Shown here piece by piece: positions 1-64,000 of a stretch of 64,000 bases of DNA. The notes beneath the pieces are model-generated. The model had not been told where the DNA came from. It saw only the letters and a program-made list of their open reading frames with translations, and made no database searches. The DNA is from Flintibacter muris (GTDB lineage: Bacteria; Bacillota; Clostridia; Oscillospirales; Oscillospiraceae). The stretch covers positions 1-64,000 of the forward strand of contig NZ_CALPCP010000015.1 in assembly GCF_943192995.1 (NCBI RefSeq), written 5' to 3'. The translations under genes and the position numbers were made by a program. Position 1 is the first letter of the stretch. Each line of letters begins with the position of its first letter.

Positions 1-999
1 TATGGCCTGGTAAGAGGCATCGACGGTGAAGGCCCGGCACAAGTTCTGACCGGACGTGTCAGGGTCGATGACCTGAATACGGAAGCTGGAATCCAAAAGC
101 TCAACCAATTGGCTGAGGTGATAGACCATATGGACAGCGAAAGGCTGAAATTCCTCGGCGGGGCGCTGGCGCTGGAACGAGTTGATAATTTAAATGATGT
201 TCTGCGCATCATAACTGGCCTGGATCAGTACGAAATATTTCCCAGGATCAAGACAGATGAGGACTTGGGGCATTTTTTGGTGGACACCGCACCCATTACC
301 GGGAAATTTTCCTTTCCCGAGGAGACCCAGCCCTATCTGGACTACGCCAAGATCGGCGCGGAACAGCGGAATGTCCTTGGCGGGATGCACACATCCAATG
401 GCTTCATTAAACGGCGGGAACAAGCCCCCGTACAGGCCGAAGCGCCAAAAGCCATCGTCCTGACGCTCATGTCTTTGAAGCAAAGTGATACCCTGATCCT
501 TCCCGCTTCCGAGGAACAGCTGGAGCAGGCAAAAAGGGCGCTGGATGTGGAGGACTTCTCCCAGGCGGTGATCGCCGGCGTTGATTATGTAGTCCCCAGT
601 TTAGACCGGTTGATCCCCAGAGACTGCATCAGTGTGGAGGACGCCAATGAGATGGCCTTTTGTCTCCGGCAGCTAAAGGCACACGGCGAGGTGAACAAAT
701 ACTGCGCCGCGCTGGAGGTAGAGGAGCCGTCCACCTTCACCGTGGCTCTTGATATGGCCATAGACATCGATGACTATGAGCTGATCTCTGGCAGTGAGCG
801 TGAGTATGGCCGTCAGGCTCTGCGTCGGATCGGTGCGGATGACGAACTGCTGGATACCATAGACGGCTATATGGATTTCGACCAGTTTGGCAGAGCCATG
901 ATGGAGGAGGATGGGGTCCGTCAAACCGGATTCGGCCAGGTGCGCCGTTTGAGCAAGCCTTTCCCGCCCGAGCCGGAGTTTGAGCAGATGATGGTGTAA
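1..999 (+). CDS. ArdA-like antirestriction protein, 5'-truncated by the window
   Basis: The frame is open from base 1, so the gene starts before the window; 332 codons are visible. Two ArdA-like modules can be read. The first has LNQLAEVIDHMD, DLGHFLVD and a YLDYAKIGAEQ stretch. The second, from about visible residue 175, has an EDANEMAFCL segment, DIDDYELI, GYMDFDQFGR and the tail RQTGFGQVRRLSKPF. ArdA proteins mimic B-form DNA and block type I restriction enzymes, and the chain is acidic as that requires. Such genes are typical cargo of Tn916/Tn1549-type conjugative elements, which fits the excisionase and integrase downstream. A TTG at 109 could be read as a start, but the frame and the homology-like text continue upstream of it. 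Confidence 0.7.
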   Translation, partial: YGLVRGIDGEGPAQVLTGRVRVDDLNTEAGIQKLNQLAEVIDHMDSERLKFLGGALALERVDNLNDVLRIITGLDQYEIFPRIKTDEDLGHFLVDTAPITGKFSFPEETQPYLDYAKIGAEQRNVLGGMHTSNGFIKRREQAPVQAEAPKAIVLTLMSLKQSDTLILPASEEQLEQAKRALDVEDFSQAVIAGVDYVVPSLDRLIPRDCISVEDANEMAFCLRQLKAHGEVNKYCAALEVEEPSTFTVALDMAIDIDDYELISGSEREYGRQALRRIGADDELLDTIDGYMDFDQFGRAMMEEDGVRQTGFGQVRRLSKPFPPEPEFEQMMV

Positions 1000-1070
1000 A
1001 AAAGCTGGACTTTCCAGCAAAGGTGTGGTATTTGTGATTGCTGCAAAATCTAAGAAAGGAAGTGAATCCA

Positions 1071-2243
1071 TTGCAGATTAACATCTACAAGGACAAACTG
1101 CTGGGCGCTCATCTGTTTGGGGCCTCAGTGTTGTACAGTACCAAGCCCATCCCCCGTGAGGATGTGCCCCAGAGCTGGTACTGTTACGACCTACGGGGTA
1201 CAGCCCGGCATCCGGACGAGCCTCATGCCCTGGTGGACAAGGCAGAGGAAAACCATTTTGGTTCGATCCTCTCCTACCTGCCGCTGAAAAACAGGCGTTC
1301 TCAATTCCGGCTGGTCAAAAATATGTTCCAGATGACCGGGACAAGCCCCACTCTGGCAGAGTTTTGCGCTGAGGAAAAAATCCGCTGCCCCGAAACTCCC
1401 ATCCGTCATCTGCTGCGCCCCGCATCCCCCGAGGATGCGGGGCTTTTGTACGAGTTTTTCAAAAGCCAGGGGACGGTGGTAATCAACGAGGCGGCGGACT
1501 TCGCGGGGACAAACGGCTGTTATCTCTACCAGGGCCGGGACGTGCAGGAACGAAAAAACAAGCACCTGAAAGACCAGATCCTTGTGGTGGCCCCCAGCGA
1601 GGGGCTGGTATCGGCGGATGTGTGGCTCCGCTGTCGGAAAAAGCTGATGGCGAACACCACGTTCCAGAACGGACGCAAGGCGAAAAATACCTGGCTGGCC
1701 GGGAAAGTGAAGTGTGGCCGCTGTGGGTACGCCTTAATGAGCGTAGGGAACCCGTCAGGCGTTCAATACCTGCGATGCTCCAAGCGGGCGGACAACAAGA
1801 GCTGTCCGGGCTGTGGGACGCTCCGCACCAGGGAATTTGAGCGGTTTATTTACGGCGAAATGGTGAAGAAGCTGGCACAATTCCAAACCCTGACGGGCAA
1901 GCGGGAAAAGGTCAATCCCAAGCTCACCGCCTTAAATGTGGAGCTGGCCCGTGTGGAGGATGAAATTGAAAAGCTGCTGAATACCCTGACCGAGGCCAGC
2001 GCGGTTTTGATCTCCTACGCCAACACCAAGATTGAGGAATTGGACGCACAGCGGCAGACGCTGTCAAAGGAAATCGCGGCCCTGTCTGCGGAAACCATGT
2101 CGCCGGAACAGATTGAGCGGTTGTCGGTGTACCTGAACCGCTGGGAAGAGATTGACTTTGACGATAGGCGGCAGGTGGCTGACGGCCTTATCTCTCAAAT
2201 CCGCGCAACGGGTGAATGTGTCGCTATTGAGTGGAAAATCTGA
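1071..2243 (+). CDS. Chimera: LPD28-like N-terminus joined to the C-terminal half of a large serine recombinase
   Basis: The TTG at 1071 follows the ribosome site GGAAGTG at good distance; an upstream in-frame TTG (1038) has none. Residues 1 to about 110 resemble LPD28 domains of conjugative elements (SWYCYDLRGT, FGSILSYLPL, LAEFCAEE). From about residue 126 (YEFFKSQGTVVI) the chain becomes a large serine recombinase without its catalytic domain: the end of the recombinase domain, a zinc beta ribbon (C215, C218, then CSKR and CPGC) and a C-terminal coiled coil. The catalytic serine domain is absent, so recombination activity is not expected. A perfect 11-bp hairpin followed by TTTT lies at the seam. 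The gene is probably a deletion or insertion product and may be a pseudogene. Whether it is expressed cannot be told. Confidence 0.7.
   Translation: MQINIYKDKLLGAHLFGASVLYSTKPIPREDVPQSWYCYDLRGTARHPDEPHALVDKAEENHFGSILSYLPLKNRRSQFRLVKNMFQMTGTSPTLAEFCAEEKIRCPETPIRHLLRPASPEDAGLLYEFFKSQGTVVINEAADFAGTNGCYLYQGRDVQERKNKHLKDQILVVAPSEGLVSADVWLRCRKKLMANTTFQNGRKAKNTWLAGKVKCGRCGYALMSVGNPSGVQYLRCSKRADNKSCPGCGTLRTREFERFIYGEMVKKLAQFQTLTGKREKVNPKLTALNVELARVEDEIEKLLNTLTEASAVLISYANTKIEELDAQRQTLSKEIAALSAETMSPEQIERLSVYLNRWEEIDFDDRRQVADGLISQIRATGECVAIEWKI
1417..1447 (+). terminator. Terminator-like hairpin at the chimera seam
   Basis: GCCCCGCATCC (1417-1427) pairs perfectly with GGATGCGGGGC (1433-1443) around a 5-base loop and is followed by TTTT. 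It sits inside the open frame exactly where LPD28-like sequence ends and recombinase sequence begins. It may be the original terminator of the upstream gene, now read through in frame. Confidence 0.5.
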
Positions 2244-2306
2244 TTTTCAACTATCCATCGTACTTGACTATGGGCTGTGTGCCCTTGTCAAGAGATGTAA
2301 GTAAGG

Positions 2307-2522
2307 ATGCTTTATTGCCCATATGACCTGGGGGAAGTGAATGGTGGCACAATTGAAATGAATATTAAGGAACGATTAGGCTATAAGGGAATCGCAAAGC
2401 CATATGTAGATTTTGACTTAAATATTTCAAAAATTATTTTTGGGGATAAATGTAATAGTAAATTGATAGAGGAATTGAAATCGTACCTGAATGCAAAGGG
2501 GATAGGCTATACATATTTATAA
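2307..2522 (+). CDS. Small hypothetical protein, doubtful
   Basis: A 71-codon frame in AT-rich DNA. The first ATG (2307) has no usable ribosome site. GTG 2337 follows GGGGGAA closely, and ATG 2358 (MNIKERLGYKG) follows GGTGG by about 10 bases, so the real start may be internal. The product is lysine-rich and soluble (KLIEELKSYLNAKGIGYTYL) with no recognised domain. Its base composition differs from the flanking element genes, so it may be a remnant of another insertion or chance. Confidence 0.3.
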   Translation: MLYCPYDLGEVNGGTIEMNIKERLGYKGIAKPYVDFDLNISKIIFGDKCNSKLIEELKSYLNAKGIGYTYL

Positions 2523-2545
2523 AAATGAGAAGACAAATAAATGCA

Positions 2546-2694
2546 GTAGTAAAACCTCCCAATTCTTACTACGTTTTTACTACGATTGATGGCTTCAACT
2601 TGCCACATTTTGCCTCGTTTTGCTCATTCTGTGATTTTTTTAACAATTTTCTTCGGAAAAATAAACCCCGCAAAACGTGCCAAAACACGGCAAA
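2546..2694. repeat. Clustered short direct and inverted repeats
   Basis: TTACTACG occurs at 2566 and 2577 (11-bp period) and faces the inverted copy GTAGTAAAA at 2546. Further right, 2599-2623 and 2670-2694 form an imperfect 25-bp inverted repeat (about 19 of 25 positions, shared words CGTTTTGC and TTTTG) around a 46-base spacer. The arrangement resembles arm-type or crossover sites of site-specific recombinases; this is inference. Confidence 0.4.
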
Positions 2695-2722
2695 TCAACG
2701 CATTTCAGGAGGAATTTTTATT

Positions 2723-3081
2723 ATGATTAAGATACTTTTCGTCTGCCATGGGAATATATGCCGGAGCCCAATGGCCGAGTTCATCATGAAGGATCTGGTG
2801 AAAAAGCGGGTCTGGAGAGCCAATTTCACATCGAATCCGCAGCTACCAGCACCGAGGACTACGACCAATTCGATCTCCTGATCGGGATGGACAAAGCCAA
2901 TATCCGGAGCATGTACCGCATCTGTGGCGGTGACTACGACGGCAAGATTCATCTGCTCTTGGAATATGCGGGCCGTCCCGGCGACGAGGTCGCTGACCCA
3001 TGGTATACTGGGGACTTTGAGGCCACTTGGCAGGATTGCTGGCTGGGTGCCAGGGACTTCTGGAGGTTTTTGTGGGGATAG
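2723..3081 (+). pseudogene. Broken low-molecular-weight protein tyrosine phosphatase
   Basis: The start at 2723 follows AGGAGG and encodes the P-loop CHGNICRS (C-x5-R) of low-molecular-weight phosphatases. The frame is lost at an A-run (2801-2805): one base is missing, so VKKAGLESQFHIES is read only by changing frame. In the second frame, the text jumps from SAATSTE straight to DYDQFDLLIGMD, whereas intact relatives have about 30 more residues here, so an internal deletion of roughly 90-100 bp is also likely. The general-acid loop DPWYTGDF and the C-terminus are kept. It probably was element cargo and is no longer functional. Confidence 0.75.
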
Positions 3082-3095
3082 GAGGGGCGATGTAA

Positions 3096-3566
3096 ATGCG
3101 GCTGTTATTCAAACAAAGATTCTTTTCCTGGTTTGACAGCTACGATATCTTTGATGAAAACGGGAACACCGTCTATGTGGTCAAAGGAGAATTGAGTTGG
3201 GGACACCGGCTCCAAATTTATGACGCAATGGGAAACCCGCTTGGGCGTGTGCAGGAGCGAGTTCTGACTTGGCTGCCTAAATTTGAACTATACATAGATG
3301 AACAGTTCGTTGGCGAAATTCAGAAGGAATTTACGCTGCTTCGTCCCAAGTTTCATCTGGATTGCAACGGCTGGACAGTGGAAGGAAACTTTTGGGAGTG
3401 GGACTACGCTGTTATGAACAGAGATCGGGTAGTTATGCGGCTGTCAAAGGAGTTTTGGAATTGGACCGATACCTACAGCATGGATATCAGCCGTCCGGAG
3501 GATGCGTTATACTGCCTGATGATTGTGCTGGCTATTGACGCTGTGAAGTGTTCGCAAAACAATTGA
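3096..3566 (+). CDS. LURP-one/Tubby-like beta-barrel protein (YxjI-type)
   Basis: 156 residues, ATG after GGAGGGG. The text alternates short hydrophobic strands and turns (YDIFDENGNTVYVVKGE, HRLQIYDAMGNPLGRV, VEGNFWEWDYAV), the pattern of the LURP-one-related family, which folds like the Tubby C-terminal domain. No enzymatic residues are recognisable and bacterial members have no settled function. It lies 14 bases after the phosphatase remnant and is closed by a strong terminator, so the two may once have been co-transcribed cargo genes of the integrated element. Confidence 0.7.
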   Translation: MRLLFKQRFFSWFDSYDIFDENGNTVYVVKGELSWGHRLQIYDAMGNPLGRVQERVLTWLPKFELYIDEQFVGEIQKEFTLLRPKFHLDCNGWTVEGNFWEWDYAVMNRDRVVMRLSKEFWNWTDTYSMDISRPEDALYCLMIVLAIDAVKCSQNN

Positions 3567-3583
3567 GAACCTAAAATATAACG

Positions 3584-3623
3584 AAAAACGCTAATTGCTG
3601 TTTCAGCGGCAATTAGCGTTTTT
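3584..3623 (+). terminator. Strong intrinsic terminator
   Basis: A perfect 15-bp stem (AAAAACGCTAATTGC with GCAATTAGCGTTTTT) and a 10-base loop, ending in five T. It ends transcription of the LURP-one-like gene; the symmetric A/T tracts allow function on both strands. Confidence 0.85.
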
Positions 3624-3658
3624 GCATAGACTTAAAATGAGATAAGGAGCGAAAGAAC

Positions 3659-3877
3659 ATGAAGAAGAATAGTTTTACGTCTGTGAAGGATTTGCCGATC
3701 ATGCTGTCGGTCTCCCAAGTAGCGGCAGTGCTGAACATCTCCCGAGCCAGTGCCTACGAACTGGCCCACTGCAAGAACTTCCCTGCCATGCTGGTGGGCT
3801 GCCGGATCGTGGTCTCCAAGGACAAGCTGCTGGCCTGGATTGAGGCCAGGGTCGCTATGAACGAGCTGTGCAGTTAA
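3659..3877 (+). CDS. xis: Excisionase-family DNA-binding protein
   Basis: 72 residues; AAGGAG lies 9 bases before the ATG. A winged helix-turn-helix of the MerR/excisionase type can be read: LSVSQVAAVLNISRASAYELAH, then the wing residues GCRIVVSKDKLLAWIE. Such proteins bind near element ends and steer the neighbouring tyrosine integrase towards excision. It lies 13 bases before the integrase gene, the normal order in Tn916/Tn1549-like elements. The gene looks intact, unlike its partner. Confidence 0.8.
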   Translation: MKKNSFTSVKDLPIMLSVSQVAAVLNISRASAYELAHCKNFPAMLVGCRIVVSKDKLLAWIEARVAMNELCS

Positions 3878-3890
3878 GGAGGGGAGCAGG

Positions 3891-5072
3891 ATGGCAAAGC
3901 GCAGAGCCAGGGGAGAGGGGAGCCTCCGCAAGCGCGGTGATGGCCGCTGGAAGGGCCGGTACACCACCGGACGGGACCCGGAGACCGGGAAGCTGATCTA
4001 CCGTAACGTTCTGGCGAGGACGTAGACAGAGTGCAGGGCGAAACTCCGGGAAGCAATCAAAAACATGCGAATGGAGCCGGAAGAACTTCTGGCTGAGTCC
4101 GTCAAAGAACCGCCTCAGCCTGTCGTCAAGTATACGACAGGGGAGTGGCTCCGCACCTGGTTTGAGATGTACTCCAAGCCGAACCTCCGGGAGGCCACCC
4201 AGGATCAGTACACCAATTTTCTGGAAAAGCACCTGATCCCCAGTATCGGCGATGTCCCGCTGGAAAAACTGACCAGCCTTCGGATACAGAAGATGTATCA
4301 GGACCTGCGGACCAGTGGTTGCGTCGCTCAGAACAAGCGGGCCGGTACCGGACTGAGTCAAAAGACCGTCCGCAATATCCATATGATGTTCCACATCGCT
4401 CTGGACCAGGCTGTGAAGGAGGGCCTCCTAAACAAAAACCCCACCGACGGCTGTATCCCGCCGAAGGTGGAGAAAAAGGAGATGAAGGTCATCCAGCCGG
4501 AGCAGATCGGTGCCTATCTCCACGCTGCGGAAGAACACAACGTCCTGCCTATGTTCTACCTGGAGCTGACCAGCGGTCTGCGCAGGGGAGAACTTCTGGC
4601 TCTACTGTGGAACGACCTGGACCTGGAACAGCGCACTATTTCAGTGAGCAAATCCGTCTCGGGACGTCACGGAGAGCTGAAGGTTTCCGCTCCAAAAACG
4701 AAGTATTCCATCCGCAAGGTGGCCATCCCTCAACAGACGGTGGAACTGCTGTTCCGGGAACATGCGCTCCATCCTGACAGCCCGTACATGTTCCCGTCTC
4801 CAGTGACTGGGACCATGTACCACCCGGACACAGCAGGCCGTATCCACAAGAAGCTTTTGCAAGAATCCGGTATAGAAAGTGTTCGATTTCACGATCTGAG
4901 GCATACTTTCGCAACAGTTGCCCTGCAAAATGGAGTGGATATCAAGACGCTGTCCCAAATGTTGGGGCATTTTTCTTCTGGCTTTGCTCTGGACACCTAC
5001 ACTCACGTCACCGCAAAAATGCAGCAGGAGGCTGCAGAGAAGATGGGTAGTTTTATGGAGATGACGCTGTAA
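3891..5072 (+). pseudogene. int: Tyrosine integrase of Tn916/Tn1549 type, interrupted by an amber codon
   Basis: ATG 3891 follows AAGGAGGGG and begins an arm-binding domain (MAKRRARGEGSLRKRGDGRW). Codon 45 is TAG (4023-4025), where relatives usually have CAG (Gln); the same frame then runs open to 5072. The rest carries a SAM-like core-binding domain (EWLRTWFEMYSKPN) and the catalytic domain with Arg in TSGLRRGELLALL, the H-x-x-R box HDLRHTF, LGH and the tyrosine in DTYTHVT. All catalytic residues are present. Translation could restart near 4065 to give a protein lacking the arm-binding domain, or the TAG could be suppressed; otherwise the element can no longer move with its own enzyme. Confidence 0.8.
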
Positions 5073-5083
5073 AGGCCGAACCG

Positions 5084-5194
5084 TCAAAACGTATCAGCAA
5101 AGACATCTTCCAAGGTGATCGTCAGATCATCATATAGGGAGAAGTAGAACTTGGTTGGAACAGCGGCTTTTTCCTCGTCGGACATTTTTTCCAT
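5084..5194 (-). CDS. Possible 36-residue remnant or mini-gene
   Basis: A short minus-strand frame (MEKMSDEEKAAV... YDDLTITLEDVFADTF) facing the integrase. The composition is protein-like, but no ribosome site is clear, and the frame opens only a few codons upstream of the ATG (FFQWKTTQP). It may be the tail of a gene cut by the element junction. Very uncertain. Confidence 0.2.
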   Translation of the reverse strand: MEKMSDEEKAAVPTKFYFSLYDDLTITLEDVFADTF

Positions 5195-5271
5195 AGGCTG
5201 CGTTGTTTTCCACTGAAAGAACCCCCATCATACCTAAAATCGTCCAATACATCCAGCTCCGTCTATCGCTG

Positions 5272-5304
5272 AATGGGTCACTTAATGGGTCAGATAATGG
5301 GTCA
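5272..5304 (+). repeat. Three direct repeats, 12-bp period
   Basis: AATGGGTCA occurs at 5272, 5284 and 5296, each followed by a variable triplet. The block lies between the integrase gene and tRNA-Pro. Tn916-family integrases bind such short tandem repeats (DR2 arm-type sites) through the N-terminal domain, so this is a likely integrase arm site at the element's right end. Confidence 0.55.
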
Positions 5305-5331
5305 AAAAATTTGACTCACTGAAAAAGTTGC

Positions 5332-5369
5332 AAAAATCCGCTGAAATAATTAAATTTCAGCGGATTTTT
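5332..5369 (-). terminator. Terminator of tRNA-Pro
   Basis: A perfect 16-bp stem (AAAAATCCGCTGAAAT with its complement at 5354-5369) and a 6-base loop, starting directly at the encoded CCA of the minus-strand tRNA. The symmetric A/T tails make it usable from both sides. Confidence 0.8.
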
Positions 5370-5445
5370 GGTCCGAGTGGCGGGATTTGAACCCACGGCC
5401 TCTTGGACCCGAACCAAGCGCGATACCAAGCTTCGCCACACCCGG
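5369..5445 (-). tRNA. tRNA-Pro(CGG), CCA encoded
   Basis: Minus strand. Acceptor CCGGGTG pairs with CACTCGG (one G-U), the D-stem is GCGA/TCGC, the anticodon arm is CTTGG-TTCGGGT-CCAAG with anticodon CGG, and the T-arm is GTGGG-TTCAAAT-CCCGC. Discriminator A and CCA follow. The 3' end points to the integrase gene, and tRNA 3' ends are classic integration sites for tyrosine integrases, so the element probably inserted here. Confidence 0.9.
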
Positions 5446-5462
5446 ATTTAGTTAGCTAGGTT

Positions 5463-5491
5463 ATTATATTTGTTTTTCCTTCATCTGTCAA
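5463..5491 (-). promoter_or_regulatory. Promoter of tRNA-Pro
   Basis: On the minus strand TTGACA (5491-5486) is followed after 17 bases by a perfect TATAAT (5468-5463), about 18 bases before the tRNA 5' end. A full sigma-A consensus. Confidence 0.85.
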
Positions 5492-5550
5492 GAAGAATAT
5501 TCCGTATCTTTCCGGAATAGACTGGCAAAAAGAGCAGAGGAGGGACGGTC

Positions 5551-6603
5551 ATGTACAACCAGGGTACACAAGCAATCAACCACAGAAGAAGCGTCCGGAC
5601 TTACAGCAGCTCGCCAATGCGGAGCCAACGGCAGGGGACATCCAGCCAGGAGCGGGTTCGGCTGCTCCAGCTGGCGGTCTGTCTAGTGCTATTTTTGGCT
5701 GTCTCTGTGTGGAAAGGAATTTTTCCCCAAAGGCTGGAACAGGTACGGGATGATCTGCTGTCCCTTATTACTGCTGATCTGGATTTCCAGGAAGCTTTGG
5801 CAGAACTGGGGGAGTCTCTGGCTGCTGGGGACACCGTACTGGCCGACCTAGGGGCCTTCTGTATAGAGGTATTTGGTGCGGGCGGACAGGACGAGCCAGT
5901 GGAACAGGTTGCCTTTACACCCCCGCCGCTGACGTCGGATACACGCAGTGAAGAACTGCGGTTTCTCAGCCAAGGGGCAGACATTGCGGCTGGTACCATC
6001 CACTATGCCAGTACCAGCCAATATGGTTGGGAGGTAACGAGACCCGACACAGAAACGGTACCAGTCCTGGAGGAGCCAACGGATGAAATAGCTGCTCCGG
6101 AAGAAGCGCCTTCCGTTCCTGCGGTTGGAACAGTGATTATGGTTTCCGATTATAGTGGCGAGGCTCTGCCCAGCAATTATACAATGGACCAGCTGTCCCT
6201 GGGGGAGTTAGAGACAGTTACCCCGGTGATAGGCCATCTAAACTCTGAATATGGCTACCGGGACCACCCCATTAACGGACGCTACCAGTTCCATGGCGGG
6301 ATCGATATCGGCGGACAAAATGGAGACCCTATTACCGCTTTCGCAGCTGGGACGGTGGAGTACATTGGTCAGGACGACTCCTACGGCCTGTATTTTCAGA
6401 TAGACCATGGGAATGGAATTAAGTCTTTTTATGCGCATTGCAGCAAGATTCTGGTCTCCAAGGGGCAGACGGTGGAATTGGGGGAAAAGGTGGCCGAGGT
6501 CGGCTCCTCCGGTTCAGCTACCGGGCCCCATCTTCATTTGGAGCTGAAATACAATAAGCTGCATTTGAATCCTATCTATTATGTGGACTATCTGGAGCCA
6601 TGA
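5551..6603 (+). CDS. Membrane-anchored M23 (LytM) peptidase, SpoIVFA-like
   Basis: 350 residues; AGGAGGG precedes the ATG. A basic N-terminus is followed by one membrane segment (about 38-56, LLQLAVCLVLFLAVSV), an acidic linker, and a C-terminal LytM domain with zinc ligands in HGGIDIG (H248, D252) and HLH (327-329). The stop overlaps the start of an M50 protease by 4 bases. In Bacillus, spoIVFA-spoIVFB is such an operon: SpoIVFA, a LytM-fold protein, holds and regulates the SpoIVFB protease that activates sigma-K. By synteny this is the SpoIVFA counterpart, but its metal site looks intact, so it may also cut peptidoglycan or act like SpoIIQ. Confidence 0.75.
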   Translation: MYNQGTQAINHRRSVRTYSSSPMRSQRQGTSSQERVRLLQLAVCLVLFLAVSVWKGIFPQRLEQVRDDLLSLITADLDFQEALAELGESLAAGDTVLADLGAFCIEVFGAGGQDEPVEQVAFTPPPLTSDTRSEELRFLSQGADIAAGTIHYASTSQYGWEVTRPDTETVPVLEEPTDEIAAPEEAPSVPAVGTVIMVSDYSGEALPSNYTMDQLSLGELETVTPVIGHLNSEYGYRDHPINGRYQFHGGIDIGGQNGDPITAFAAGTVEYIGQDDSYGLYFQIDHGNGIKSFYAHCSKILVSKGQTVELGEKVAEVGSSGSATGPHLHLELKYNKLHLNPIYYVDYLEP

Positions 6604-7217
6604 TGAAATTGGGCAGGGTAGAGGTGACGGTTGGCTTTTTAATGATGCTGGCCTGGCTGAACTATCTGGATCGTTCGTTTTTAATCCCCATGGCGCTGAC
6701 AGCGTGCGGGCTCCATGAGATGGGGCATGTGATAGCCATCCGTCGGCTTGGCGGAGATATCAAGGGAATTCGCTTGACAGCTGTTGGAGCGGAATTGGTT
6801 CTGGCTCGTCCGCTTGGCTACTGGCAGGAGGGATTGTCCGCCCTGGCAGGACCTGGAACCAACCTGCTATTTGCTCTTGTCTGCTGCCATGTTCAAAAGG
6901 GGCTGAACTTTGCCGGGCTCAACCTGGTGCTGGCGCTGTTCAATCTGCTGCCAGTGGGACGGCTGGACGGGGGGCGGGCGTTGTACTGCACCTTGACTTT
7001 GTTGGCCGGCCCTGACCTGGCGGACCGGGCGGGCAGATGGCTGGACTGTCTGTGTACTGCCGGGGCACTGGCAGCAGGGCTGTGTTTGGCCCTTTTTAGG
7101 GGGAATATAACCCTGCTGTTGGTGGCTTTTTGGCTGACAGCTGTCTTTCTGCGCCAAAATATTTATCAGTTTCCCAGAAATAAAGCTTGCCAGCGGGGCA
7201 GGAAAAAGGTACAATAA
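6600..7217 (+). CDS. spoIVFB: M50 site-2 protease, SpoIVFB-like
   Basis: 205 residues with several membrane segments. The zinc site HEMGH (39-43) lies in the second segment and the third-ligand region NLLPVGRLDGGRA (D123) follows, as in S2P family members of the SpoIVFB group. SpoIVFB cleaves pro-sigma-K in the outer forespore membrane, turning on late mother-cell genes. The ATGA overlap with the M23 gene indicates translational coupling. The chain is shorter than Bacillus SpoIVFB (about 288 residues) because the C-terminal CBS domain is lacking, which is common in clostridia. The exact substrate cannot be read from this window. Confidence 0.8.
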   Translation: MMKLGRVEVTVGFLMMLAWLNYLDRSFLIPMALTACGLHEMGHVIAIRRLGGDIKGIRLTAVGAELVLARPLGYWQEGLSALAGPGTNLLFALVCCHVQKGLNFAGLNLVLALFNLLPVGRLDGGRALYCTLTLLAGPDLADRAGRWLDCLCTAGALAAGLCLALFRGNITLLLVAFWLTAVFLRQNIYQFPRNKACQRGRKKVQ

Positions 7218-7249
7218 CCCTTGTGTTTTACTTATGATCTGGGGGTTGC

Positions 7250-9097
7250 ATGATGAACCGTACCTTAGAGCACATTCTGCCGAACGTGCAAAAGCCCGCT
7301 CGATACACAGGCGGGGAATATAACGCTGTGGTCAAGGACAGGAGCAAAGTGGATATCCGCTATGCCTTGTGTTTTCCTGACACCTATGAGATTGGTATGT
7401 CCAATCTGGGCTGCCGCATCCTCTACGGGGTGATGAATGAGCGGCCTGATATCTGGTGTGAACGCTGCTTTGCCCCCTGGGGCGATATGGAGGAGCAGCT
7501 GCGCCGTGAGGGTCTGCTTCTTTATGGGCTGGAGAGCGGCGACCCCGTTGCCGAGTTTGATATTATTGGCTTTTCCTTGGGCTACGAGATGGCGTATACT
7601 AATGTGCTCAATATGCTGGACCTGGCTGGTCTGGCCCTGCGCAGCGCGGACCGGCCCGACTTTTCCCCGCTGATTGTAGCGGGGGGGACCTGCTGTTACA
7701 ATCCGGAGCCCCTTGCCCCCTTTGTTGACTTCTTTGTGCTGGGCGAGGGGGAAGAGGTTACCCTGGAATATATCGACCTGTACCGTCAGGCCCGGGACGA
7801 GGGCTGGTCCAAGGCTGAGTTTTTGCAGGAGGCGGCCAAAATTGAGGGTATCTATGTGCCTTCCCTGTATGAGCCAGTGTATCGGGAGGACGGTACACTG
7901 CAATCAGTTGACATAAAAGCGGGAAGTGGTGCTCCTGAAACTATCACAAAGCGGATTATTCAGGACATGGATCAGGCCTATTTTCCGGTCAAAACCATTA
8001 TTCCCTCCACCGAGATCGTCCATGACCGGGTGATGCTGGAGCTGTTCCGGGGCTGTATCCGGGGCTGCCGGTTCTGTCAGGCGGGCTATGTCTACCGCCC
8101 TGTCCGCTCCCGCAGCCCGGAGCTGCTGGCCCAATACGGCAAGGCCGCCTGTGAGGACTCAGGCTATCAGGAGATGACCCTGTCATCCCTGTCCTCCACC
8201 GACTACCCCGACCTGCTTCCCCTGTGCGACGAGCTGCTGGACTACTGCGCCCCCCGGGATATCGGGCTGTCACTGCCCTCTCTGCGGGCTGACACCTTCT
8301 CCATGGGGCTGATGGAGCGGCTCCAGCGGGTGCGCCGGGGCGGGCTGACCTTTGCTCCTGAGGCAGGCACACAGCGTCTGCGGGACGCCATCAATAAAAA
8401 TTTGCGGGAAGAGGAGCTGCTCCAGTCCTGCAAAACCGCCTTCGCTGGGGGCTGGAGCGGGGTAAAGCTGTACTTTATGCTGGGTCTGCCCACCGAGACT
8501 GATGAGGACGTGCTGGGCATTGCCGACCTGGCCCGGAAGGTCTACTTCACCTGGCGGGAGTATTCGCCCAACAAGGCCAGAGGGGTAAGGATTACTGTGT
8601 CCACCTCCTGGTTTGTGCCTAAGCCCCACACTGCTTTCCAGTGGGAGGCTCAAATTCCTGTGGAGGAGTACCAGCGGCGGGTAAACCTGCTTCGGGACGC
8701 CCTGAAACGGGACAAGTCCATCACCTATAACTGGCACGATCCCCAGACCAGCTACCTGGAGGCCATTTTGTCCCGGGGAGACCGGCGGCTGGCCAACGTG
8801 CTGGAGTGGGTATGGGAACACGGGGGAAAGATGGACTCCTGGACGGAATATTTTGACTACCAGCGCTGGCTGGACGGGCTGGCGGCCTGCGGTCTGGACG
8901 GGGATTTTTACGCCCACCGGGAACGGCCCCGGGAGGAGGTATTTCCTTGGTGCCGGCTGTCAACAGGGGTGGACACTGATTTCCTGTGGCGGGAGCGGGA
9001 GCAGTGCTATGCGTCTCAGACCACACCGGACTGCCGGACCCGCTGCTCCGGCTGCGGAGCCATTAAGTTGATGACAGGAGGTGGCCGCTGTGGCTGA
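7250..9097 (+). CDS. TIGR03960-family B12-binding radical SAM protein
   Basis: 615 residues. The N-terminal half resembles a B12-binding-type domain (YALCFPDTYEIGMSNLG, IIGFSLGYEMAYTNV, LIVAGGTCCYNPEPL). The radical SAM core has C269-x3-C273-x2-C276 (CIRGCRFCQAG). A C-terminal Cys pair set (CRTRCSGC) closes the chain. It is followed, with an 8-bp overlap, by its usual partner (TIGR03936). The pair is widespread in Clostridia, normally just before rng and rplU; the reaction is unknown, though a link to RNA modification or ribosome genes is often assumed from context. Start at 7250 or the next ATG at 7253. Confidence 0.9.
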   Translation: MMNRTLEHILPNVQKPARYTGGEYNAVVKDRSKVDIRYALCFPDTYEIGMSNLGCRILYGVMNERPDIWCERCFAPWGDMEEQLRREGLLLYGLESGDPVAEFDIIGFSLGYEMAYTNVLNMLDLAGLALRSADRPDFSPLIVAGGTCCYNPEPLAPFVDFFVLGEGEEVTLEYIDLYRQARDEGWSKAEFLQEAAKIEGIYVPSLYEPVYREDGTLQSVDIKAGSGAPETITKRIIQDMDQAYFPVKTIIPSTEIVHDRVMLELFRGCIRGCRFCQAGYVYRPVRSRSPELLAQYGKAACEDSGYQEMTLSSLSSTDYPDLLPLCDELLDYCAPRDIGLSLPSLRADTFSMGLMERLQRVRRGGLTFAPEAGTQRLRDAINKNLREEELLQSCKTAFAGGWSGVKLYFMLGLPTETDEDVLGIADLARKVYFTWREYSPNKARGVRITVSTSWFVPKPHTAFQWEAQIPVEEYQRRVNLLRDALKRDKSITYNWHDPQTSYLEAILSRGDRRLANVLEWVWEHGGKMDSWTEYFDYQRWLDGLAACGLDGDFYAHRERPREEVFPWCRLSTGVDTDFLWREREQCYASQTTPDCRTRCSGCGAIKLMTGGGRCG

Positions 9098-9755
9098 CCG
9101 GCTGCTGTTTACCAAAACGGGACGGGCCCGGTATATCTCCCATCTGGACCTGATGCGCACCTTTCAGCGGGCCTTTGCAAGGGCAAAGATACCGATCAAG
9201 CATACCGAAGGCTTCAACCCCCACCCCTTTGTGTCCATCGCTCTGCCCCTGTCGGTGGGATTTTCCAGCCAGTGCGAGATTCTGGAGTTTGGATTGCTGG
9301 AGGGGACAAGCTATGAGGAGGTGCCCCAGCGTCTCACCGCCGCCATGCCGGAGGGGATTATCGTCCACCAGTGCTATCCGGTGGAGCGGAAGCTGAAAGA
9401 ATTGCGTTATGTCAACTATATCATGACCTTTGACTACCCTGAGGGCCGTCCGCAGGAGACAGAACCCGCCATGGCGGCCCTGCTCAGTAAGGAGAGCCTG
9501 GTGGTGAAGAAGAAGTCTAACAAGGCGAAAGCCGGCTTTACAGAGGTAGATATCATTCCATGTGTCCGCAGTTGGCACATTGAGTGTCAAAGCGATACCA
9601 TGATGGTGGACCTGGTGACTTCCGCCCAGAACCCCGGCCTCAACCCAGAGCTAATCCGAGCCGCTTTTTGCGCGGAGTATCCGGAATATATCCCCGATTT
9701 CGTCACCTTCCACCGCCGTGAGGTACTGGACGGGGAGGGGAAGCCGTTTCGATAA
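9090..9755 (+). CDS. TIGR03936 / DUF2344 radical SAM-associated protein
   Basis: 221 residues from GTG 9090, which lies 8 bases after AGGAGG; an upstream in-frame GTG at 9081 overlaps that ribosome site and is less likely. Family text is clear: KTGRARYISHLDLMRTFQRA, KHTEGFNPHPFVSIALPL, PVERKLKELRYVNYI. It has no iron-sulfur motif and is taken as the partner subunit of the TIGR03960 protein with which it overlaps by 8 bases. In many relatives the next genes are rng and rplU; here they are missing, so synteny breaks after this gene. Confidence 0.9.
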   Translation: MADRLLFTKTGRARYISHLDLMRTFQRAFARAKIPIKHTEGFNPHPFVSIALPLSVGFSSQCEILEFGLLEGTSYEEVPQRLTAAMPEGIIVHQCYPVERKLKELRYVNYIMTFDYPEGRPQETEPAMAALLSKESLVVKKKSNKAKAGFTEVDIIPCVRSWHIECQSDTMMVDLVTSAQNPGLNPELIRAAFCAEYPEYIPDFVTFHRREVLDGEGKPFR

Positions 9756-9768
9756 TTTGGTGAGCAAT

Positions 9769-9942
9769 ATGGAGAAGGGAAACCATTACAGAAAAAATTT
9801 CTATACTGACCGTTTTGCGCGGCACTGGTATTGCCAGCATGCACGCTTGAATCAGCTGAGAAGAGAGAAATGGGAGGCAAAACGCTTAGTATGGCGGATA
9901 AACAAAGATGAGCTGCACAAGCGTGAGATAGAAAACTGGTAG
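9769..9942 (+). CDS. Small basic hypothetical protein
   Basis: 57 residues from ATG 9769, or 60 from GTG 9760; only a weak GGTGAG lies upstream. The product is rich in Arg, Lys, Trp and Tyr (RKNFYTDRFARHWYCQH, WEAKRLVWRINKDELHK), suggesting a nucleic-acid or membrane-surface binder. No family recognised. It is 31 bases from the next gene and on the same strand as the radical SAM pair. Confidence 0.4.
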   Translation: MEKGNHYRKNFYTDRFARHWYCQHARLNQLRREKWEAKRLVWRINKDELHKREIENW

Positions 9943-9973
9943 TGGCAAACATGCGGCATATGGAGAGAATTTT

Positions 9974-10156
9974 ATGTATACCTATGAATATGAGAGAATC
10001 TATGTTGAGGGATTTATTAACTTAAAAGCAAAAGGCTATGAAGAAGTGATTGCTTGCCGGGCTGAGGATGGCTGGCGCTATGCGGGCTTTCTTCCGGTCG
10101 TGTGGAGAAACGGCGCTCTCACAGAACTGGACTTGATTTTTGAAAAGGAGATGTGA
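9974..10156 (+). CDS. DUF4177-like small protein
   Basis: 60 residues, ATG after GGAGAG. The layout MYTYEYERIYVE... EDGWRYAGFLPVV... LDLIFEKE matches the short DUF4177 pattern: an N-terminal YEY strand, a central GWR(Y/F) box and a C-terminal hydrophobic strand ending in an acidic-basic tail. The function of this family is unknown. The stop lies 3 bases before the thioesterase start, so the two are probably translated together. Confidence 0.65.
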   Translation: MYTYEYERIYVEGFINLKAKGYEEVIACRAEDGWRYAGFLPVVWRNGALTELDLIFEKEM

Positions 10157-10159
10157 CAA

Positions 10160-10525
10160 ATGGAAAAACCCACTCAGCACAGTCTAACCTGGACGGTAGA
10201 CGACACTATGACTGCCAAGCGCATTGGAACGGCGGGATCAAAGATTCTGTCCACCCCCAACATGCTGGCCCTGATGGAGGCCTGTGCCCTGGAGCTGGCC
10301 CAGGAGTATCTGGACGAGGGGATGACCACCGTGGGCGCGGAGGCCCACGTCCGCCATCTGGCCCCCACCCCTGTGGGTATGAAGGTGACCGCCACCGCCA
10401 CCTTGCGGGAGATCGAGCGGCGGAAAATGTGGTTTGATATCCAGGTCCACGACGAGAAGGGCAAGTGCGGCGAGGGCTCCCATCTGAGAATCATGGTGCC
10501 CCAAAAAGACCGCAGTCAGGGTTAA
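10160..10525 (+). CDS. Hotdog-fold thioesterase, FlK-like
   Basis: 121 residues. The long hotdog helix can be read as STPNMLALMEACALELAQEYL, followed by the strands TTVGAEAHVRHLAPTPVGMKV and WFDIQVHDEKGKCGEGSHLRIMV. This resembles the fluoroacetyl-CoA thioesterase (FlK) group, whose members hydrolyse small acyl-CoA esters; FlK itself uses a Thr-Glu-His set, and T, E and H residues are present at comparable places (T in STPN, E in MEAC, H in EAHVRH). The physiological substrate cannot be read. Confidence 0.75.
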   Translation: MEKPTQHSLTWTVDDTMTAKRIGTAGSKILSTPNMLALMEACALELAQEYLDEGMTTVGAEAHVRHLAPTPVGMKVTATATLREIERRKMWFDIQVHDEKGKCGEGSHLRIMVPQKDRSQG

Positions 10526-10549
10526 GGGAAATTATATGAAAAATTTTCC

Positions 10550-10578
10550 TTGACAAACGAAATCACCTGTGGTAACAT
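10550..10578 (+). promoter_or_regulatory. Promoter of the oadB leader
   Basis: TTGACA (10550-10555), 17 bases, TAACAT (10573-10578). Transcription would start near 10585, just ahead of the riboswitch. Confidence 0.8.
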
Positions 10579-10587
10579 GCCCCATAC

Positions 10588-10725
10588 AACAAAGGGGAGT
10601 AGTCGGCGCGTCCTGACCGGCGCGCGGCACCAGTCAACAAGCATGTGCGGCCCATGGAGGCCGTTCTGGCTGTGCCTGAAATGACCAGACCTGCGTTCCG
10701 ACTGTTCGGGACGCAGGTCTTTTTT
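10588..10725 (+). promoter_or_regulatory. yybP-ykoY-type (Mn2+) riboswitch with terminator
   Basis: The leader begins AAAGGGGAGTAG, the hallmark 5' strand of yybP-ykoY aptamers. It has a middle helix (GGCAC with GTGCC) enclosing GTCAACA, and ends in CCAGACCTGCG, like the conserved AGACC of the family. That last segment is also the left arm of a terminator: AGACCTGCGTTCCG (10687-10700) pairs with CGGGACGCAGGTCT (10107+600 to 10720) and is followed by six T. Ligand binding that holds AGACC in the aptamer would prevent the terminator and switch expression on. Known members sense Mn2+; that this one does is inferred. A sodium-type switch is an alternative given the gene controlled. Confidence 0.7.
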
Positions 10726-10775
10726 GATAGATATTCTAAAACTGGAAAGGATAAAGAAAAAAGGAGTGCATGAAT

Positions 10776-11921
10776 ATGGATTTTTCCTTCCTCTGGCAAG
10801 GACTTCTGTCCATCACTTGGCAGCAGCTGGTTATGTATGTTATCGGCGGTCTGCTCATCTATCTGGCTATCGAAAAGGGCTTTGAGCCGGCCCTGCTGAT
10901 GCCCATGGGGTTTGGCGCCATTCTGGTAAATCTGCCTCTGTCCGGCGTCATCAACCAGTTCAGCGCCGGGATAGGGGAGACCCCAGGCATTATCCAGTGG
11001 CTTTTTGAAACGGGCATTGAGGCCAGTGAGGCCATGCCCCTGCTGCTTTTCATTGGTATTGGAGCCATGATTGACTTCGGCCCCCTGCTGGCCAACCCCA
11101 AGCTGTTCCTGTGCGGTGCGGCGGCTCAGGCGGGTATTTTCCTGACCATCATTATCGCCGTACTGCTGGGTTTTGACCTGAAGGACGCCGCTTCCATCGG
11201 AATCATCGGTGCCGCTGACGGTCCCACATCCCTGCTGGTGTCCCAGACCTTGAAATCCAACTACGTGGGCGCCATTGCGGTGGCCGCCTACTCCTATATG
11301 GCGCTGGTGCCCATCATCCAGCCTTTTGCCATCAAGTTGGTCACCACAAAAAACGACCGGGCTATGCGTATGCCTTACAGGCCCCAGGGGGTTACCCGGC
11401 GGATGCGTATTCTGTTCCCCATTGTGGTGACAGTTATCGCCGGACTGGTAGCTCCCGCTTCGGTGGCACTGGTGGGCTTTCTGATGTTCGGCAACCTGAT
11501 TCGGGAGTGCGGCGTATTGTCCACACTGTCCAACACAGCGCAGAATGACCTGGCCAACCTGATTACACTGCTGCTGGGCATCACCATCTCCTTCTCTATG
11601 AAGGCGGATCAGTTTGTCCGGTGGGAGACCTTTATGATTATGGCGCTGGGCCTGGTCGCCTTTGTGCTGGACTCCGTAGTGGGCGTACTCTTTGTCAAAG
11701 TTTTGAATATCTTTACACCCCACAACAAGATCAACCCCATGGTGGGAGCTGCGGGCATCTCGGCATTCCCTATGTCCTCACGGGTCATTGAGAAGCTGGG
11801 CCAGGAGGCCGATTCTCAAAATCACCTGCTCATGCATGCTATTGCCGCCAACGTATCCGGTCAGATCGCCTCGGTGGTGGCCGGCGGCGTGGTACTGCAA
11901 TACTTTGCCAACATAATCTGA
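10776..11921 (+). CDS. oadB: Sodium ion-translocating decarboxylase, beta subunit
   Basis: 381 residues, about nine to eleven membrane segments. ATG 10776 lies 9 bases after AAGGAG; an ATG at 10770 is too close. Family signatures are present: GIIGAADGPTSLLVSQTL (Asp148, the sodium-site region), LSNTAQNDLANLITLLLGITIS and the C-terminal NHLLMHAIAANVSGQIAS. In oxaloacetate, methylmalonyl-CoA and glutaconyl-CoA decarboxylases this subunit couples decarboxylation of carboxybiotin to sodium export. A gamma-like peptide follows, but no carboxyltransferase (alpha) or biotin carrier gene lies nearby, so the partners must be elsewhere. The leader carries a riboswitch. Confidence 0.9.
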   Translation: MDFSFLWQGLLSITWQQLVMYVIGGLLIYLAIEKGFEPALLMPMGFGAILVNLPLSGVINQFSAGIGETPGIIQWLFETGIEASEAMPLLLFIGIGAMIDFGPLLANPKLFLCGAAAQAGIFLTIIIAVLLGFDLKDAASIGIIGAADGPTSLLVSQTLKSNYVGAIAVAAYSYMALVPIIQPFAIKLVTTKNDRAMRMPYRPQGVTRRMRILFPIVVTVIAGLVAPASVALVGFLMFGNLIRECGVLSTLSNTAQNDLANLITLLLGITISFSMKADQFVRWETFMIMALGLVAFVLDSVVGVLFVKVLNIFTPHNKINPMVGAAGISAFPMSSRVIEKLGQEADSQNHLLMHAIAANVSGQIASVVAGGVVLQYFANII

Positions 11922-11939
11922 GTATAGGAGGGATAGAAT

Positions 11940-12065
11940 ATGAGCGAAAATCTAATCCAGGCCTTTGCGATGCTGGGACAGGGAATGCTGGGAATCTTCG
12001 TTGTATTGGGCATCATTGCGCTGTTAGTTGTTCTGATGCAGAAGTTTGGCGAAAAGAAGCAATGA
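11940..12065 (+). CDS. OadG-like gamma subunit, 41 residues
   Basis: A short gene 18 bases after oadB, with GGAGGG before the ATG. One membrane segment (about 18-33, LGIFVVLGIIALLVVL) and a basic tail MQKFGEKKQ are visible. This is the layout of minimal OadG/MmdD-type subunits, which stabilise the membrane complex. It is shorter than typical OadG (about 80 residues) and lacks the zinc-binding tail. Position and topology support the call; sequence identity alone would not. Confidence 0.65.
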   Translation: MSENLIQAFAMLGQGMLGIFVVLGIIALLVVLMQKFGEKKQ

Positions 12066-12087
12066 ACTCCAGGAAAGTACTTTAACT

Positions 12088-12354
12088 TTACAGCCAATCG
12101 GCCACAACGTCGGCAAGTCCGGTGGGACCTACCTGGTTGTCCACCAGAAGGGTCATTAGCTCATCAATGCGCTGGGCGCTGGTGGTGATTCTGGGAATAG
12201 AGGTGGAGTCCCCATCCTCTTCGGCAATCCGTACACCGTAGTTTTCACAGAAGAAGCAGGAGGTCTCCTCCTGATCGACGGTGAGAAAATAGTGGAAACA
12301 GTGCTGGTTTCCAGTCTGGCCGGTATACCGGCGGGTAGCAATCTTCATTTCCAT
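12088..12354 (-). CDS. DUF6514-like small protein
   Basis: 88 residues on the minus strand, convergent with oadG; AAAGGAG lies about 10 bases before the ATG. The pattern is typical of the DUF6514 group of Clostridia: a short N-terminal strand (TRRYTG, HYFLTV), the ENYGVRIAEEDGD block, then ITTSAQRIDELMTLLVDNQVGP and LADVVADWL. The function is unknown. On the same strand a TATAAT (12400-12395) lies 40 bases upstream with only a weak -35. Confidence 0.65.
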   Translation of the reverse strand: MEMKIATRRYTGQTGNQHCFHYFLTVDQEETSCFFCENYGVRIAEEDGDSTSIPRITTSAQRIDELMTLLVDNQVGPTGLADVVADWL

Positions 12355-12690
12355 GATCTAGTAGCTCCTTTCCCGTAAACGGCTTTATGGGCACATTATA
12401 TAGTGTTTTTCCCGGCAGGAAAAGAGAAAGATATCGCAGAAAAATTCCTCATGCGACTGCCTTCGTCACAGGAAATATCGACAGTTGAAAAATGCAGTCG
12501 CCACAGGGCAGAATATCGGGAAAAGTTTTTGGGATATTCCATGCCAGCCTGTAAAGGTTCTTGCTTTACGGATCGAAAATGAAGGAAATACTATTTTTGT
12601 AAACATTGTCGAAGCATCTGCAAATTCTTCATCCATTTTATGACAAAACCCGCCGTAAAGAAAATTACTTTACAGCGGGTTTGCTATGTG
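12355..12690. other. Intergenic region with inverted repeats
   Basis: No gene seen. It contains an 8-bp inverted repeat (GCGACTGC 12454, GCAGTCGC 12495), a small hairpin (GTAAAG 12551, CTTTAC 12564) and the terminator at 12646-12682. The last two share the GTAAAG/CTTTAC stem. Confidence 0.4.
12646..12682 (-). terminator. Terminator of the Cys-containing small gene
   Basis: AAACCCGCCGTAAAG (12646-12660) pairs with CTTTACAGCGGGTTT (12668-12682) with one mismatch. Read on the minus strand it follows the stop codon of the next gene by 8 bases and ends in TTTT. Confidence 0.7.
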
Positions 12691-12903
12691 CTATAGCGTG
12701 AAATCTTCCTCAGACAGGCTGCTGGAAACCAGTTTACCGGGACGCGGGGGTACCCGCTTCAACGGATCATAGCGAAAAGACCCGCAATGAGAGCCGGCAG
12801 ACATGACCCCCTTTTTCGGACAGACGATCTGGCCGTGATCCAATTCCCGTCCCCGGGCGCAGTAGGCGCACCGGGGTTCGATAGATGTTTGAAAGAGATT
12901 GAT
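12691..12903 (-). CDS. Conserved-looking four-cysteine small protein with an apparent ATC start
   Basis: 70 residues, minus strand. The frame reads (I)NLFQTSIEPRCAYCARG, IVCPKKGV, HCGSFRYDPLKRVPPRPGK and a final SEEDFTL. The four cysteines in CAYC...C...C suggest a small zinc ribbon. An in-frame TGA lies two codons before the ATC at 12903-12901, and no ATG, GTG or TTG occurs until far into the protein. The purine-rich GGGGGGTGA lies 6 bases upstream of ATC, which is ideal spacing. So the start is either a rare ATC codon or a mutated ATG. It lies upstream of the terminator at 12646-12682 and is 39 bases downstream of ylbJ on the same strand. Confidence 0.55.
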   Translation of the reverse strand: MNLFQTSIEPRCAYCARGRELDHGQIVCPKKGVMSAGSHCGSFRYDPLKRVPPRPGKLVSSSLSEEDFTL

Positions 12904-12942
12904 GGCAACTCACCCCCCGCTGTTATAGTTTTCTTGGGGCTA

Positions 12943-14124
12943 TTATACTACATTCGGCCGCCCTTTTCCACTGTTTTTTTGTACCACATAGACGGTCAGC
13001 GCCAAAAAGACCAGCCATACCCCCCAGGAGGCCACGGCGGATATGGTGAGCGCCTGATGGAAGTCCAGATGAGCAATGGCCTCTGTCTGTTCAGTCAGGT
13101 AGAAGGAGGCCGGACTGCTCAGCGGAATGATTCGAAACAGCAGATGTGCCAGGAAGGCGGAGATACCTCCGTGGAGCAGCTTGCCCGCCACATAGGTGCG
13201 GATGGACAGGCCGCTGTCCCCCAGAAAGGCCAGCACCTGGCAGTGGACGGACACCCCTGCCCACCCCAGCATAAAGGCTGCCATGGACAGCCGCCCGGAC
13301 AGCGTCCCATCGGTCAGGGAGGAGACCCCGGAAGACACCTCCACCAGACCGGTGAGCAGCCGTTCCGCCCAGGTCTGGTCCATTCCCAGCGGGGCCAGCA
13401 GAGCGGACAGGATGTGGGCCGCCGTAGTCAGAATACCTGCGTAGGCGAGAATTCGTAGAAATACGGTAAAGAACAGGATAAACGCGCAAATATTTAAGGT
13501 GGATTGCAGCGATCCGGCCACAGACGTGGTAAAGGCCTTGGGAAAGCTGGCCGCCTGAAATTCCGGTCCCCGCCGCCGTCTTGTCTGGGGCCGTTCACCG
13601 GGCTTGTAGAAACGGAACAGCACCCCTACCATTAGTGATGCCAGCAGATGGGCCAGGTAGAGGAGCAGTCCCGCTGTTCCGCTGCCAAATACTCCCGCTC
13701 CCACCACGCCCAAAATGAAGGCGGGGCCGCTGTTGTTGCAAAAGGCCAGCATCCGTTCCGCCTCAGTGCGGGAACATTGTCCGTTTTCGTAGATCTGAAT
13801 GGCTGTCCGGGCTCCTACAGGATAGCCGCCGATAAAGCCCAGGGCCAGGGCGGCGGCACAATTACCGTTTACCCGGAACAGCGGCGCCATGACCGGCTCC
13901 AACAGCCGGCCCAGATAGCGGGACATTCCCAGCTCTACCACCAGAGAGGACAGCACAAAAAAGGGGAACAGGGAGGGCAGAATCACATTGCTGCACAGCT
14001 TGAGTCCATCCCGCATAGCACCCATAGCCTGTTCCGGCCACAGGACCAGGGCCATTGTGGCCCACAGCAGCCCAACGCCCAGCAAAATGTCCCGGCACTG
14101 GGATTTTCCTACAAGTTTCCCCAT
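12943..14124 (-). CDS. ylbJ: Sporulation integral membrane protein YlbJ
   Basis: 393 residues from ATG 14124, 7 bases after GAGGTG; a GTG at 14133 overlaps that site. About eight to ten membrane segments with the conserved loops LPSLFPFFVLSSLV, ALALGFIGGYPVGA and FCNNSGPAFILG. YlbJ belongs to the nucleoside-recognition (Gate) fold and is a sigma-E-controlled spore-envelope protein of Bacillus needed for heat-resistant spores. This supports a spore-forming host. No cognate sigma-E promoter could be assigned with certainty. Confidence 0.88.
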   Translation of the reverse strand: MGKLVGKSQCRDILLGVGLLWATMALVLWPEQAMGAMRDGLKLCSNVILPSLFPFFVLSSLVVELGMSRYLGRLLEPVMAPLFRVNGNCAAALALGFIGGYPVGARTAIQIYENGQCSRTEAERMLAFCNNSGPAFILGVVGAGVFGSGTAGLLLYLAHLLASLMVGVLFRFYKPGERPQTRRRRGPEFQAASFPKAFTTSVAGSLQSTLNICAFILFFTVFLRILAYAGILTTAAHILSALLAPLGMDQTWAERLLTGLVEVSSGVSSLTDGTLSGRLSMAAFMLGWAGVSVHCQVLAFLGDSGLSIRTYVAGKLLHGGISAFLAHLLFRIIPLSSPASFYLTEQTEAIAHLDFHQALTISAVASWGVWLVFLALTVYVVQKNSGKGRPNVV

Positions 14125-14204
14125 GCTGCACACCTCATTTCCCCAAAATGATCTCTGAAACTATATGCGGAAAAAAGATATTCCTTGCCTGTCCAAGAAA
14201 AGAA

Positions 14205-14233
14205 TTGCAGAATGGAACATTTTACAGTATAAT
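14205..14233 (+). promoter_or_regulatory. Promoter of the DUF2804 gene
   Basis: TTGCAG (14205-14210), 17 bases, TATAAT (14228-14233). A GCCGCC/GGCGGC hairpin lies in the leader at about 14251-14265. Confidence 0.7.
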
Positions 14234-14293
14234 GGAAGAAATTTGACGTGCCGCCTGAGGCGGCCCACATTTTGACCCATAAGGGGGGGGGAT

Positions 14294-15331
14294 ATGGCCA
14301 TGGAGCAGCACGAGATTACCACAGCCCAGCCTCTACTGGACGAGCAGGGGAACCTGCGGGAGGCGGGATATGCCAAACGGATGCTGCCAATCTATGACAG
14401 GAATATGATTAAGGGGGGTGCCCTGCGCATCAAAGAGTGGGACTACTACCTGGTGATGAACGGCCAGTTTGCTCTGGCGCTGACCATTGCGGACAACAGC
14501 TACATGGGGCTGGACTCCATTTCACTGCTGGATTTTTGGGAAAATACTCAGGTGACCAAAAGCCCCATGCATTTGCTGCCCATGGGAAACACCGGCATGC
14601 CCTCCTCTTCCATGGAGGGGGACAGCGCGTCGGGAGGGAGGGGCTATTCGCTGCTGTTCCGGAGGGAGGAGGACAAACGGTCCCTCTACGCCCACATGGA
14701 GCATTTTGACGGCAGAGCCCCTTTGGACGCCTATATTGAGCTCACTGATGAACCGGAGGAGTCTATGGTCATCTGCACCCCCTTTGACAAGCCGGGGCAC
14801 TTTTACTTTAACCAGAAGATCAACTGCCTGCGGGCCTCAGGCAAGGTGACAGTGGGGGAGAAGGAGTATATGCTGGACCCCTCTGACACCTTCGCTGTGC
14901 TGGACTGGGGACGGGGGGTCTGGACCTACCACAACACCTGGTACTGGGCCTCCGCCTCCGGGATGGTGGACGGGGTGCGGTTCGGATTCAATCTGGGTTA
15001 CGGCTTTGGGGATACCTCCGCCGCCACTGAGAACATGCTGTTCTACGACGGAAAAGCCCACAAGCTGTCCAAGGTGCGTTTCCGCATTCCAGGCCGCCGC
15101 CGCAAGCGGCGGTACATGGAACAGTGGGAATTCACCAGTGATGACGGCCGCTTTGAGATGCGCTTTGACCCCATTATGGACCGCGCTTCCTGCGCCAACG
15201 CCGGGGTAATCAAGTCAGATCAGCACCAGGTATTTGGAAAATTTACCGGCCTGGCCCTGCTGGATGACGGAACAGAAGTATTTGTCAAAGATTTTTTAGG
15301 CTTTGCTGAGGAAGTGGAGAACAAATGGTGA
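14294..15331 (+). CDS. DUF2804 family protein
   Basis: 345 residues. The family text is recognisable: ITTAQPLLDEQGNLREAGYA at the start, FNQKINCLRASGKV in the middle and AVLDWGRGVWTYHNTWYW followed by GFNLGYGFGD. The fold is a predicted beta-sandwich resembling lipocalin-like or CrtC-type proteins, and no activity is known. A nine-G run precedes two possible starts (14294, 14300). The stop overlaps the next gene by 7 bases, so the two are co-translated. Confidence 0.85.
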   Translation: MAMEQHEITTAQPLLDEQGNLREAGYAKRMLPIYDRNMIKGGALRIKEWDYYLVMNGQFALALTIADNSYMGLDSISLLDFWENTQVTKSPMHLLPMGNTGMPSSSMEGDSASGGRGYSLLFRREEDKRSLYAHMEHFDGRAPLDAYIELTDEPEESMVICTPFDKPGHFYFNQKINCLRASGKVTVGEKEYMLDPSDTFAVLDWGRGVWTYHNTWYWASASGMVDGVRFGFNLGYGFGDTSAATENMLFYDGKAHKLSKVRFRIPGRRRKRRYMEQWEFTSDDGRFEMRFDPIMDRASCANAGVIKSDQHQVFGKFTGLALLDDGTEVFVKDFLGFAEEVENKW

Positions 15332-15930
15332 CCAAAGGCCTGCCTCAGCTGCGCATGGTGGACACTCCAAACGGGCCTATTACCTATACCCTGACCCGGA
15401 AATCGGTAAAAAATCTGAACCTGCGTGTTGACGCCAGGGGAGAGATTATGGTCTCGGTTCCCCTGCGCTGCTCAGTCAAGCAGGCGGACAGCTTTGTCCA
15501 AGAGAAGAGCGGCTGGATTCTGGCCGCCATCCGCCGCCAGGACCGGAGGCAGGCGGAACCACTCCCGCCGGTGTCCCGGGAGGAATGCGCCCGCCTTCTG
15601 GGTGAGGCTCTGGTGCGGGTCTACCCCTTGGTGGAGCCCTGCGGCGTGGCGTTTCCCTCCCTGAAGCTGCGGGCGCTGAAAAGTCAGTGGGGCAACTGCC
15701 ACTGGGCCCAGGGGTACATCACCCTGAATACCGCCCTGGCCCGGTGTCCGGAAGCGCTGCGGGACTATGTGGCCCTCCATGAGCTGGTCCACTTTCTTCA
15801 CCACGACCATGGGCCGGGGTTTTATGCCCGAATGGATGCCCTCATGCCAGACTGGCGGCAGCGGAGAAAAACGCTGAAGCAATATAGCGGGGCCCTGGAA
15901 GGCAGAGCAAAAGGGAGCGAACACACATGA
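15325..15930 (+). CDS. YgjP-like M48-type zinc metallopeptidase
   Basis: 201 residues. The HEXXH-type motif is HELVH in ALHELVHFLHHDHGPGFYARM, the arrangement of the YgjP/WLM group (formerly DUF45). An upstream block LKSQWGNCHWAQGYITLN is also diagnostic. The protein is soluble with no signal peptide. YgjP-like proteases are related to SprT/WSS1 enzymes that act on DNA-protein crosslinks, but the role in bacteria is not settled. It overlaps the DUF2804 gene by 7 bases and the next membrane gene by 4. Confidence 0.85.
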   Translation: MVTKGLPQLRMVDTPNGPITYTLTRKSVKNLNLRVDARGEIMVSVPLRCSVKQADSFVQEKSGWILAAIRRQDRRQAEPLPPVSREECARLLGEALVRVYPLVEPCGVAFPSLKLRALKSQWGNCHWAQGYITLNTALARCPEALRDYVALHELVHFLHHDHGPGFYARMDALMPDWRQRRKTLKQYSGALEGRAKGSEHT

Positions 15931-16574
15931 AAAATCCATATCGGTGGTTGATTTATGGGCTGGGTATGACAGTGCTGGCCCTGGGGATTACGCTGAACAC
16001 CAAAGCGGGGTTGGGTGTTTCACCCATTGTCTCAGTGTCCTACAGTGTATCCAAGATATTTTCCTTGAACTTTGGCGATATGACCTTTTTGCTCTATGTT
16101 CTGTTTGTTGTGGTCCAGTTATTCCTGCGGAATAAAACAGAACGGGTGGCAACACTGCTTCAGATTGTGGTCAGCCTGATTTTCAGCCGCCTGCTGAACC
16201 TGTTTGATGTCCTGATCCCCTATATCTGTACAGATCACAGCCTGGGAATCAATCTGCTTGTGCTGGCCGCAGCCATTTTCCTGACTGGGCTAGGCATCGC
16301 CATGACGGTAAATATGCGCTTGGTTCCCAATCCGGGAGATGGAATTGTGCAGGCTATCGCGGAAAAAATAGGCCGCAGTCAAGGGTTCACCAAAAATATA
16401 TTTGATGTGGGCTGCGTTTGCACTACGGTGGCAGTAGGGCTGTGCTGTGTCAGGGAAATTGTGGGAATTGGTATCGGAACCCTTGTTGCAATGATCGGTG
16501 TAGGACGGTCCGTTGCCTTAGTGAACCACTTTTTTAAGGAGAATATGCAGGCTGCCGCAGGAATCACAGTTTAA
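15927..16574 (+). CDS. YczE/YitT-like membrane protein (DUF6198)
   Basis: 215 residues, five or six membrane segments; the start overlaps the upstream stop (ATGA). Characteristic loops are LGITLNTKAGLGVSPI, the FGDMTFLLYVLFVVVQL helix and VPNPGDGIVQAIAEKIG. Members of the YczE/YyaS group are often found near transporters and regulators, and the substrate is not known. It closes a three-gene overlapping set with DUF2804 and the metallopeptidase. Confidence 0.8.
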   Translation: MKNPYRWLIYGLGMTVLALGITLNTKAGLGVSPIVSVSYSVSKIFSLNFGDMTFLLYVLFVVVQLFLRNKTERVATLLQIVVSLIFSRLLNLFDVLIPYICTDHSLGINLLVLAAAIFLTGLGIAMTVNMRLVPNPGDGIVQAIAEKIGRSQGFTKNIFDVGCVCTTVAVGLCCVREIVGIGIGTLVAMIGVGRSVALVNHFFKENMQAAAGITV

Positions 16575-16592
16575 GGAAGGGAGTGAGGAACC

Positions 16593-17858
16593 ATGGCATA
16601 TCGCCCATTGGCGGATGAAATACGGCCCCAGTCGCTGGACGAGGTGGTGGGACAGACCCACATTTTAGGAAAGAACGGCCTGCTCCGCCGCATTGTGGAG
16701 GGGGGAAATGTTCCAAATCTGATTTTCTACGGTCCATCCGGTACAGGCAAAACCACTGTGGCCAACATCATTGCCCAGCGGACCAATCGTCCCCTTCACC
16801 GGCTCAACGCCACCACCGCCTCGATCTCTGACATCAAGGACATTATGGCGGATATCGGTACGCTTTTGGCTCCGGAAGGGGTGCTGCTTTACCTGGATGA
16901 GATTCAGTATTTCAACAAGAAGCAGCAGCAGTCTCTGCTGGAGTTTATGGAGGACGGCCGCATCACCCTTATCGCCTCCACCACAGAAAACCCATTTTTC
17001 GCTGTCTTTGGAGCAGTGCTTTCCCGGGCTAGCGTCTTTGAGTTCAAACAGATTACCGCTCAGGATGTACTCCCGGCCATTGACCGGGGTATCTCTATCA
17101 TGGAGGAGCGGCTGGGTGCGGAGGTAATCTGTGAGGAAGGGGTTCGGGAGCACATTGCCTCCGCCTGCGGCGGAGATGTACGAAAAGCTATGAATGCTGT
17201 TGAGCTGCTCCTCACTGCTGCCAGACGTGAGCAAGGGAAATTACTTGTCACCTTGGAAGACGCTCACACTGCCGCTCAGAAGTCGGCTATGCGCTATGAC
17301 CGGGAGGGAGACGCTCATTTTGATATCGCCTCCGCGCTTATGAAGTCCCTTCGGGGTTCTGATCCGGACGCCGCCCTCCACTACCTGGCCCGCCTGCTGG
17401 AGGCCGGGGACTTGATTACCGCCATCCGGCGGATTTTATGCTCTGCCAGCGAGGACATTGGCCTGGCGTACCCTATGGCTGTTCCCATTGTGAAGGCCTG
17501 CGTGGACAACGCCCTTCAGCTCGGCCTCCCGGAGGCCAAGCTGCCTCTGGCTGAGGCGGTGATCCTTCTGGCTACTGCACCCAAGTCCAATACCGCCTGC
17601 ATGGCCATTGATGCCGCCTTGGCCGATGTCCGCGCCGGCCGTACAGGAAGTATCCCCCGTGAGCTGCAAAACGTCCACGCCGACTCCGCCGGACAGGAGC
17701 GGGAACAGGGCTACAAGTATCCCCACAGTTTTCCGCGGCACTGGGTGGCGCAACAGTACCTCCCGGACGAACTGGTGGGGACGCACTATTATCAATATGG
17801 CGACAACAAGACCGAACAGGCTGCCAGGCGGTACTGGGAGGAAATTAAAGGAGATTAG
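16593..17858 (+). CDS. rarA: Replication-associated recombination protein A (RarA/MgsA)
   Basis: 421 residues. An N-terminal AAA+ module has Walker A GPSGTGKTT (about 47-55), Walker B YLDEIQ and sensor region STTENPFFAV. The helical C-terminal part includes DREGDAHFDIASALMKSLRGSDPDAALHYLARLLEAGD, typical of the tetramerising domain shared with WRNIP1. RarA acts at stalled replication forks and binds SSB. Nothing is missing. GGGAG precedes the ATG. It begins a pair with the downstream TSUP transporter (9 bases apart). Confidence 0.93.
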   Translation: MAYRPLADEIRPQSLDEVVGQTHILGKNGLLRRIVEGGNVPNLIFYGPSGTGKTTVANIIAQRTNRPLHRLNATTASISDIKDIMADIGTLLAPEGVLLYLDEIQYFNKKQQQSLLEFMEDGRITLIASTTENPFFAVFGAVLSRASVFEFKQITAQDVLPAIDRGISIMEERLGAEVICEEGVREHIASACGGDVRKAMNAVELLLTAARREQGKLLVTLEDAHTAAQKSAMRYDREGDAHFDIASALMKSLRGSDPDAALHYLARLLEAGDLITAIRRILCSASEDIGLAYPMAVPIVKACVDNALQLGLPEAKLPLAEAVILLATAPKSNTACMAIDAALADVRAGRTGSIPRELQNVHADSAGQEREQGYKYPHSFPRHWVAQQYLPDELVGTHYYQYGDNKTEQAARRYWEEIKGD

Positions 17859-17867
17859 GAGAAAAAC

Positions 17868-18641
17868 ATGGAATTGTCTGAACTGGCACATATTTGGATG
17901 ATTGTCTGTCCGCTGGTATTTTTGGGCGGATTGATTGATGCGGTGGCGGGGGGAGGCGGACTGATTACCCTCCCGGCCTATTTGATTGCTGGTCTGCCGG
18001 CTCATATCGCCTCAGGAACCAACAAGTGCGGCAATGTCTTTGGCACTCTTTTGTCCACAGGACGTTTTTTGAAGCGGGGAGATGTCCATATCCCCAGTGC
18101 CATCACGGGAGCGGCTGGCGCACTGGTAGGCGCTTGGATTGGCGCCCGTCTCAATTTGATTATGCCGGAGCGGATGCTGTACTATTTTATGCTGATTATG
18201 GTGCCAGTCATGGCCGTTTTTCTGCTGTTGAAGCGGAATTTTGGACAGGAAGACCGGTCCGGAGAGCTTAGCCGCCTTCAGTTGATGTCAATGGCCCTTG
18301 GAATCGGCCTGGTTATTGGGGGGTATGATGGTATTTTCGGCCCTGGAGCAGGCACCTTTTTGATGCTGGCCTTTACCGGGATGTGCCGGTTTGATCTGCT
18401 CACCGCCTCCGGAAACACCAAGGTTGCCAACTCAGCCAGCAATATGGCATCTCTGATTACCTTTGCCTTTGCGGGCAAGGTGATGTGGGTGGTAGGCATT
18501 CCCGCCGCTGTCTGTGGTATCGCTGGCAATTATGTGGGCTCCAGCCTGGCTCTGAAAGGTGGAGCCAAGGTTATTCGTCCCATGTTTTTTGTGGTACTGG
18601 CTCTGCTTCTGATTCGATTGATTTATGGTCTGTTTACATAA
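17868..18641 (+). CDS. TauE/SafE (TSUP) family transporter
   Basis: 257 residues, seven or eight membrane segments. The family signature appears twice: near the N-terminus VFLGGLIDAVAGGGGLITLPAY, and in the second half IGGYDGIFGPGAGTFLMLAF. TSUP proteins move sulfite, sulfonates or related organic anions, often as exporters. The substrate cannot be fixed from context, since the neighbours rarA and the DUF3810 gene give no metabolic hint. GGAG precedes the ATG and a terminator follows directly. Confidence 0.88.
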   Translation: MELSELAHIWMIVCPLVFLGGLIDAVAGGGGLITLPAYLIAGLPAHIASGTNKCGNVFGTLLSTGRFLKRGDVHIPSAITGAAGALVGAWIGARLNLIMPERMLYYFMLIMVPVMAVFLLLKRNFGQEDRSGELSRLQLMSMALGIGLVIGGYDGIFGPGAGTFLMLAFTGMCRFDLLTASGNTKVANSASNMASLITFAFAGKVMWVVGIPAAVCGIAGNYVGSSLALKGGAKVIRPMFFVVLALLLIRLIYGLFT

Positions 18642-18666
18642 AAAAGCCGCCCAACGGGCGGCTTCC
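18641..18666 (+). terminator. Bidirectional terminator
   Basis: AAGCCGCCC (18644-18652) pairs with GGGCGGCTT (18656-18664), flanked by A and T tracts, between the convergent TSUP and DUF3810 genes. Confidence 0.8.
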
Positions 18667-18676
18667 TTTATGAACG

Positions 18677-19783
18677 TTATAAGTATTTGCTGTAATAATT
18701 GACCAGAAGGTCCACACAGGCGCCATAGGAACGGATTCCCAGTTCCTGGTTGTTTCCCTTGAGAAAAGAGTCATACATGTCCCCGGCCACGTTCTCCACG
18801 GGGGACTCCAAGGCCTCCCAATAGGAGTTGTTGTCCTGCCAGTCGATGACCAGCTCCGGGGTGAAGGTGCGTTTCGAGATATCATACCAGGTTTCGGGGG
18901 AGACGGAGTAGAGGGCGTTGCACAGATTGATAAGGCCCATCAGATATCCGGAATACTGGAAGACCACGTCGTCACAGGCGGTAGAGGCGGCGATTCCCAC
19001 AAAATTGGCTTCCAGCTCAGAGGACACCATCCGCTGATGGGCCATCTCGTGGGCAATGGTGGAGGGAAGCAGGCAGGCAGGAGCGTCCACATTTACATTT
19101 GCCTCTCCGGTAAAAGGAAAGTATATCCCCGTAAAGCCCAAGATGCTCTGGAATCTGGAGAAGAGCAAGGGTTTTGCCTTTACAGATTTTATATTTAGCG
19201 CGGGAAACTCTAAAGCGATATTTTGATAGATATCCACACCTGTGTGAAAGCAGTTGGGTACTTCTTCGGCGAAGTGGCCCTCCTCATCCCGGGGTACCTG
19301 AGCGGCCAGGGCGGCGGCCTGACAGGCAAAGTATTCGGTGACGGCGGCCAGCTCTTCAACAGAGTAGGGCTCTGTGTTCAGACCCGCCCTTTGGGCAAAT
19401 GTGGGGATATAATAGGCGGCGTTCCACATCCAGCACAGCCCTGCCCACAGCCAGAGCCACACCGCCGCCAGAGCAATCAGCCGGCGCAGAAAGGGAACAA
19501 TCGCCCTCTGCCGGAACACCAGCACAACCGCACGGATGACCCAAATCACACAGCCGGTCAGAAACAGAACGGTGAGGGCCTCCGCCACAGAAAAGGGAAA
19601 GACAGACCAAATACGCCCCAAAAGCCGCTCCAATGGGGCCATAATACCAAATACCCAGCCAGTCATCAGGGATTGCTTGTCCTTCAGCAGAGAAAAAAGA
19701 ATGACCAGTGTCAAGGGGATCGTCACAGCGCCTAATTGAAGCCATATCCGGTTCAGATGTGTACCTTTCTTTTTGGTCTTCAT
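18677..19783 (-). CDS. DUF3810 family membrane-bound putative metalloprotease
   Basis: 368 residues from ATG 19783, which follows AAAGGAGG; a longer frame reading from 19813 has no ribosome site. Three membrane segments at the N-terminus are followed by an extracytoplasmic domain with the zinc-protease-like motif AHEMAHQRMVSSELEANFVG (HExxH plus a downstream Glu). This HExxH...E arrangement is characteristic of DUF3810 proteins. The function is not known, but a membrane-anchored gluzincin-like peptidase is plausible. It is alone between two terminator-bounded units. Confidence 0.83.
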   Translation of the reverse strand: MKTKKKGTHLNRIWLQLGAVTIPLTLVILFSLLKDKQSLMTGWVFGIMAPLERLLGRIWSVFPFSVAEALTVLFLTGCVIWVIRAVVLVFRQRAIVPFLRRLIALAAVWLWLWAGLCWMWNAAYYIPTFAQRAGLNTEPYSVEELAAVTEYFACQAAALAAQVPRDEEGHFAEEVPNCFHTGVDIYQNIALEFPALNIKSVKAKPLLFSRFQSILGFTGIYFPFTGEANVNVDAPACLLPSTIAHEMAHQRMVSSELEANFVGIAASTACDDVVFQYSGYLMGLINLCNALYSVSPETWYDISKRTFTPELVIDWQDNNSYWEALESPVENVAGDMYDSFLKGNNQELGIRSYGACVDLLVNYYSKYL

Positions 19784-19820
19784 GGAGCCTCCTTTGCTGT
19801 AAATGACGGCCAAAGGCCGC

Positions 19821-21002
19821 TCACTTTATAAAAACAGGGCTGGTGGTCCACTCCAGTCCGCTTGGCTTTGGAGTGGGGAAGCACAGGGCGAACAGATCTG
19901 TAAACCGTTCTTCCAGGGCAAACAGGGCCTGGGCCTGAGGGGAAAAGCGGCGGAAGGTCCTGTCGTGGATATGGGCGGCCTTGACAAAGAAGGGAAGGTC
20001 CGCTTTTTGATTCATTTCTTTCAGCAGCGCCTGTCCCCGACGGTTGAAGCCAAGCACACGAATATATGGGGGAGAGGCGGGACGGTCCCGTTCCCGCAGT
20101 CCCAGCAGAGCATAGAGGACCAGCCGCCGCACCCGGGAATGGGCGTAGGTTCTGGTTTTGGTCAGGGTGTACAGCTCCTCCAGACTGGCTGTCTGCCGGG
20201 CGGCGTACAGAAGTCGGGCGGCCAATCCATCCCCGCTGTCCGGGAGGGATTCCACCTCCTCCAGGGTCATGGCGCGCAGCCGGGCAATGACAGCCCGCTC
20301 CAAATGTCCTATATCAGCCGTCTCTCCCTTCCAGGGCAGAGACAGAAAAGGGGAAACACTTGACACATCCCCCGCCCGGAGCCAGCCGCGCAGGAGGGAG
20401 GCAGAGGGGCAGCCATCCCGCTCCTGACCGCTGTCATGAGCCGCACCCCGTCGGGCTACAGTAACCGCCTCCATCTCCGAAGGCAGAAAGCGCAGGTACT
20501 CTACGCCCAGATTATTATTGGGAAAGTCCAGCAGAGCGGCCCTTTCCGGACCAAGCAGCCGTTCCACCGCCTGACGGCGGCACTGGGCAAAGGACTTTTT
20601 CGGCTCAAGCTCCCGGCGCAAGCTCTGGGAGAACACCGGACTGTTAAGACACCGGGCCAGCTCCCACAGCGGAGCTGTATACCCGCATTCACTGCCAAAA
20701 GAGAGGACATCTACCACTCCGGTAGCCTGTAGAATCGCCATCGCACCCCTGGCAAAGCCTTCGGCGGAGGCGGAAGCCCATACTGTGGGCAGTTCCAGCA
20801 CCAGATCAACGCCGCCGGACAGAGCCATTCTGGTCCGGGTCCATTTGTCCGTAATGGCACATTCCCCCCGCTGAACCCAATTTCCACTCATGACGGCCAC
20901 AACGGCGGTCTCATCCTGAAAGAGCGCTTTGGTTTTCTCAATATGGTACGCGTGTCCGGTGTGAAAGGGGTTATATTCGGCAACAATCCCAACTGTTTTC
21001 AA
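19821..21002 (-). CDS. tmcAL: tRNA(Met) cytidine acetate ligase TmcAL
   Basis: 393 residues. The start is TTG 21002 (KTVGIVAEYNPFHTGH), 7 bases after GGGAGG. The nucleotidyltransferase-like signature is NPFHTGH, followed by VVAVMSGNWVQRGECAI and DLVLELPTVWA, as in YlbM/TmcAL. TmcAL activates acetate with ATP and places an N4-acetyl group on the wobble cytidine of elongator tRNA-Met. It is divergent from ackA, which makes or uses acetyl phosphate; acetate is a shared metabolite, and this neighbourhood is common in Firmicutes. Confidence 0.92.
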   Translation of the reverse strand: MKTVGIVAEYNPFHTGHAYHIEKTKALFQDETAVVAVMSGNWVQRGECAITDKWTRTRMALSGGVDLVLELPTVWASASAEGFARGAMAILQATGVVDVLSFGSECGYTAPLWELARCLNSPVFSQSLRRELEPKKSFAQCRRQAVERLLGPERAALLDFPNNNLGVEYLRFLPSEMEAVTVARRGAAHDSGQERDGCPSASLLRGWLRAGDVSSVSPFLSLPWKGETADIGHLERAVIARLRAMTLEEVESLPDSGDGLAARLLYAARQTASLEELYTLTKTRTYAHSRVRRLVLYALLGLRERDRPASPPYIRVLGFNRRGQALLKEMNQKADLPFFVKAAHIHDRTFRRFSPQAQALFALEERFTDLFALCFPTPKPSGLEWTTSPVFIK

Positions 21003-21050
21003 GGGCGAGCCTCCCGATAAAAAATATTTGGATGAAATGTGAAAAAGTGG

Positions 21051-21079
21051 TTGTCCAAAGAGAGAAAAAGCGTTAAAAT
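21051..21079 (+). promoter_or_regulatory. Promoter of ackA
   Basis: TTGTCC (21051-21056), 17 bases, TAAAAT (21074-21079). The leader of about 80 bases contains no obvious terminator. Confidence 0.7.
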
Positions 21080-21164
21080 AGAAGTATCATCCGGGTTACC
21101 TCTATTGTAGTACATTCCGCGTTTTGAGGCAACCCAAATTTGATTTGAGAAGGAGACGATTCCC

Positions 21165-22358
21165 ATGAATATTCTGGTAATCAACGCCGGCAGTTCCTCT
21201 TTGAAGTATCAGCTGCTCAACCCCGAGACCCAGCAGGTGCTGGCCAAGGGTTTGTGTGAGCGCATTGGAATTGACGGCAAATTTACCTACAAGCCCGAGG
21301 GCAAGGAGGCCGTCAAGGAGGCCGACGTGGCTATGCCCACCCACAACGAGGCCATCAAGGCTGTGCTGGATGCCCTTGTGGACCCCAAGAACGGCGTGAT
21401 TGGTTCTATGAAGGAGATTGACGCTGTTGGCCACCGTGTGGTCCACGGCGGTGAGAAGTTTGCCAAGTCTGTCCTCATTACCGACGAGGTTATGGCCGCC
21501 ATTGAGGAGTGTAACCCCCTGGCCCCTCTCCACAATCCCGCCAACATCATTGGAATCAAGGCCTGCCAGGCTCTCATGCCCGACACCCCCATGGTGGCTG
21601 TGTTTGATACCGCCTTCCATCAGACCATGCCCCCTGCTGCCTATATGTATGCTCTTCCCTATGAATACTACGAGAAGGACAAGGTTCGCCGTTACGGCTT
21701 CCACGGCACCTCCCACAAATACGTCACTCAGCGGGCTGCCACCATGCTGGACAAGCCCATTGAGCAGCTGAAGCTGATCTCCTGCCACCTGGGCAACGGT
21801 TCCTCTATCACCGCTGTGGACGGAGGCAAGAGCGTGGATACTACCATGGGCTTCACCCCTCTGGCAGGCGTCCCCATGGGCACTCGCTCCGGCGACCTGG
21901 ATGCGGGCATTCTCCAGTACCTGATGAACAAATACAGTATGGGGATTGACGAGATGCTGAATGTGCTGAACAAAAAGTCCGGCGTGGAGGGCCTGAGCTG
22001 TGTCAGCTCCGATTTCCGCGATCTGGAGTCCGCCGCCGCCAAGGGGGATGAGAAGGCCGCTCTGGCCCAAAAGAAGTTTGCCTATGAGGTAAAGAAGTTT
22101 GTGGGTGCTTACGCCGCCGCCATGGGTGGGGTGGACGCTATCATCTTCACTGCCGGCGTGGGCGAGAACGACAAGGCCATCCGCTCCATGGTCTGCGAGG
22201 GCTTGGAGTACATGGGCGTAAAGCTGGATGCCGCCGCCAATGACGTCCGGGGCAAGGAGACCATCATCTCCGCCTCGGATTCCAAGGCTAAGGTCCTGCT
22301 AATCCCCACCAACGAGGAGCTGATGATTGCTATCGACACCGCCTCCCTGGCCAAGTAA
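21165..22358 (+). CDS. ackA: Acetate kinase
   Basis: 397 residues, a normal family length. Signatures are NAGSSSLKYQLL at the N-terminus, RVVHGGEKF, FDTAFHQTMP, GFHGTSHKYV and SCHLGNGSSI, then VMNK-like LMNKYSMG and FTAGVGEN near the end. The enzyme converts acetyl phosphate and ADP to acetate and ATP and is the last step of fermentative acetate production. GAGAAGGAG precedes the ATG. The gene is monocistronic between a promoter and a strong terminator. No pta gene is in the window. Codon use is strongly biased, suggesting high expression. Confidence 0.97.
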   Translation: MNILVINAGSSSLKYQLLNPETQQVLAKGLCERIGIDGKFTYKPEGKEAVKEADVAMPTHNEAIKAVLDALVDPKNGVIGSMKEIDAVGHRVVHGGEKFAKSVLITDEVMAAIEECNPLAPLHNPANIIGIKACQALMPDTPMVAVFDTAFHQTMPPAAYMYALPYEYYEKDKVRRYGFHGTSHKYVTQRAATMLDKPIEQLKLISCHLGNGSSITAVDGGKSVDTTMGFTPLAGVPMGTRSGDLDAGILQYLMNKYSMGIDEMLNVLNKKSGVEGLSCVSSDFRDLESAAAKGDEKAALAQKKFAYEVKKFVGAYAAAMGGVDAIIFTAGVGENDKAIRSMVCEGLEYMGVKLDAAANDVRGKETIISASDSKAKVLLIPTNEELMIAIDTASLAK

Positions 22359-22371
22359 ATTGATTTACGTC

Positions 22372-22402
22372 AAAAGGCGGACGCAGCGCGTCCGCCTTTT
22401 TG
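22372..22402 (+). terminator. Terminator of ackA
   Basis: AAAAGGCGGACGC (22372-22384) pairs perfectly with GCGTCCGCCTTTT (22388-22400) around a 3-base loop and ends in T. Confidence 0.9.
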
Positions 22403-22407
22403 TGTCA

Positions 22408-22437
22408 TTGACAACCGGAGGGCCGATACATTATAAT
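22408..22437 (+). promoter_or_regulatory. Promoter of the 22462 gene
   Basis: TTGACA (22408-22413), 18 bases, TATAAT (22432-22437). Both hexamers match the sigma-A consensus exactly. Confidence 0.8.
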
Positions 22438-22461
22438 GATTCAAGAAAGGTGGGGCAAAGC

Positions 22462-22839
22462 ATGTATCCCTTTTTGTTTTGGATACCTTATATTGCAATT
22501 ATTGGTGTTATACTTTATTTTTTTGTCTACAAACGGAGTAAATTCAAAAACAGATCGGGCGCGGGAGCGTTTTTCTTTGAAAATGATTGTCTGGTGCTGA
22601 ACACAGGCGTGCCGTACCCCATCCCTTTCGGTGAAATTGAGCGGGTGGAGCTGCACTATAACCAGCTGGAACTGGACCACCGGCTGTCATATAGCCTGTG
22701 GGTCTGGGTTGTCAGGAAAAACGGAAAAACCAAGCGGGTATACTACAAGGGCTATCGTACAGCCAAACTCGCCCTGCCGTCTGATATGAAAGCGGCTCTG
22801 GAGGAGAAGGGCCTTCATGTTTTGATGGTTGACCAGTAG
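22462..22839 (+). CDS. Small membrane protein with a PH-like domain, unknown
   Basis: 125 residues from ATG 22462 (AAAGGTGGGG upstream). One N-terminal membrane segment (about 4-22, FLFWIPYIAIIGVILYFF) is followed by a basic linker and a cytoplasmic domain with beta-rich text (CLVLNTGVPYPIPFGEIERVEL, RLSYSLWVWVVRK, KTKRVYYKGY). The pattern resembles bacterial PH-domain proteins, but no family was recognised. It has its own consensus promoter. Confidence 0.6.
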   Translation: MYPFLFWIPYIAIIGVILYFFVYKRSKFKNRSGAGAFFFENDCLVLNTGVPYPIPFGEIERVELHYNQLELDHRLSYSLWVWVVRKNGKTKRVYYKGYRTAKLALPSDMKAALEEKGLHVLMVDQ

Positions 22840-22921
22840 TATGAATTTGAGGTGGACACCGCTTGGAAATGAAAATTGCTTTACAGGAAAGTTCTTTGAC
22901 TGAATCAGCAAGGAGGCCAGC

Positions 22922-23122
22922 ATGGATATCCACATCAACGATATACTAAAGATGAAGAAGCCACACCCCTGCGGCAGTCAAGAGTGGCTGGTTCTGCGGG
23001 TGGGGATGGACTTTAAAATGCGCTGCCAAGGCTGCGGGCATGAGGTCATGCTGCCCCGGAGCAAGGCGGAGAAGAACATTAAAAAGGTTTTCCGGGACGG
23101 TCAGCCGGTGGAAAATCTGTAA
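22922..23122 (+). CDS. DUF951 family protein
   Basis: 66 residues; AGGAGG before the ATG. Family text is clear: an N-terminal DILKMKKPHPCGSQEW followed by VLRVGMDFKMRCQGCGHEVMLPRSKAEKNIKKV. The Cys residues of HPCG and CQGCG probably bind zinc. DUF951 proteins occur across Firmicutes next to ParB or ribosomal genes, have an OB-like small fold, and have no proven role. It lies 19 bases before a radical SAM gene. Confidence 0.85.
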   Translation: MDIHINDILKMKKPHPCGSQEWLVLRVGMDFKMRCQGCGHEVMLPRSKAEKNIKKVFRDGQPVENL

Positions 23123-23141
23123 AGGAAAGGAGCCTTACTAT

Positions 23142-24029
23142 ATGCGCTACGACAGTGATTTGCTCTACCGTCCACCGGGGGAGTGGAAAAGCTACCTGCT
23201 GCAATGCACCATCGGGTGCTCCAACAACCAGTGTACCTTCTGCGGAATGTACAAAACGAAAAAATTCCGTATCCGTCCGGTGGCTGAGATTCTGGAGGAC
23301 ATTGATATGGCCCGGAATTACTACGGCCCGGAGCTGCGGCGGGTATTCCTTATGGACGGAGACGCTATTATTATGAAGACGGAGGAGCTGCTCCAGATTC
23401 TCCGCAAACTCTATGATCGGTTTCCCAAGCTGGAGAAGGTCACTCTCTACGCCGGGCCCAAGAGTACCCTGTCCAAAACGCCGGAGGAACTGCGTACTCT
23501 CCACAAGGCAGGGCTGTCCCGGGCCTATCTGGGGGTGGAGAGCGGCAGCGAGCAGGTGCTCCAGTTTATCCATAAGGGCTGTTCCGCTGAGCAGATGCTG
23601 CTGGCTGGCCAGCGGCTGGTGGAGGCGGGTATTGATCTGTGGGTCACCATCATCCTGGGTATGACCGGAGCCAACGGCGAAGGTGGAAACTGGGAAGAGC
23701 ACATTTTATCTACAGCTAACATGATTAACGCCATGAAGCCCCGGCATCTGTCCGCCATGACCTTTGCCCCCGCCAAGGGGACCCCTCTGGGGGAGGACGT
23801 GCTGGCCGGACGGTTTGAGGTCTGCTCCGCCGACCATGTACTGGAGGAGTGCCGTCTGCTTATTGAGCATCTGGACGTGAATCCGCTTCATTTTACCAGC
23901 AACCACGCATCCAATTATCTGCCCTTGAAGGGCGGCCTGCCAGAGGACCGGGAAAAATTCCTGGATATGATCGATCAGGCTCTGGCAGGGAAGATCCGTC
24001 TGCGCAAGACGCTGAATCGGGGAATTTAA
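23142..24029 (+). CDS. Radical SAM protein of the Elp3/MiaB-like group
   Basis: 295 residues from ATG 23142 (AAAGGAG upstream). The N-terminus YRPPGEWKSYLLQCTIGC leads into the cluster motif C-SNNQ-C-TF-C (Cx4Cx2C). A barrel follows: VFLMDGDAIIM, VTLYAGPKSTLSK, AYLGVESGSEQVLQFIHKG and a C-terminal HFTSNHASNYLPLKGGLP. This group is common in Clostridia and annotated only as radical SAM protein. The reaction is unknown. It follows DUF951 by 19 bases and ends at a terminator. Confidence 0.85.
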   Translation: MRYDSDLLYRPPGEWKSYLLQCTIGCSNNQCTFCGMYKTKKFRIRPVAEILEDIDMARNYYGPELRRVFLMDGDAIIMKTEELLQILRKLYDRFPKLEKVTLYAGPKSTLSKTPEELRTLHKAGLSRAYLGVESGSEQVLQFIHKGCSAEQMLLAGQRLVEAGIDLWVTIILGMTGANGEGGNWEEHILSTANMINAMKPRHLSAMTFAPAKGTPLGEDVLAGRFEVCSADHVLEECRLLIEHLDVNPLHFTSNHASNYLPLKGGLPEDREKFLDMIDQALAGKIRLRKTLNRGI

Positions 24030-24043
24030 ATACCGGAAAACGT

Positions 24044-24081
24044 CCGTCTCCAGTTTTTTACTTCTGGAGGCGGGCCTTTTT
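24044..24081 (+). terminator. Terminator after the radical SAM gene
   Basis: CCGTCTCCAG (24044-24053) pairs with CTGGAGGCGG (24064-24073) with one G-U, followed by a T tract. Confidence 0.75.
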
Positions 24082-24225
24082 ACAGATACAGATTTTCTGT
24101 CACAATATGGGAGCAACGGTAAAAAGAAGGGAAAGGACCGGTTATTCCTATGAATTTCTAACAATTTATACAATATCAGCCGGTCAATTCTAGGCAGTTT
24201 TGCCCTTGTTTTGCATATCAGAATT

Positions 24226-24301
24226 GGTTACAATGTGGTTACAAAAGTAACAGCGGTTGCTTTTGATTGTCATAATTCTGGCTCAGGTTGTCATAATTTT
24301 G
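24226..24301 (+). repeat. Paired operator-like repeats upstream of the SleB-type gene
   Basis: GGTTACAA occurs at 24226 and 24237 (11-bp period), the second within the palindrome GTTACaaaaGTAAC. TTGTCATAATTCTG (24267) recurs as TTGTCATAATTTTG (24288), 21 bp apart. The spacing of one and two helical turns suggests binding sites for a dimeric regulator; no known consensus matches. Confidence 0.4.
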
Positions 24302-24333
24302 ACATAACTCGCAACAAAAAAGGAGTGCAGACA

Positions 24334-25377
24334 ATGAAGCGAAAGCTGATTTCCGTTATGCTCAGCGTCTTTGCCATGCTCCTCCTGATGGGCGCCGCGG
24401 CCGATACTGAGCCTGCGGCCTCCCTCTTGGCAGAGGAGGAGAGCACCGTCTCTGACGAGACGGCGCTTGAGACTGAAGCGCAGTTACCCGAAGAAGTCAC
24501 CGATCCGGCGGAGGAGGAGGGCTCCGCGAATACTCCGGCTGAGGAGGATGATTCCGCAAATACCCCCGTTGAGGAGGAAGACTCCACCAAAACCCCTAGC
24601 CTGGAAGGAAGCCCTCTGATCCCCTCTTTCACCACAGGGGACCCCAGCCTGCTTATCAACGGCGTGCCCGCCCCCTTGGAGCTGAACAAGGAGATGCAGG
24701 ATGGCGTTACCTATGTGTCTCTGTCCGTTATGGCCCGTCAGTTGGCGCCCAACGCCCAGATCAGCTGGGACGGTTCCGCCGCCTCTGTGGTGACCGATCA
24801 GCTGACCTTGACTGCTGAGGTGGGCCAGCTCTATGTGGTGGCCAATGGACGTTACCTCTACGTGCCCGGACTGGTACAGCTGACCCAGGCGGGTCAGGTG
24901 ATTGTCCCTTTGCGGGTGGCCGCCAAGGCCTTTGACGCCCAGGTGGGTTATGACGCCGCTACCGGCATGACCACTATAACCAGCGGAACCGGGGCGATCC
25001 AGCCTGGCGACACGTTCTACAATCAGGATGATTTGTTCTGGCTGTCCCGGGTCATTCAGCGGGAGAGCGGCAACCAGCCCATGGAGGGCAGGATGGCTGT
25101 AGGCAATGTGGTGCTCAACCGGGTGGCTGACCCTGTCTTCCCCGACACGGTGGAGGGCGTTTTGGCTCAGAAAAACCAGTTCAGCACCTATAAATCGGGT
25201 GTGCTGGCCGCTACTGACCCCTCCAAGTCCAGCACCATTGCCGCCAAGCTGGTAATGGACGGCGGCGTAGTGGAGGAGACGCGGGGTGCGTTGTATTTCG
25301 ACTCCGGCATCAACAGCTGGGCCGCGCGGAATAAAGAGCTGATCGCTACTATCGGCGGTCACAAGTTCTATGGATAA
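24334..25377 (+). CDS. Secreted SleB-type cell-wall hydrolase with copper amine oxidase-like domain
   Basis: 347 residues from ATG 24334 (AGGAG upstream). A signal peptide (KRKLISVMLSVFAMLLLMGAAAD) precedes a low-complexity acidic linker with SANTP/STKTP repeats (about 60-90). Next is a copper amine oxidase N-terminal-like domain used by Firmicutes as a wall- or surface-binding module (LLINGVPAPLELN, VIVPLRVAAKAFDAQVGYD). The C-terminal hydrolase domain (LFWLSRVIQRESGNQPMEGRMAVGNVVLNRV) matches SleB/Hydrolase_2 family enzymes, with the catalytic Glu in QRESG. Such proteins degrade peptidoglycan cortex or act in sporulation and germination. Its long leader carries repeats and a strong terminator follows. 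Confidence 0.85.
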   Translation: MKRKLISVMLSVFAMLLLMGAAADTEPAASLLAEEESTVSDETALETEAQLPEEVTDPAEEEGSANTPAEEDDSANTPVEEEDSTKTPSLEGSPLIPSFTTGDPSLLINGVPAPLELNKEMQDGVTYVSLSVMARQLAPNAQISWDGSAASVVTDQLTLTAEVGQLYVVANGRYLYVPGLVQLTQAGQVIVPLRVAAKAFDAQVGYDAATGMTTITSGTGAIQPGDTFYNQDDLFWLSRVIQRESGNQPMEGRMAVGNVVLNRVADPVFPDTVEGVLAQKNQFSTYKSGVLAATDPSKSSTIAAKLVMDGGVVEETRGALYFDSGINSWAARNKELIATIGGHKFYG

Positions 25378-25411
25378 AAAACAGGGACGCTGAAAAGCGT
25401 CCCTGTTTTTT
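25376..25411 (+). terminator. Bidirectional terminator
   Basis: A perfect 15-bp stem (AAAAAACAGGGACGC with GCGTCCCTGTTTTTT) and a 6-base loop between convergent genes. Confidence 0.9.
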
Positions 25412-25419
25412 GCTGGAAA

Positions 25420-26173
25420 TCAAGCAGACTCTATCAGGTTGTTGATCAGCTCCCTAAGCTTTTGACAGGCGGCCGCCTGGCCACTGACAGGGGAGAAGTC
25501 CGATACTTGGGGGTGCCGTCCGGATTTTTCTCCACAGCCAGCTGATTGCCCCACTTGGTGAGCAGGAAGGACCCGGTGTCCGGAATATCCATGGGATGGC
25601 CTGTCCACTGGTTCAGCGCTCGGGAGGCCAGAACCATCTCGGCGGTGCCGCGGTACCGTACAAAACTTCCGTCGGAGTTGTGACAGCCCAGAGAAATCAG
25701 GCGGTAGTCCAGGTTGGCGCAGGCATACTCCGATTCTGTAAGCTGGCTCAGGTCCAGCAGCTCTCTGCACAGCCCCTTCCATGCTCGGGTCATGGACGCA
25801 GGATTGTATTTTTGAGCCAGCTCTTTGATATCCTCATCGGTCAGCTTGGCTCTGGGCGGGGCGTTCTTGGCCGCTTCGGCTTGTCTGGCTTTACAATGTA
25901 TGCGTCAGGCATATCCGGATCATAGGGAGCCAGAGGCACACTGATCTCTCCACCTTGAAATTGGTCCGGCTGGTCCATCCCACCACGGACCAGCTCGTCC
26001 AGCGGGACGCCGTACACTTCGCTCAGGTTGATTAGATTGTCCAGCGAGGGGACCGCCGCTCCCACCTCCCATCTTGATATGGCCTGGCGCGAGACTGACA
26101 GCATCTCGGCCAGCTCCAGTTGGGTCAGACCCTTGCTCTTGCGCAGGTCCGACAGCTTTTGCTTCAATTCCAT
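25420..26173 (-). pseudogene. XRE-family HTH regulator with two frameshifts
   Basis: The ATG at 26173 begins a clear Cro/C1-type helix-turn-helix (KGLTQLELAEMLSVSRQAISRWE). The frame ends after PKRPRTPRPEPS. A second frame continues at once with AKNAPPRAKLTDEDIKEL and runs through a C-terminal domain (YACANLDYRLISLGCHNSDG). This frame is then lost at a C5 run (about 25510-25514), and the natural end QVSDFSPVSGQAAACQKL...IESA lies in the third frame. Two one-base losses in C runs would restore a single protein of about 250 residues. It is either a decayed gene or an assembly artefact. The C-terminal domain is not recognised. Confidence 0.7.
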
Positions 26174-26331
26174 AGCATCTTCACCCCATCTATTTTAAGA
26201 AAAGCCATCCAAAAAGTAAACCGCATCCCCGTTGCATTGGGGAAACCAGTGGTTGCTCAGGCAATTTATATGTATATCGGCTGGACCTGCACAGGAAATG
26301 ACAGGCCGTGAAAAGATTTTCAAAATAGGGC

Positions 26332-26360
26332 TTTTCTTTTTGTATATTCATGTATATAAT
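26332..26360 (+). promoter_or_regulatory. Probable promoter of the nusB operon
   Basis: A weak TTTTCT (26332-26337), 17 bases, then a perfect TATAAT (26355-26360), 42 bases before nusB. Confidence 0.5.
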
Positions 26361-26401
26361 ACTTTAGGAAGTTTATGGACCAAGTATGGGAGGCTGTACC
26401 T

Positions 26402-26902
26402 ATGACAAGAAGCAGCGCGAGAGAGATCGCCATGCATATCATTTTTTCTCTGGGCTTTAACAACCGCAGCGCTCAGGACATTCTGGACGCGGAACTGACC
26501 CGGGAGCGGTTCCAGGAATTGGCAGATGAACTGCCCCTTTATGAGCAGTTCCCCAACGAAAAGCAGGAGCGTTACATACGGGACCTGGTTCAGGGCGTGT
26601 TTGCCCACGGGCCGGAACTGGACGACTGTATTGGCCGCTACTCGGTAGGCTGGGCCTTTGCCCGCATTCCTCGTATGGCGGCGGCCATCATGCGTACCGC
26701 CATGTATGAGGTGCTGTACATGCCCGATATCCCCAACGCCGCCGCCATCAACGAGGCGGTGGAGATTGCCAAGAAGTATGAGCCGGCGGAGGTTGTTTCC
26801 TTCCTCAACGGTATTCTGGGCTCCTTTGTCCGGGCGGAATTTGAGGATACTCCGCCCAAACCGGAGAAAAAACAGAACCAGCCTGAGCAGGAGGGAGAGT
26901 AA
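26402..26902 (+). CDS. nusB: Transcription antitermination factor NusB
   Basis: 166 residues from ATG 26402. All-helical NusB text: SSAREIAMHIIFSLGF at the start, YIRDLVQGVFAH, RIPRMAAAIMRTAMYEVLYMPDIPNAAAINEAVEIAKKY and FLNGILGSFVR. With NusE it binds boxA of rRNA transcripts and prevents premature termination. It carries an acidic-lysine tail (PPKPEKKQNQPEQEGE). Its stop overlaps the next start by 1 base, and it heads the long operon that reaches recN. Confidence 0.92.
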   Translation: MTRSSAREIAMHIIFSLGFNNRSAQDILDAELTRERFQELADELPLYEQFPNEKQERYIRDLVQGVFAHGPELDDCIGRYSVGWAFARIPRMAAAIMRTAMYEVLYMPDIPNAAAINEAVEIAKKYEPAEVVSFLNGILGSFVRAEFEDTPPKPEKKQNQPEQEGE

Positions 26903-27834
26903 TGCCTGTCCTTGGGCTGGATACCAGCAACTATACCACCTCCGTCGCCCTTTTTGACGGGCAGTCAGGGGAGAATATTGGCCGCCTGCTGGACGTGCGG
27001 CCAGGCGAGCTGGGCCTGCGTCAGAGCGACGCCCTGTTTCAGCATGTGAAACGCCTGCCCGAGCTGCTGGAAGGATTACTGGGGGAGAGGCGGGATATCC
27101 GGGCCGTGGGGGCCTCTACCCGTCCCAGGGCGGTGGAAGGCTCCTACATGCCCTGTTTTTTGGCGGGGGAGTCTCAGGGACGGGGAATTGCCGCCACGCT
27201 GGGCGTCCCCTTTTACGCCCACTCCCATCAGCAGGGACACCTGGCCGCCGCCGCCTGGTCCGCCGGACGGATCGATCTGCTGGACGCGCCCTTCCTGGCC
27301 TGGCACCTGTCCGGAGGAACCACGGAATTGCTGCTGATCAGACCGGAGGGAGCCTCCGTTGCAGCTGAAATCATTGGCGGAACCAGCGACCTGTCCACCG
27401 GCCAGCTCATCGACCGGACCGGGGTGCTGCTGGGCCTCCAGTTCCCGGCGGGCAGAGCTCTGGACCAGATGTACAGCCAGGCAGATACTTGCTATGAGCC
27501 GAGAGTAAAGCTAAAAGGCCTTACATTTTCTCTGTCCGGAATGGAGAACCAGGTGAATGCCCTGAAAGCAAAAGGCGAGCGGCCGGCCAACATTGCACGC
27601 TTTACCATAGATGCGATTGTTAATGTAGTCTGGCGGGCCACCCAGGAGGCCCAGCGGCGCTATCCCGGTCTGCCGGTGCTGTGTTCCGGAGGAGTGGCCT
27701 CCAACAGCCAGCTGCGGGCGGGGATGACCCAGTTCCATGGAGCTGTCTTTGCGGAACCCCGATACTCCACCGACAATGCTATAGGGGCCGCTATCCTCAC
27801 CTGGCGGGCACTAAAAGCGGAGGAGAAGCTATGA
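26902..27834 (+). CDS. TsaD/Kae1-family (peptidase M22-like) paralogue
   Basis: 310 residues. N-terminal LGLDTSNYTTSVAL is the ASKHA phosphate-1 segment of the TsaD/TsaB superfamily. The metal-binding pair H-x3-H is HQQGH, and CSGGVASNSQLR and STDNAIGAAIL near the end are typical TsaD segments. It is shorter than true TsaD (about 340) and diverged in the middle. Clostridia carry it constantly between nusB and xseA, separate from the real tsaD, and its role is unknown. It overlaps xseA by 4 bases. Annotation as a protease is historical and probably wrong. Confidence 0.82.
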   Translation: MPVLGLDTSNYTTSVALFDGQSGENIGRLLDVRPGELGLRQSDALFQHVKRLPELLEGLLGERRDIRAVGASTRPRAVEGSYMPCFLAGESQGRGIAATLGVPFYAHSHQQGHLAAAAWSAGRIDLLDAPFLAWHLSGGTTELLLIRPEGASVAAEIIGGTSDLSTGQLIDRTGVLLGLQFPAGRALDQMYSQADTCYEPRVKLKGLTFSLSGMENQVNALKAKGERPANIARFTIDAIVNVVWRATQEAQRRYPGLPVLCSGGVASNSQLRAGMTQFHGAVFAEPRYSTDNAIGAAILTWRALKAEEKL

Positions 27835-29090
27835 GAGAGGATACCATCCTGACCCCCAGCCAGGTGGGCCAGTACTTGAAAAATATGATGGACCGGGACC
27901 GGCTGCTGTCTGGTCTGCTGGTACGGGGAGAGCTGTCCAACTACAAAATGTACCCCTCCGGGCACCACTATTTTACCTTAAAAGATGGAGAGGGGGCCCT
28001 GCGGTGCGTCATGTTTCGGGGGGATGCCCAGTCCCTGCGTTTTCGCCCCCAGAATGGTATGCAGGTTATCGCCGCCGGCCGTGTGACTGTCTTTCCACGG
28101 GACGGGCAGTACCAGTTATACTGTGCCCGCCTTACGCCGGAGGGGGTAGGAGATCTGGCTTTGGCTTTTGAGCAGTTAAAGACCAAGCTGGCCCAAGAGG
28201 GGCTTTTTGACCCGGCTCATAAGCAGGATATCCCTGAGTTTCCGGAGAAAATCGCCCTGGTTACCTCCCCAGCCGGGGCGGCGGTGCGGGATATGATTCG
28301 TATTTTAGGCGCCCGTTGGCCTCTGTCTGAGATTAAGGTGATTCCGGTACGGGTTCAGGGGGCGGAGGCCCCCGGCGAGATTGCCGCCGCCATCCGCTGG
28401 GCAGACGCTCACCGTGTGGCCGACCTGATCATCACCGGCCGGGGGGGCGGCTCCATGGAGGACCTGTGGGCCTTCAATGAGGAAGTGGTGGCCAGAGCCA
28501 TTTATGACGCCCAAACTCCCATTATCTCCGCCGTGGGTCATGAGCCTGATGTAACCATTGCCGACTTTGTAGCCGATCTGCGTGCCTCAACCCCCTCTAA
28601 CGCCGCCGAGCTGGCGGTGCCTGACCAGAATGATATTTACGCGGTTCTCCTGGGTGACCGGGAGCGGCTGGAGGGCGGCATGTCCGTCCGTCTGGCCCGT
28701 TACCGCCAGGCGCTGGATCGGCTGGCCGCCAGCCGGCCCATGACAGAACCTGCATCCTATTTTCGGGAGAAACGGCTGCTGCTGGACTATCAGAGCAGCC
28801 GCCTGGCCCACGGCCTGCGGCGCTGTGCCTCCGGACAGCGGGAACGGCTGGGAAAGCTGTCCAATGCGCTGCCCGGTGGAGCGGAGCGTGTTGTCGCCAA
28901 ACGCCGGGAGCGGTTGAAGGCTCTGGCCGCCTCGTTAGACGCCATGAGCCCTCTGAAAGTGCTGGGACGGGGCTACTCTATCGCCCGGCGGGAGGACGGA
29001 AAAGCCATTGTCTCTATTGGGGACGTTTCCACGGGCGACAAGCTGAAACTGACTCTGGCAGACGGAAATGTGGACTGCCAGGTATTATAA
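27831..29090 (+). CDS. xseA: Exodeoxyribonuclease VII large subunit
   Basis: 419 residues from ATG 27831. The N-terminal OB domain (LSGLLVRGELSNYKMYPSGH, FTLKDGEGALRCVMFRG) is followed by the catalytic domain with FPEKIALVTSPAGAAVRDMI, ADLIITGRGGGSMEDLWAFN and ISAVGHEPDVTIADFVAD, and by a coiled C-terminal region ending in LKVLGRGYSIA. Exonuclease VII degrades single-stranded DNA from both ends and aids mismatch and crosslink repair. Its small subunit follows after 25 bases. Confidence 0.95.
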   Translation: MREDTILTPSQVGQYLKNMMDRDRLLSGLLVRGELSNYKMYPSGHHYFTLKDGEGALRCVMFRGDAQSLRFRPQNGMQVIAAGRVTVFPRDGQYQLYCARLTPEGVGDLALAFEQLKTKLAQEGLFDPAHKQDIPEFPEKIALVTSPAGAAVRDMIRILGARWPLSEIKVIPVRVQGAEAPGEIAAAIRWADAHRVADLIITGRGGGSMEDLWAFNEEVVARAIYDAQTPIISAVGHEPDVTIADFVADLRASTPSNAAELAVPDQNDIYAVLLGDRERLEGGMSVRLARYRQALDRLAASRPMTEPASYFREKRLLLDYQSSRLAHGLRRCASGQRERLGKLSNALPGGAERVVAKRRERLKALAASLDAMSPLKVLGRGYSIARREDGKAIVSIGDVSTGDKLKLTLADGNVDCQVL

Positions 29091-29115
29091 AGATGTAAAG
29101 AAAAGAGGAACATCT

Positions 29116-29352
29116 ATGGCCGCAAAAAAGAAGCTGGATTTTGAGGGCTCCATGGCCCGTCTGGAGGAGATCGTATCTCTGTTGGAGAGGGGAGACGCCC
29201 CTCTGAACCAGTCCATGACCCTCTTTGAGGAGGGGGCCAAACTGCTTCGGGAGTGTACCAGGCAGCTGGATGAGGCGGAGCAGAAGGTGACCCTCCTCAC
29301 AGCCGGGAAAGACGGAGAAATTGTGGAGGAGCCTTTTGGGGGCAATGACTGA
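29116..29352 (+). CDS. xseB: Exodeoxyribonuclease VII small subunit
   Basis: 78 residues from ATG 29116 (AAGAGGAAC upstream). The short helical-hairpin signature FEGSMARLEEIVSLLERGDAPL and LFEEGAKLLRECTRQLDEAEQKV is diagnostic. Several copies bind one XseA chain. The gene overlaps ispA by 8 bases. Length and position match the usual xseA-xseB-ispA order. Confidence 0.93.
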   Translation: MAAKKKLDFEGSMARLEEIVSLLERGDAPLNQSMTLFEEGAKLLRECTRQLDEAEQKVTLLTAGKDGEIVEEPFGGND

Positions 29353-30232
29353 CATGGAAAAAGACTTTACAGAAATAATGGCGCGGGATCAGGCCTTGGT
29401 GGAGGACTATCTGGCCCAGGCGTTTGCCTCGCAGACCCGCCATGCCAATTTGCAGGAGGCCATGGAGTATTCTCTGCTCTCTGGAGGTAAGCGCATCCGT
29501 CCGGTGCTCACGCTGGAGACCTGCCGTCTGTGCGGCGGAGATGCTGAAGCGGCATTGCCTTTCGCCTGCGCTGTGGAAATGATCCATACCTACTCCCTGA
29601 TCCACGACGATCTGCCCGCTATGGACGATGACGATCTGCGCCGGGGCCTCTCCACCAACCATGTTGTCTACGGGGAGGCCACCGCAATTTTGGCCGGAGA
29701 CGCCCTGCTTACCGCCGCTTTTGAACAGCTCACCAGGGCCAATTTGCCCGCTGAGCGTATTGTAGAGGCTGTGCAGTGCCTGTCTCAAGCCGCTGGTTCC
29801 GCCGGTATGGTGGGCGGGCAGGCCTTGGATATGGCCGGGGAGGGCCGGGCCCTGGAGCGAGAGGAGTTGGAGCTGCTCCAAAGTCTGAAAACGGGTGCCC
29901 TCATCTCCGCCGCCGCTGAGTTGGGCTGCATTGCCGCCGGAGGGAGCCGGGAACAGCGGAATCAAGTGCGCTCCTATGCTCAAAATCTGGGCCGGGCTTT
30001 CCAAATTCGGGATGATATGCTGGATGTGACCAGCTCTGAGGAGGAGCTGGGCAAACCGGTAGGCTCCGACCAGGTCAATGAGAAAAGCACCTTTGTCACC
30101 GCGCTGGGGCTGGCTGGCTGTGCTACCCTGGTGGAGCAGCTGACCCGCCGGGGAGTGGACGCGCTCAGTGCCTTTGAGAACCCAGGCTTCCACATCTGGC
30201 TGGCCGAATCGCTGGCCACACGGACGAAATAA
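29345..30232 (+). CDS. ispA: Farnesyl/geranyl diphosphate synthase
   Basis: 295 residues from ATG 29345, overlapping the xseB stop. Trans-prenyltransferase motifs: GGKRIRPVLTLETCRL, first Asp-rich motif DDLPAMDDDD, GDALLTAAFEQL, and second motif DDMLD in FQIRDDMLDVTS. It condenses DMAPP and IPP to C15 (or C10-C20) diphosphates for undecaprenyl phosphate and other isoprenoids. Adjacent dxs supplies the MEP pathway. Chain length specificity cannot be fixed by eye. Confidence 0.93.
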   Translation: MTDMEKDFTEIMARDQALVEDYLAQAFASQTRHANLQEAMEYSLLSGGKRIRPVLTLETCRLCGGDAEAALPFACAVEMIHTYSLIHDDLPAMDDDDLRRGLSTNHVVYGEATAILAGDALLTAAFEQLTRANLPAERIVEAVQCLSQAAGSAGMVGGQALDMAGEGRALEREELELLQSLKTGALISAAAELGCIAAGGSREQRNQVRSYAQNLGRAFQIRDDMLDVTSSEEELGKPVGSDQVNEKSTFVTALGLAGCATLVEQLTRRGVDALSAFENPGFHIWLAESLATRTK

Positions 30233-30258
30233 GTCCGATTTCCAGGAGGAATCACATT

Positions 30259-32127
30259 TTGACTGTACCCGATGTAAAAAAAGCGTATGAGCCAGTCCTC
30301 TCCCGCCTGTCCGACCAGGAGGGAGAGGCTTTGTGCGCCCAGCTGCGCCAAGAGCTGGTGGAAGAAGTGTCCCACACAGGAGGCCATCTGGCCTCCAACC
30401 TGGGCGCGGTTGAGCTGACGGTGGCCATCCACCGGGTCTTTGACACCTCAATAGACCGACTGGTCTTTGACGTGGGGCACCAGTGCTACACCCACAAACT
30501 GCTCACTGGCCGGCGGGAGAATATGTCCACCCTGCGGCAATATGACGGAGTAGCTGGCTTTCCAAAGCCGAGCGAGAGTATCCACGACGCGTTTATTGCC
30601 GGTCACGCCTCCAACTCGGTGGCGGTAGCTTTGGGTATGGCCAGAGCCCGGAACATACTCAGGGAGAACTATAAAGTGCTTGCCCTCATTGGGGATGGCG
30701 CGCTCACCGGAGGACTGGCCTATGAAGGGCTGTCCAACGCAGGTAAGTGCGGCCGGCAACTTCTGGTCATTTTGAATGACAATGGCATGTCTATCACGCC
30801 TAATGTGGGCGGGGTAGCTGACCATTTGGCCAAACAGCGGTTAAAGCCGCAGTACCTCACCTTTAAAAAGCATTACCGCCGAATTATGAACGCCACCGCT
30901 CCAGGAAGGGCAGTATACAAGGTAACGCACCGGCTCAAGCAGGCGCTGAAGCAGTCACTGCTGCCATGCAGTATGTTCGAAAATATGGGCTTTCGCTACC
31001 TGGGACCGGTGGATGGCCACAATTTATCCTTCCTGACCAAAATTTTACGATATGCCAAAGAGATGGATGAACCTGTTCTGATTCACGTCAAAACTGTAAA
31101 GGGAAAGGGTTTTTCACCAGCTGAGACAAACCCGGATGCCTTTCACGGTATTGCTCCCTTTGATCCCGTGACCGGAGCGCTGAAGCGGGAACCTGGAGAG
31201 AATTTCTCTGCCGTTTTTGGCAGGACGCTGACACGTCTGGCCGGGCAGGATAAGCGCATATGCGCCATTACCGCCGCTATGACTGGCGGGACGGGGCTGG
31301 AGCGCTTTGCCCAAAATTTTCCTGACCGCTTTTTTGATGTGGGCATTGCCGAGGGCTGTGCAGCCTCCATGGCCGCCGGTATGGCCAAACAGGGGGCGGT
31401 CCCCGTCTTTGCGGTGTACTCCACCTTTTTGCAAAGGGCCTACGACATGCTCCTCCACGACGCAGCCATTGATAACCTCCATGTAGTTTTCGGCGTGGAT
31501 CGGGCCGGGCTGGTGGGAGACGACGGAGAGACCCACCATGGAGTTTTTGATGCGGCCTATCTGGATAGCATTCCCAACATGACGGTGCTGGCCCCCGCCA
31601 GCTTCGCCGAGTTGGAGGTTATGCTGGAAAGGGCTGTGCTCCATCTGCAAGGGCCGGTAGCGGTGCGTTATCCCCGGGGCGGCGAAGGTAAGTATGTGGG
31701 TACCAGCGGAGAGGAACCGGCGGTTGTCCTGCGCCCGGGAAACGACATTACACTGGTAAGCTACGGTATGGAGATCAATGATGTTCTGGATGCCGCCCAG
31801 CTGCTGGAGAAGCAGGGAGTTCTGGCGGAGGTTATAAAGCTAAATCAACTTACACCGCTTGTCCCTGAGGTGATTGAGGGATCCGTTCACAAAACAGGGT
31901 CCATGCTGGCAGTGGAGGAACATGCGGCACGGGGCGGTGTAGGCCAGCGGCTGGCTGCCCGGCTGGAGTTGGCCGGACTGTCTGCTCAGGTTGCTCTGAT
32001 CAACTGTGGTGAGGGCTTTGTCCCCCATGGAGGGACCGCTTTGCTGAAACGGGATCTCTCTTTGGACGGGGCGGGAATCTGTAAAAAAGCGTTGGAGGTG
32101 TTGGGCCGTGGCCAAACGACGACTTGA
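30259..32127 (+). CDS. dxs: 1-deoxy-D-xylulose-5-phosphate synthase
   Basis: 622 residues. The start is TTG 30259, after AGGAGG. TPP-binding text LIGDGALTGGLAYEGLSNAG, the transketolase core FDVGIAEGCAASMAAGMAKQG and DRAGLVGDDGETHHGVFD, and VRYPRGGEG are all present. It makes DXP from pyruvate and glyceraldehyde-3-phosphate, the first step of the MEP route to isoprenoids and of thiamine and pyridoxal synthesis. It overlaps tlyA by 20 bases. Confidence 0.95.
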   Translation: MTVPDVKKAYEPVLSRLSDQEGEALCAQLRQELVEEVSHTGGHLASNLGAVELTVAIHRVFDTSIDRLVFDVGHQCYTHKLLTGRRENMSTLRQYDGVAGFPKPSESIHDAFIAGHASNSVAVALGMARARNILRENYKVLALIGDGALTGGLAYEGLSNAGKCGRQLLVILNDNGMSITPNVGGVADHLAKQRLKPQYLTFKKHYRRIMNATAPGRAVYKVTHRLKQALKQSLLPCSMFENMGFRYLGPVDGHNLSFLTKILRYAKEMDEPVLIHVKTVKGKGFSPAETNPDAFHGIAPFDPVTGALKREPGENFSAVFGRTLTRLAGQDKRICAITAAMTGGTGLERFAQNFPDRFFDVGIAEGCAASMAAGMAKQGAVPVFAVYSTFLQRAYDMLLHDAAIDNLHVVFGVDRAGLVGDDGETHHGVFDAAYLDSIPNMTVLAPASFAELEVMLERAVLHLQGPVAVRYPRGGEGKYVGTSGEEPAVVLRPGNDITLVSYGMEINDVLDAAQLLEKQGVLAEVIKLNQLTPLVPEVIEGSVHKTGSMLAVEEHAARGGVGQRLAARLELAGLSAQVALINCGEGFVPHGGTALLKRDLSLDGAGICKKALEVLGRGQTTT

Positions 32128-32920
32128 CGTTGCAATTACGGAGCTTGGTCTGGTAGAAAGCCGCCAGAAGGCCCAGGCGCTTATTATGGCCGGAGAGGTT
32201 TATGTCAACGGCCAAAAGCAGTTAAAGGCAGGGGCCTCTGTGGAGGCGGAGGACTGCATTGAAATACGGGAAAAAAAATCTCTCCGCTATGTGAGCAGGG
32301 GAGGTTTAAAGCTGGAAAAAGCCATGAGCTTATGGCCGATCGACCTGAAGAATAGGACCTGTGCTGACATTGGGGCCTCTACCGGTGGCTTTACCGACTG
32401 TATGCTCCAAAATGGGGCGCGCTTGGTATACGCTGTAGATGTGGGCTACAACCAACTGGACTGGCGGCTGCGCAGTCACCCTCAGGTAGTGTGTATGGAG
32501 CGGACCAACGCCCGCTATCTGACAAAGGAGCAGATCCCGGAACCGCTGGATTTCTTCTCTGTAGATGTCTCTTTTATCTCCCTAAGCCTGATTCTGCCTG
32601 CCCTGCGCCCCTTGATGAAGGAGGAGGGACAGGCGGTATGTCTGGTCAAGCCCCAGTTTGAGGCAGGAAAGGACAAAGTGGGTAAGAAGGGCGTAGTTCG
32701 GGACCCAGCAATCCATTTAGAGGTGCTGGAACACTTTTTGAATCACGCTGTCCAGGCGGGCTTTTCTGTAAAGGATATTACCTTTTCACCTATAAAGGGC
32801 CCGGAGGGCAACATTGAATATCTGGGTTATCTCCAGACTGGAGAAGGCTCCCCTTACAGTGGAGATTTGAATGCTCTGGTGGAACAGTCCCACAGCGCAT
32901 GGAAGGAGGAGCAGGCATGA
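32108..32920 (+). CDS. tlyA: TlyA-type rRNA 2'-O-methyltransferase
   Basis: 270 residues from GTG 32108, inside the end of dxs. An S4 RNA-binding domain (RRLDVAITELGLVESRQKAQALIMAGEVYVNG) is followed by a Rossmann methyltransferase with CADIGASTGGFTDCML (SAM loop), the SVDVSFISL motif and VKPQFEAGKDKVGKKGVVRD. In Mycobacterium, TlyA methylates rRNA and affects capreomycin action; the older name hemolysin is misleading. Its stop overlaps nadK by 4 bases. Confidence 0.92.
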   Translation: MAKRRLDVAITELGLVESRQKAQALIMAGEVYVNGQKQLKAGASVEAEDCIEIREKKSLRYVSRGGLKLEKAMSLWPIDLKNRTCADIGASTGGFTDCMLQNGARLVYAVDVGYNQLDWRLRSHPQVVCMERTNARYLTKEQIPEPLDFFSVDVSFISLSLILPALRPLMKEEGQAVCLVKPQFEAGKDKVGKKGVVRDPAIHLEVLEHFLNHAVQAGFSVKDITFSPIKGPEGNIEYLGYLQTGEGSPYSGDLNALVEQSHSAWKEEQA

Positions 32921-33789
32921 AAATTGTACTCAGTTCCAATCCCTACCGGGATAAGGGAATGCGGGTAGCCCTTGAGGCCCGGCGAATACTGGAACACGCT
33001 GGAGCCCAGACGGTGTTGTGCTTGCCCTTCCAGCCCAAAAAGGGGGACCGGCTGGATTTGCCCCGGCAGGTGGCCCTTTCTATGATGGAAAAGGAGCTTC
33101 CCTCCGCCGATCTGCTGATCTGCTTCGGCGGGGACGGTACTATCCTTCACGCCGCACGGGATGCCACCCTCCACAATGTACCTATTCTAGGTGTCAACAC
33201 AGGCAGCGTGGGGTTCATGGCAGAGCTGGAGCGCAGTGAACTGCCTCTTTTGGCTCCTCTGGCCCATGGAATGTATACTATAGAAGAGCGCATGATGCTG
33301 GATGTCAAGGTACTTCGGGGAGACAAGCTCATCAGCCAGGACACCGCCCTGAATGACGCGGTTATCTCCAAGGGATCCATGGCCCGTGTGGCTGAAATGG
33401 AGGTACTGGCAGACCGTGTAAAGGTAACTTCCATTACAGGGGACGGCGTCATTGTCGCCACTCCCACTGGCTCCACCGCCTACTCCATGTCGGCGGGCGG
33501 TCCCATTGTGGAGCCCACCTCCAGGAGCATTATTGTCACCCCCGTCTGTGCCCACCAGCTGGCCGTTCGCGCTATGGTGCTGGCCCCGGAACGGGTGGTC
33601 ACCGTTCAGCTTCCCAGAGGGAATAGAAAGTATTTATACTTGTCAGTAGATGGCGGCAAGGCAGTCCGGCTGACGGGGGGAGACCGGGTGGAGGTCAGGC
33701 AATCAGAGCGTGCCACCCAGCTGGTCCGTCTGGCTGACCGCAGCTTTTATCAGGTTGTCAATCAAAAACTGGGAGGGTTGAGCCAATGA
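32917..33789 (+). CDS. nadK: NAD kinase
   Basis: 290 residues from ATG 32917 (GGAGGAGC upstream). The NAD kinase signature GGDGTILHAARDA, the loop ILGVNTGSVGFMAEL, and TPTGSTAYSMSAGGPIVEP are clear. The enzyme phosphorylates NAD to NADP with ATP. The gene overlaps tlyA and argR by 4 bases each, so this segment is translationally coupled. Confidence 0.95.
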   Translation: MKIVLSSNPYRDKGMRVALEARRILEHAGAQTVLCLPFQPKKGDRLDLPRQVALSMMEKELPSADLLICFGGDGTILHAARDATLHNVPILGVNTGSVGFMAELERSELPLLAPLAHGMYTIEERMMLDVKVLRGDKLISQDTALNDAVISKGSMARVAEMEVLADRVKVTSITGDGVIVATPTGSTAYSMSAGGPIVEPTSRSIIVTPVCAHQLAVRAMVLAPERVVTVQLPRGNRKYLYLSVDGGKAVRLTGGDRVEVRQSERATQLVRLADRSFYQVVNQKLGGLSQ

Positions 33790-34238
33790 AAAATGTCCGG
33801 CAGAGTGAAATTTTAACTATTGTCCAATCCAAGGATATTGACACCCAGGAGCAGCTGCTGGAGGAGCTGCGTGCCCGGGGGTTTAGCACTACACAGGCCA
33901 CCATTTCCCGGGACATCAAGGAACTGCGTCTGGTAAAGGAGCTCACCAGCTCTGGAGGCTACCGCTATGCTCCGTCGGAGCGAAAGCCCTCCTCCACTTC
34001 TGATACCCGGCTGCGCAATATTTTTAAAGAAGGCGTTATTTCAGTGGAGGTGGCTCAAAATATTGTGGTAGTCCGCACTATGCCCGGCCTGGCCTCCGCC
34101 GCCTGCTCCGCACTGGACGCAATGGAGATTGACGGTATGGTAGGCAGTCTGGCCGGAGATGACACCGGAATCCTTATCATGCGGGATAACTCCTTAGCCC
34201 AGCAATTCAACAGCGAGGTACACAAGCTTTTGCGCTAA
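33786..34238 (+). CDS. argR: Arginine repressor ArgR
   Basis: 150 residues, typical length. The winged helix at the N-terminus (ILTIVQSKDIDTQEQLLEELRARGF) with recognition helix TTQATISRDIKELRL is followed by the oligomerisation and arginine-binding domain (NIVVVRTMPGLASAACSALDAM, GSLAGDDTGILIM). It forms hexamers that bind ARG boxes when arginine is present. In Firmicutes argR lies before recN as here. No ARG box was identified with confidence. Confidence 0.94.
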   Translation: MKNVRQSEILTIVQSKDIDTQEQLLEELRARGFSTTQATISRDIKELRLVKELTSSGGYRYAPSERKPSSTSDTRLRNIFKEGVISVEVAQNIVVVRTMPGLASAACSALDAMEIDGMVGSLAGDDTGILIMRDNSLAQQFNSEVHKLLR

Positions 34239-34259
34239 AGAGAGAAAGAGGGGAATAGC

Positions 34260-35948
34260 ATGCTCTCACTGCTTCACATTGAAAATATCGCCATTATTGA
34301 GTCGGCGGACATCAGCTTTGACGGCGGCTTCAACGTGCTCACCGGTGAGACGGGAGCCGGTAAGTCCATTGTCATAGATGCCATCAGCGCCGTATTGGGG
34401 GAGAGGACCAGCCGGGAGTTGATTAGAACCGGGGCCAAGTCGGCGGTGGTCAACGCTGTGTTCACCGGCTCCCTGCCCGCCAAGTGGCTGGAAGACAACG
34501 GTTTTCCTGTTACTGATGAAGAGCTGATGCTCCAGCGGGAGATCCAGGGGGATGGCCGGAACGCCTGCCGGGTCAATGGACGTCCGCTTACAGTGGCCCA
34601 ACTGCGAGAGCTGGGGCGGCAGCTGTTGAACATTCACGGCCAGCACGACGGCCAGCAGCTGCTGGACCCGGACTGCCACCTGGGTTATCTGGACAGTTTT
34701 GGCAAAACCGGACCTCTGCTGGAGGATTACCAGACCGCTTACCGCTCTATGGCCAGCCTGCGCAAACGAATTGCTGAACTGGAGATGGATGAGGCGGAGC
34801 GCTCCCGGCGTGTAGACACCCTGGAGTATCAGATCAAGGAGCTGGAGCGCGCTGAGCTGCGGCCCGGCGAGGATGAGGAGCTGGACGCCAGAAAGACGCT
34901 GCTCCGCAGCTCCGGCAAGCTGATGGAGGCCATCCAGGAGGCACAGTTTGCCCTGTCCGGAGGGGAGGACAACCAGGGGGCCTGCGATCTGATCAGCGAG
35001 GCGGAGGGCGCCATCCGCTCTGTGACCCGTCTGGGTCCCCAGCTGGAGGAGCTGGGGGAGAAGCTGACCAATCTCCGCTATGCGGCTGACGACGCGGCGG
35101 AGGTTCTGCGGGACTTTGCCGACGAGTTTGACTTCTCCCCAGAGGAGCTGGACCGGCTGGAGAGCCGGTTAGATGTGATTTACCGTCTGAAAAAGAAGTA
35201 TGGGCCCACAGTAGCTGATATGATTGACTATCTGGAGCGCTCCAAAGCGGAGCTGGAGCAGATTCAGGACGCTGACGACACCATCCAGCGGCTGGAGAAG
35301 GAGCTGGAGAAAGCCAAAAAAGAGGCGGCTAAACGGGGCGCGGCGCTGACCAAAGCCCGGAAAAAAGCGGCGGATAATCTCCAGAAACGGGTACAGGAGG
35401 AACTGCATCAACTGGATATGCCCAAGGTGCAGTTTGTCACCGACTTTGCCCCCAGTCCCGGACAGGACAGTATGGATGACACCGGGATGGATCAGGTGCA
35501 GTTTCTTATGTCCGCCAACCTGGGCGAGGCACTCAAGCCTATCCAAAAGGTGGCCTCCGGAGGCGAGCTGGCCCGCATCATGCTGGCTCTGAAAAACGTA
35601 TTGGCGGAGGACGACGGCATTGGCAGCCTGGTCTTTGACGAGGTGGACACCGGCGTGTCCGGCCGGGCAGCCCAAAAAGTGGCTGAAAAGATGGCCGACG
35701 TAGCCCGGCGCAAGCAGGTGCTGTGCGTTACCCATCTGCCCCAAATCGCCGCCATGGCGGACACCCACTTCTCTGTGGAAAAGGGGGAGAAAAAGGGGCG
35801 CACCTTCACCAATGTGGCCCGTCTGGACCGGGAGGGCCGAGTGGAGGAGCTGGCCCGCCTGATCGGTGGCGCGGCGGTTACTGACGTCCTGCGTCAGAGT
35901 GCCTCCGAACTGCTGGAACAGGCGGAGGCATATCACAACAAGAAATGA
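34260..35948 (+). CDS. recN: DNA repair protein RecN
   Basis: 562 residues; GAGGGGAA upstream of ATG 34260. SMC-like architecture: Walker A GETGAGKSIVIDAI near residue 35, a Q-loop region NIHGQHDGQQLLD, two long coiled-coil arms (about 150-390), then the ABC signature VASGGELARIMLALK, Walker B LVFDEVDTGVSG and VTHLPQIAA. RecN acts early at double-strand breaks. It closes the argR-recN pair of the operon. No LexA-type box was assigned. Confidence 0.95.
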   Translation: MLSLLHIENIAIIESADISFDGGFNVLTGETGAGKSIVIDAISAVLGERTSRELIRTGAKSAVVNAVFTGSLPAKWLEDNGFPVTDEELMLQREIQGDGRNACRVNGRPLTVAQLRELGRQLLNIHGQHDGQQLLDPDCHLGYLDSFGKTGPLLEDYQTAYRSMASLRKRIAELEMDEAERSRRVDTLEYQIKELERAELRPGEDEELDARKTLLRSSGKLMEAIQEAQFALSGGEDNQGACDLISEAEGAIRSVTRLGPQLEELGEKLTNLRYAADDAAEVLRDFADEFDFSPEELDRLESRLDVIYRLKKKYGPTVADMIDYLERSKAELEQIQDADDTIQRLEKELEKAKKEAAKRGAALTKARKKAADNLQKRVQEELHQLDMPKVQFVTDFAPSPGQDSMDDTGMDQVQFLMSANLGEALKPIQKVASGGELARIMLALKNVLAEDDGIGSLVFDEVDTGVSGRAAQKVAEKMADVARRKQVLCVTHLPQIAAMADTHFSVEKGEKKGRTFTNVARLDREGRVEELARLIGGAAVTDVLRQSASELLEQAEAYHNKK

Positions 35949-35961
35949 GAGGGTCATTTTT

Positions 35962-36456
35962 ATGTTTTATAAAATGCGCAGAAAAAGGCAGCTGCTGTCT
36001 CAGGAGGAGACCACAGCCGTTCTGAATCGGGGGACTTCCGGTGTATTGGCACTGTCAGGCGACGATGGCTACCCCTATGCGGTTCCCCTCAGCTATGTAT
36101 ATGACGGGGAAAAGATCTATTTCCACTGTGCCAAAAATGGTCATAAACTGGATGCTGTCCGGAGAAATGAAAAAGCCTCCTTCTGCGTTGTCGACAAAGA
36201 TGAGATTGTTCCTGAGGAATACACTACCTATTTCCGCAGCGCTATTGCATTTGGACGGATTCGTATTTTGGAGGAGACAGGGGAGAAGTGGGCGGCTATG
36301 GATAAGCTGGCCCTCAAGTATGCTCCAAACAGCACAGTGGATGACCGGCAACAGGCCATTTGTCGGGAATGGGCACCCCTTTGTGTGCTGGAGATGACGA
36401 TAGACCACGTGACGGGCAAGGAAGCAATCGAACTGGCAAAAGCAAAGCAGGTGTAA
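35962..36456 (+). CDS. Pyridoxamine 5'-phosphate oxidase-like flavoprotein (NimA type)
   Basis: 164 residues from ATG 35962. Split-barrel FMN-binding text: GTSGVLALSGDDGYPYAVPLSYVYDGEKIYFHCAKNGHKLDAV, then VVDKDEIVPEEYTTYFRSAIAFGRIRIL. This matches the NimA/pyridoxamine-phosphate-oxidase-like group; some members reduce nitroimidazoles, most are uncharacterised. The gene lies 13 bases after recN and ends at a strong terminator shared with a convergent gene. Confidence 0.88.
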   Translation: MFYKMRRKRQLLSQEETTAVLNRGTSGVLALSGDDGYPYAVPLSYVYDGEKIYFHCAKNGHKLDAVRRNEKASFCVVDKDEIVPEEYTTYFRSAIAFGRIRILEETGEKWAAMDKLALKYAPNSTVDDRQQAICREWAPLCVLEMTIDHVTGKEAIELAKAKQV

Positions 36457-36458
36457 AA

Positions 36459-36494
36459 AGCGGCCGGCGTCTCATCAGACGCCGGCCGGCTTTT
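36459..36494 (+). terminator. Bidirectional terminator
   Basis: A 12-bp GC-rich stem (CGGCCGGCGTCT with its complement ending at 36488) and flanking A and T tracts between convergent genes. Confidence 0.85.
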
Positions 36495-36503
36495 CATGTT
36501 GTG

Positions 36504-37931
36504 TTAGACAGGGGCAGTAAAGGTCATGATCTGGCCGTAAAGAATAAAAGCCATGGCAATAGGGGTGATAACACGGACGCAAATGGTGAAAAAGAGATAC
36601 AGCCCTCTGCTCATCTGGTGGCCTTCCAGGCTGGCCTCGTCCCGAATGACCTTGGGGCCGATCACCCAGCCAACAAGGACAGACATAATCAGCGCGCCCA
36701 GGGGCATAGCGATACCCTCGGAGATGAAGTCCATAAACTCCAGCCAGCAGCTGCCAAAATCCAGGCCAGTGGACTGGAAGGGGACCCACATGCCAGTGGA
36801 ACCTAGCCCGTCGGCGGCTACCAGGGCGGCCTCGGCAAAAATCACCAGACAAATCACCGCCACTACCATATTGCGGCTGGAGGTCTTGTTGGAGGCGGTC
36901 CGACGATCAATGACAAAGGTGACCAAAACCTCAATCAGGGCAATGGCGGAGGTAATAGCTGCCAGCGTTACAAACAGGAAGAACAAAATGCCGAAGATGG
37001 GACCAAACGCACCCATAGAGTTGAACACATCCTGAAGGGTAATAAACAGCAGCTTGGGGCCGGAGAGGGCGGCACTCTCGCCTCCGCCCAGGGCGAAGGC
37101 GGCGGGCAGAACAGCCATACCGGCCATGATGGCCACCAAGGTATCAGAGATGATGATAATCAGGGAGTTCTTTACTAGGCTTTCTTTCTTGCTCAGGTAG
37201 GAGCCGTAGGTCACCGTAATGCCCATGGCCAGAGAGAGGGAGAAGAACATCTGACCTCCGGCGGCGGAGAGAACGCCGATAAAGTTGGTCTTGACGGGCT
37301 CAAAGTTGGGGGCGAACATAAACTTCAGACCCTCAACTGCCCCAGGCAGGGTGACAGATCGGATAATAACAATGACCAGCATGATAAACAGGGCGGGCAT
37401 ACCGACCTTATTAAACTTCTCAATGCCGTCCTTGATACCGCCCCGGATGATGAGGAAGCACAGGGCGATAAAGAGGAAGGTAGTGCCAATGGCCAGGGGC
37501 TGGTTGGTGAGCATGGAGCCGAAGGAGTCCGCGCCGGAAACGCTGGACATGCTGAAAATGCCCAACAGCTCCGCAAAGTTCAGGCCCAAATACTGGATGC
37601 AATAGGCGCCCAGCACAGTGTAGAAGCTGAGGATTAGGAAGGGGGAGAGCAGGGCCAAAAAGCCCACAAAGCTGCCCGCCTTGCCGGCAACTTTCTGGTA
37701 GCTGACCAGCACACTGCTGTTGGCCATACGGCCAATAGCCAGCTCGCACAGCATAATGGTAAAACCTACCAGAACTGCCAGGACCAGATAAATAATCAGG
37801 AAGGGGAAGCCTCCGTTGGCCCCCATGCGGAAGGGGAAAGACCAGATATTGCCCAAGCCTACGGCGCCGCCCACGGTAGCCAGCAGAAAGCCCAGGTTAC
37901 TGCCCCATTGTCCTCGGTGATGTTGTTCCAT
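36504..37931 (-). CDS. Neurotransmitter:sodium symporter family transporter
   Basis: 475 residues, about eleven membrane segments. The first helix GFLLATVGGAVGLGNIWSFPFRMGANGGFPFL is the signature of the SNF (LeuT) family, with the unwound sodium/substrate site. Bacterial members import amino acids (often Trp, Tyr, Leu or Ala) with sodium. The substrate is not readable. It has its own promoter and faces a divergent malic enzyme gene. Confidence 0.93.
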   Translation of the reverse strand: MEQHHRGQWGSNLGFLLATVGGAVGLGNIWSFPFRMGANGGFPFLIIYLVLAVLVGFTIMLCELAIGRMANSSVLVSYQKVAGKAGSFVGFLALLSPFLILSFYTVLGAYCIQYLGLNFAELLGIFSMSSVSGADSFGSMLTNQPLAIGTTFLFIALCFLIIRGGIKDGIEKFNKVGMPALFIMLVIVIIRSVTLPGAVEGLKFMFAPNFEPVKTNFIGVLSAAGGQMFFSLSLAMGITVTYGSYLSKKESLVKNSLIIIISDTLVAIMAGMAVLPAAFALGGGESAALSGPKLLFITLQDVFNSMGAFGPIFGILFFLFVTLAAITSAIALIEVLVTFVIDRRTASNKTSSRNMVVAVICLVIFAEAALVAADGLGSTGMWVPFQSTGLDFGSCWLEFMDFISEGIAMPLGALIMSVLVGWVIGPKVIRDEASLEGHQMSRGLYLFFTICVRVITPIAMAFILYGQIMTFTAPV

Positions 37932-37983
37932 AATTTCCTCCTAAATACAGATTTTTACACACATCTAAGGGTAGATAAGCGCC

Positions 37984-38012
37984 ATTTTACCAGAAAGTGC
38001 CCTGTCCGTCAA
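37984..38012 (-). promoter_or_regulatory. Promoter of the sodium symporter gene
   Basis: Minus strand: TTGACG (38012-38007), 17 bases, TAAAAT (37989-37984). Confidence 0.75.
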
Positions 38013-38084
38013 CATAAAAATGAAAAAACAGAGCTAAATATACATAAGATGGACGAAAAAAGGGGGGCGAGCCCAAACTTTTCA

Positions 38085-38112
38085 TTGCCTTTTTTCCAGA
38101 CTTTAGTATAAT
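38085..38112 (+). promoter_or_regulatory. Promoter of the malic enzyme gene
   Basis: TTGCCT (38085-38090), 16 bases, a perfect TATAAT (38107-38112), divergent from the symporter promoter. Confidence 0.75.
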
Positions 38113-38163
38113 AGGTTCAGTAAAAACTATTCTTATTTTGTAATTATTAAGGGGAGAGCACAT

Positions 38164-39336
38164 ATGGATTACGCAAAGGAAAGCCTTCGTCTGCACAGAG
38201 AATGGAAGGGAAAAATAGAAGTGGTGGCCACAGTGCCCGCCAACGACAGGGAATCGCTATCCCTGGCCTATACGCCGGGAGTGGCTCAGCCCTGTCTGGC
38301 CATCCAGGAGGACATCACCAAAAGCTATGAGCTGACCCGGCGGCACAATTTGGTGGCCGTCATCACCGATGGCTCCGCCGTTTTAGGGCTGGGGGACATT
38401 GGCCCTGAGGCCGGTATGCCTGTGATGGAGGGCAAATGCGTCCTGTTTAAGGCCTTCGGCGGGGTGGACGCCTTCCCTTTGTGCGTAAAAACCAAGGATG
38501 TGGATGAGTTTGTCCAGACGGTGTATAACATCTCCGGCTCCTTCGGCGGCATCAACCTGGAGGATATCGCCGCCCCCCGGTGCTTTGAGATTGAGCGAAA
38601 GCTGAAGGAGAAGTGCGATATTCCTGTTTTCCACGACGACCAGCACGGCACCGCCATTATCGCCCTGGCCGGGCTGACAAACGCCCTGCGGGTAGTGGGA
38701 AAGAAGAAGGAGGAAGTCCGGGTGGTCTTCTCCGGAGCGGGCTCCGCCGCCATCTCCATCACCAAGCTGCTGCTGCTGGCAGGCTTTCAGGATATTACCC
38801 TGGTGGACAAGTTCGGCGCGGTGTATGAGGGCTGCCCACAGCTGAACTGGGCCCAACAGGAGATCGCCAAGGTGACCAACCGGGACAAACGTCAGGGCAC
38901 ACTGGCCGACATGATGGTGGGTGCCGACGTGTTTATCGGTGTCTCCGCCCCCAATCTGGTGACCTCAGAGATGGTGTCCACCATGAACAAGGACGCAATC
39001 GTCTTCGCCTGCGCAAACCCCACCCCTGAGATTTTCCCCGACGACGCCAAGGCGGGCGGGGCCCGGGTTGTGTCCACCGGCCGCAGTGACTACCCCAACC
39101 AGATCAACAACGTGCTGGCCTTCCCGGGACTGTTCCGTGGGGCTCTGGACGTCCGGGCCAGCGATATCAACGAGGAGATGAAGCTGGCCGCCGCCCACGC
39201 CCTGGCCGACCTGATCCCTCCGGAGGAACTGCGGGACGACTACATCATCCCCCAGGCCTTCGATCCCCGTGTGGGTCCCGCCGTGGCCAAAGCCGTGGCC
39301 GAGGCCGCCCGCAGATCTGGCGTAGCGAGGATTTAA
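38164..39336 (+). CDS. NAD(P)-dependent malic enzyme
   Basis: 390 residues, the short bacterial type. Text: LAYTPGVAQPCLAI, VAVITDGSAVLGLGDIGPEAGMPVMEGK, GGINLEDIAAPRCFEIE, PVFHDDQHGTAIIALAGL (metal site) and VVFSGAGSAAISI (dinucleotide fold). It decarboxylates malate to pyruvate and makes NAD(P)H. A strong promoter and GGGGAGAG precede the ATG, and a small unknown gene follows after 2 bases. Confidence 0.94.
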   Translation: MDYAKESLRLHREWKGKIEVVATVPANDRESLSLAYTPGVAQPCLAIQEDITKSYELTRRHNLVAVITDGSAVLGLGDIGPEAGMPVMEGKCVLFKAFGGVDAFPLCVKTKDVDEFVQTVYNISGSFGGINLEDIAAPRCFEIERKLKEKCDIPVFHDDQHGTAIIALAGLTNALRVVGKKKEEVRVVFSGAGSAAISITKLLLLAGFQDITLVDKFGAVYEGCPQLNWAQQEIAKVTNRDKRQGTLADMMVGADVFIGVSAPNLVTSEMVSTMNKDAIVFACANPTPEIFPDDAKAGGARVVSTGRSDYPNQINNVLAFPGLFRGALDVRASDINEEMKLAAAHALADLIPPEELRDDYIIPQAFDPRVGPAVAKAVAEAARRSGVARI

Positions 39337-39338
39337 GT

Positions 39339-39749
39339 ATGGCGGAAGTCCGGTGTATTACTTACAGTGCCGAGGAAAAAGCAATCGTCCGCAAGGGGAC
39401 AGGGGCCATCCGGGAAGTACTTTTGGGTCCGGACAACAACCGGAAGCTGAGCCTTCTGTTTGCCTTGGACTGGTTCATGGACCCATATTTTCAACAGGAT
39501 ATCTCTGATATAAAAGAAGATTTGAAAGAACTTCTGCAAACTGTTGTCGTTTCATCCGGAGACTATGACGTGTCAGATGATGCGCTGAACCTTTTAATCT
39601 CCTACACCTGGCCTCCTTTTCCCATTCTGGAGCAAAATCTGGACCGGGTACCGGAAAAGTTAAAAGCGGATGCGCTGTACGCAATCAATATGGAGGAAGA
39701 AATCAGAAAAGAGATGCGGGAATCTTCAACATCGAAGGAGAAATCATGA
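39339..39749 (+). CDS. Hypothetical protein, unknown
   Basis: 136 residues starting 2 bases after malic enzyme. A helical, acidic protein (LSLLFALDWFMDPYFQQD, IKEDLKELLQTVVV, LNLLISYTWPPFPILEQNLD) with a charged C-terminus. It has no signal peptide or Cys motif and no family was recognised. It overlaps the reductase-like gene by 4 bases, indicating real translation. Confidence 0.6.
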   Translation: MAEVRCITYSAEEKAIVRKGTGAIREVLLGPDNNRKLSLLFALDWFMDPYFQQDISDIKEDLKELLQTVVVSSGDYDVSDDALNLLISYTWPPFPILEQNLDRVPEKLKADALYAINMEEEIRKEMRESSTSKEKS

Positions 39750-40258
39750 GCGTATATTTCTACGGCTGTATCACTCTGGACGGCTACCTGGCCGACAAAA
39801 ATCACGGCTTGGACTGGCTCCACGAGACCGGCAGTGCGGAGGACACCGGCTACGATGCTTTCTATCAAAAGATGAACGTCACCATTATGGGCAGACGGAC
39901 CTATGATGAGATCGCCAAGCTGGAGGACACTGCCAGCGTCTATCCCACCACAGAAAACTATGTGTTCACTCACTCTGCCAGCCTGTCTCAGAAGGGATTT
40001 GTCCCAGTAAGCGAAGATGCGGTGGAGTTTGTGAGGGGAATTCACTCAGAAAAAAATATCTGGGTCGTGGGCGGGAATACCGTGCTGGCCCCGCTGCTGG
40101 ACGCAGACCTGGTGGACCACCTGATCGTTCAAATTGCCCCTGTGCTGCTGGGGGAGGGGATACCCCTGTTCGCACAGAAAGAGGCCCTGCGCCGCTTCCA
40201 TTTGGACGAGATAAAACGGTACGGCCAGTTTGCGGAGCTGATCTATTCGAGAAGGTGA
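39746..40258 (+). CDS. Dihydrofolate reductase/RibD C-terminal-like reductase
   Basis: 170 residues. The NADPH-binding RibD-C fold is readable: MSVYFYGCITLDGYLADKNH at the start, TIMGRRTYDEIAKL, IWVVGGNTVLAPLLDADLVDHLIVQIAPVLLGEGIPLF. These dihydrofolate reductase-family proteins (YyaP-like) reduce unknown substrates and are not the folate enzyme itself. It overlaps the upstream gene (ATGA) and is 4 bases from the next. Confidence 0.85.
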   Translation: MSVYFYGCITLDGYLADKNHGLDWLHETGSAEDTGYDAFYQKMNVTIMGRRTYDEIAKLEDTASVYPTTENYVFTHSASLSQKGFVPVSEDAVEFVRGIHSEKNIWVVGGNTVLAPLLDADLVDHLIVQIAPVLLGEGIPLFAQKEALRRFHLDEIKRYGQFAELIYSRR

Positions 40259-40262
40259 AAAC

Positions 40263-40730
40263 ATGTTGACAAAACCTCAAGCTGGCTGGTCAGATTTTCA
40301 CTTGGAGGGTACATCTGTATACGGTCTGAGCTATCTTGATGACATTGGGATTGAATGGGTTGAACAGGCGATCCACGGATTGGAGACGCTGTGCCCTTTC
40401 TGCGTTCATGGAAACTTGGAGCCGGGCAGGATGCTATGCGTTGTAAGCTATTGGAATTGCTATATTTTTTATGAACATGAGGGGAGCGGCCCAATCAAAG
40501 AAAATAAAGATAAGGTGTTTGAATACCTTTCACATACCAGCATGATTGATTTTTGCCAGTGTCTATATGACGACATAAGCGGAAGTTTGAACGAATGGGC
40601 CTCTTTTGTGGATTATGACCATAAGGATTTTGACGAGAAGAGACAGAGACTTGCCCAACGTTTGGAGAGACTGCGAGAGCTGATTGAAGAGAAACGGGTG
40701 AATTTTGGTCCAAACCGGTTCTTTACTTAA
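40263..40730 (+). CDS. Hypothetical protein, unknown
   Basis: 155 residues; AAGGTGAAAAC precedes the ATG. Trp- and Tyr-rich with a long C-terminal helix (DEKRQRLAQRLERLRELIEEKRV). No family recognised. Lower GC than neighbours. It is the last gene before the T-box leader and may be a recent acquisition, since such single small genes cluster here. Confidence 0.55.
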   Translation: MLTKPQAGWSDFHLEGTSVYGLSYLDDIGIEWVEQAIHGLETLCPFCVHGNLEPGRMLCVVSYWNCYIFYEHEGSGPIKENKDKVFEYLSHTSMIDFCQCLYDDISGSLNEWASFVDYDHKDFDEKRQRLAQRLERLRELIEEKRVNFGPNRFFT

Positions 40731-40745
40731 ATCGTCTTTTTTCGG

Positions 40746-40774
40746 TTGACAACCGGGCAAAACTGTGGTAGAGT
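40746..40774 (+). promoter_or_regulatory. Promoter of the T-box operon
   Basis: TTGACA (40746-40751), 17 bases, TAGAGT (40769-40774). Confidence 0.75.
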
Positions 40775-40779
40775 GTGTG

Positions 40780-41046
40780 ATACTGCGAAGAAAAGGACAA
40801 GTAACACAGTGACCTTCCGCACAGAGAGCCTCCGGGTTGGTGGAACGGGGGAGGGGAGCGCCGTGTGAATACCCCTTGGAGCAGCCGCCCGAACCGCGAA
40901 AGCACAGTAGGGGACAGGCCGGGCTGCGCCCGTTACCGCGCCGGAGCCATGAGCTCCCTAAGGTCCGCCCCGCGAGGGACGGGCGAACCAGAGGTGGTAC
41001 CGCGTCATTACGCCCTCTGTCCGAATATTCGGGCGGAGGGCTTTTT
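40780..41046 (+). promoter_or_regulatory. T-box riboswitch with UAC (tyrosine) specifier
   Basis: Stem I begins AAGGACAAGTAAC and carries the AGAGAGCC...GGGTTGGTGG distal loop elements and the specifier loop GTGTGAATACCCC: the codon after GAA is TAC (40870-40872), tyrosine. The T-box core AGAGGTGGTACCGCG (40990-41004) would pair with the uncharged tRNA CCA end. The terminator GCCCTCTGTCCG/CGGGCGGAGGGC (41012-41041, two G-U pairs) with five T follows. Uncharged tRNA-Tyr should prevent termination and turn on the transporter and tyrS. The specifier matches tyrS, two genes downstream. Confidence 0.88.
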
Positions 41047-41060
41047 GTAAGGAAGTGATT

Positions 41061-41924
41061 GTGTTGTCAGCGCGTCAAAGGGGAACGCTGTGTGTGTTCC
41101 TGGCCGCTGTATTGTACAGCATTGGGGGACTTTGCATCAAGCTGATCCCCTGGAGCGGGATGTCCATTAACGGCGCCCGCACTGCCATTGCCTTGGTGGT
41201 AATCGGCCTGTATTTGAAGGCCACCAACCACAAGCCAAAAATGAATCTGTGGGTACTGGTGGGGGCGCTGGCCGTCTGCGGCACCAATATCCTGTTTTCC
41301 ATTGCCAACAAACTGACCACCGCCGGCAATGCCATTGTCCTCCAGTTCACCGCGCCTATTTTTGTAATCCTGTTCTCCGTTCTCTTTTTTGGCAAACGGC
41401 CCCAAAAATTGGATCTGGCGGCCTGCGGACTGGTGCTGGGCGGCGTGCTGCTGTTCTTCATTGACAGCCTGTCGGCAGGGGGGATGTTGGGTAATATTCT
41501 GGCTCTGCTGTCCGGGATATCCTACGCCGGTGTATTTTTAATGAACGATATGCCTGACAGCGACCCTATCTCTTCCGTTTTTTGGGGAGATGTTATCAGC
41601 GCGGTGGTAGGCCTGCCTTTTCTGGGGTATGAGACTGAGTTTTCCGGAAACACGCTGATTGCGCTGGTGGTACTGGGTGTGTTCCAGGTGGCGGTGGCTT
41701 ATATCCTGATGGTAGAGGGACTGAAAACTACCCCGCCTGTCACGGCCAGCCTGGTATCAGGCATTGAGCCGGTGCTCAACCCCATACTGGTGGCAGTGTT
41801 TTATCACGAGATGATTGGCCCTATTGCCCTGGTAGGCGCAATGATAGTGGTGGGCAGTGTGGTGCTTTACAATGTGATTTTGGCCCGGCAGACAAGTCCG
41901 ACTGAGACGGGAGGGCCTCTATGA
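41061..41924 (+). CDS. EamA/DMT-family transporter under the tyrosine T-box
   Basis: 287 residues from GTG 41061 (AAGGAAG 5 bases upstream; TTG 41064 is also possible). Ten membrane segments in two EamA repeats: AAVLYSIGGLCIKLI and ALLSGISYAGVFLMNDMP. Internal text GNAIVLQFTAPIFVILFSVLFFG and VTASLVSGIEPVLNPILVAVFYHEM is typical. Most EamA proteins export metabolites or amino acids, but control by a T-box predicts a role in tyrosine supply. It is co-transcribed with the DUF4240 gene and tyrS. Confidence 0.88.
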   Translation: MLSARQRGTLCVFLAAVLYSIGGLCIKLIPWSGMSINGARTAIALVVIGLYLKATNHKPKMNLWVLVGALAVCGTNILFSIANKLTTAGNAIVLQFTAPIFVILFSVLFFGKRPQKLDLAACGLVLGGVLLFFIDSLSAGGMLGNILALLSGISYAGVFLMNDMPDSDPISSVFWGDVISAVVGLPFLGYETEFSGNTLIALVVLGVFQVAVAYILMVEGLKTTPPVTASLVSGIEPVLNPILVAVFYHEMIGPIALVGAMIVVGSVVLYNVILARQTSPTETGGPL

Positions 41925-42364
41925 ACAAACCGCAAGGCTTTTGGGCTGTGATGGAGCTGTGCGACTGGTCCCACGAAGGGGATGATAACAAGGTTCTGGC
42001 ACCACTTATCCAATATCTGTCCCAGCAGGAGGACGAAATAATTTTTCAGTTTGACGACCAGATGTCGGAGCTTCTGTATCAGCTGGACACCCGGAAACTG
42101 GCTGCCCAATGCGAACAGATGGAGCCCAACATGAGCGGCGATTCCTTCCTATATTCCCGCTGCGTGGCCCTGCTCAACGGGTCGGAGTACTATGAACAGG
42201 CCCGTTTGGGGAGGCGGAAGGAGATATGGACCATGGAGTTTGAAGCGCTGTTGTACGTTCCGTCACGCGCCTGGGCCAAAAGGCACAAGAAGCCGGAGGA
42301 AGAATATCCGCATATACCGCCCCTCAGCTATGAGACGGGCATCAATCAGGAACAATGGAAGTAA
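41921..42364 (+). CDS. DUF4240 family protein
   Basis: 147 residues overlapping the transporter gene by 4 bases. The DUF4240 pattern is visible: an N-terminal FWAVMELCDWSHEGDDNKVLAPLIQYLSQQ, then IIFQFDDQMSELLYQLDT and FLYSRCVALLNGSEYYEQARLG. Such proteins often appear among toxin-immunity or polymorphic-toxin genes, but here it sits in an amino-acid operon. The function is unknown. Confidence 0.75.
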   Translation: MNKPQGFWAVMELCDWSHEGDDNKVLAPLIQYLSQQEDEIIFQFDDQMSELLYQLDTRKLAAQCEQMEPNMSGDSFLYSRCVALLNGSEYYEQARLGRRKEIWTMEFEALLYVPSRAWAKRHKKPEEEYPHIPPLSYETGINQEQWK

Positions 42365-42391
42365 GACGCAAATAATAAAGGAGAGATCACT

Positions 42392-43615
42392 ATGACCTGT
42401 TATGAGGAATTGAAGGCCCGTGGGCTCATTGCCCAGGTGACCAATGAAGAGGAAATTTCCAAGATGGTGAATGAAGGAAAGGCGGTATTTTATATCGGTT
42501 TTGACCCCACCGCTGACTCCCTCCATGTGGGCCACTTTATGGCGCTGTGTCTGATGAAGCGGCTGCAAATGGCGGGCAACCGGCCTATCGCTTTGATCGG
42601 CGGCGGCACCGGCATGATCGGAGACCCCTCCGGCCGCACCGACATGCGCTCTATGATGACTCCGGAGACCATTCAGCACAACTGTGACTGTTTTAAAAAG
42701 CAGATGGAGCGCTTCATTGAGTTCGGCGAGGGCAAAGCCATGATGATTAACAACGCCGACTGGCTGCTCAAGCTGAACTATGTGGAGGTCCTGCGTGAGG
42801 TTGGTGCCTGTTTTTCTGTAAACAACATGCTCCGGGCGGAGTGCTACAAACAACGGATGGAAAAGGGACTGTCCTTCCTGGAGTTCAACTACATGATTAT
42901 GCAGTCCTACGACTTCTACTACCTGTTCCAGCATTACGGCTGCAACATGCAGTTCGGCGGCGACGACCAGTGGTCCAATATGCTGGGCGGCACTGAGCTG
43001 ATTCGCCGCAAGCTGGGCAAAGATGCCCATGCCATGACCATCACTCTGCTGCTCAACTCCGAGGGTAAGAAGATGGGCAAAACCGCCAAGGGCGCGGTAT
43101 GGCTGGACCCCAACAAGACCAGCCCCTATGAGTTCTACCAGTACTGGCGCAACGTGGGGGACGGTGATGTACTCAAGTGCCTGCGTATGCTCACCTTCCT
43201 GCCTCTGGAGCAAATTGACGAGATGGACCAGTGGGAGGGCAGCCAGCTGAACACCGCCAAGGAGATTCTGGCCTTTGAACTGACCAAGCTGGTCCATGGC
43301 GAAGAGGAGGCTGTCAAAGCCCAGGAGGCCGCAAAAGCCCTGTTTGTAGGGGGAGGGGACATGTCCAACGTGCCCGCTACCCAGATTTCCGCCGGTGATC
43401 TCACCGACGGCGCCATAGGCGTGCTGGACCTGATGGTCAAATGCAAGCTGGCCCCCTCCAAAAAGGAGGCTCGCCGTCTGGTTGAACAGGGCGGGGTAGA
43501 GGTCAATGGTGAGAAGGTGGCCGCAGCTACCGTCAGCTACACCGCCGCCGACCTGTCTGGCGACGGACTGATGGTCAAGAAGGGCAAAAAGGTGTACCAC
43601 CGGGCGCATATGTGA
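42392..43615 (+). CDS. tyrS: Tyrosyl-tRNA synthetase
   Basis: 407 residues, class Ic, of the bacterial TyrZ-like type. HIGH-like motif HVGHFMAL, tyrosine-binding [15 protein letters not shown]-like loop [13 protein letters not shown] and a C-terminal S4 domain ([23 protein letters not shown]) are seen. GGAGAG precedes the ATG. It charges tRNA-Tyr, and the T-box upstream has a tyrosine specifier. The gap to the DUF4240 gene is 27 bases. Confidence 0.96.
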
Positions 43616-43633
43616 TTTGAGGGGAAGCCTTTA

Positions 43634-44089
43634 ATGGGACTGTCTTTAATATTCTGTGCCGGGGCGGATGCAGAGGCCCCAAAGAAAATCCTTAAGGCAC
43701 TGGAAACGGTGGATTATGAGGCGCTGGAGCCGTTGATTGCCCGGAAGGCGGATTTTTCCCTGCATCTGATACCCCGGGACCTGGAGCTTCTTTCCCAATG
43801 TGCCGCTCCCTTTTCTGCCCGGAAGGAAGCCCCCTTTCGGGCAGGGTTGACCTGTTATCTGGATGAGGCAGACCGGGGACTGTTCATTGTCTCCGAGGAG
43901 TGGGAGCAGTATATGGCCGCCATTGACCCCGCAAAGGCCAAAGCACTGACCGAGACGTGGTTCCAGGCTATGGGGCCAGAGGCTGTGTCTCCTTCGCCAG
44001 ACGCGGTGGCTGCTGTGGAAGACTTAATCGCTCTGTGCCAATATGCGGGACAGACTGGAAATCCGGTGCTGCACATGTGGATGCTATAA
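43634..44089 (+). CDS. Hypothetical protein downstream of tyrS
   Basis: 151 residues; GAGGGGAA upstream of the ATG. Ala- and Leu-rich with acidic helices (PKKILKALETVDYEALEPLI, DAVAAVEDLIALCQYAG). No family was recognised and there is no signal peptide. It is 18 bases from tyrS and ends at a terminator, so it is probably the last gene of the T-box operon. Confidence 0.6.
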   Translation: MGLSLIFCAGADAEAPKKILKALETVDYEALEPLIARKADFSLHLIPRDLELLSQCAAPFSARKEAPFRAGLTCYLDEADRGLFIVSEEWEQYMAAIDPAKAKALTETWFQAMGPEAVSPSPDAVAAVEDLIALCQYAGQTGNPVLHMWML

Positions 44090-44095
44090 AAATCC

Positions 44096-44124
44096 AAGAA
44101 GGAGCCCAACGGGGGCTCCTTCTT
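44096..44124 (+). terminator. Terminator of the T-box operon
   Basis: GAAGGAGCCC pairs perfectly with GGGCTCCTTC around 5 bases, followed by TTCTTC rather than a pure T run. Confidence 0.65.
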
Positions 44125-44147
44125 CATAGGTTTATGGAGGTAAGCTT

Positions 44148-44639
44148 ATGAAAAGAATTATTGTGATTGGAAGTCCCGGGGCTGGAAAGAGCACGTTAGC
44201 TCGAAGGCTGAGAGATATAACAGGCATTCCGCTGTATTATCTGGATATGCTTTGGCACAAGGCAGACGGAACACATGTTTCCAAGGAAGAATTTGACATA
44301 CGGTTAAATGAAGTTGTCCAAAAGAACAGATGGATTATAGACGGAAACTATCAGCGTACTCTTAAATTTCGGCTGCAAGCCTGTGATACGGTTTTTCTGC
44401 TGGATTTTCCGCTGAACATCTGTCTGGCGGGCGCAGAGGCCCGTATTGGCCAAGCACGTGAGGATTTGCCATGGCTTGAAACGGAATTTGATCCGGAGTT
44501 CAGGCAATGGATTGTAGATTTTCCGAAAAATGAACTCCCTCAGATATATGAATTGTTAGAGTATCATGGAGGCGGCAAAAACATAGTAGTCCTCAAATCA
44601 AGGAAAGAGGCAGACGACTATTTAAAAGCCCTTTGTTGA
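44148..44639 (+). CDS. P-loop kinase of the adenylate kinase/FlaR-like group
   Basis: 163 residues. Walker A is VIGSPGAGKSTLARRL near the N-terminus, followed by GIPLYYLDMLWHKADGTHVSK (the D-x-x-W-H segment of the topology-modulation/FlaR group) and RWIIDGNYQRTLKFRLQACDTVFLLDFPL. The substrate is unknown. GGAGGTAAGC precedes the ATG. It stands alone after a terminator, at a lower GC content than the neighbours. Confidence 0.8.
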   Translation: MKRIIVIGSPGAGKSTLARRLRDITGIPLYYLDMLWHKADGTHVSKEEFDIRLNEVVQKNRWIIDGNYQRTLKFRLQACDTVFLLDFPLNICLAGAEARIGQAREDLPWLETEFDPEFRQWIVDFPKNELPQIYELLEYHGGGKNIVVLKSRKEADDYLKALC

Positions 44640-44731
44640 CCGGATTTTTAAATCGTGCTATACTGTTCTAAAATTACTACCGATATATTGGAAAGGAGGG
44701 ACGGCAGTTCCTCAAATCAGTCTTTACTATT

Positions 44732-44761
44732 AGGTAAGCAAAATAAAAATTTTGTTTACCT
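44732..44761 (+). promoter_or_regulatory. Hairpin upstream of the Xer-type recombinase
   Basis: AGGTAAGCAAAAT (44732-44744) pairs with ATTTTGTTTACCT (44749-44761), 13 bp with one G-T, loop aaaa. The T tract is absent, so it is not a terminator. It lies 42 bases before the recombinase start. Confidence 0.4.
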
Positions 44762-44802
44762 GAGTGGAGGCAAAACGCTGCTTTGAGGGCTCCTGGCCGT
44801 TT

Positions 44803-45798
44803 ATGGACTACCGTACCGAAGCGCCGCCTATCCTGCGGGATTTCCTGGTCTACCATGAGACCATTCAAGGACATTCCCGGCGGACGGTTGACGAGTATTA
44901 CTTAGACCTGCGGAATTTTTTTCGCTTTCTCAAGCATGAAAAAAATCGTGTGCCCAAAGATATACCTCTGGATGATATCTCTATCGACGACGCGGACTTG
45001 TCTCTGGTCCGGGATGTCACACTGACCGATATCTATTCTTATATGAATTACCTCTCCCGTGACCGTGGCCTGAACAACACGTCCCGGGCCCGCAAGGTGG
45101 CCACCATTCGGTCGTTTTATAAGTACCTTACCAACAAGGCTAAATTGTTGGAGCTTAATCCAGTCCAGGATCTGGATTCGCCCAGGTTGAAAAAATCCCT
45201 GCCCAAGTACCTGAATCTGGATGAGAGCCTGGATCTTTTAGACAGTGTGGACGGTAAAAATTCTGTTCGGGATTACTGTATTTTGACGCTGTTTCTCAAC
45301 TGCGGACTGCGTATTTCTGAGCTGGTAGGACTGAACAAAACGGATGTTCGAGGCGATCAGCTGCGTGTGTTGGGCAAAGGCAACAAGGAGCGTATGCTGT
45401 ACCTGAACGACGCCTGTCAAAAGGCATTGGCGGACTGGATAACGGAGCGGGATACCTTGACGCTGGTGGATCAAAACGCGCTGTTTGTTACCCTTCAGAA
45501 CCGCCGGCGTATTTCTACAGCTGCGGTTCACAAGCTGGTAAAAAAACACCTGGCCGCTGCCGGACTGGACAGTTCCCAGTACTCCTCCCACAAGCTACGC
45601 CACACCGCTGCTACGCTGATGCTGCAAAACGGTGTGGATGTACGTACTCTCCAGGAGGTTCTTGGCCACGATCATCTGAACACTACGCAGATCTACACCC
45701 ATGTGGACAACGACGACCTGCGGGCCGCCGCCAAAGCCAACCCGTTGGGTGGCGCAAAACAGCGGAAAAAGCAAAAAAAAGATAAGAAAGAGGAATAA
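44803..45798 (+). CDS. XerC/XerD-like tyrosine recombinase
   Basis: 331 residues from ATG 44803. The N-terminal core-binding domain (FLVYHETIQGHSRRTVDEYYLDLRNFFRFLKHEK) and the catalytic domain with Arg in LNCGLRISELVGL, Lys region LGKGNKERMLYLN, HKLRHTAATLML, LGHDHLNTTQIYTHV (catalytic Tyr) are complete. A Lys-rich tail closes it. It is one of two Xer enzymes in the window (see xerD near 56 kb). The N-terminal extension with LDDISIDDADL is longer than in XerD, so it may be the lone chromosomal XerC or an integrase of an old element. Confidence 0.9.
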   Translation: MDYRTEAPPILRDFLVYHETIQGHSRRTVDEYYLDLRNFFRFLKHEKNRVPKDIPLDDISIDDADLSLVRDVTLTDIYSYMNYLSRDRGLNNTSRARKVATIRSFYKYLTNKAKLLELNPVQDLDSPRLKKSLPKYLNLDESLDLLDSVDGKNSVRDYCILTLFLNCGLRISELVGLNKTDVRGDQLRVLGKGNKERMLYLNDACQKALADWITERDTLTLVDQNALFVTLQNRRRISTAAVHKLVKKHLAAAGLDSSQYSSHKLRHTAATLMLQNGVDVRTLQEVLGHDHLNTTQIYTHVDNDDLRAAAKANPLGGAKQRKKQKKDKKEE

Positions 45799-45823
45799 CT
45801 ATTCCAAAAAAGAGGTATTTGCC

Positions 45824-46174
45824 ATGTATAAGTTATATTTTATTGTGGTCATGATTGCCCCGGCAGCTATGCTGTTAGTTGCCCTGCTGTGGAAAATTTC
45901 CCCTCCCCCCTATCAGTCCAACGGGTTGGCCTACAGCACTGAGCTGACACGGAAAGACCCGGACGCCTGGACCATGGCTCACCGGCACTGCGCCAGGCTG
46001 TGGACACGTATCGGAATCATCAGCGGTGCGGCCAGTGCGGCCCTGATGGTTTTGTTCAGAGAGAGCTATGCCTCCTTTTGGGTGTGGATTATTGTAGGCC
46101 AAATGGCACTGTTCTGTGTGTCGGTGTTTATGATTGACCTGCTGCTGAAAAACACCTTTGGTGACGATAAATAA
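45824..46174 (+). CDS. SdpI-like small membrane protein
   Basis: 116 residues from ATG 45824 (AGAGGT upstream). Three membrane segments. Between the first two, a hydrophilic loop (YQSNGLAYSTELTRKDPDAWTMAHRH) recalls the GYRT...W...A motif of SdpI/DUF1648 proteins. SdpI confers immunity to the SdpC toxin in Bacillus, but members have mixed roles. It starts 26 bases after the recombinase gene and ends at an 11-bp terminator. Confidence 0.6.
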   Translation: MYKLYFIVVMIAPAAMLLVALLWKISPPPYQSNGLAYSTELTRKDPDAWTMAHRHCARLWTRIGIISGAASAALMVLFRESYASFWVWIIVGQMALFCVSVFMIDLLLKNTFGDDK

Positions 46175-46179
46175 GCAAT

Positions 46180-46207
46180 ACCCGCCTGTCTGATTTGACA
46201 GGCGGGT
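46180..46207 (+). terminator. Bidirectional terminator
   Basis: A perfect 11-bp stem (ACCCGCCTGTC with GACAGGCGGGT) and a 6-base loop between convergent genes. Confidence 0.8.
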
Positions 46208-46228
46208 CAATTTTGCCCTGAATTATAT

Positions 46229-47359
46229 TTACAGACGGATCAGCTCATACTTTCTGGAGCCCAAACCAATCTTCTCGGCGTGGGCCAGGCAGCTGCGCCA
46301 CTCCGACTCTGGGGTGGAGTTGGTGAAGTGGTCATGATGGTCGTGGAAGCTAGGGTCAGCCAGATGCTGGGCCAGTTGACTGCCCGGCATGGGCTCGGCG
46401 GCCAGGCAGGCGTCCACACAGGCCTGATCCAGAGCCAGCGGGTCAGTGGATACAAACATTCCCAGATTGGGCAGGATGGGAACGTCGTTTTCCGCGTGAC
46501 AGTCACAGTTGGGGGACACATCCACAATCAGGGAGATGTGGAACTGTGGCCGGCCGGCCACAACTGCCTTGGTGTACTCCGCCATGCGGCAGTTCAGCGC
46601 CGCCTGGGCGTTGTCGTTTTCAAAATAGATCGCGTCGAAGTTGCAGGCCCCCAAACAACGGCCACAGCCTACACAGTGAACGTCATCCACAGTCATTTTT
46701 CTGGCCTGCTCATCAAAAACCAGACCGCTGTTGGCACACTCCTTTTGGCAGCGGCCGCATCCCCGGCAGGCGCTGGCGTTGATCTTGGGTTTTCCGCTGG
46801 CATGCTGCTCCTTCTTCCCTGCCCGAGACCCGCAGCCCATGCCAATATTCTTGATGGTGCCGCCAAAGCCGGTCATTTCATGGCCCTTAAAATGGGTCAG
46901 GCTGATGAATACGTCGGCATCCATAATGGCCCGGCCAATTTTGGCCTCGGTTACATACTCGCCGCCCTCCACAGGAACGGCCACATCGTCTGTCCCCTTC
47001 AGCCCGTCGCCAATCAGGATCGGACAGCCTACCGTCAGCGGAGTAAAACCGTTCTGCCAGGCGCATTCCAGATGCTCCAGGGCGTTTTTGCGGCTGCCAG
47101 GGTACATGGTGTTGCAGTCGGTGAGGAAGGGTTTTCCCCCCAGCTCCTTGACCACATCCACCACGGCGCGGGCATAGTTAGGCCGCAAAAAGCTTAAATT
47201 GCCCAACTCTCCAAAGTGCATTTTGATGGCCACAAATTTGCCGTCCAAATCCAGATCTTGAATTCCCCCACGCTTCATCAGCTTTTTCAGCTTGGTAGGC
47301 AGGCCGTCACCATAGGCTTGGGTGTGAAAATCGGTGAAGTAAACCTTGGATACTTCCAT
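46229..47359 (-). CDS. DUF362 protein with two 4Fe-4S ferredoxin motifs
   Basis: 376 residues from ATG 47359 (GGAGAG upstream). The DUF362 fold comes first (KMHFGELGNLSFLRPNYARAVVDVVKELGG, FISLTHFKGHEMTGFGGTIKNIGMGCGSR), followed by two clusters, CRGCGRCQKEC and CVGCGRCLGAC, in the middle. DUF362 proteins are electron-transfer or cofactor-handling proteins of uncertain role in anaerobes. A promoter of TTGACT-19-TATAGT type (47423-47393) lies upstream. Confidence 0.88.
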   Translation of the reverse strand: MEVSKVYFTDFHTQAYGDGLPTKLKKLMKRGGIQDLDLDGKFVAIKMHFGELGNLSFLRPNYARAVVDVVKELGGKPFLTDCNTMYPGSRKNALEHLECAWQNGFTPLTVGCPILIGDGLKGTDDVAVPVEGGEYVTEAKIGRAIMDADVFISLTHFKGHEMTGFGGTIKNIGMGCGSRAGKKEQHASGKPKINASACRGCGRCQKECANSGLVFDEQARKMTVDDVHCVGCGRCLGACNFDAIYFENDNAQAALNCRMAEYTKAVVAGRPQFHISLIVDVSPNCDCHAENDVPILPNLGMFVSTDPLALDQACVDACLAAEPMPGSQLAQHLADPSFHDHHDHFTNSTPESEWRSCLAHAEKIGLGSRKYELIRL

Positions 47360-47430
47360 GATTATCTCTCCTTTTAAGTAAATGATATCCAAACTATACC
47401 ACATAAAGGGTACTTTAAGTCAATAGTAAA

Positions 47431-48372
47431 TTACGTTTTTCCCCTTTTAGACTCAATAATTCCCGGAATGATGGAACACAGAGAACCGGCCACAATGAAC
47501 ACAATACCAATAAACATACTTTGGGAGATCTCCTCCCCGTGGACCATCCAGGCCAGAACCGGAGACAGGGCAGGCTTGAAGAAGTAGACCAGAGATACCA
47601 CACTGGCCGGCTGATATTCCATAGCCAGAAAATAGGCACAAAAGCCGATTCCTGCCACCCCCACCGACACAAAGAGCACATAGGGCAGATTATGCAGCGT
47701 GTAGCCTGCGAAGACAGGAACATTGGCAAAGCCGTCCAGGCCCATGCCTTGGAACAACTGGGCCACCGCCGGAACATGGCTGAAAAGGATAAACACCAAT
47801 ACGATCAAACTGCCGAACAGAAAACTGAAGCAGGTGACCACAGCCCCGCCGAACTGAGCCACCTTCCGCTTGCCCATTACGCCGTACAGGGAGAACAACA
47901 GAGTAGCCAGCAGGGCCAAAAGAACACCTGTCATATTCAGCTTGGTATCCCAAGGGCTGATGATAACCACTGTGCCCAAAATTTCAAGGGCAAGTGCCGC
48001 AATGTGGCGGGGTTTAATGGGCTCTTTCAACAGAAAATAGGCTAAAAAAGTAACAAATACCGGGTTGCAGCTGAACATCACCGCCGCCACGGAGGAATTT
48101 GTGTAGCTCACCGCCATGTGAAGGATTGGCATGCACAGGGCAATGCCGATAAAGCCCAACAGAGCGAAGTAGGCTACACTTCTGCGGTCCAGCCGGTTCC
48201 CTCTCTTTTTCAGCGTGCGCAGAGCGACAGGCAGCAGGAAGAGAAAGCCAATAGAAAACCGGCACAAGGTCAGCTGCACAGAGTTGATCTGTCCCGCCAC
48301 AAATTTCAGCACTACTTCAAAGGAAGTAAACATCACCACCGCTACGGCAATGTAAAAATAGCCTTTTTTCAC
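47431..48372 (-). CDS. EamA/DMT-family transporter
   Basis: 313 residues, GTG start at 48372. Ten membrane segments in two EamA repeats, with AVSYTNSSVAAVMFSCNPVFVTFLAYFLLKEP and YFFKPALSPVLAWMVHGEEIS as the characteristic conserved ends. The substrate is unknown. It is unlike the EamA gene at 41 kb in sequence and regulation, as no T-box lies nearby. It ends 71 bases before the DUF362 start. Confidence 0.88.
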   Translation of the reverse strand: MKKGYFYIAVAVVMFTSFEVVLKFVAGQINSVQLTLCRFSIGFLFLLPVALRTLKKRGNRLDRRSVAYFALLGFIGIALCMPILHMAVSYTNSSVAAVMFSCNPVFVTFLAYFLLKEPIKPRHIAALALEILGTVVIISPWDTKLNMTGVLLALLATLLFSLYGVMGKRKVAQFGGAVVTCFSFLFGSLIVLVFILFSHVPAVAQLFQGMGLDGFANVPVFAGYTLHNLPYVLFVSVGVAGIGFCAYFLAMEYQPASVVSLVYFFKPALSPVLAWMVHGEEISQSMFIGIVFIVAGSLCSIIPGIIESKRGKT

Positions 48373-48395
48373 AGGGCCTCTCCCCTTCTTTCTCT

Positions 48396-51051
<2,656 letters not shown>

Positions 51052-51069
51052 AATTCTCCTGTCTTTTGT

Positions 51070-51777
51070 TTATAGCCGGTCCAGCTGCAAATAGGTATCT
51101 GGCACTTTGCCCACAATCACCGTTTCAGCTACGCAAAGACGGGTGTGGAGGGTGGTCTCCACCTCCCCGCCGGGAAGCAGCAGGGTCATGGGGACGTCCA
51201 CCTCCAGCCAGATGCGGTGGAGGGTCTGGTTCACCCCGGCGGAGGTAAGCTGGCTGTCAAACTCGGTACGCACTGTCCCCAGGGTCATAGCCTTTGCTCT
51301 GAGGGCGGGGCCCTTGGCCCACAGAGGCTCCAGATCGAACAGAGTGCCCAGAGGCACCTGAACGTCGGACACATCCACCCCCTCCAGCGCCTCCAGAATG
51401 GCGGTGGTGAGCTCCGCCCGGAGCAGGTTCATCCGGGCCATGTCGGTGGTCAGGGCGGCAATGGCACCTCCCTCGTCCCGCTGGATGGTAACAAAATCCC
51501 CGTAGCTGACCTGACGGGCGGCTAAATCGGCGGTGACGGCATTTTCCACCACGGCGGTCATGGTGTTCTGGGCCTGGGCGGCGGCAGCCTCCGCCACTAC
51601 CGGCCTCAGCTTGGCCTCCAGCAGGGCAATCACCGACGCCGCCACCGCCAGCGCCACTGCCAGGGTGAGAAGCGCCGGGGGAATCTTCATCTCAGGGCCG
51701 GAGCCTGTCCAGACTGACCGCCGCCGGCGCGCCGGCCTGCGCATATACCGGACAAACTCCCGCCTCCAGGGCCCCAT
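51070..51777 (-). CDS. yunB: Sporulation protein YunB
   Basis: 235 residues. A basic N-terminus and one membrane segment (about residues 31-52, ALLTLAVALAVAASVIALL) precede an extracytoplasmic domain. YunB text can be read: KLRPVVAEAAAAQAQNTMTAVVENAV, DFVTIQRDEGGAIAALTTDMARMNLLRAEL and VPLGTLFDLEPLWAKGP. YunB is sigma-E dependent in Bacillus and needed for normal spores. The ribosome site is GGGGGTGA. It adds to YlbJ, SpoIIM and SpoIVFB as evidence of sporulation. Confidence 0.88.
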   Translation of the reverse strand: MGPWRREFVRYMRRPARRRRSVWTGSGPEMKIPPALLTLAVALAVAASVIALLEAKLRPVVAEAAAAQAQNTMTAVVENAVTADLAARQVSYGDFVTIQRDEGGAIAALTTDMARMNLLRAELTTAILEALEGVDVSDVQVPLGTLFDLEPLWAKGPALRAKAMTLGTVRTEFDSQLTSAGVNQTLHRIWLEVDVPMTLLLPGGEVETTLHTRLCVAETVIVGKVPDTYLQLDRL

Positions 51778-51822
51778 ACCCTCACCCCCTTATGGGTCAG
51801 GATATTCCAAAAGCAGCTTGGC

Positions 51823-52038
51823 CTATTCCTTATCAGAATGTGTGTTTTGATTGAGTTTGGTTACAATGATTCCTGTACAAGTCACAATGATAACACACAG
51901 ATACATACAAATACCTAAAATACATCCAAAGCCATAGCCCCCCATACCATTGAAAAAATGTCCTGCGATGTCGGACACAAACATTCCACCAATGGCTACC
52001 GCAATTCCCAATAACATGTATTGCCAAATATTTTTCAT
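51823..52038 (-). CDS. Small two-segment membrane protein
   Basis: 71 residues with two membrane helices (LLGIAVAIGGMFVSDIAGHF and CMYLCVIIVTCTGIIVTKL) linked by a Gly-rich turn. GGAAC precedes the ATG. AT-rich compared with neighbours and without recognised relatives. Its position between yunB and a PLP enzyme does not reveal a role. Confidence 0.55.
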   Translation of the reverse strand: MKNIWQYMLLGIAVAIGGMFVSDIAGHFFNGMGGYGFGCILGICMYLCVIIVTCTGIIVTKLNQNTHSDKE

Positions 52039-52067
52039 GTTCGTTCCTCCAAAATTTTAGTTTGGTC

Positions 52068-53321
52068 TTAATCAGAGGATTCCATCAGTTCCTGGACGGC
52101 CAGCAGGACGCCCAGCTTGCCCGACTCGAAGGTCAGTCCCCCCTGGAGATAGACGGTGTAAGGCTCCCGCATGGGGGCGTCGGCGGACAGCTCGATAGAC
52201 GCCCCCTGGATGAAGGCTCCAGCGGCCATAATCACCTGGCAGTCGTACCCCGGCATGTCCCAGGGCTCCGGAGTGACATAGGAGTCCACCGGCGCACCGA
52301 ACTGGATGCCCTTGCAGAACTTCCGCAGGGCATCCGGCTCCCGCATGTGGACCATTTGGATAATATCGTGGCGGACTGCCGAGGAATGGGGCTGTGTCTC
52401 ATAGCCCAGCAGCTCCATCACCTTGGCGGCGAAAACAGCTGTCTTTACCGCCTGGGCCACAGTGTGAGGAGCTAAAAACAGCCCCTGATAGAGCAGGCGG
52501 TTTTGTCCCAAAGTACAGCCGCACTCCCCCCCAATTCCCGGCACGGTGAGCCGCATGGCGGCCCCCTCTACCAAATCTTTTCGACCGGCGATATAGCCTC
52601 CGGTTGGCGCCAGCCCGCCCCCCGGATTTTTGATCAGAGAGCCCACCACAAGGTCGGCCCCCACATGGGTGGGCTCTATGGTCTCTACAAACTCACCGTA
52701 GCAGTTGTCCACCAAAATTGCCGCGTTGGGATTGGCCTTTTTAATCACACGGCACATCTCCCCGATTTCCGCTACTGACAAAGAGGCGCGGGTAGAGTAC
52801 CCTTTGGAACGCTGGATAAGCACCGCCTTCACCCGAGGGCCGGCGGCGGCTTTTGCCATTCCCTCCAGGTCAGGCTTGTTGTTCTGGAGTTCCACTTGCC
52901 GGTACTCCACCCCGTAGTCTTTCAGAGAGCCATGCCCTTTGTCCACCGCCCCCACCACACCCAGCAGCGTGTCGTAGGGCGCACCCACAGCAGACACCAG
53001 TACATCCCCACTTTTCAGTGCGCCAAACAGAGCACAGGCAATGGCATGGGTGCCATTGACAAACTGAATGCGCACCAAAGCGGCCTCAGTACCAAAGAGT
53101 TCAGCATAAATCTCATCCAGCTTATCCCGGCCCAGATCGTCATAGCCGTAACCGGTTGTCCCGGCAAAATAGCCGTCAGCCACCCGGTGCTTCTGGAATG
53201 CTGCCAGCACCCGGGCAGTGTTTTCCTCAGAAATTGCGTCAATGCGGGCAAATTCCTCCGTCAGTTGGCCTTGGGCCTGAGCACCCAGGGCTCTGACGCG
53301 GTCGTTTATCTGTAAGGTCAT
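52068..53321 (-). CDS. Methionine gamma-lyase family (aluminium-resistance-type) PLP enzyme
   Basis: 417 residues. Cys/Met-metabolism-type PLP fold: FAGTTGYGYDDLGRDKLDEIYAELFGTEAALVR, then VNGTHAIACALFGALKSGDVLV, and the PLP lysine in VGSLIKNPGGGLAPTGGYIAG. The family is annotated aluminium resistance or methionine gamma-lyase-like in Firmicutes, and the true substrate is unknown. The ATG follows the upstream stop directly, so it is translationally linked to the HEAT-like gene. Confidence 0.9.
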   Translation of the reverse strand: MTLQINDRVRALGAQAQGQLTEEFARIDAISEENTARVLAAFQKHRVADGYFAGTTGYGYDDLGRDKLDEIYAELFGTEAALVRIQFVNGTHAIACALFGALKSGDVLVSAVGAPYDTLLGVVGAVDKGHGSLKDYGVEYRQVELQNNKPDLEGMAKAAAGPRVKAVLIQRSKGYSTRASLSVAEIGEMCRVIKKANPNAAILVDNCYGEFVETIEPTHVGADLVVGSLIKNPGGGLAPTGGYIAGRKDLVEGAAMRLTVPGIGGECGCTLGQNRLLYQGLFLAPHTVAQAVKTAVFAAKVMELLGYETQPHSSAVRHDIIQMVHMREPDALRKFCKGIQFGAPVDSYVTPEPWDMPGYDCQVIMAAGAFIQGASIELSADAPMREPYTVYLQGGLTFESGKLGVLLAVQELMESSD

Positions 53322-53768
53322 TTAGTGTGTCATTCCTATCTGTTTCAGTATTTTGATGCGGTCCTTCTCCAAAAGCGAAGTCATGCTGTCCGGATAAGCA
53401 GAAAAATCTGCGTTTTCTAAAGCTGTCCGGATCTTTGGTGCAAGATCAGGCCGGGCTGTTACAATATGGCTCAGATTTTGGACGCACTGGCGGGCCGTGA
53501 TTGGTTTTTCGTCCAGGATGTGTGCCAAGTAGGTATTCAGTGCCTTGTCCAGCTTTCTATCGATATCCCAACGGGCGTTTTGAGCGATCAGCACCAGCCC
53601 GCGGTTGCGAACCAGAGAGTTCTTTTCCTCCAGCATGGACACAAACTCGTCAAAGAAAGGATAAACCCGGTCTGTGTCCAAGGACTGTGCTGTCAACTCT
53701 TTTAACGCGGCATAGGCAACCTTATCCTGGGAAAACCGCAAATTGTGCACCAATTCTTCTATATCCAT
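53322..53768 (-). CDS. HEAT-like helical hypothetical protein
   Basis: 148 residues, all-helical. Helix pairs such as YAALKELTAQSL, RNRGLVLIAQNARW and ITARQCVQNLSHIVTARPDLAPKI look like HEAT or ARM repeats, suggesting a protein-interaction role. It fits small SufBD-like or repeat proteins of Clostridia. Its stop TAA is directly followed by the ATG of the PLP enzyme, and it lies 13 bases downstream of murD. Confidence 0.6.
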   Translation of the reverse strand: MDIEELVHNLRFSQDKVAYAALKELTAQSLDTDRVYPFFDEFVSMLEEKNSLVRNRGLVLIAQNARWDIDRKLDKALNTYLAHILDEKPITARQCVQNLSHIVTARPDLAPKIRTALENADFSAYPDSMTSLLEKDRIKILKQIGMTH

Positions 53769-53781
53769 ATTTTCACCGCTT

Positions 53782-55167
53782 TTACAGCTTATTCACCAGC
53801 TGCTTGAACACCTTGCCCCGCTCCATAAAGTTCTTAAAACGGTCGAAAGCGGCGCAGGCCGGAGACAGCACAACCACGTCCCCCTCCTGGGCGATATCCC
53901 GGGCGGCGGACACGGCGGCGGACAAATCCTCCGTTTCGATCAGCTTCAGGCCGCTTTCGTCAAAACCTTCGGCCTCCTCCACCGCTTTTTTGATGGCGGG
54001 GGCGGTATCGCCGGTGAGAATCAGTCCCTTCACCTGACGGACAATCTCCACTCCAAGCTGGGTAAAGGGGACACCTTTATCATATCCTCCTGCAATCAGA
54101 ATCAGCTTTTGCTCAAAGGAATCCAGGCAGGCCATAGTCCGAGTGGGACTGGTGCCAATAGAGTCGTTGTAGTATTTTATCCCGTCCAGCTCCCGCACCA
54201 GTTCAATGCGGTGCTCTACCCCGGTAAACCGCTGGGCCACCGAGCGGACACATTTGTCCGGAACAATACCATCCACCGCCGCAATAGCGGCCATATAGTT
54301 TTCGATGTTATGAACTCCCGGGATGTGGATATCAGCCAGCGGAAGAACCTCCCGGCTCCCCATATCATTGGTCAGCCAGATAGCGCTGTCCCGGAGGTAT
54401 ACCCCCTCCTCCAGCCGCTGCTTGCGGCTGAACAGCATAGCCCGCCCTACAGCGGCTTTGGCCAGCGACCGTGTGATATCGTTGTCATAGTTAAAGACAG
54501 CCCGGTCCTGAGGGCTCTGGTGGCAGAAGATGTTCAGTTTGGCCTCGGTGTACTCCTCCATGGTGTGGTGGTAATCCAGGTGATTGGGGGACAGATTGGT
54601 AAACACTGCCACATTGGGACTGCGGTCCATGCTCATCAGCTGGAAAGAGGACAGTTCCACCACAGCGATATCATCAGGAGTCATGCCATCTACATCAGGG
54701 AGCAGAGGCCGGCCGATATTGCCCCCCAAGTAAACATTGAGCCCCGCTTCCTTTAAAAATTCACTGATTAAGGTGGTAGTGGTGGTCTTGCCGTCACTGC
54801 CTGTTACTCCGATAATTTTGCATGGGCACAGCTTGAAAAACAGTTCCATTTCAGAGGTAAGGATACTTCCCCCCTCTACCGCCTTCAACAGCTCAGGCGT
54901 GTTGGGGCTCAGGCCAGGGGTGCGGAAGATGAGGTCAGCCTTGTGAATCCGGGCCAGGTAATCAGTCCCCAGCCTCAGTTTAGCCCCCAGGCTTTCCAGC
55001 TCTGAGGCCAGCTCCTCCACCCGTTCTCTGGGGGATTTATCGCAGACAGTAACTTTTAAGTTTGCCCGCAGCAGGGTGCGGATTAGAGGGGTGTTGCTTA
55101 CTCCCATACCGATGACAGAGATGGATTTGCCCCGCAGGGTTTCCAAATATTCAGACATGGTGGACAT
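53782..55167 (-). CDS. murD: UDP-N-acetylmuramoyl-L-alanine:D-glutamate ligase
   Basis: 461 residues from ATG 55167, 7 bases after AGGAGG; an upstream reading to 55185 covers the ribosome site. Mur ligase text: SVIGMGVSNTPLIRTLL at the N-terminus, ATP loop IIGVTGSDGKTTTTTLISEFL, NIGRPLLPDVDGM, ELSSFQLMSMD, NLSPNHLDYHHTMEEY and YYNDSIGTSPT. It adds D-glutamate to UDP-MurNAc-L-Ala. It stands alone, away from a dcw cluster, and starts a minus-strand unit with the HEAT-like and PLP genes. Confidence 0.95.
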   Translation of the reverse strand: MSTMSEYLETLRGKSISVIGMGVSNTPLIRTLLRANLKVTVCDKSPRERVEELASELESLGAKLRLGTDYLARIHKADLIFRTPGLSPNTPELLKAVEGGSILTSEMELFFKLCPCKIIGVTGSDGKTTTTTLISEFLKEAGLNVYLGGNIGRPLLPDVDGMTPDDIAVVELSSFQLMSMDRSPNVAVFTNLSPNHLDYHHTMEEYTEAKLNIFCHQSPQDRAVFNYDNDITRSLAKAAVGRAMLFSRKQRLEEGVYLRDSAIWLTNDMGSREVLPLADIHIPGVHNIENYMAAIAAVDGIVPDKCVRSVAQRFTGVEHRIELVRELDGIKYYNDSIGTSPTRTMACLDSFEQKLILIAGGYDKGVPFTQLGVEIVRQVKGLILTGDTAPAIKKAVEEAEGFDESGLKLIETEDLSAAVSAARDIAQEGDVVVLSPACAAFDRFKNFMERGKVFKQLVNKL

Positions 55168-55245
55168 AGAATGTCCTCCTTCCATTATTTTCTTCTCTTA
55201 AATATATTACCATATTCCCCCGGATAATTCAATCATAACCCCATC

Positions 55246-55280
55246 AAAAAGGGCCCGCACGGCAATTTGCCGCGCGGGCC
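55246..55280 (-). terminator. Terminator of the coiled-coil gene
   Basis: GGCCCGCACGGCA (55252-55264) pairs with TGCCGCGCGGGCC (55268-55280) with one mismatch; the minus strand then reads TTTTT. Confidence 0.85.
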
Positions 55281-55295
55281 ACCTTGTGCTCCAGA

Positions 55296-55727
55296 TCAGG
55301 CAAACTGCAGCGCCCGGATCTCTTGGCTATGGCGCCTTACTGTCAGCTCCAGAACCTCTGTTCGGTCCTCCAAAGGCCCAAACTTCTCGTGAGGGACGAA
55401 GCGATCCCACAACGCTTGCTGGCCCTCCAGGAGTAGCCCCAATGTCCGATGCAGATCGGTATCAATGTATACCCGAATTCCATCCACCTTGGCTTCCAGC
55501 TGTGTGTAGTTGCTTTGCAGTTCTTGCACATTACCCTTTAAAGCCTGAACCTCGCCCTTCAAGACTTGGACATCATCTTTCAAGACTTGGACATCATCTT
55601 TCAAGACTTGGACATCATCTTTCAAAGCCCGAACATCTTCTTTTAACGCATGGATATCCTGTCTTATAGGTTCTATTTTAGCCTCAACAACTTGGCCTAT
55701 GGCTTGAAGCAGTTCCTGATCTGTCAT
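55296..55727 (-). CDS. Coiled-coil protein with heptad repeats
   Basis: 143 residues; AAGGAGAG upstream of the ATG. Residues about 20-70 are heptads of the type LKDDVQV, three of them encoded by identical 21-bp DNA repeats, followed by LKGEVQALKGNVQELQSNY. The C-terminal part (TLGLLLEGQQALWDRFVPHEKF, VLELTVRRHSQEIRAL) is also helical. It resembles DUF1640-like and other Clostridial coiled-coil proteins of unknown role, possibly oligomeric scaffolds. The gene lies directly before xerD. Confidence 0.7.
   Translation of the reverse strand: MTDQELLQAIGQVVEAKIEPIRQDIHALKEDVRALKDDVQVLKDDVQVLKDDVQVLKGEVQALKGNVQELQSNYTQLEAKVDGIRVYIDTDLHRTLGLLLEGQQALWDRFVPHEKFGPLEDRTEVLELTVRRHSQEIRALQFA
55558..55620 (-). 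repeat. Three identical 21-bp tandem repeats inside the coiled-coil gene
   Basis: The unit TTCAAGACTTGGACATCATC plus T is repeated three times without change (55558, 55579, 55600), then decays. Each unit encodes one heptad, so copy number change keeps the frame. Confidence 0.9.
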
Positions 55728-55746
55728 AGCGCTCTCTCCTTATCTG

Positions 55747-56628
55747 TCACGCCCGGGGATGGGCCTTTTTGTAGACATCCTTAATCTTTTGATTGATTAA
55801 CCTGGAATAGATTTGGGTGGAAGAAATATCAGCATGGCCCAGCATCTCCTGAATGGAACGCAGATCAGCTCCATTTTCCAGCAGGTGGGCGGCAAAGGAG
55901 TGGCGCAGGGTGTGGGGGGTGATATCCTTTTGAATTCCCGCTTTCTCCTGATAGTACTTGATCAGCTTCCAGAAGCCCTGACGGCTCATACGTTCACCGT
56001 TCATGTTGACAAAAAGCGCGGTCTCATCTACCGAGTCCACCAGCTGAGGCCGCACATTGTTTATGTACTCCCCCAGAGCCCGAATCGCTGTGGGATACAG
56101 CGGGATAATGCGCTCTTTGTTTTTGCTGAAACATTTCAGCACTCCTCCGGGCAGGTTCAGGTCATCCACATCCAGCTCTATGAGCTCGCTGACCCGAATA
56201 CCGGTGGCGTAGAGCAGCTCCAGCATGGCCCGGTCCCGATAGCCTTTCAGGTCGGTACACTCAGGCTGCTCCAGAAAGAGCTCCACCTCTTTGCTGGTAA
56301 GTACCTGAGGCAGCTTGCGCTCCACCTTGGCGGGAGACACACCCTTTGCCGGGTTTTGTCCCACATAGCCCTTACCTACCATACAGGAGTAGAAGGACTT
56401 TAGGGACGCAACCGAACGGGTAACGGTAGCGGGAGACTTCCCTCGTTTGATGAGCGAATTGGCATAGTCCTCCACGTCGCGGGTGACCACCTGAGTCAGG
56501 TCCACACCTTTCCCGTCCATTGCTGCGGCGAACTGGTTCACATCCCGCATGTAGGAGCTGACCGTATTAGCCGAGGCACGCTTTTCAATTTTTAAAAAGT
56601 CCTCATAGGCCGTCAACAGTTCAGACAC
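55747..56628 (-). CDS. xerD: Site-specific tyrosine recombinase XerD
   Basis: 293 residues from GTG 56628 (GGGAG 8 bases upstream); a longer frame reaching 56754 runs into the spoIIM tail. Core-binding domain SELLTAYEDFLKIEKRASANTVSSYMRD; catalytic residues in YATGIRVSELIEL, the Lys region FSKNKERIIPLY, HTLRHSFAAHLLENG, LGHADISSTQIYSRL. With XerC it resolves chromosome dimers at dif. spoIIM directly precedes it, as in other endospore formers. Confidence 0.93.
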   Translation of the reverse strand: MSELLTAYEDFLKIEKRASANTVSSYMRDVNQFAAAMDGKGVDLTQVVTRDVEDYANSLIKRGKSPATVTRSVASLKSFYSCMVGKGYVGQNPAKGVSPAKVERKLPQVLTSKEVELFLEQPECTDLKGYRDRAMLELLYATGIRVSELIELDVDDLNLPGGVLKCFSKNKERIIPLYPTAIRALGEYINNVRPQLVDSVDETALFVNMNGERMSRQGFWKLIKYYQEKAGIQKDITPHTLRHSFAAHLLENGADLRSIQEMLGHADISSTQIYSRLINQKIKDVYKKAHPRA

Positions 56629-56651
56629 TTCCAAAACTCCCAAAACTAAAG

Positions 56652-57272
56652 TTACAAAATTACGCGGGCGGCTGCCCGAAGCAGCACCGGAACCACCCAG
56701 TACTCCAGCAGTCCCGCAGCCAGAGCGAGGCCCACACACAGCCCTCCCTGGCACCAGTAAGTCACATTGAGGGGAAGTCCTCCCCGGCCCTCACCTGTAG
56801 ACCGCCGAAGCAGCTGCTGCGCGGAGAGAAGGCCAGGAACCCCCGCCATAAACAGCGCCGGGGCCCAAAGCAGAGCGGGCAGCCCAAACAGGACAAAGGC
56901 AGGGAAGAGCCCTCTTCCACCAAACACCCGGCAGAAACAGGCCACCGGGAAGGAGAAGAAGAACCCTCGTACCCCAAAGAGTACCGGCAGTCCCGCCGCC
57001 CCCAGTGCTGTCAGGCCCAGAATCAGGGCAACCAGCAGATATTTTACCTGTCCCCACAGCACTGGCCACAGACCTCTTGGCAGATCACCCTCCTGAGCCA
57101 GCGTCAGGTAGTCAGCCAGATAGCTGCCCAGCTCCTCAGCACCGGCCCCGCCGGACAGGGCGGCCAAAAGACAGCCCGCTGCTCCGCCGGCCAGGAAAGA
57201 GACAGCCAATATGATCAGCGCGGCCCTCTGCTCCGACGGCAAGTCCCATTTTTTGCGGATCCTCATTCCCAT
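56652..57272 (-). CDS. spoIIM: Stage II sporulation protein M
   Basis: 206 residues from ATG 57272 (TGAGGTG 7 bases upstream; GTG 57281 overlaps it). Five or six membrane segments with the SpoIIM-type order: ALIILAVSFLAGGAAGCLLAAL, YLLVALILGLTALGAAGLPVLFGVRGFFFSFP, FVLFGLPALLWAPALFMAGV. SpoIIM, with SpoIID and SpoIIP, drives engulfment of the forespore. It is 23 bases upstream of xerD and part of the same unit. Confidence 0.9.
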   Translation of the reverse strand: MGMRIRKKWDLPSEQRAALIILAVSFLAGGAAGCLLAALSGGAGAEELGSYLADYLTLAQEGDLPRGLWPVLWGQVKYLLVALILGLTALGAAGLPVLFGVRGFFFSFPVACFCRVFGGRGLFPAFVLFGLPALLWAPALFMAGVPGLLSAQQLLRRSTGEGRGGLPLNVTYWCQGGLCVGLALAAGLLEYWVVPVLLRAAARVIL

Positions 57273-57470
57273 AGGCTTCACCTCAGCAACAGCATATGAG
57301 CAGGGGGGAGGAAATAGACGTGGGTTTCGAGGCGCCGCTTCAGTTGGTAAGTCTTACTATAGCTCTTTCTGACTCTTTTCGCAAGGGGGTTTTGCAATTT
57401 TCTCTGTTTTTGCCAATTCTTTTAACTTGTTATGTAAATTGCATTATGTAAACTTCGCAACCAAACAAAT

Positions 57471-57498
57471 AATAGGGTCCCCCGAAAGGGACCCTATT
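57471..57498 (-). terminator. Terminator downstream of the SCIFF maturase
   Basis: A perfect 11-bp stem (AATAGGGTCCC with GGGACCCTATT) about 60 bases after the scfB stop. The 57273-57560 gap holds nothing else recognisable except TTATGTAAA repeated at about 57429 and 57444. Confidence 0.75.
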
Positions 57499-57560
57499 GT
57501 AGCTGAAATCGGTGTTTTCAGGTGGAATCCAGGTCAAAAATCGAGCAAACCGTTGAAGTG

Positions 57561-58982
57561 TCAGTGATTACAAAGATTACAATCTGTATTATTACATTCT
57601 GTATTCGCCGTTGTTTCCAGTCCGGAGGCAATAGCGTTGAGGGCAATGGCACACTCCAAACGCTTGCGTTCCATTGCGCAGGCGGCCTCATTTGAGCGCG
57701 TTATGTCGCCATTGACAAGCATATTTGAGGCTGAACAGCCCCCACTACAGTAGAATCTGGCCCAACACTCCCGGCAGGCCGGACGGGTATACACATTCTG
57801 TTGGGCAAATTGACCAGAGATCCCCATGTCGAAGGTCCCATCATGGACACTCCCCATGCAAAATTCGTCTTTTCCTACAAATTGATGGCAGGGGTAAATG
57901 TCACCGTCAGGGGTGATGGCTACATACTCACAGCCGGCGCCGCAGCCCCGGAGCCGCTTGATCACGCAGGGCCCCTGCGCCAGGTCCACGTTGAAGTGGA
58001 AAAAGTTGATATCCTTTCGATCCAGCAGCTTCTGGGCCAGCTTTTCGTACTCCTTCTCTACCCTGCCCAAATCCTCCTCACGGATGGCGTAGGGGTCGTC
58101 GGATGGGCCGCTGCAGGGCTCTACTGACACATGGCGGAAACCCAGGTCTCCCATGTGCAGAACATCCTCCGCAAAATCCAGATTGTCCCGGGTGAAGGTG
58201 CCCCGGACATAGTAGTCCTTGGTTCCGCGTCCGGCTACCAGCTTCTGGAATTTCGGGACAATGATCTCATAGCTCCCCTTCCCGTTCACTGTGGGGCGCA
58301 TTCGGTCATTCACCTCTCCCCTACCGTCCAGGGACAGAACCACATTGGACATTTCACGGTTGATGTAGTCAATGATTTCGTCGTCCAGCAGAATTCCGTT
58401 GGTTGTAATCGTAAAGCGAAACACCTTGTCATGCTTTTCCTCCAGAGACCGTGCATACTCCACCGTCCGCTTCACGGTGTCCATAGCCATCAGCGGCTCG
58501 CCACCGAAGAAGTCGATCTCAATGTTCCGCCGCTTGCCCGACTTGGCCACCACCCAGTCAATGGCCTTCTTGGCGGTGTCAAAATCCATGGTCATGCGGT
58601 GGCCGGTGCCAAAGTCGCCGGTGGAGGCAAAGCAGTATTTGCACCGCAGATTGCAGTCGTGAGAGACGTGGAGGCACAGGGCCTTCACCACCGCCGCCTT
58701 AGGCAGGGCCATAGCTGCCTCCGGGTCCAGGTAGTCGTCGGTAGTGAAGAGCAGCCCGGCCTCCTGGAGCTGACGCAGCTCCTGCCAGCCCTCCTCCAAC
58801 TCGACCGGATCGTATTGAGGCAGCTTTTCCACATATTCCTGAGGGACCCTCCCCTCCCCTACCGGCCCCTCGCCGATTAAAGTGAGCAGGTCATAGGTCA
58901 GCTTGTCCAGCACATGGACTGCGCCGCTGTTGACATCCGCCGCCAGGTACTGCCCCAGGGCGGTAAAAGTATGTACCATCAT
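57561..58982 (-). CDS. scfB: Radical SAM maturase of the SCIFF peptide
   Basis: 473 residues from the ATG at 58982 (AAAGAGG 7 bases upstream). N-terminal RiPP-recognition-like region DVNSGAVHVLDKLTYDLLTLI, radical SAM motif C110-NLR-C114-KY-C117, GGEPLMAMDTVKRTVEYA, then a SPASM domain with many Cys (CGAGCEYVAITPDGDIYPCHQFVG, CRECWARFYCSGGCSASNML). In Clostridium thermocellum CteB/ScfB makes thioether links between Cys and Thr of SCIFF. The chain ends in a Cys-rich tail (NTECNNTDCNLCNH) built by a 15-bp tandem repeat. The precursor gene lies about 1 kb upstream. Confidence 0.93.
   Translation of the reverse strand: MMVHTFTALGQYLAADVNSGAVHVLDKLTYDLLTLIGEGPVGEGRVPQEYVEKLPQYDPVELEEGWQELRQLQEAGLLFTTDDYLDPEAAMALPKAAVVKALCLHVSHDCNLRCKYCFASTGDFGTGHRMTMDFDTAKKAIDWVVAKSGKRRNIEIDFFGGEPLMAMDTVKRTVEYARSLEEKHDKVFRFTITTNGILLDDEIIDYINREMSNVVLSLDGRGEVNDRMRPTVNGKGSYEIIVPKFQKLVAGRGTKDYYVRGTFTRDNLDFAEDVLHMGDLGFRHVSVEPCSGPSDDPYAIREEDLGRVEKEYEKLAQKLLDRKDINFFHFNVDLAQGPCVIKRLRGCGAGCEYVAITPDGDIYPCHQFVGKDEFCMGSVHDGTFDMGISGQFAQQNVYTRPACRECWARFYCSGGCSASNMLVNGDITRSNEAACAMERKRLECAIALNAIASGLETTANTECNNTDCNLCNH
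57576..57605 (-). repeat. 15-bp tandem repeat encoding the Cys tail of ScfB
   Basis: ATTACAATCTGTATT (57576-57590) is followed directly by ATTACATTCTGTATT (57591-57605), one mismatch. On the minus strand it encodes NTECN-NTDCN. It is far more AT-rich than the rest of the gene. Confidence 0.85.
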
Positions 58983-59001
58983 ATCAAAATCCTCTTTCAT
59001 T

Positions 59002-59490
59002 TTAATTGTTGCAAATATGACATCCAAATACCGAGAGCAGGGCTTGATGTTTGGGGCACATAGGAAACCCGCACATCACCGGGTCAGAGGCATCCGCCTC
59101 TGCAAGCCACTCCTCTAAACTGTTTGGCTGTATCTTGTCGATATCTATCCCAGATATCAGTTTGGCAAATTGGTCCAGACAGGGAAACAGCGCATCTTCA
59201 TTGGGATGGTAGTCCAGTTTTTCCCAGTTGAGCCGGTTTCGAGCCGCCGCAACGGCCTGAAGCAAAAAATTTTTGTCCACCTCAAAGGTATCCAAAGCCC
59301 AGGGTATTTCAAAAAGATCAAATCCAATCGCACCATATCCCATACGGCTCTGGTCCTTTTCAGCCAGCCAGACAACCAGCCGCCTCTCCGAATCCGTACG
59401 GGCCAGGGCTGAACCACTGAGCACCAGGACGTTGAAAAAAACGTCAGTTAATCCGTTACTCATCTGAATATCTCCGACAAAATTTGACAT
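59002..59490 (-). CDS. Unknown protein between SCIFF genes, Cys-rich C-terminus
   Basis: 162 residues; GGGGAGGAG precedes the ATG. Mostly soluble with a hydrophobic start (DVFFNVLVLSGSALART) and a middle helical part (KNFLLQAVAAARNRLNW). The tail DPVMCGFPMCPKHQALLSVFGCHICNN has four cysteines and ends CxxCN, like the ScfB tail. No family recognised. It lies 19 bases before scfB on the same strand, so it is probably co-expressed with the SCIFF maturase. Confidence 0.6.
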   Translation of the reverse strand: MSNFVGDIQMSNGLTDVFFNVLVLSGSALARTDSERRLVVWLAEKDQSRMGYGAIGFDLFEIPWALDTFEVDKNFLLQAVAAARNRLNWEKLDYHPNEDALFPCLDQFAKLISGIDIDKIQPNSLEEWLAEADASDPVMCGFPMCPKHQALLSVFGCHICNN

Positions 59491-59502
59491 ATCTCCTCCC
59501 CC

Positions 59503-59931
59503 TTAATCGTAGTGGGCCAACGCGATTTCGTAGAAGGAACGGGTTTGTGCCTCGTCGTTCCAGCACAGGGGGGTGTCCGCATAGCTGAAGGTCCAAAAAG
59601 GATCCTGATCCTGGAGGCATCCGGGAAGGCTCTCCCATAAAGCATACATTTTGCTCCCAAATTTCCGAATATCCGGACATTTGGCATAGTAACCCTTGAG
59701 AACTTCCATCAAGGTCCGTCCGAAGGTTTCCGGGTGCAGGCTGATATAGCCGTAGTCGGCCCGTGTCCGGATATAGATGATCGCCCTGCGGATGTCCGTT
59801 TCACACTCCAGGTCCAGGAGCATGCGGTTCTCTGGATATGCCAGAAACAGGGCATCCAGACGCTCCTGGTATTCAGCCTCTGTGACAATATTCGCATAGA
59901 GCAGGATTGCGTATGCCAACAGCTCCTCCAA
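59503..59931 (-). CDS. Unknown helical protein between SCIFF genes
   Basis: 142 residues from TTG 59931, 8 bases after AAGGAGG; a frame extending to 59952 covers the ribosome site. Helical with many aromatic residues (ELLAYAILLYANIVTEAEYQERL, LKGYYAKCPDIRKFGSKMYALWE, PFWTFSYADTPLCWND). No motif recognised. It is 12 bases before the Cys-tailed unknown gene and 77 bases after scfA, so both unknown genes appear to lie in the SCIFF unit. Confidence 0.55.
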   Translation of the reverse strand: MEELLAYAILLYANIVTEAEYQERLDALFLAYPENRMLLDLECETDIRRAIIYIRTRADYGYISLHPETFGRTLMEVLKGYYAKCPDIRKFGSKMYALWESLPGCLQDQDPFWTFSYADTPLCWNDEAQTRSFYEIALAHYD

Positions 59932-60008
59932 TGAACATTCCTCCTTTTGCAAAGGACGAACAGCAAAAAGGGCAGGCGCACCGCGCCTGCCCTTTCATGC
60001 CTTTTGCT

Positions 60009-60149
60009 TTACTTGTTCTCGCACTTCTGGTTGGCGACGGTGCAGGAAGTCTTGCAGGCGGACTGGCAAGAGGTCTGGCACTCACCGCAGCCGCCCTTGG
60101 CGGCGCTGGCCTTTAAGGTGGCCCCGTTCAAAATCTGGATGTGCTTCAT
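60009..60149 (-). CDS. scfA: SCIFF precursor peptide
   Basis: 46 residues: MKHIQILNGATLKASAAKG then GGCGECQTSCQSACKTSC and TVANQKCENK. Six cysteines (21, 24, 28, 32, 36, 43) match the name 'six cysteines in forty-five residues'. The ribosome site GGAGGAG and a consensus promoter (60231-60203) are present. It is the substrate of ScfB. The peptide occurs in nearly all Clostridia; its final role is unknown. Confidence 0.96.
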   Translation of the reverse strand: MKHIQILNGATLKASAAKGGCGECQTSCQSACKTSCTVANQKCENK

Positions 60150-60202
60150 TGGTATCTCCTCCTGTTTCATTGCTTATAGCAGATTCTGCCATAGTGACAG
60201 CT

Positions 60203-60231
60203 ATTATAACATAGGCTTAGAGAGATTTCAA
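60203..60231 (-). promoter_or_regulatory. Promoter of scfA
   Basis: Minus strand: TTGAAA (60231-60226), 17 bases, TATAAT (60208-60203). It lies just after the stop of the upstream membrane protein gene. Confidence 0.85.
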
Positions 60232-60660
60232 TCATCTTCTGCGTTTTTTCTTGGGTTTTCTTCCCAAAAGGCCGGTGATTGCGCCTCCGCACAGACAGGC
60301 ACACAGAATCCCGGCACCGCCGTTGGCGATAGAGGCTCCATCATAGGCAATAAGTCCGGCGGTAAGCAGCAGCAGAAACAGCACCGCCCCTACCCCAAGG
60401 CCCACCAGAAGGGACCGGCTGCCCACCCGGCGAACAGCGTAGCTCCCCCCTGCCAAAGCGCCCGCCACACAGGCGGCCAATACCGCGCCGTACATGGAAC
60501 CCACAGGTATGATCCCCATAGACACCAGCGCCGCGCAGATCAGCAGAACCAAAATGGTAGACACCCCGGCCAGCACACCGCCTTTCAGTACCTCACACAT
60601 AGCGTTGAGCCACTCGCTGCCGCTGCCCAGCTCCTCCAGACGCCGTTCCTTCTTTTTCAT
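60232..60660 (-). CDS. TIGR04086 family membrane protein
   Basis: 142 residues from ATG 60660 (GGGAGGG upstream; a longer reading to 60708 has none). Four membrane segments, with GVSTILVLLICAALVSMG, GAVLAACVAGALAGGSYAVRRVG and LLLTAGLIAYDGASI as helices, and the basic tail GRKPKKKRRR. TIGR04086 proteins constantly lie between yajC and the SCIFF genes in Clostridia, exactly as here. The function is unknown; a role in SCIFF export or membrane context is only inference. Confidence 0.88.
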   Translation of the reverse strand: MKKKERRLEELGSGSEWLNAMCEVLKGGVLAGVSTILVLLICAALVSMGIIPVGSMYGAVLAACVAGALAGGSYAVRRVGSRSLLVGLGVGAVLFLLLLTAGLIAYDGASIANGGAGILCACLCGGAITGLLGRKPKKKRRR

Positions 60661-60726
60661 AAAAATACCCTCCCCCACGGTTTGATAAAACCTATGCGGG
60701 GAGGGCAAAAGACATGCCTGTAACTT

Positions 60727-61008
60727 TTAATTGGCGGGCTGCTCGGGGGCCACATTCTTGGTGGAGACGGCCCACTTGGTAAACTCAATGCGCACCCGGT
60801 CAGCGCCAGTTTCAATAACAATGGTGCTCTCGTCCACCTTGCAGATGGTGCCTACAATACCCCCAATGGTGGTGATGACATCGCCCACCTTCAGGGAGTC
60901 CCGCAGATTTTGAGCTTCCTTCTTCCGCTTGTTTTCCGGGCGGATCATGAAGAAGTACAGCATGGCGAACATCAGGACAATCATGAGAATGAAACTAGGA
61001 TCAGTCAT
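60727..61008 (-). CDS. yajC: Preprotein translocase subunit YajC
   Basis: 93 residues; GGAGG before the ATG. One N-terminal membrane helix (SFILMIVLMFAMLYFFMIRPENKR) and the YajC core QNLRDSLKVGDVITTIGGIVGTICKVDESTIVIETG. It associates with SecDF and SecYEG. A strong promoter (61106-61078) lies upstream, so it starts a new unit after tgt. Confidence 0.94.
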   Translation of the reverse strand: MTDPSFILMIVLMFAMLYFFMIRPENKRKKEAQNLRDSLKVGDVITTIGGIVGTICKVDESTIVIETGADRVRIEFTKWAVSTKNVAPEQPAN

Positions 61009-61077
61009 ATTTTTTCCTCCAAAACTACTGCATAATCAAACTGTCAACAAAAAGGCATTCTCGACGCAGTGAAAAAT

Positions 61078-61106
61078 ATTATAGCGGATATTTTGCCAGT
61101 TGACAA
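61078..61106 (-). promoter_or_regulatory. Promoter of yajC
   Basis: Minus strand: TTGTCA (61106-61101), 17 bases, TATAAT (61083-61078). Confidence 0.85.
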
Positions 61107-61125
61107 GCCCTTTTGCCAAATTTCT

Positions 61126-62265
61126 CTATTCTTCTTGTGCAGGACGGTCCAGCAAGCCGGAATACCGGGCCCGGAAGTCCTCAAAGGTCCCATTATCAAT
61201 ACTCTCCCGGATGCGGGCCATCAGTTCATTGTAAAAGTGCAGATTGTGAAGTACTGCCAGCCGCATAGCCAGCATCTCCTGAGCTACGACCAGGTGGCGC
61301 AGATAGGCCCGGGAAAAGGAACGGCAGGCGGGACAGTCGCAGGTATCGTCAATAGGCCGGCTGTCCAGTTTGAACTTTTCATTCTTAATATTAATAGTGC
61401 CCTTCCAGGTATACAGCTTGCCGTGACGGGCATTTCGGGCGGGCATCACACAGTCGAAGAAATCGATCCCCCGGGCCACCCCTTCAATAATGTTGGAGGG
61501 AGTACCAACACCCATCAAGTACCGAGGTTTTTCCTGGGGCATGTGGGGTTCCACCGCGTCAATGATGTCGTACATCACCTGGGTGGGTTCTCCCACTGCC
61601 AAACCTCCAATGGCGTAACCGTCACAGTTGAGCTTGGCGATCTCATCCATGTGCCACACCCGCAGATCGGCGTAGGTTCCCCCTTGGTTGATACCAAAAA
61701 GCAGTTGCTGAGGGTTCACCGTTTCTGACAAGGTATTTAACCTGTCATGCTCTGCAATACAGCGCTCCAGCCACCGGGCAGTTCGCTCACAGGACGCCTT
61801 TACATACTCATAGGGGGACGGATTCTCCACACACTCGTCAAAAGCCATGGCGATATCGCTGCCCAGGTTGGACTGGATGCGCATGGACTCCTCTGGGCCC
61901 ATAAAAATGCGGTGTCCATCTATATGGGAGGCAAAGGTGACCCCCTCCTCCTTTATTTTCCGCAGGCCAGACAGGGAGAAAACCTGAAACCCTCCGCTGT
62001 CGGTGAGCATGGGGCCGTTCCAGTCCATAAACTTGTGGAGTCCGCCCATCTGACGGACCACCTCATCTCCAGGCCGCAGATGCAGATGGTATGTGTTGGA
62101 CAGTTCCACCTGGCAGCCAATCTCCTTCAAATCGTGGGCGGACACCGCCCCCTTGATGGCCCCCTGGGTGCCTACATTCATAAACACCGGGGTCTGGACC
62201 ACCCCATGGGCGCAGGTGAACACCCCCCGCCGGGCTCCCCCCTCTCGTATTAATACTTCAAACAC
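61126..62265 (-). CDS. tgt: tRNA-guanine transglycosylase
   Basis: 379 residues, GTG start at 62265 (AAAGGAG upstream). TIM-barrel text: ARRGVFTCAHGVVQTPVFMNVGTQGAIK, DSGGFQVFSL with catalytic Asp, DHIDGHRIFMGPE-like FASHIDGHRIFMGPEESM, MGVGTPSNIIEGVARGIDFFDCVMPARNARHG, and the zinc site CDCPACRSFSRAYLRHL. It replaces guanine at tRNA position 34 with preQ1 for queuosine synthesis. queA lies upstream in the same unit. Confidence 0.96.
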   Translation of the reverse strand: MFEVLIREGGARRGVFTCAHGVVQTPVFMNVGTQGAIKGAVSAHDLKEIGCQVELSNTYHLHLRPGDEVVRQMGGLHKFMDWNGPMLTDSGGFQVFSLSGLRKIKEEGVTFASHIDGHRIFMGPEESMRIQSNLGSDIAMAFDECVENPSPYEYVKASCERTARWLERCIAEHDRLNTLSETVNPQQLLFGINQGGTYADLRVWHMDEIAKLNCDGYAIGGLAVGEPTQVMYDIIDAVEPHMPQEKPRYLMGVGTPSNIIEGVARGIDFFDCVMPARNARHGKLYTWKGTINIKNEKFKLDSRPIDDTCDCPACRSFSRAYLRHLVVAQEMLAMRLAVLHNLHFYNELMARIRESIDNGTFEDFRARYSGLLDRPAQEE

Positions 62266-62298
62266 GTAAAAACTCCTTTTATTTGATACTTATTTCCT

Positions 62299-62820
62299 TT
62301 AATCCAAAATACCTGCCTGGCGCAAAAAGTCAACGACAAATCGTTCCAGCTCATCCGTGTGCATCACAGATATGAGCTGCGCCGGGTCTGAAAACTCATC
62401 TGTGTGCCAGCCCAGCTTGAACCGTCCCGCATCACCGTCCGGGTAATATTTTCCATAGTGAACGTAGTAAGGAAAGCCGATCTTTTTCCTCAAATGCCCC
62501 CGGCGGAACAAAAGCTCGCATCCGCTTTCGATAGCCCCATATTTGTATTCCTCGATAAAGATGTTGTCGATAAAGTCGTTGTCAATAACAGAGGGGTCGG
62601 CCGCGATATGGAGTTCGGTCAGGATGGTCTCAAACAGGTCGTGGGTCCGCTCCCAGTTGAAGCCGCAGGCCGCCTCCAGTAAGGCCGGACTGCTGTAGTC
62701 CGCCTCCAGCATATCCAGCGCCCACAAGGTCAGGCTGTCATCCCATTTATTTATGAAAACGCCTCTCTGGCAGTCATCATAATACTTCTCTAAAAGGTGC
62801 CCCAAATAATAATATTTCAT
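62299..62820 (-). CDS. Hypothetical protein between queuosine genes
   Basis: 173 residues. Rich in Tyr, Asp and Trp (MKYYYLGHLLEKYYDDCQRG, LLEAACGFNWERTHDLFETILTELH, FPYYVHYGKYYPDGDAGRF). AGGAGG lies 13 bases upstream of the ATG, rather far. No family recognised. It separates tgt from the helix-hairpin protein and queA, all on one strand with short gaps, so co-transcription is likely. Confidence 0.55.
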   Translation of the reverse strand: MKYYYLGHLLEKYYDDCQRGVFINKWDDSLTLWALDMLEADYSSPALLEAACGFNWERTHDLFETILTELHIAADPSVIDNDFIDNIFIEEYKYGAIESGCELLFRRGHLRKKIGFPYYVHYGKYYPDGDAGRFKLGWHTDEFSDPAQLISVMHTDELERFVVDFLRQAGILD

Positions 62821-62840
62821 CGCGATTCAAAGCCCTCCTG

Positions 62841-63098
62841 TCACCGCTTGGGCAGTCCATCGAAAAATTCCCGCAGCTCCGCCTTGCGCTCCGGGGTGAG
62901 CTGGGACTTCTTTACCCCCTGTATCGCCCCCTCTAAGGCGGTGAGCTTGTGGAAACAGACATCCAGGCCCTGGGCCTTCATACGCAGGAGGGCCATCTCC
63001 GCGCCCAGCGCTTGCAGCTCTTCTGAGTTGTGGACCTCTACCTCATTCAACAAGCGGGCCAGCTCCGGACCAATATTGGGCAGCTCGGTCAGTTTCAT
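62841..63098 (-). CDS. TfoX C-terminal-like helix-hairpin-helix protein
   Basis: 85 residues from ATG 63098, right after GGAGGTG. Text MKLTELPNIGPELARLLNEVEVHNSEELQALGAEMALLRMK matches the C-terminal domain of TfoX/Sxy, an HhH-type fold, and FHKLTALEGAIQGVKKSQL continues it. The TfoX N-terminal domain is absent. In Clostridia such stand-alone domains are common and of unknown function. It is 14 bases downstream of queA. Confidence 0.82.
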   Translation of the reverse strand: MKLTELPNIGPELARLLNEVEVHNSEELQALGAEMALLRMKAQGLDVCFHKLTALEGAIQGVKKSQLTPERKAELREFFDGLPKR

Positions 63099-63112
63099 GG
63101 CAGACACCTCCG

Positions 63113-64000
63113 TTATTCAAAGTCAGCAATCATCATTGCATCGCCGAAGGAGAAAAACCGGTACTTCTCCCGTACCGCCTCTTCATAGGCAGCCAGGACG
63201 TGCTCCCGCCCCGCCAGGGCAGACACCAGCATAATCAAGGTGGACTGGGGCAGATGGAAATTGGTAATCAGGGCGTCCAGCACCTTGAATTTGTAGCCGG
63301 GATAGATGAAAATGTTGGTCCATCCGGAGCGTTCCTTCAAAGTACCATCCTCCGCCGCGAAGCTCTCAATGGTGCGGCAGGAGGTGGTACCCACACAGAT
63401 CACCCGTCCACCGCTGCGTTTGGTATCATTGATGATATCAGCGGTTTCCTGGGAAATCATGCAGAATTCAGAGTGCATCTCATGGTCAGCAATATTCTCC
63501 GCCTTCACAGGCCGGAAAGTTCCTAGTCCTACATGGAGTGTAACGTAACAGACCTTTACACCATTTTCCCGCACCTGGTCCAGCAGTTCCGGGGTAAAAT
63601 GGAGCCCGGCGGTGGGGGCTGCGGCGGAACCTGTCACCCTGGAGTAGACAGTTTGATACCGCTCCTGGTCGTTCAGCTCCACCTTGATATAAGGGGGCAG
63701 AGGCATTTTGCCCAGCTGTTCCAGGATTTCCAGAAAAATACCCTGGTAGTGGAACCGGACGGCCCGTTTGCCGTCCTCCAGCTCGGCCTCGATCGTAGCG
63801 GTAAGCTGGCCGTCCCCAAAAATGACCTGGGCCCCCGGTTTCAGCTTCCGTCCCGGACGGACCAGACACTCCCACAGGTTGTCCTCCTTATCGACAAGGA
63901 GAAGCACTTCACAGGCCCCGCCAGTAGGGCGATGGCCGATCAGACGGGCGGGCAGTACTCTAGAATCGTTGAGCACCAAACAGTCCCCCGGATGCAGGAA
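63113..64000 (-). CDS. queA: S-adenosylmethionine:tRNA ribosyltransferase-isomerase, cut by the window end
   Basis: The frame is open through base 64000, so the N-terminus lies outside; 295 residues are visible. Text: [93 protein letters not shown] and [20 protein letters not shown]. QueA makes epoxyqueuosine from preQ1-tRNA, the step after Tgt. It belongs to the same minus-strand unit. Confidence 0.95.

Follow-up and report, generated by a model that had tools for sequence, protein, structure and literature searches.

Manganese riboswitches of the yybP-ykoY class are the closest described systems for the RNA analysed here. In solved structures, phosphates and the N7 atom of a single invariant adenosine bind Mn2+; this adenosine is A48 in the X. 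oryzae RNA (ACA48UACU) and A41 in that of L. lactis (UCA41AUUC) (PMC6754395, PMC9190785). Docking around Mn2+ is reported to stabilise helix P1 and to favour antitermination (PMC6754395, PMC11087558). Helix P4 is not universal in the class: the S. pneumoniae mgtA riboswitch is a three-way junction, according to a review (PMC9495176). On the protein side, the closest system is the beta subunit of the Salmonella Na+-pumping decarboxylase. In the structural study of that pump, D203, S382 and N412 are the residues that bind Na+, effects on decarboxylation are reported to be severe for E40, moderate for R304 and N311, little for R258 and not severe for T148, and CitS, NhaP and ASBT are named as structural relatives (PMC7274780).

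The window, a stretch of 64,000 nucleotides, carries an oadB-type gene behind a structured leader (Table 1). A sequence-only reading of this DNA had described L1 and AGACC elements of yybP-ykoY, an AGACC strand shared with a perfect terminator, and oadB followed by a 41-residue gamma-like gene without alpha or biotin-carrier genes; all three were recovered. The promoter-like site means that the leader may have its own transcription start. Terminator-like sites numbered 0.3 on average in shuffled sequence, compared with the stem and T run found here. For oadB, the ATG at 10776 is the likelier true start, since many relatives begin the protein at ATGGATTT and this codon lies nine bases past AAGGAG. 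Neighbouring frames were scanned with Pfam and gave FlK, DUF6514, DUF4177 and DUF2344, none of which is an alpha or biotin-carrier gene. The FlK-family (fluoroacetyl-CoA thioesterase) gene lies directly upstream of the leader (10160-10525). Elsewhere in the window, an integrase-like frame (identified by eye) is located near a tRNA gene on the opposite strand (4065-5072 and 5372-5445); this pair possibly marks the edge of an integrated element.

Table 1. Features of the oadB locus in window coordinates, with the evidence for each.
Feature	Position	Strand	Evidence
Promoter-like site, TTGACA-17-TAACAT, TG before second hexamer	10550..10578	+	Consensus match; mean 0.4 in shuffles
Predicted Mn2+ riboswitch aptamer, three-way junction (P1, P2, P3; no P4)	10588..10699	+	R1, 93.6 bits, 1.5e-19 (leader is one of the 48 sequences that trained R1); covariation
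L1 5' strand GGGGAGUAG (GGGGAGTAG in DNA letters)	10594..10602	+	Faces 10683-10691 (GAC-C-AGACC)
AGACC element	10687-10691	+	Opens terminator stem
P2 hairpin	10606..10625	+	99.6% of cells paired; 4/5 counted pairs changed on both sides
P3 with predicted metal-binding loop L3 (GUCAACA, 10633-10639)	10626..10676	+	Alignment with solved structures
Putative switch strand: P1 3' side = part of terminator 5' arm	10690..10697	+	Strand overlap in sequence
Intrinsic terminator, 15 pairs (stem 10687-10720), then T run	10687..10725	+	Hairpin -27.2 kcal/mol
Orphan-type OadB	10770..11921	+	PF03977, 3e-145; clade 100/100
41-residue OadG-like single-helix gene	11940..12065	+	NF040909, 24.2 bits, cut-off 25

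For structural analysis of the leader, 80 oadB relatives (the best 80 of 368) were fetched from named genomes. Forty-eight oadB leaders, including that of the window, were aligned on a three-helix structure (alignment A1). 92.5% of the cells were paired and 16 of 24 pairs showed changes on both sides; the upper part of P3 was paired in just 75.3% of cells. The covariation score was 0.428 versus a shuffled mean of 0.215 and was reached in 0 of 500 shuffles, a test in which kinship alone can lift sequences above shuffles without structure. Slid versions of the structure scored 0.078-0.118, a control that favours the A1 structure because this was picked with the same sequences in view. A stronger sign of structure than either control comes from the numerous compensatory changes seen in P2 and P3. 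Folding of the leader gave a z-score of -4.24 for a stretch that includes the terminator.

A covariance model built from A1 (R1) gave matches of E 3e-8 or better at 74 of the 80 oadB loci. Since 47 of the 80 had served to train the model, 27 of the 74 matches are independent. The aptamer of one locus (L061) was found 660 bases upstream of oadB. Beyond the 74, L074 gave a weak match (18.6 bits, E 0.12), and among the 80 loci none was obtained at L042, L056 (a locus that starts inside the gene), L075, L076 and L078. The scanned set included one locus cut at a contig end (L046). By a fold-and-T-run rule, the terminator hairpin begins at AGAC in 71 of the 74 relatives; the other three have the hairpin with a weaker T run.

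At curated Rfam thresholds, a tRNA alone was reported in the whole window. The search with the yybP-ykoY model (RF00080) proposed in the sequence-only reading came near to the lack of a covariance match that it had named as counting against a riboswitch: under permissive limits, 10582-10752 scored 13.7 bits (E 0.097) and falls short of the gathering score of 45 bits, while R1, built from relatives, supports a riboswitch. A search of the window's own genome with RF00080 gave no match at E 0.001, and the model's threshold was reached at 0 of 16 related loci and at 0 of 20 R1-matched loci, exporter leaders included (best 36.6 bits). Assignment to the class rests on the relatives and not on the Rfam model, since the same aptamer type precedes mntP in the same genome. 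A further model, RF02617 ('Streptococcus sRNA 10'), gave sub-threshold matches to eight Mn2+ leaders (L103, L101, L084, L082, L089, L085, L097, L083), and may itself represent a three-way-junction Mn2+ riboswitch.

Of the features that mark yybP-ykoY members, the leader has the L1 motif facing AGACC, and its P1 switch helix appears exclusive with the terminator, as judged from the direct overlap of the strands. Genes of Mn2+ homeostasis were found behind related aptamers in the R1 scans. P4 of the four-helix solved members is absent from the leader alignment. In our own alignment with the solved structures, A10639, the last A of GUCAACA, corresponds to the Mn2+-contacting A48/A41. This position is invariant in 48 of 48 A1 leaders and in all 19 rows of a mixed alignment (A2) of four oadB leaders with 15 leaders of mntP, ATPase, CaCA and UPF0016 genes. 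GGGAGUA and AGA were likewise invariant in 19/19 A2 rows, and the other L3 letters nearly so. The top of P3 was unpaired as aligned in four of the 19 rows, all exporter leaders, which is ascribed to one-base shifts by the aligner. The leader is very probably a Mn2+ riboswitch of a three-way-junction subtype, a divergent form of the known kind.

The leader is proposed to act as a transcriptional Mn2+ ON switch. At low Mn2+, strand AGACCUGCGUU would pair with the downstream arm and the transcript would be terminated. With Mn2+ present, L1 and L3 would dock and P1 would keep the AGACCUGCGUU strand, allowing read-through into oadB and the gamma-like gene. Both genes would then be induced by Mn2+ and act in manganese homeostasis.

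For identification of genes behind the aptamer elsewhere, genomes were scanned with R1. The window's own genome gave two matches, the oadB leader (93.6 bits, a training sequence of the model) and C3:144-243 (69.5 bits); the latter precedes a 191-residue MntP (PF02659, 5.1e-51). Another species of the genus (G618) has matches before both mntP and oadB. In the class, 73 of 291 genomes contained 81 matches. The next gene, taken as the longest frame starting within 450 bases and checked with Pfam on one representative per family, was a P-type ATPase in 29 cases, MntP in 18, CaCA (Na_Ca_ex) in 13, OadB in 8, an ABC ATPase in 4 and TerC in 3; the remaining six comprised one CitMHS, one TetR, one unclear frame and three without an ORF in reach. 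With matches in this many genomes and 0 of 20 R1-matched loci above the Rfam threshold, the Rfam Mn2+ riboswitch model misses many three-way-junction members. The 29 ATPase matches correspond to 28 genes, one being preceded by tandem aptamers (L165; G008:C60:4833-4929 and 4977-5069).

In the phylum, matches were found in 54 of 299 genomes (59 rows). The 26 loci read carried 10 GDT1/UPF0016, 8 ATPase, 4 MntP and 3 CaCA genes and one unclear frame, with labels given by eye and GDT1 confirmed on one. OadB outside the class was found behind none of these 26 aptamers (28 of the 59 rows lie outside this reading). In the family, 52 of 120 genomes gave 59 rows; the 28 loci read carried 13 MntP (labels supported by PF02659 positions), 9 ATPase, 2 OadB, 1 CaCA, 1 CitMHS and 2 unclear genes. 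The other main gene families behind the aptamer are known or thought to export divalent metals. R1 thus recognises the Mn2+ riboswitch at large, the oadB leader being one form of it. Two genomes have a CitMHS-type transporter behind this type of aptamer (L149:616-1935, L245), and four have an ABC ATPase there; these genes may be further members of the Mn2+ regulon.

The link between oadB and the aptamer is not obligatory. Orphan-type OadB (60% identity or more) was present in 16 of 120 family genomes, half of which (8/16) have no R1 match, and some orphan-type oadB genes of the class also occur without the aptamer. The proposal that every orphan OadB has an aptamer was rejected on the family sample and on the tree described below, which needs nine gains or losses. 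Replacement of MntP by OadB was likewise not supported: among the 14 of 120 family genomes without PF02659, one (G664) has an orphan OadB of at least 60% identity.

The OadB of the window shares 42-52% identity with the decarboxylase-type sequences used for comparison and matches structure 6iva at 3.5e-92. In a tree of 75 rows, all 57 orphan-type sequences formed one clade (100/100, branch 1.39) and did not cluster with operonic decarboxylase beta subunits. The 39 aptamer-labelled rows (including the weak L074, L195 and L265) are confined to this clade and scattered within it, and R1 matched at 0 of 17 decarboxylase-type loci. For residue comparison, 92 orphan and 16 decarboxylase sequences were used (Salmonella numbering). 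The orphans have E134, I148, A201, M329, A378 and F384 in 92/92, S283, S387 and Q416 in 91/92, and A411 in 87/92. Of the positions changed in the orphans, R258 has little weight for decarboxylation in the pumps tested and T148 no severe one, a point against the exporter reading. CitS, NhaP and ASBT, the structural relatives named above, are carriers without an enzyme, which makes a stand-alone carrier plausible.

The 41-residue product scored just below the cut-off of the NCBIfam model 'OadG-related small transporter subunit' (NF040909). A short ORF (~40 residues) with a gamma-like helix, recognised by a motif derived from the family itself, was found after 87 of the 89 orphan genes whose flank was long enough, and after 0 of 16 decarboxylase-type genes. 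At ten loci (L034, L051, L054, L059, L061, L062, L064, L066, L068, L079), the small ORF has an N-terminal peptide like SIGIIGGADGPTAVFVTS ahead of its single helix; this peptide is similar to the tip of the OadB hairpin on which the Na+-site Asp sits. A similar peptide, EIGVIGGADGPTAIITAS, was seen in the window's own genome (L280; G000:C22:15996-16012) in a frame of 207 residues, where it separates two likely membrane helices; by eye, the start of this frame resembles an XRE-type DNA-binding domain. Linked alpha and biotin-carrier genes and a full gamma were not found at the window locus nor, as a rule, at orphan loci. In the exception (L271; G692:C13), a biotin-carrier frame immediately precedes an orphan-type oadB, which is itself followed by another oadB.

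Three options had been left by the sequence-only reading: control of a decarboxylase pump by the metal, a new transport role of the beta subunit, and sensing of another ion such as sodium. The new transport role fits best. The two genes most likely encode a two-subunit elevator-type carrier which would export Mn2+ (or another divalent ion) without a decarboxylase, perhaps, as a guess, in exchange for protons. The whole explanation, a Mn2+ ON switch in front of a Mn2+-exporting gene pair, is given a probability of roughly 0.6; for the transport role taken separately, a Mn2+-exporting two-subunit carrier is probable by a little over even odds. It is unlikely that the riboswitch senses Mn2+ while OadB remains a carrier of Na+ (or a Na+/H+ exchanger), being induced because Na+-driven Mn2+ efflux, or metal stress, needs a Na+ gradient. 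Na+ as cargo fits the retention of the site residues: D203, S382 and Y229 are present in all 92 orphans and 16 decarboxylase sequences, and N412 is too except for one gapped row (91/92 orphans). Against it stand the near-fixed changes around the site (A201, A378, F384, A411, Q416) and the known or presumed divalent-metal exporters that form the other main genes behind the aptamer.

Still less probable is control by Mn2+ of a decarboxylase Na+ pump, in which the orphan beta and short gamma would join alpha and biotin subunits made elsewhere, e.g. those of glutaconyl-CoA decarboxylase. Help in trans is possible, as a second full-length OadB (of any type) is present in 24 of the 25 genomes of aptamer-bearing oadB loci (counting L061 with its distant aptamer). 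The second copy of the window's own genome belongs to a separate operon that has two biotin-carrier genes (by eye and motif), frames resembling 2-hydroxyglutaryl-CoA dehydratase (by eye) and no aptamer. Moreover, E40, the residue most critical for decarboxylation, is kept in all 92 and 16 sequences, which counts against the Mn2+-exporter reading, and the L271 gene follows a biotin carrier. However, a beta subunit of its own is already present in this operon, an ORF with a biotin-carrier motif was found at 1 of 94 orphan versus 14 of 17 decarboxylase-type loci (flank lengths differ), R258 and R304 are kept in 2/92 and 23/92 orphans versus 16/16 for both in the decarboxylase type, and the gamma has just ~40 residues. 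Both the separation of the clades and the lack of partner genes weaken this option. Sensing of another ion (Ca2+ or Na+), with OadB as its exporter, is very unlikely because the leader of mntP in this genome, and those of other metal exporter families elsewhere, have nearly identical metal-loop letters. Its support is drawn from two papers: the mgtA three-way aptamer is reported to bind Ca2+ tighter, though Mn2+ activates more (PMC9495176), and Na+-I riboswitches control some oxaloacetate decarboxylase genes (PMC9337991). A Na+ riboswitch was rejected, as no Rfam family of this kind matched up to E 10. An Rfam score far under threshold would agree with a fold that arose by chance, or with a simple attenuator that has no metal aptamer; given the covariation, the conservation at 74 of 80 loci and the letters common to exporter leaders, the probability of this reading is negligible, and chance structure was discarded on the first two of these.

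The Mn2+-exporter reading suggests that the orphan OadB family helps to pump out manganese. On sequence evidence, it would make a family of orphan pump subunits part of the Mn2+ regulon in many Clostridia; it is the protein, not the RNA, that makes the locus of interest. Chances are about even that orphan OadB and its ~40-residue partner form a new Mn2+ exporter family, a pump subunit that parted from its enzyme and turned into a carrier of metal, controlled by the riboswitch that also serves MntP, P-type ATPases, CaCA, TerC and GDT1. If so, the short list of known bacterial Mn2+ exporters would gain a new family, seen in many Oscillospiraceae and Butyricicoccaceae records; the half of a decarboxylase pump that carries the ion would be reusable on its own, with a minimal gamma as its partner; and orphan 'OadB' genes would gain a testable role. 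No paper linking this riboswitch class to OadB was found in the literature searched; the likeliest gene surveys lie outside that coverage.

Compared with the solved yybP-ykoY members (RF00080; L. lactis, X. oryzae, E. coli), the leader is alike in the GGGGAGUAG/AGACC elements of L1, the L3 adenosine and the P1 shared with a terminator. It differs in its three-way instead of four-way junction (no P4), in its score (13.7 versus a cut-off of 45 bits) and in the OadB-type gene regulated. The S. pneumoniae mgtA Mn2+ riboswitch is also a three-way junction, reported to be activated by Mn2+ and to control a cation exporter; unlike the leader, it controls a P-type ATPase, and it is likened by description, not by letters (PMC9495176). 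Some members of the Na+-I riboswitch (DUF1646 motif) control oxaloacetate decarboxylase genes, and the leader had no match to it up to E 10. The OAD beta subunits of Na+ decarboxylases (PF03977, TIGR01109; PDB 6iva, 6iww) belong to the same family as orphan OadB, with D203, S382, N412, Y229 and E40 kept. The orphans differ from them as a separate clade with a short gamma, with alpha and biotin-carrier genes unlinked as a rule, with changes near the ion site and with R258 and R304 mostly replaced.
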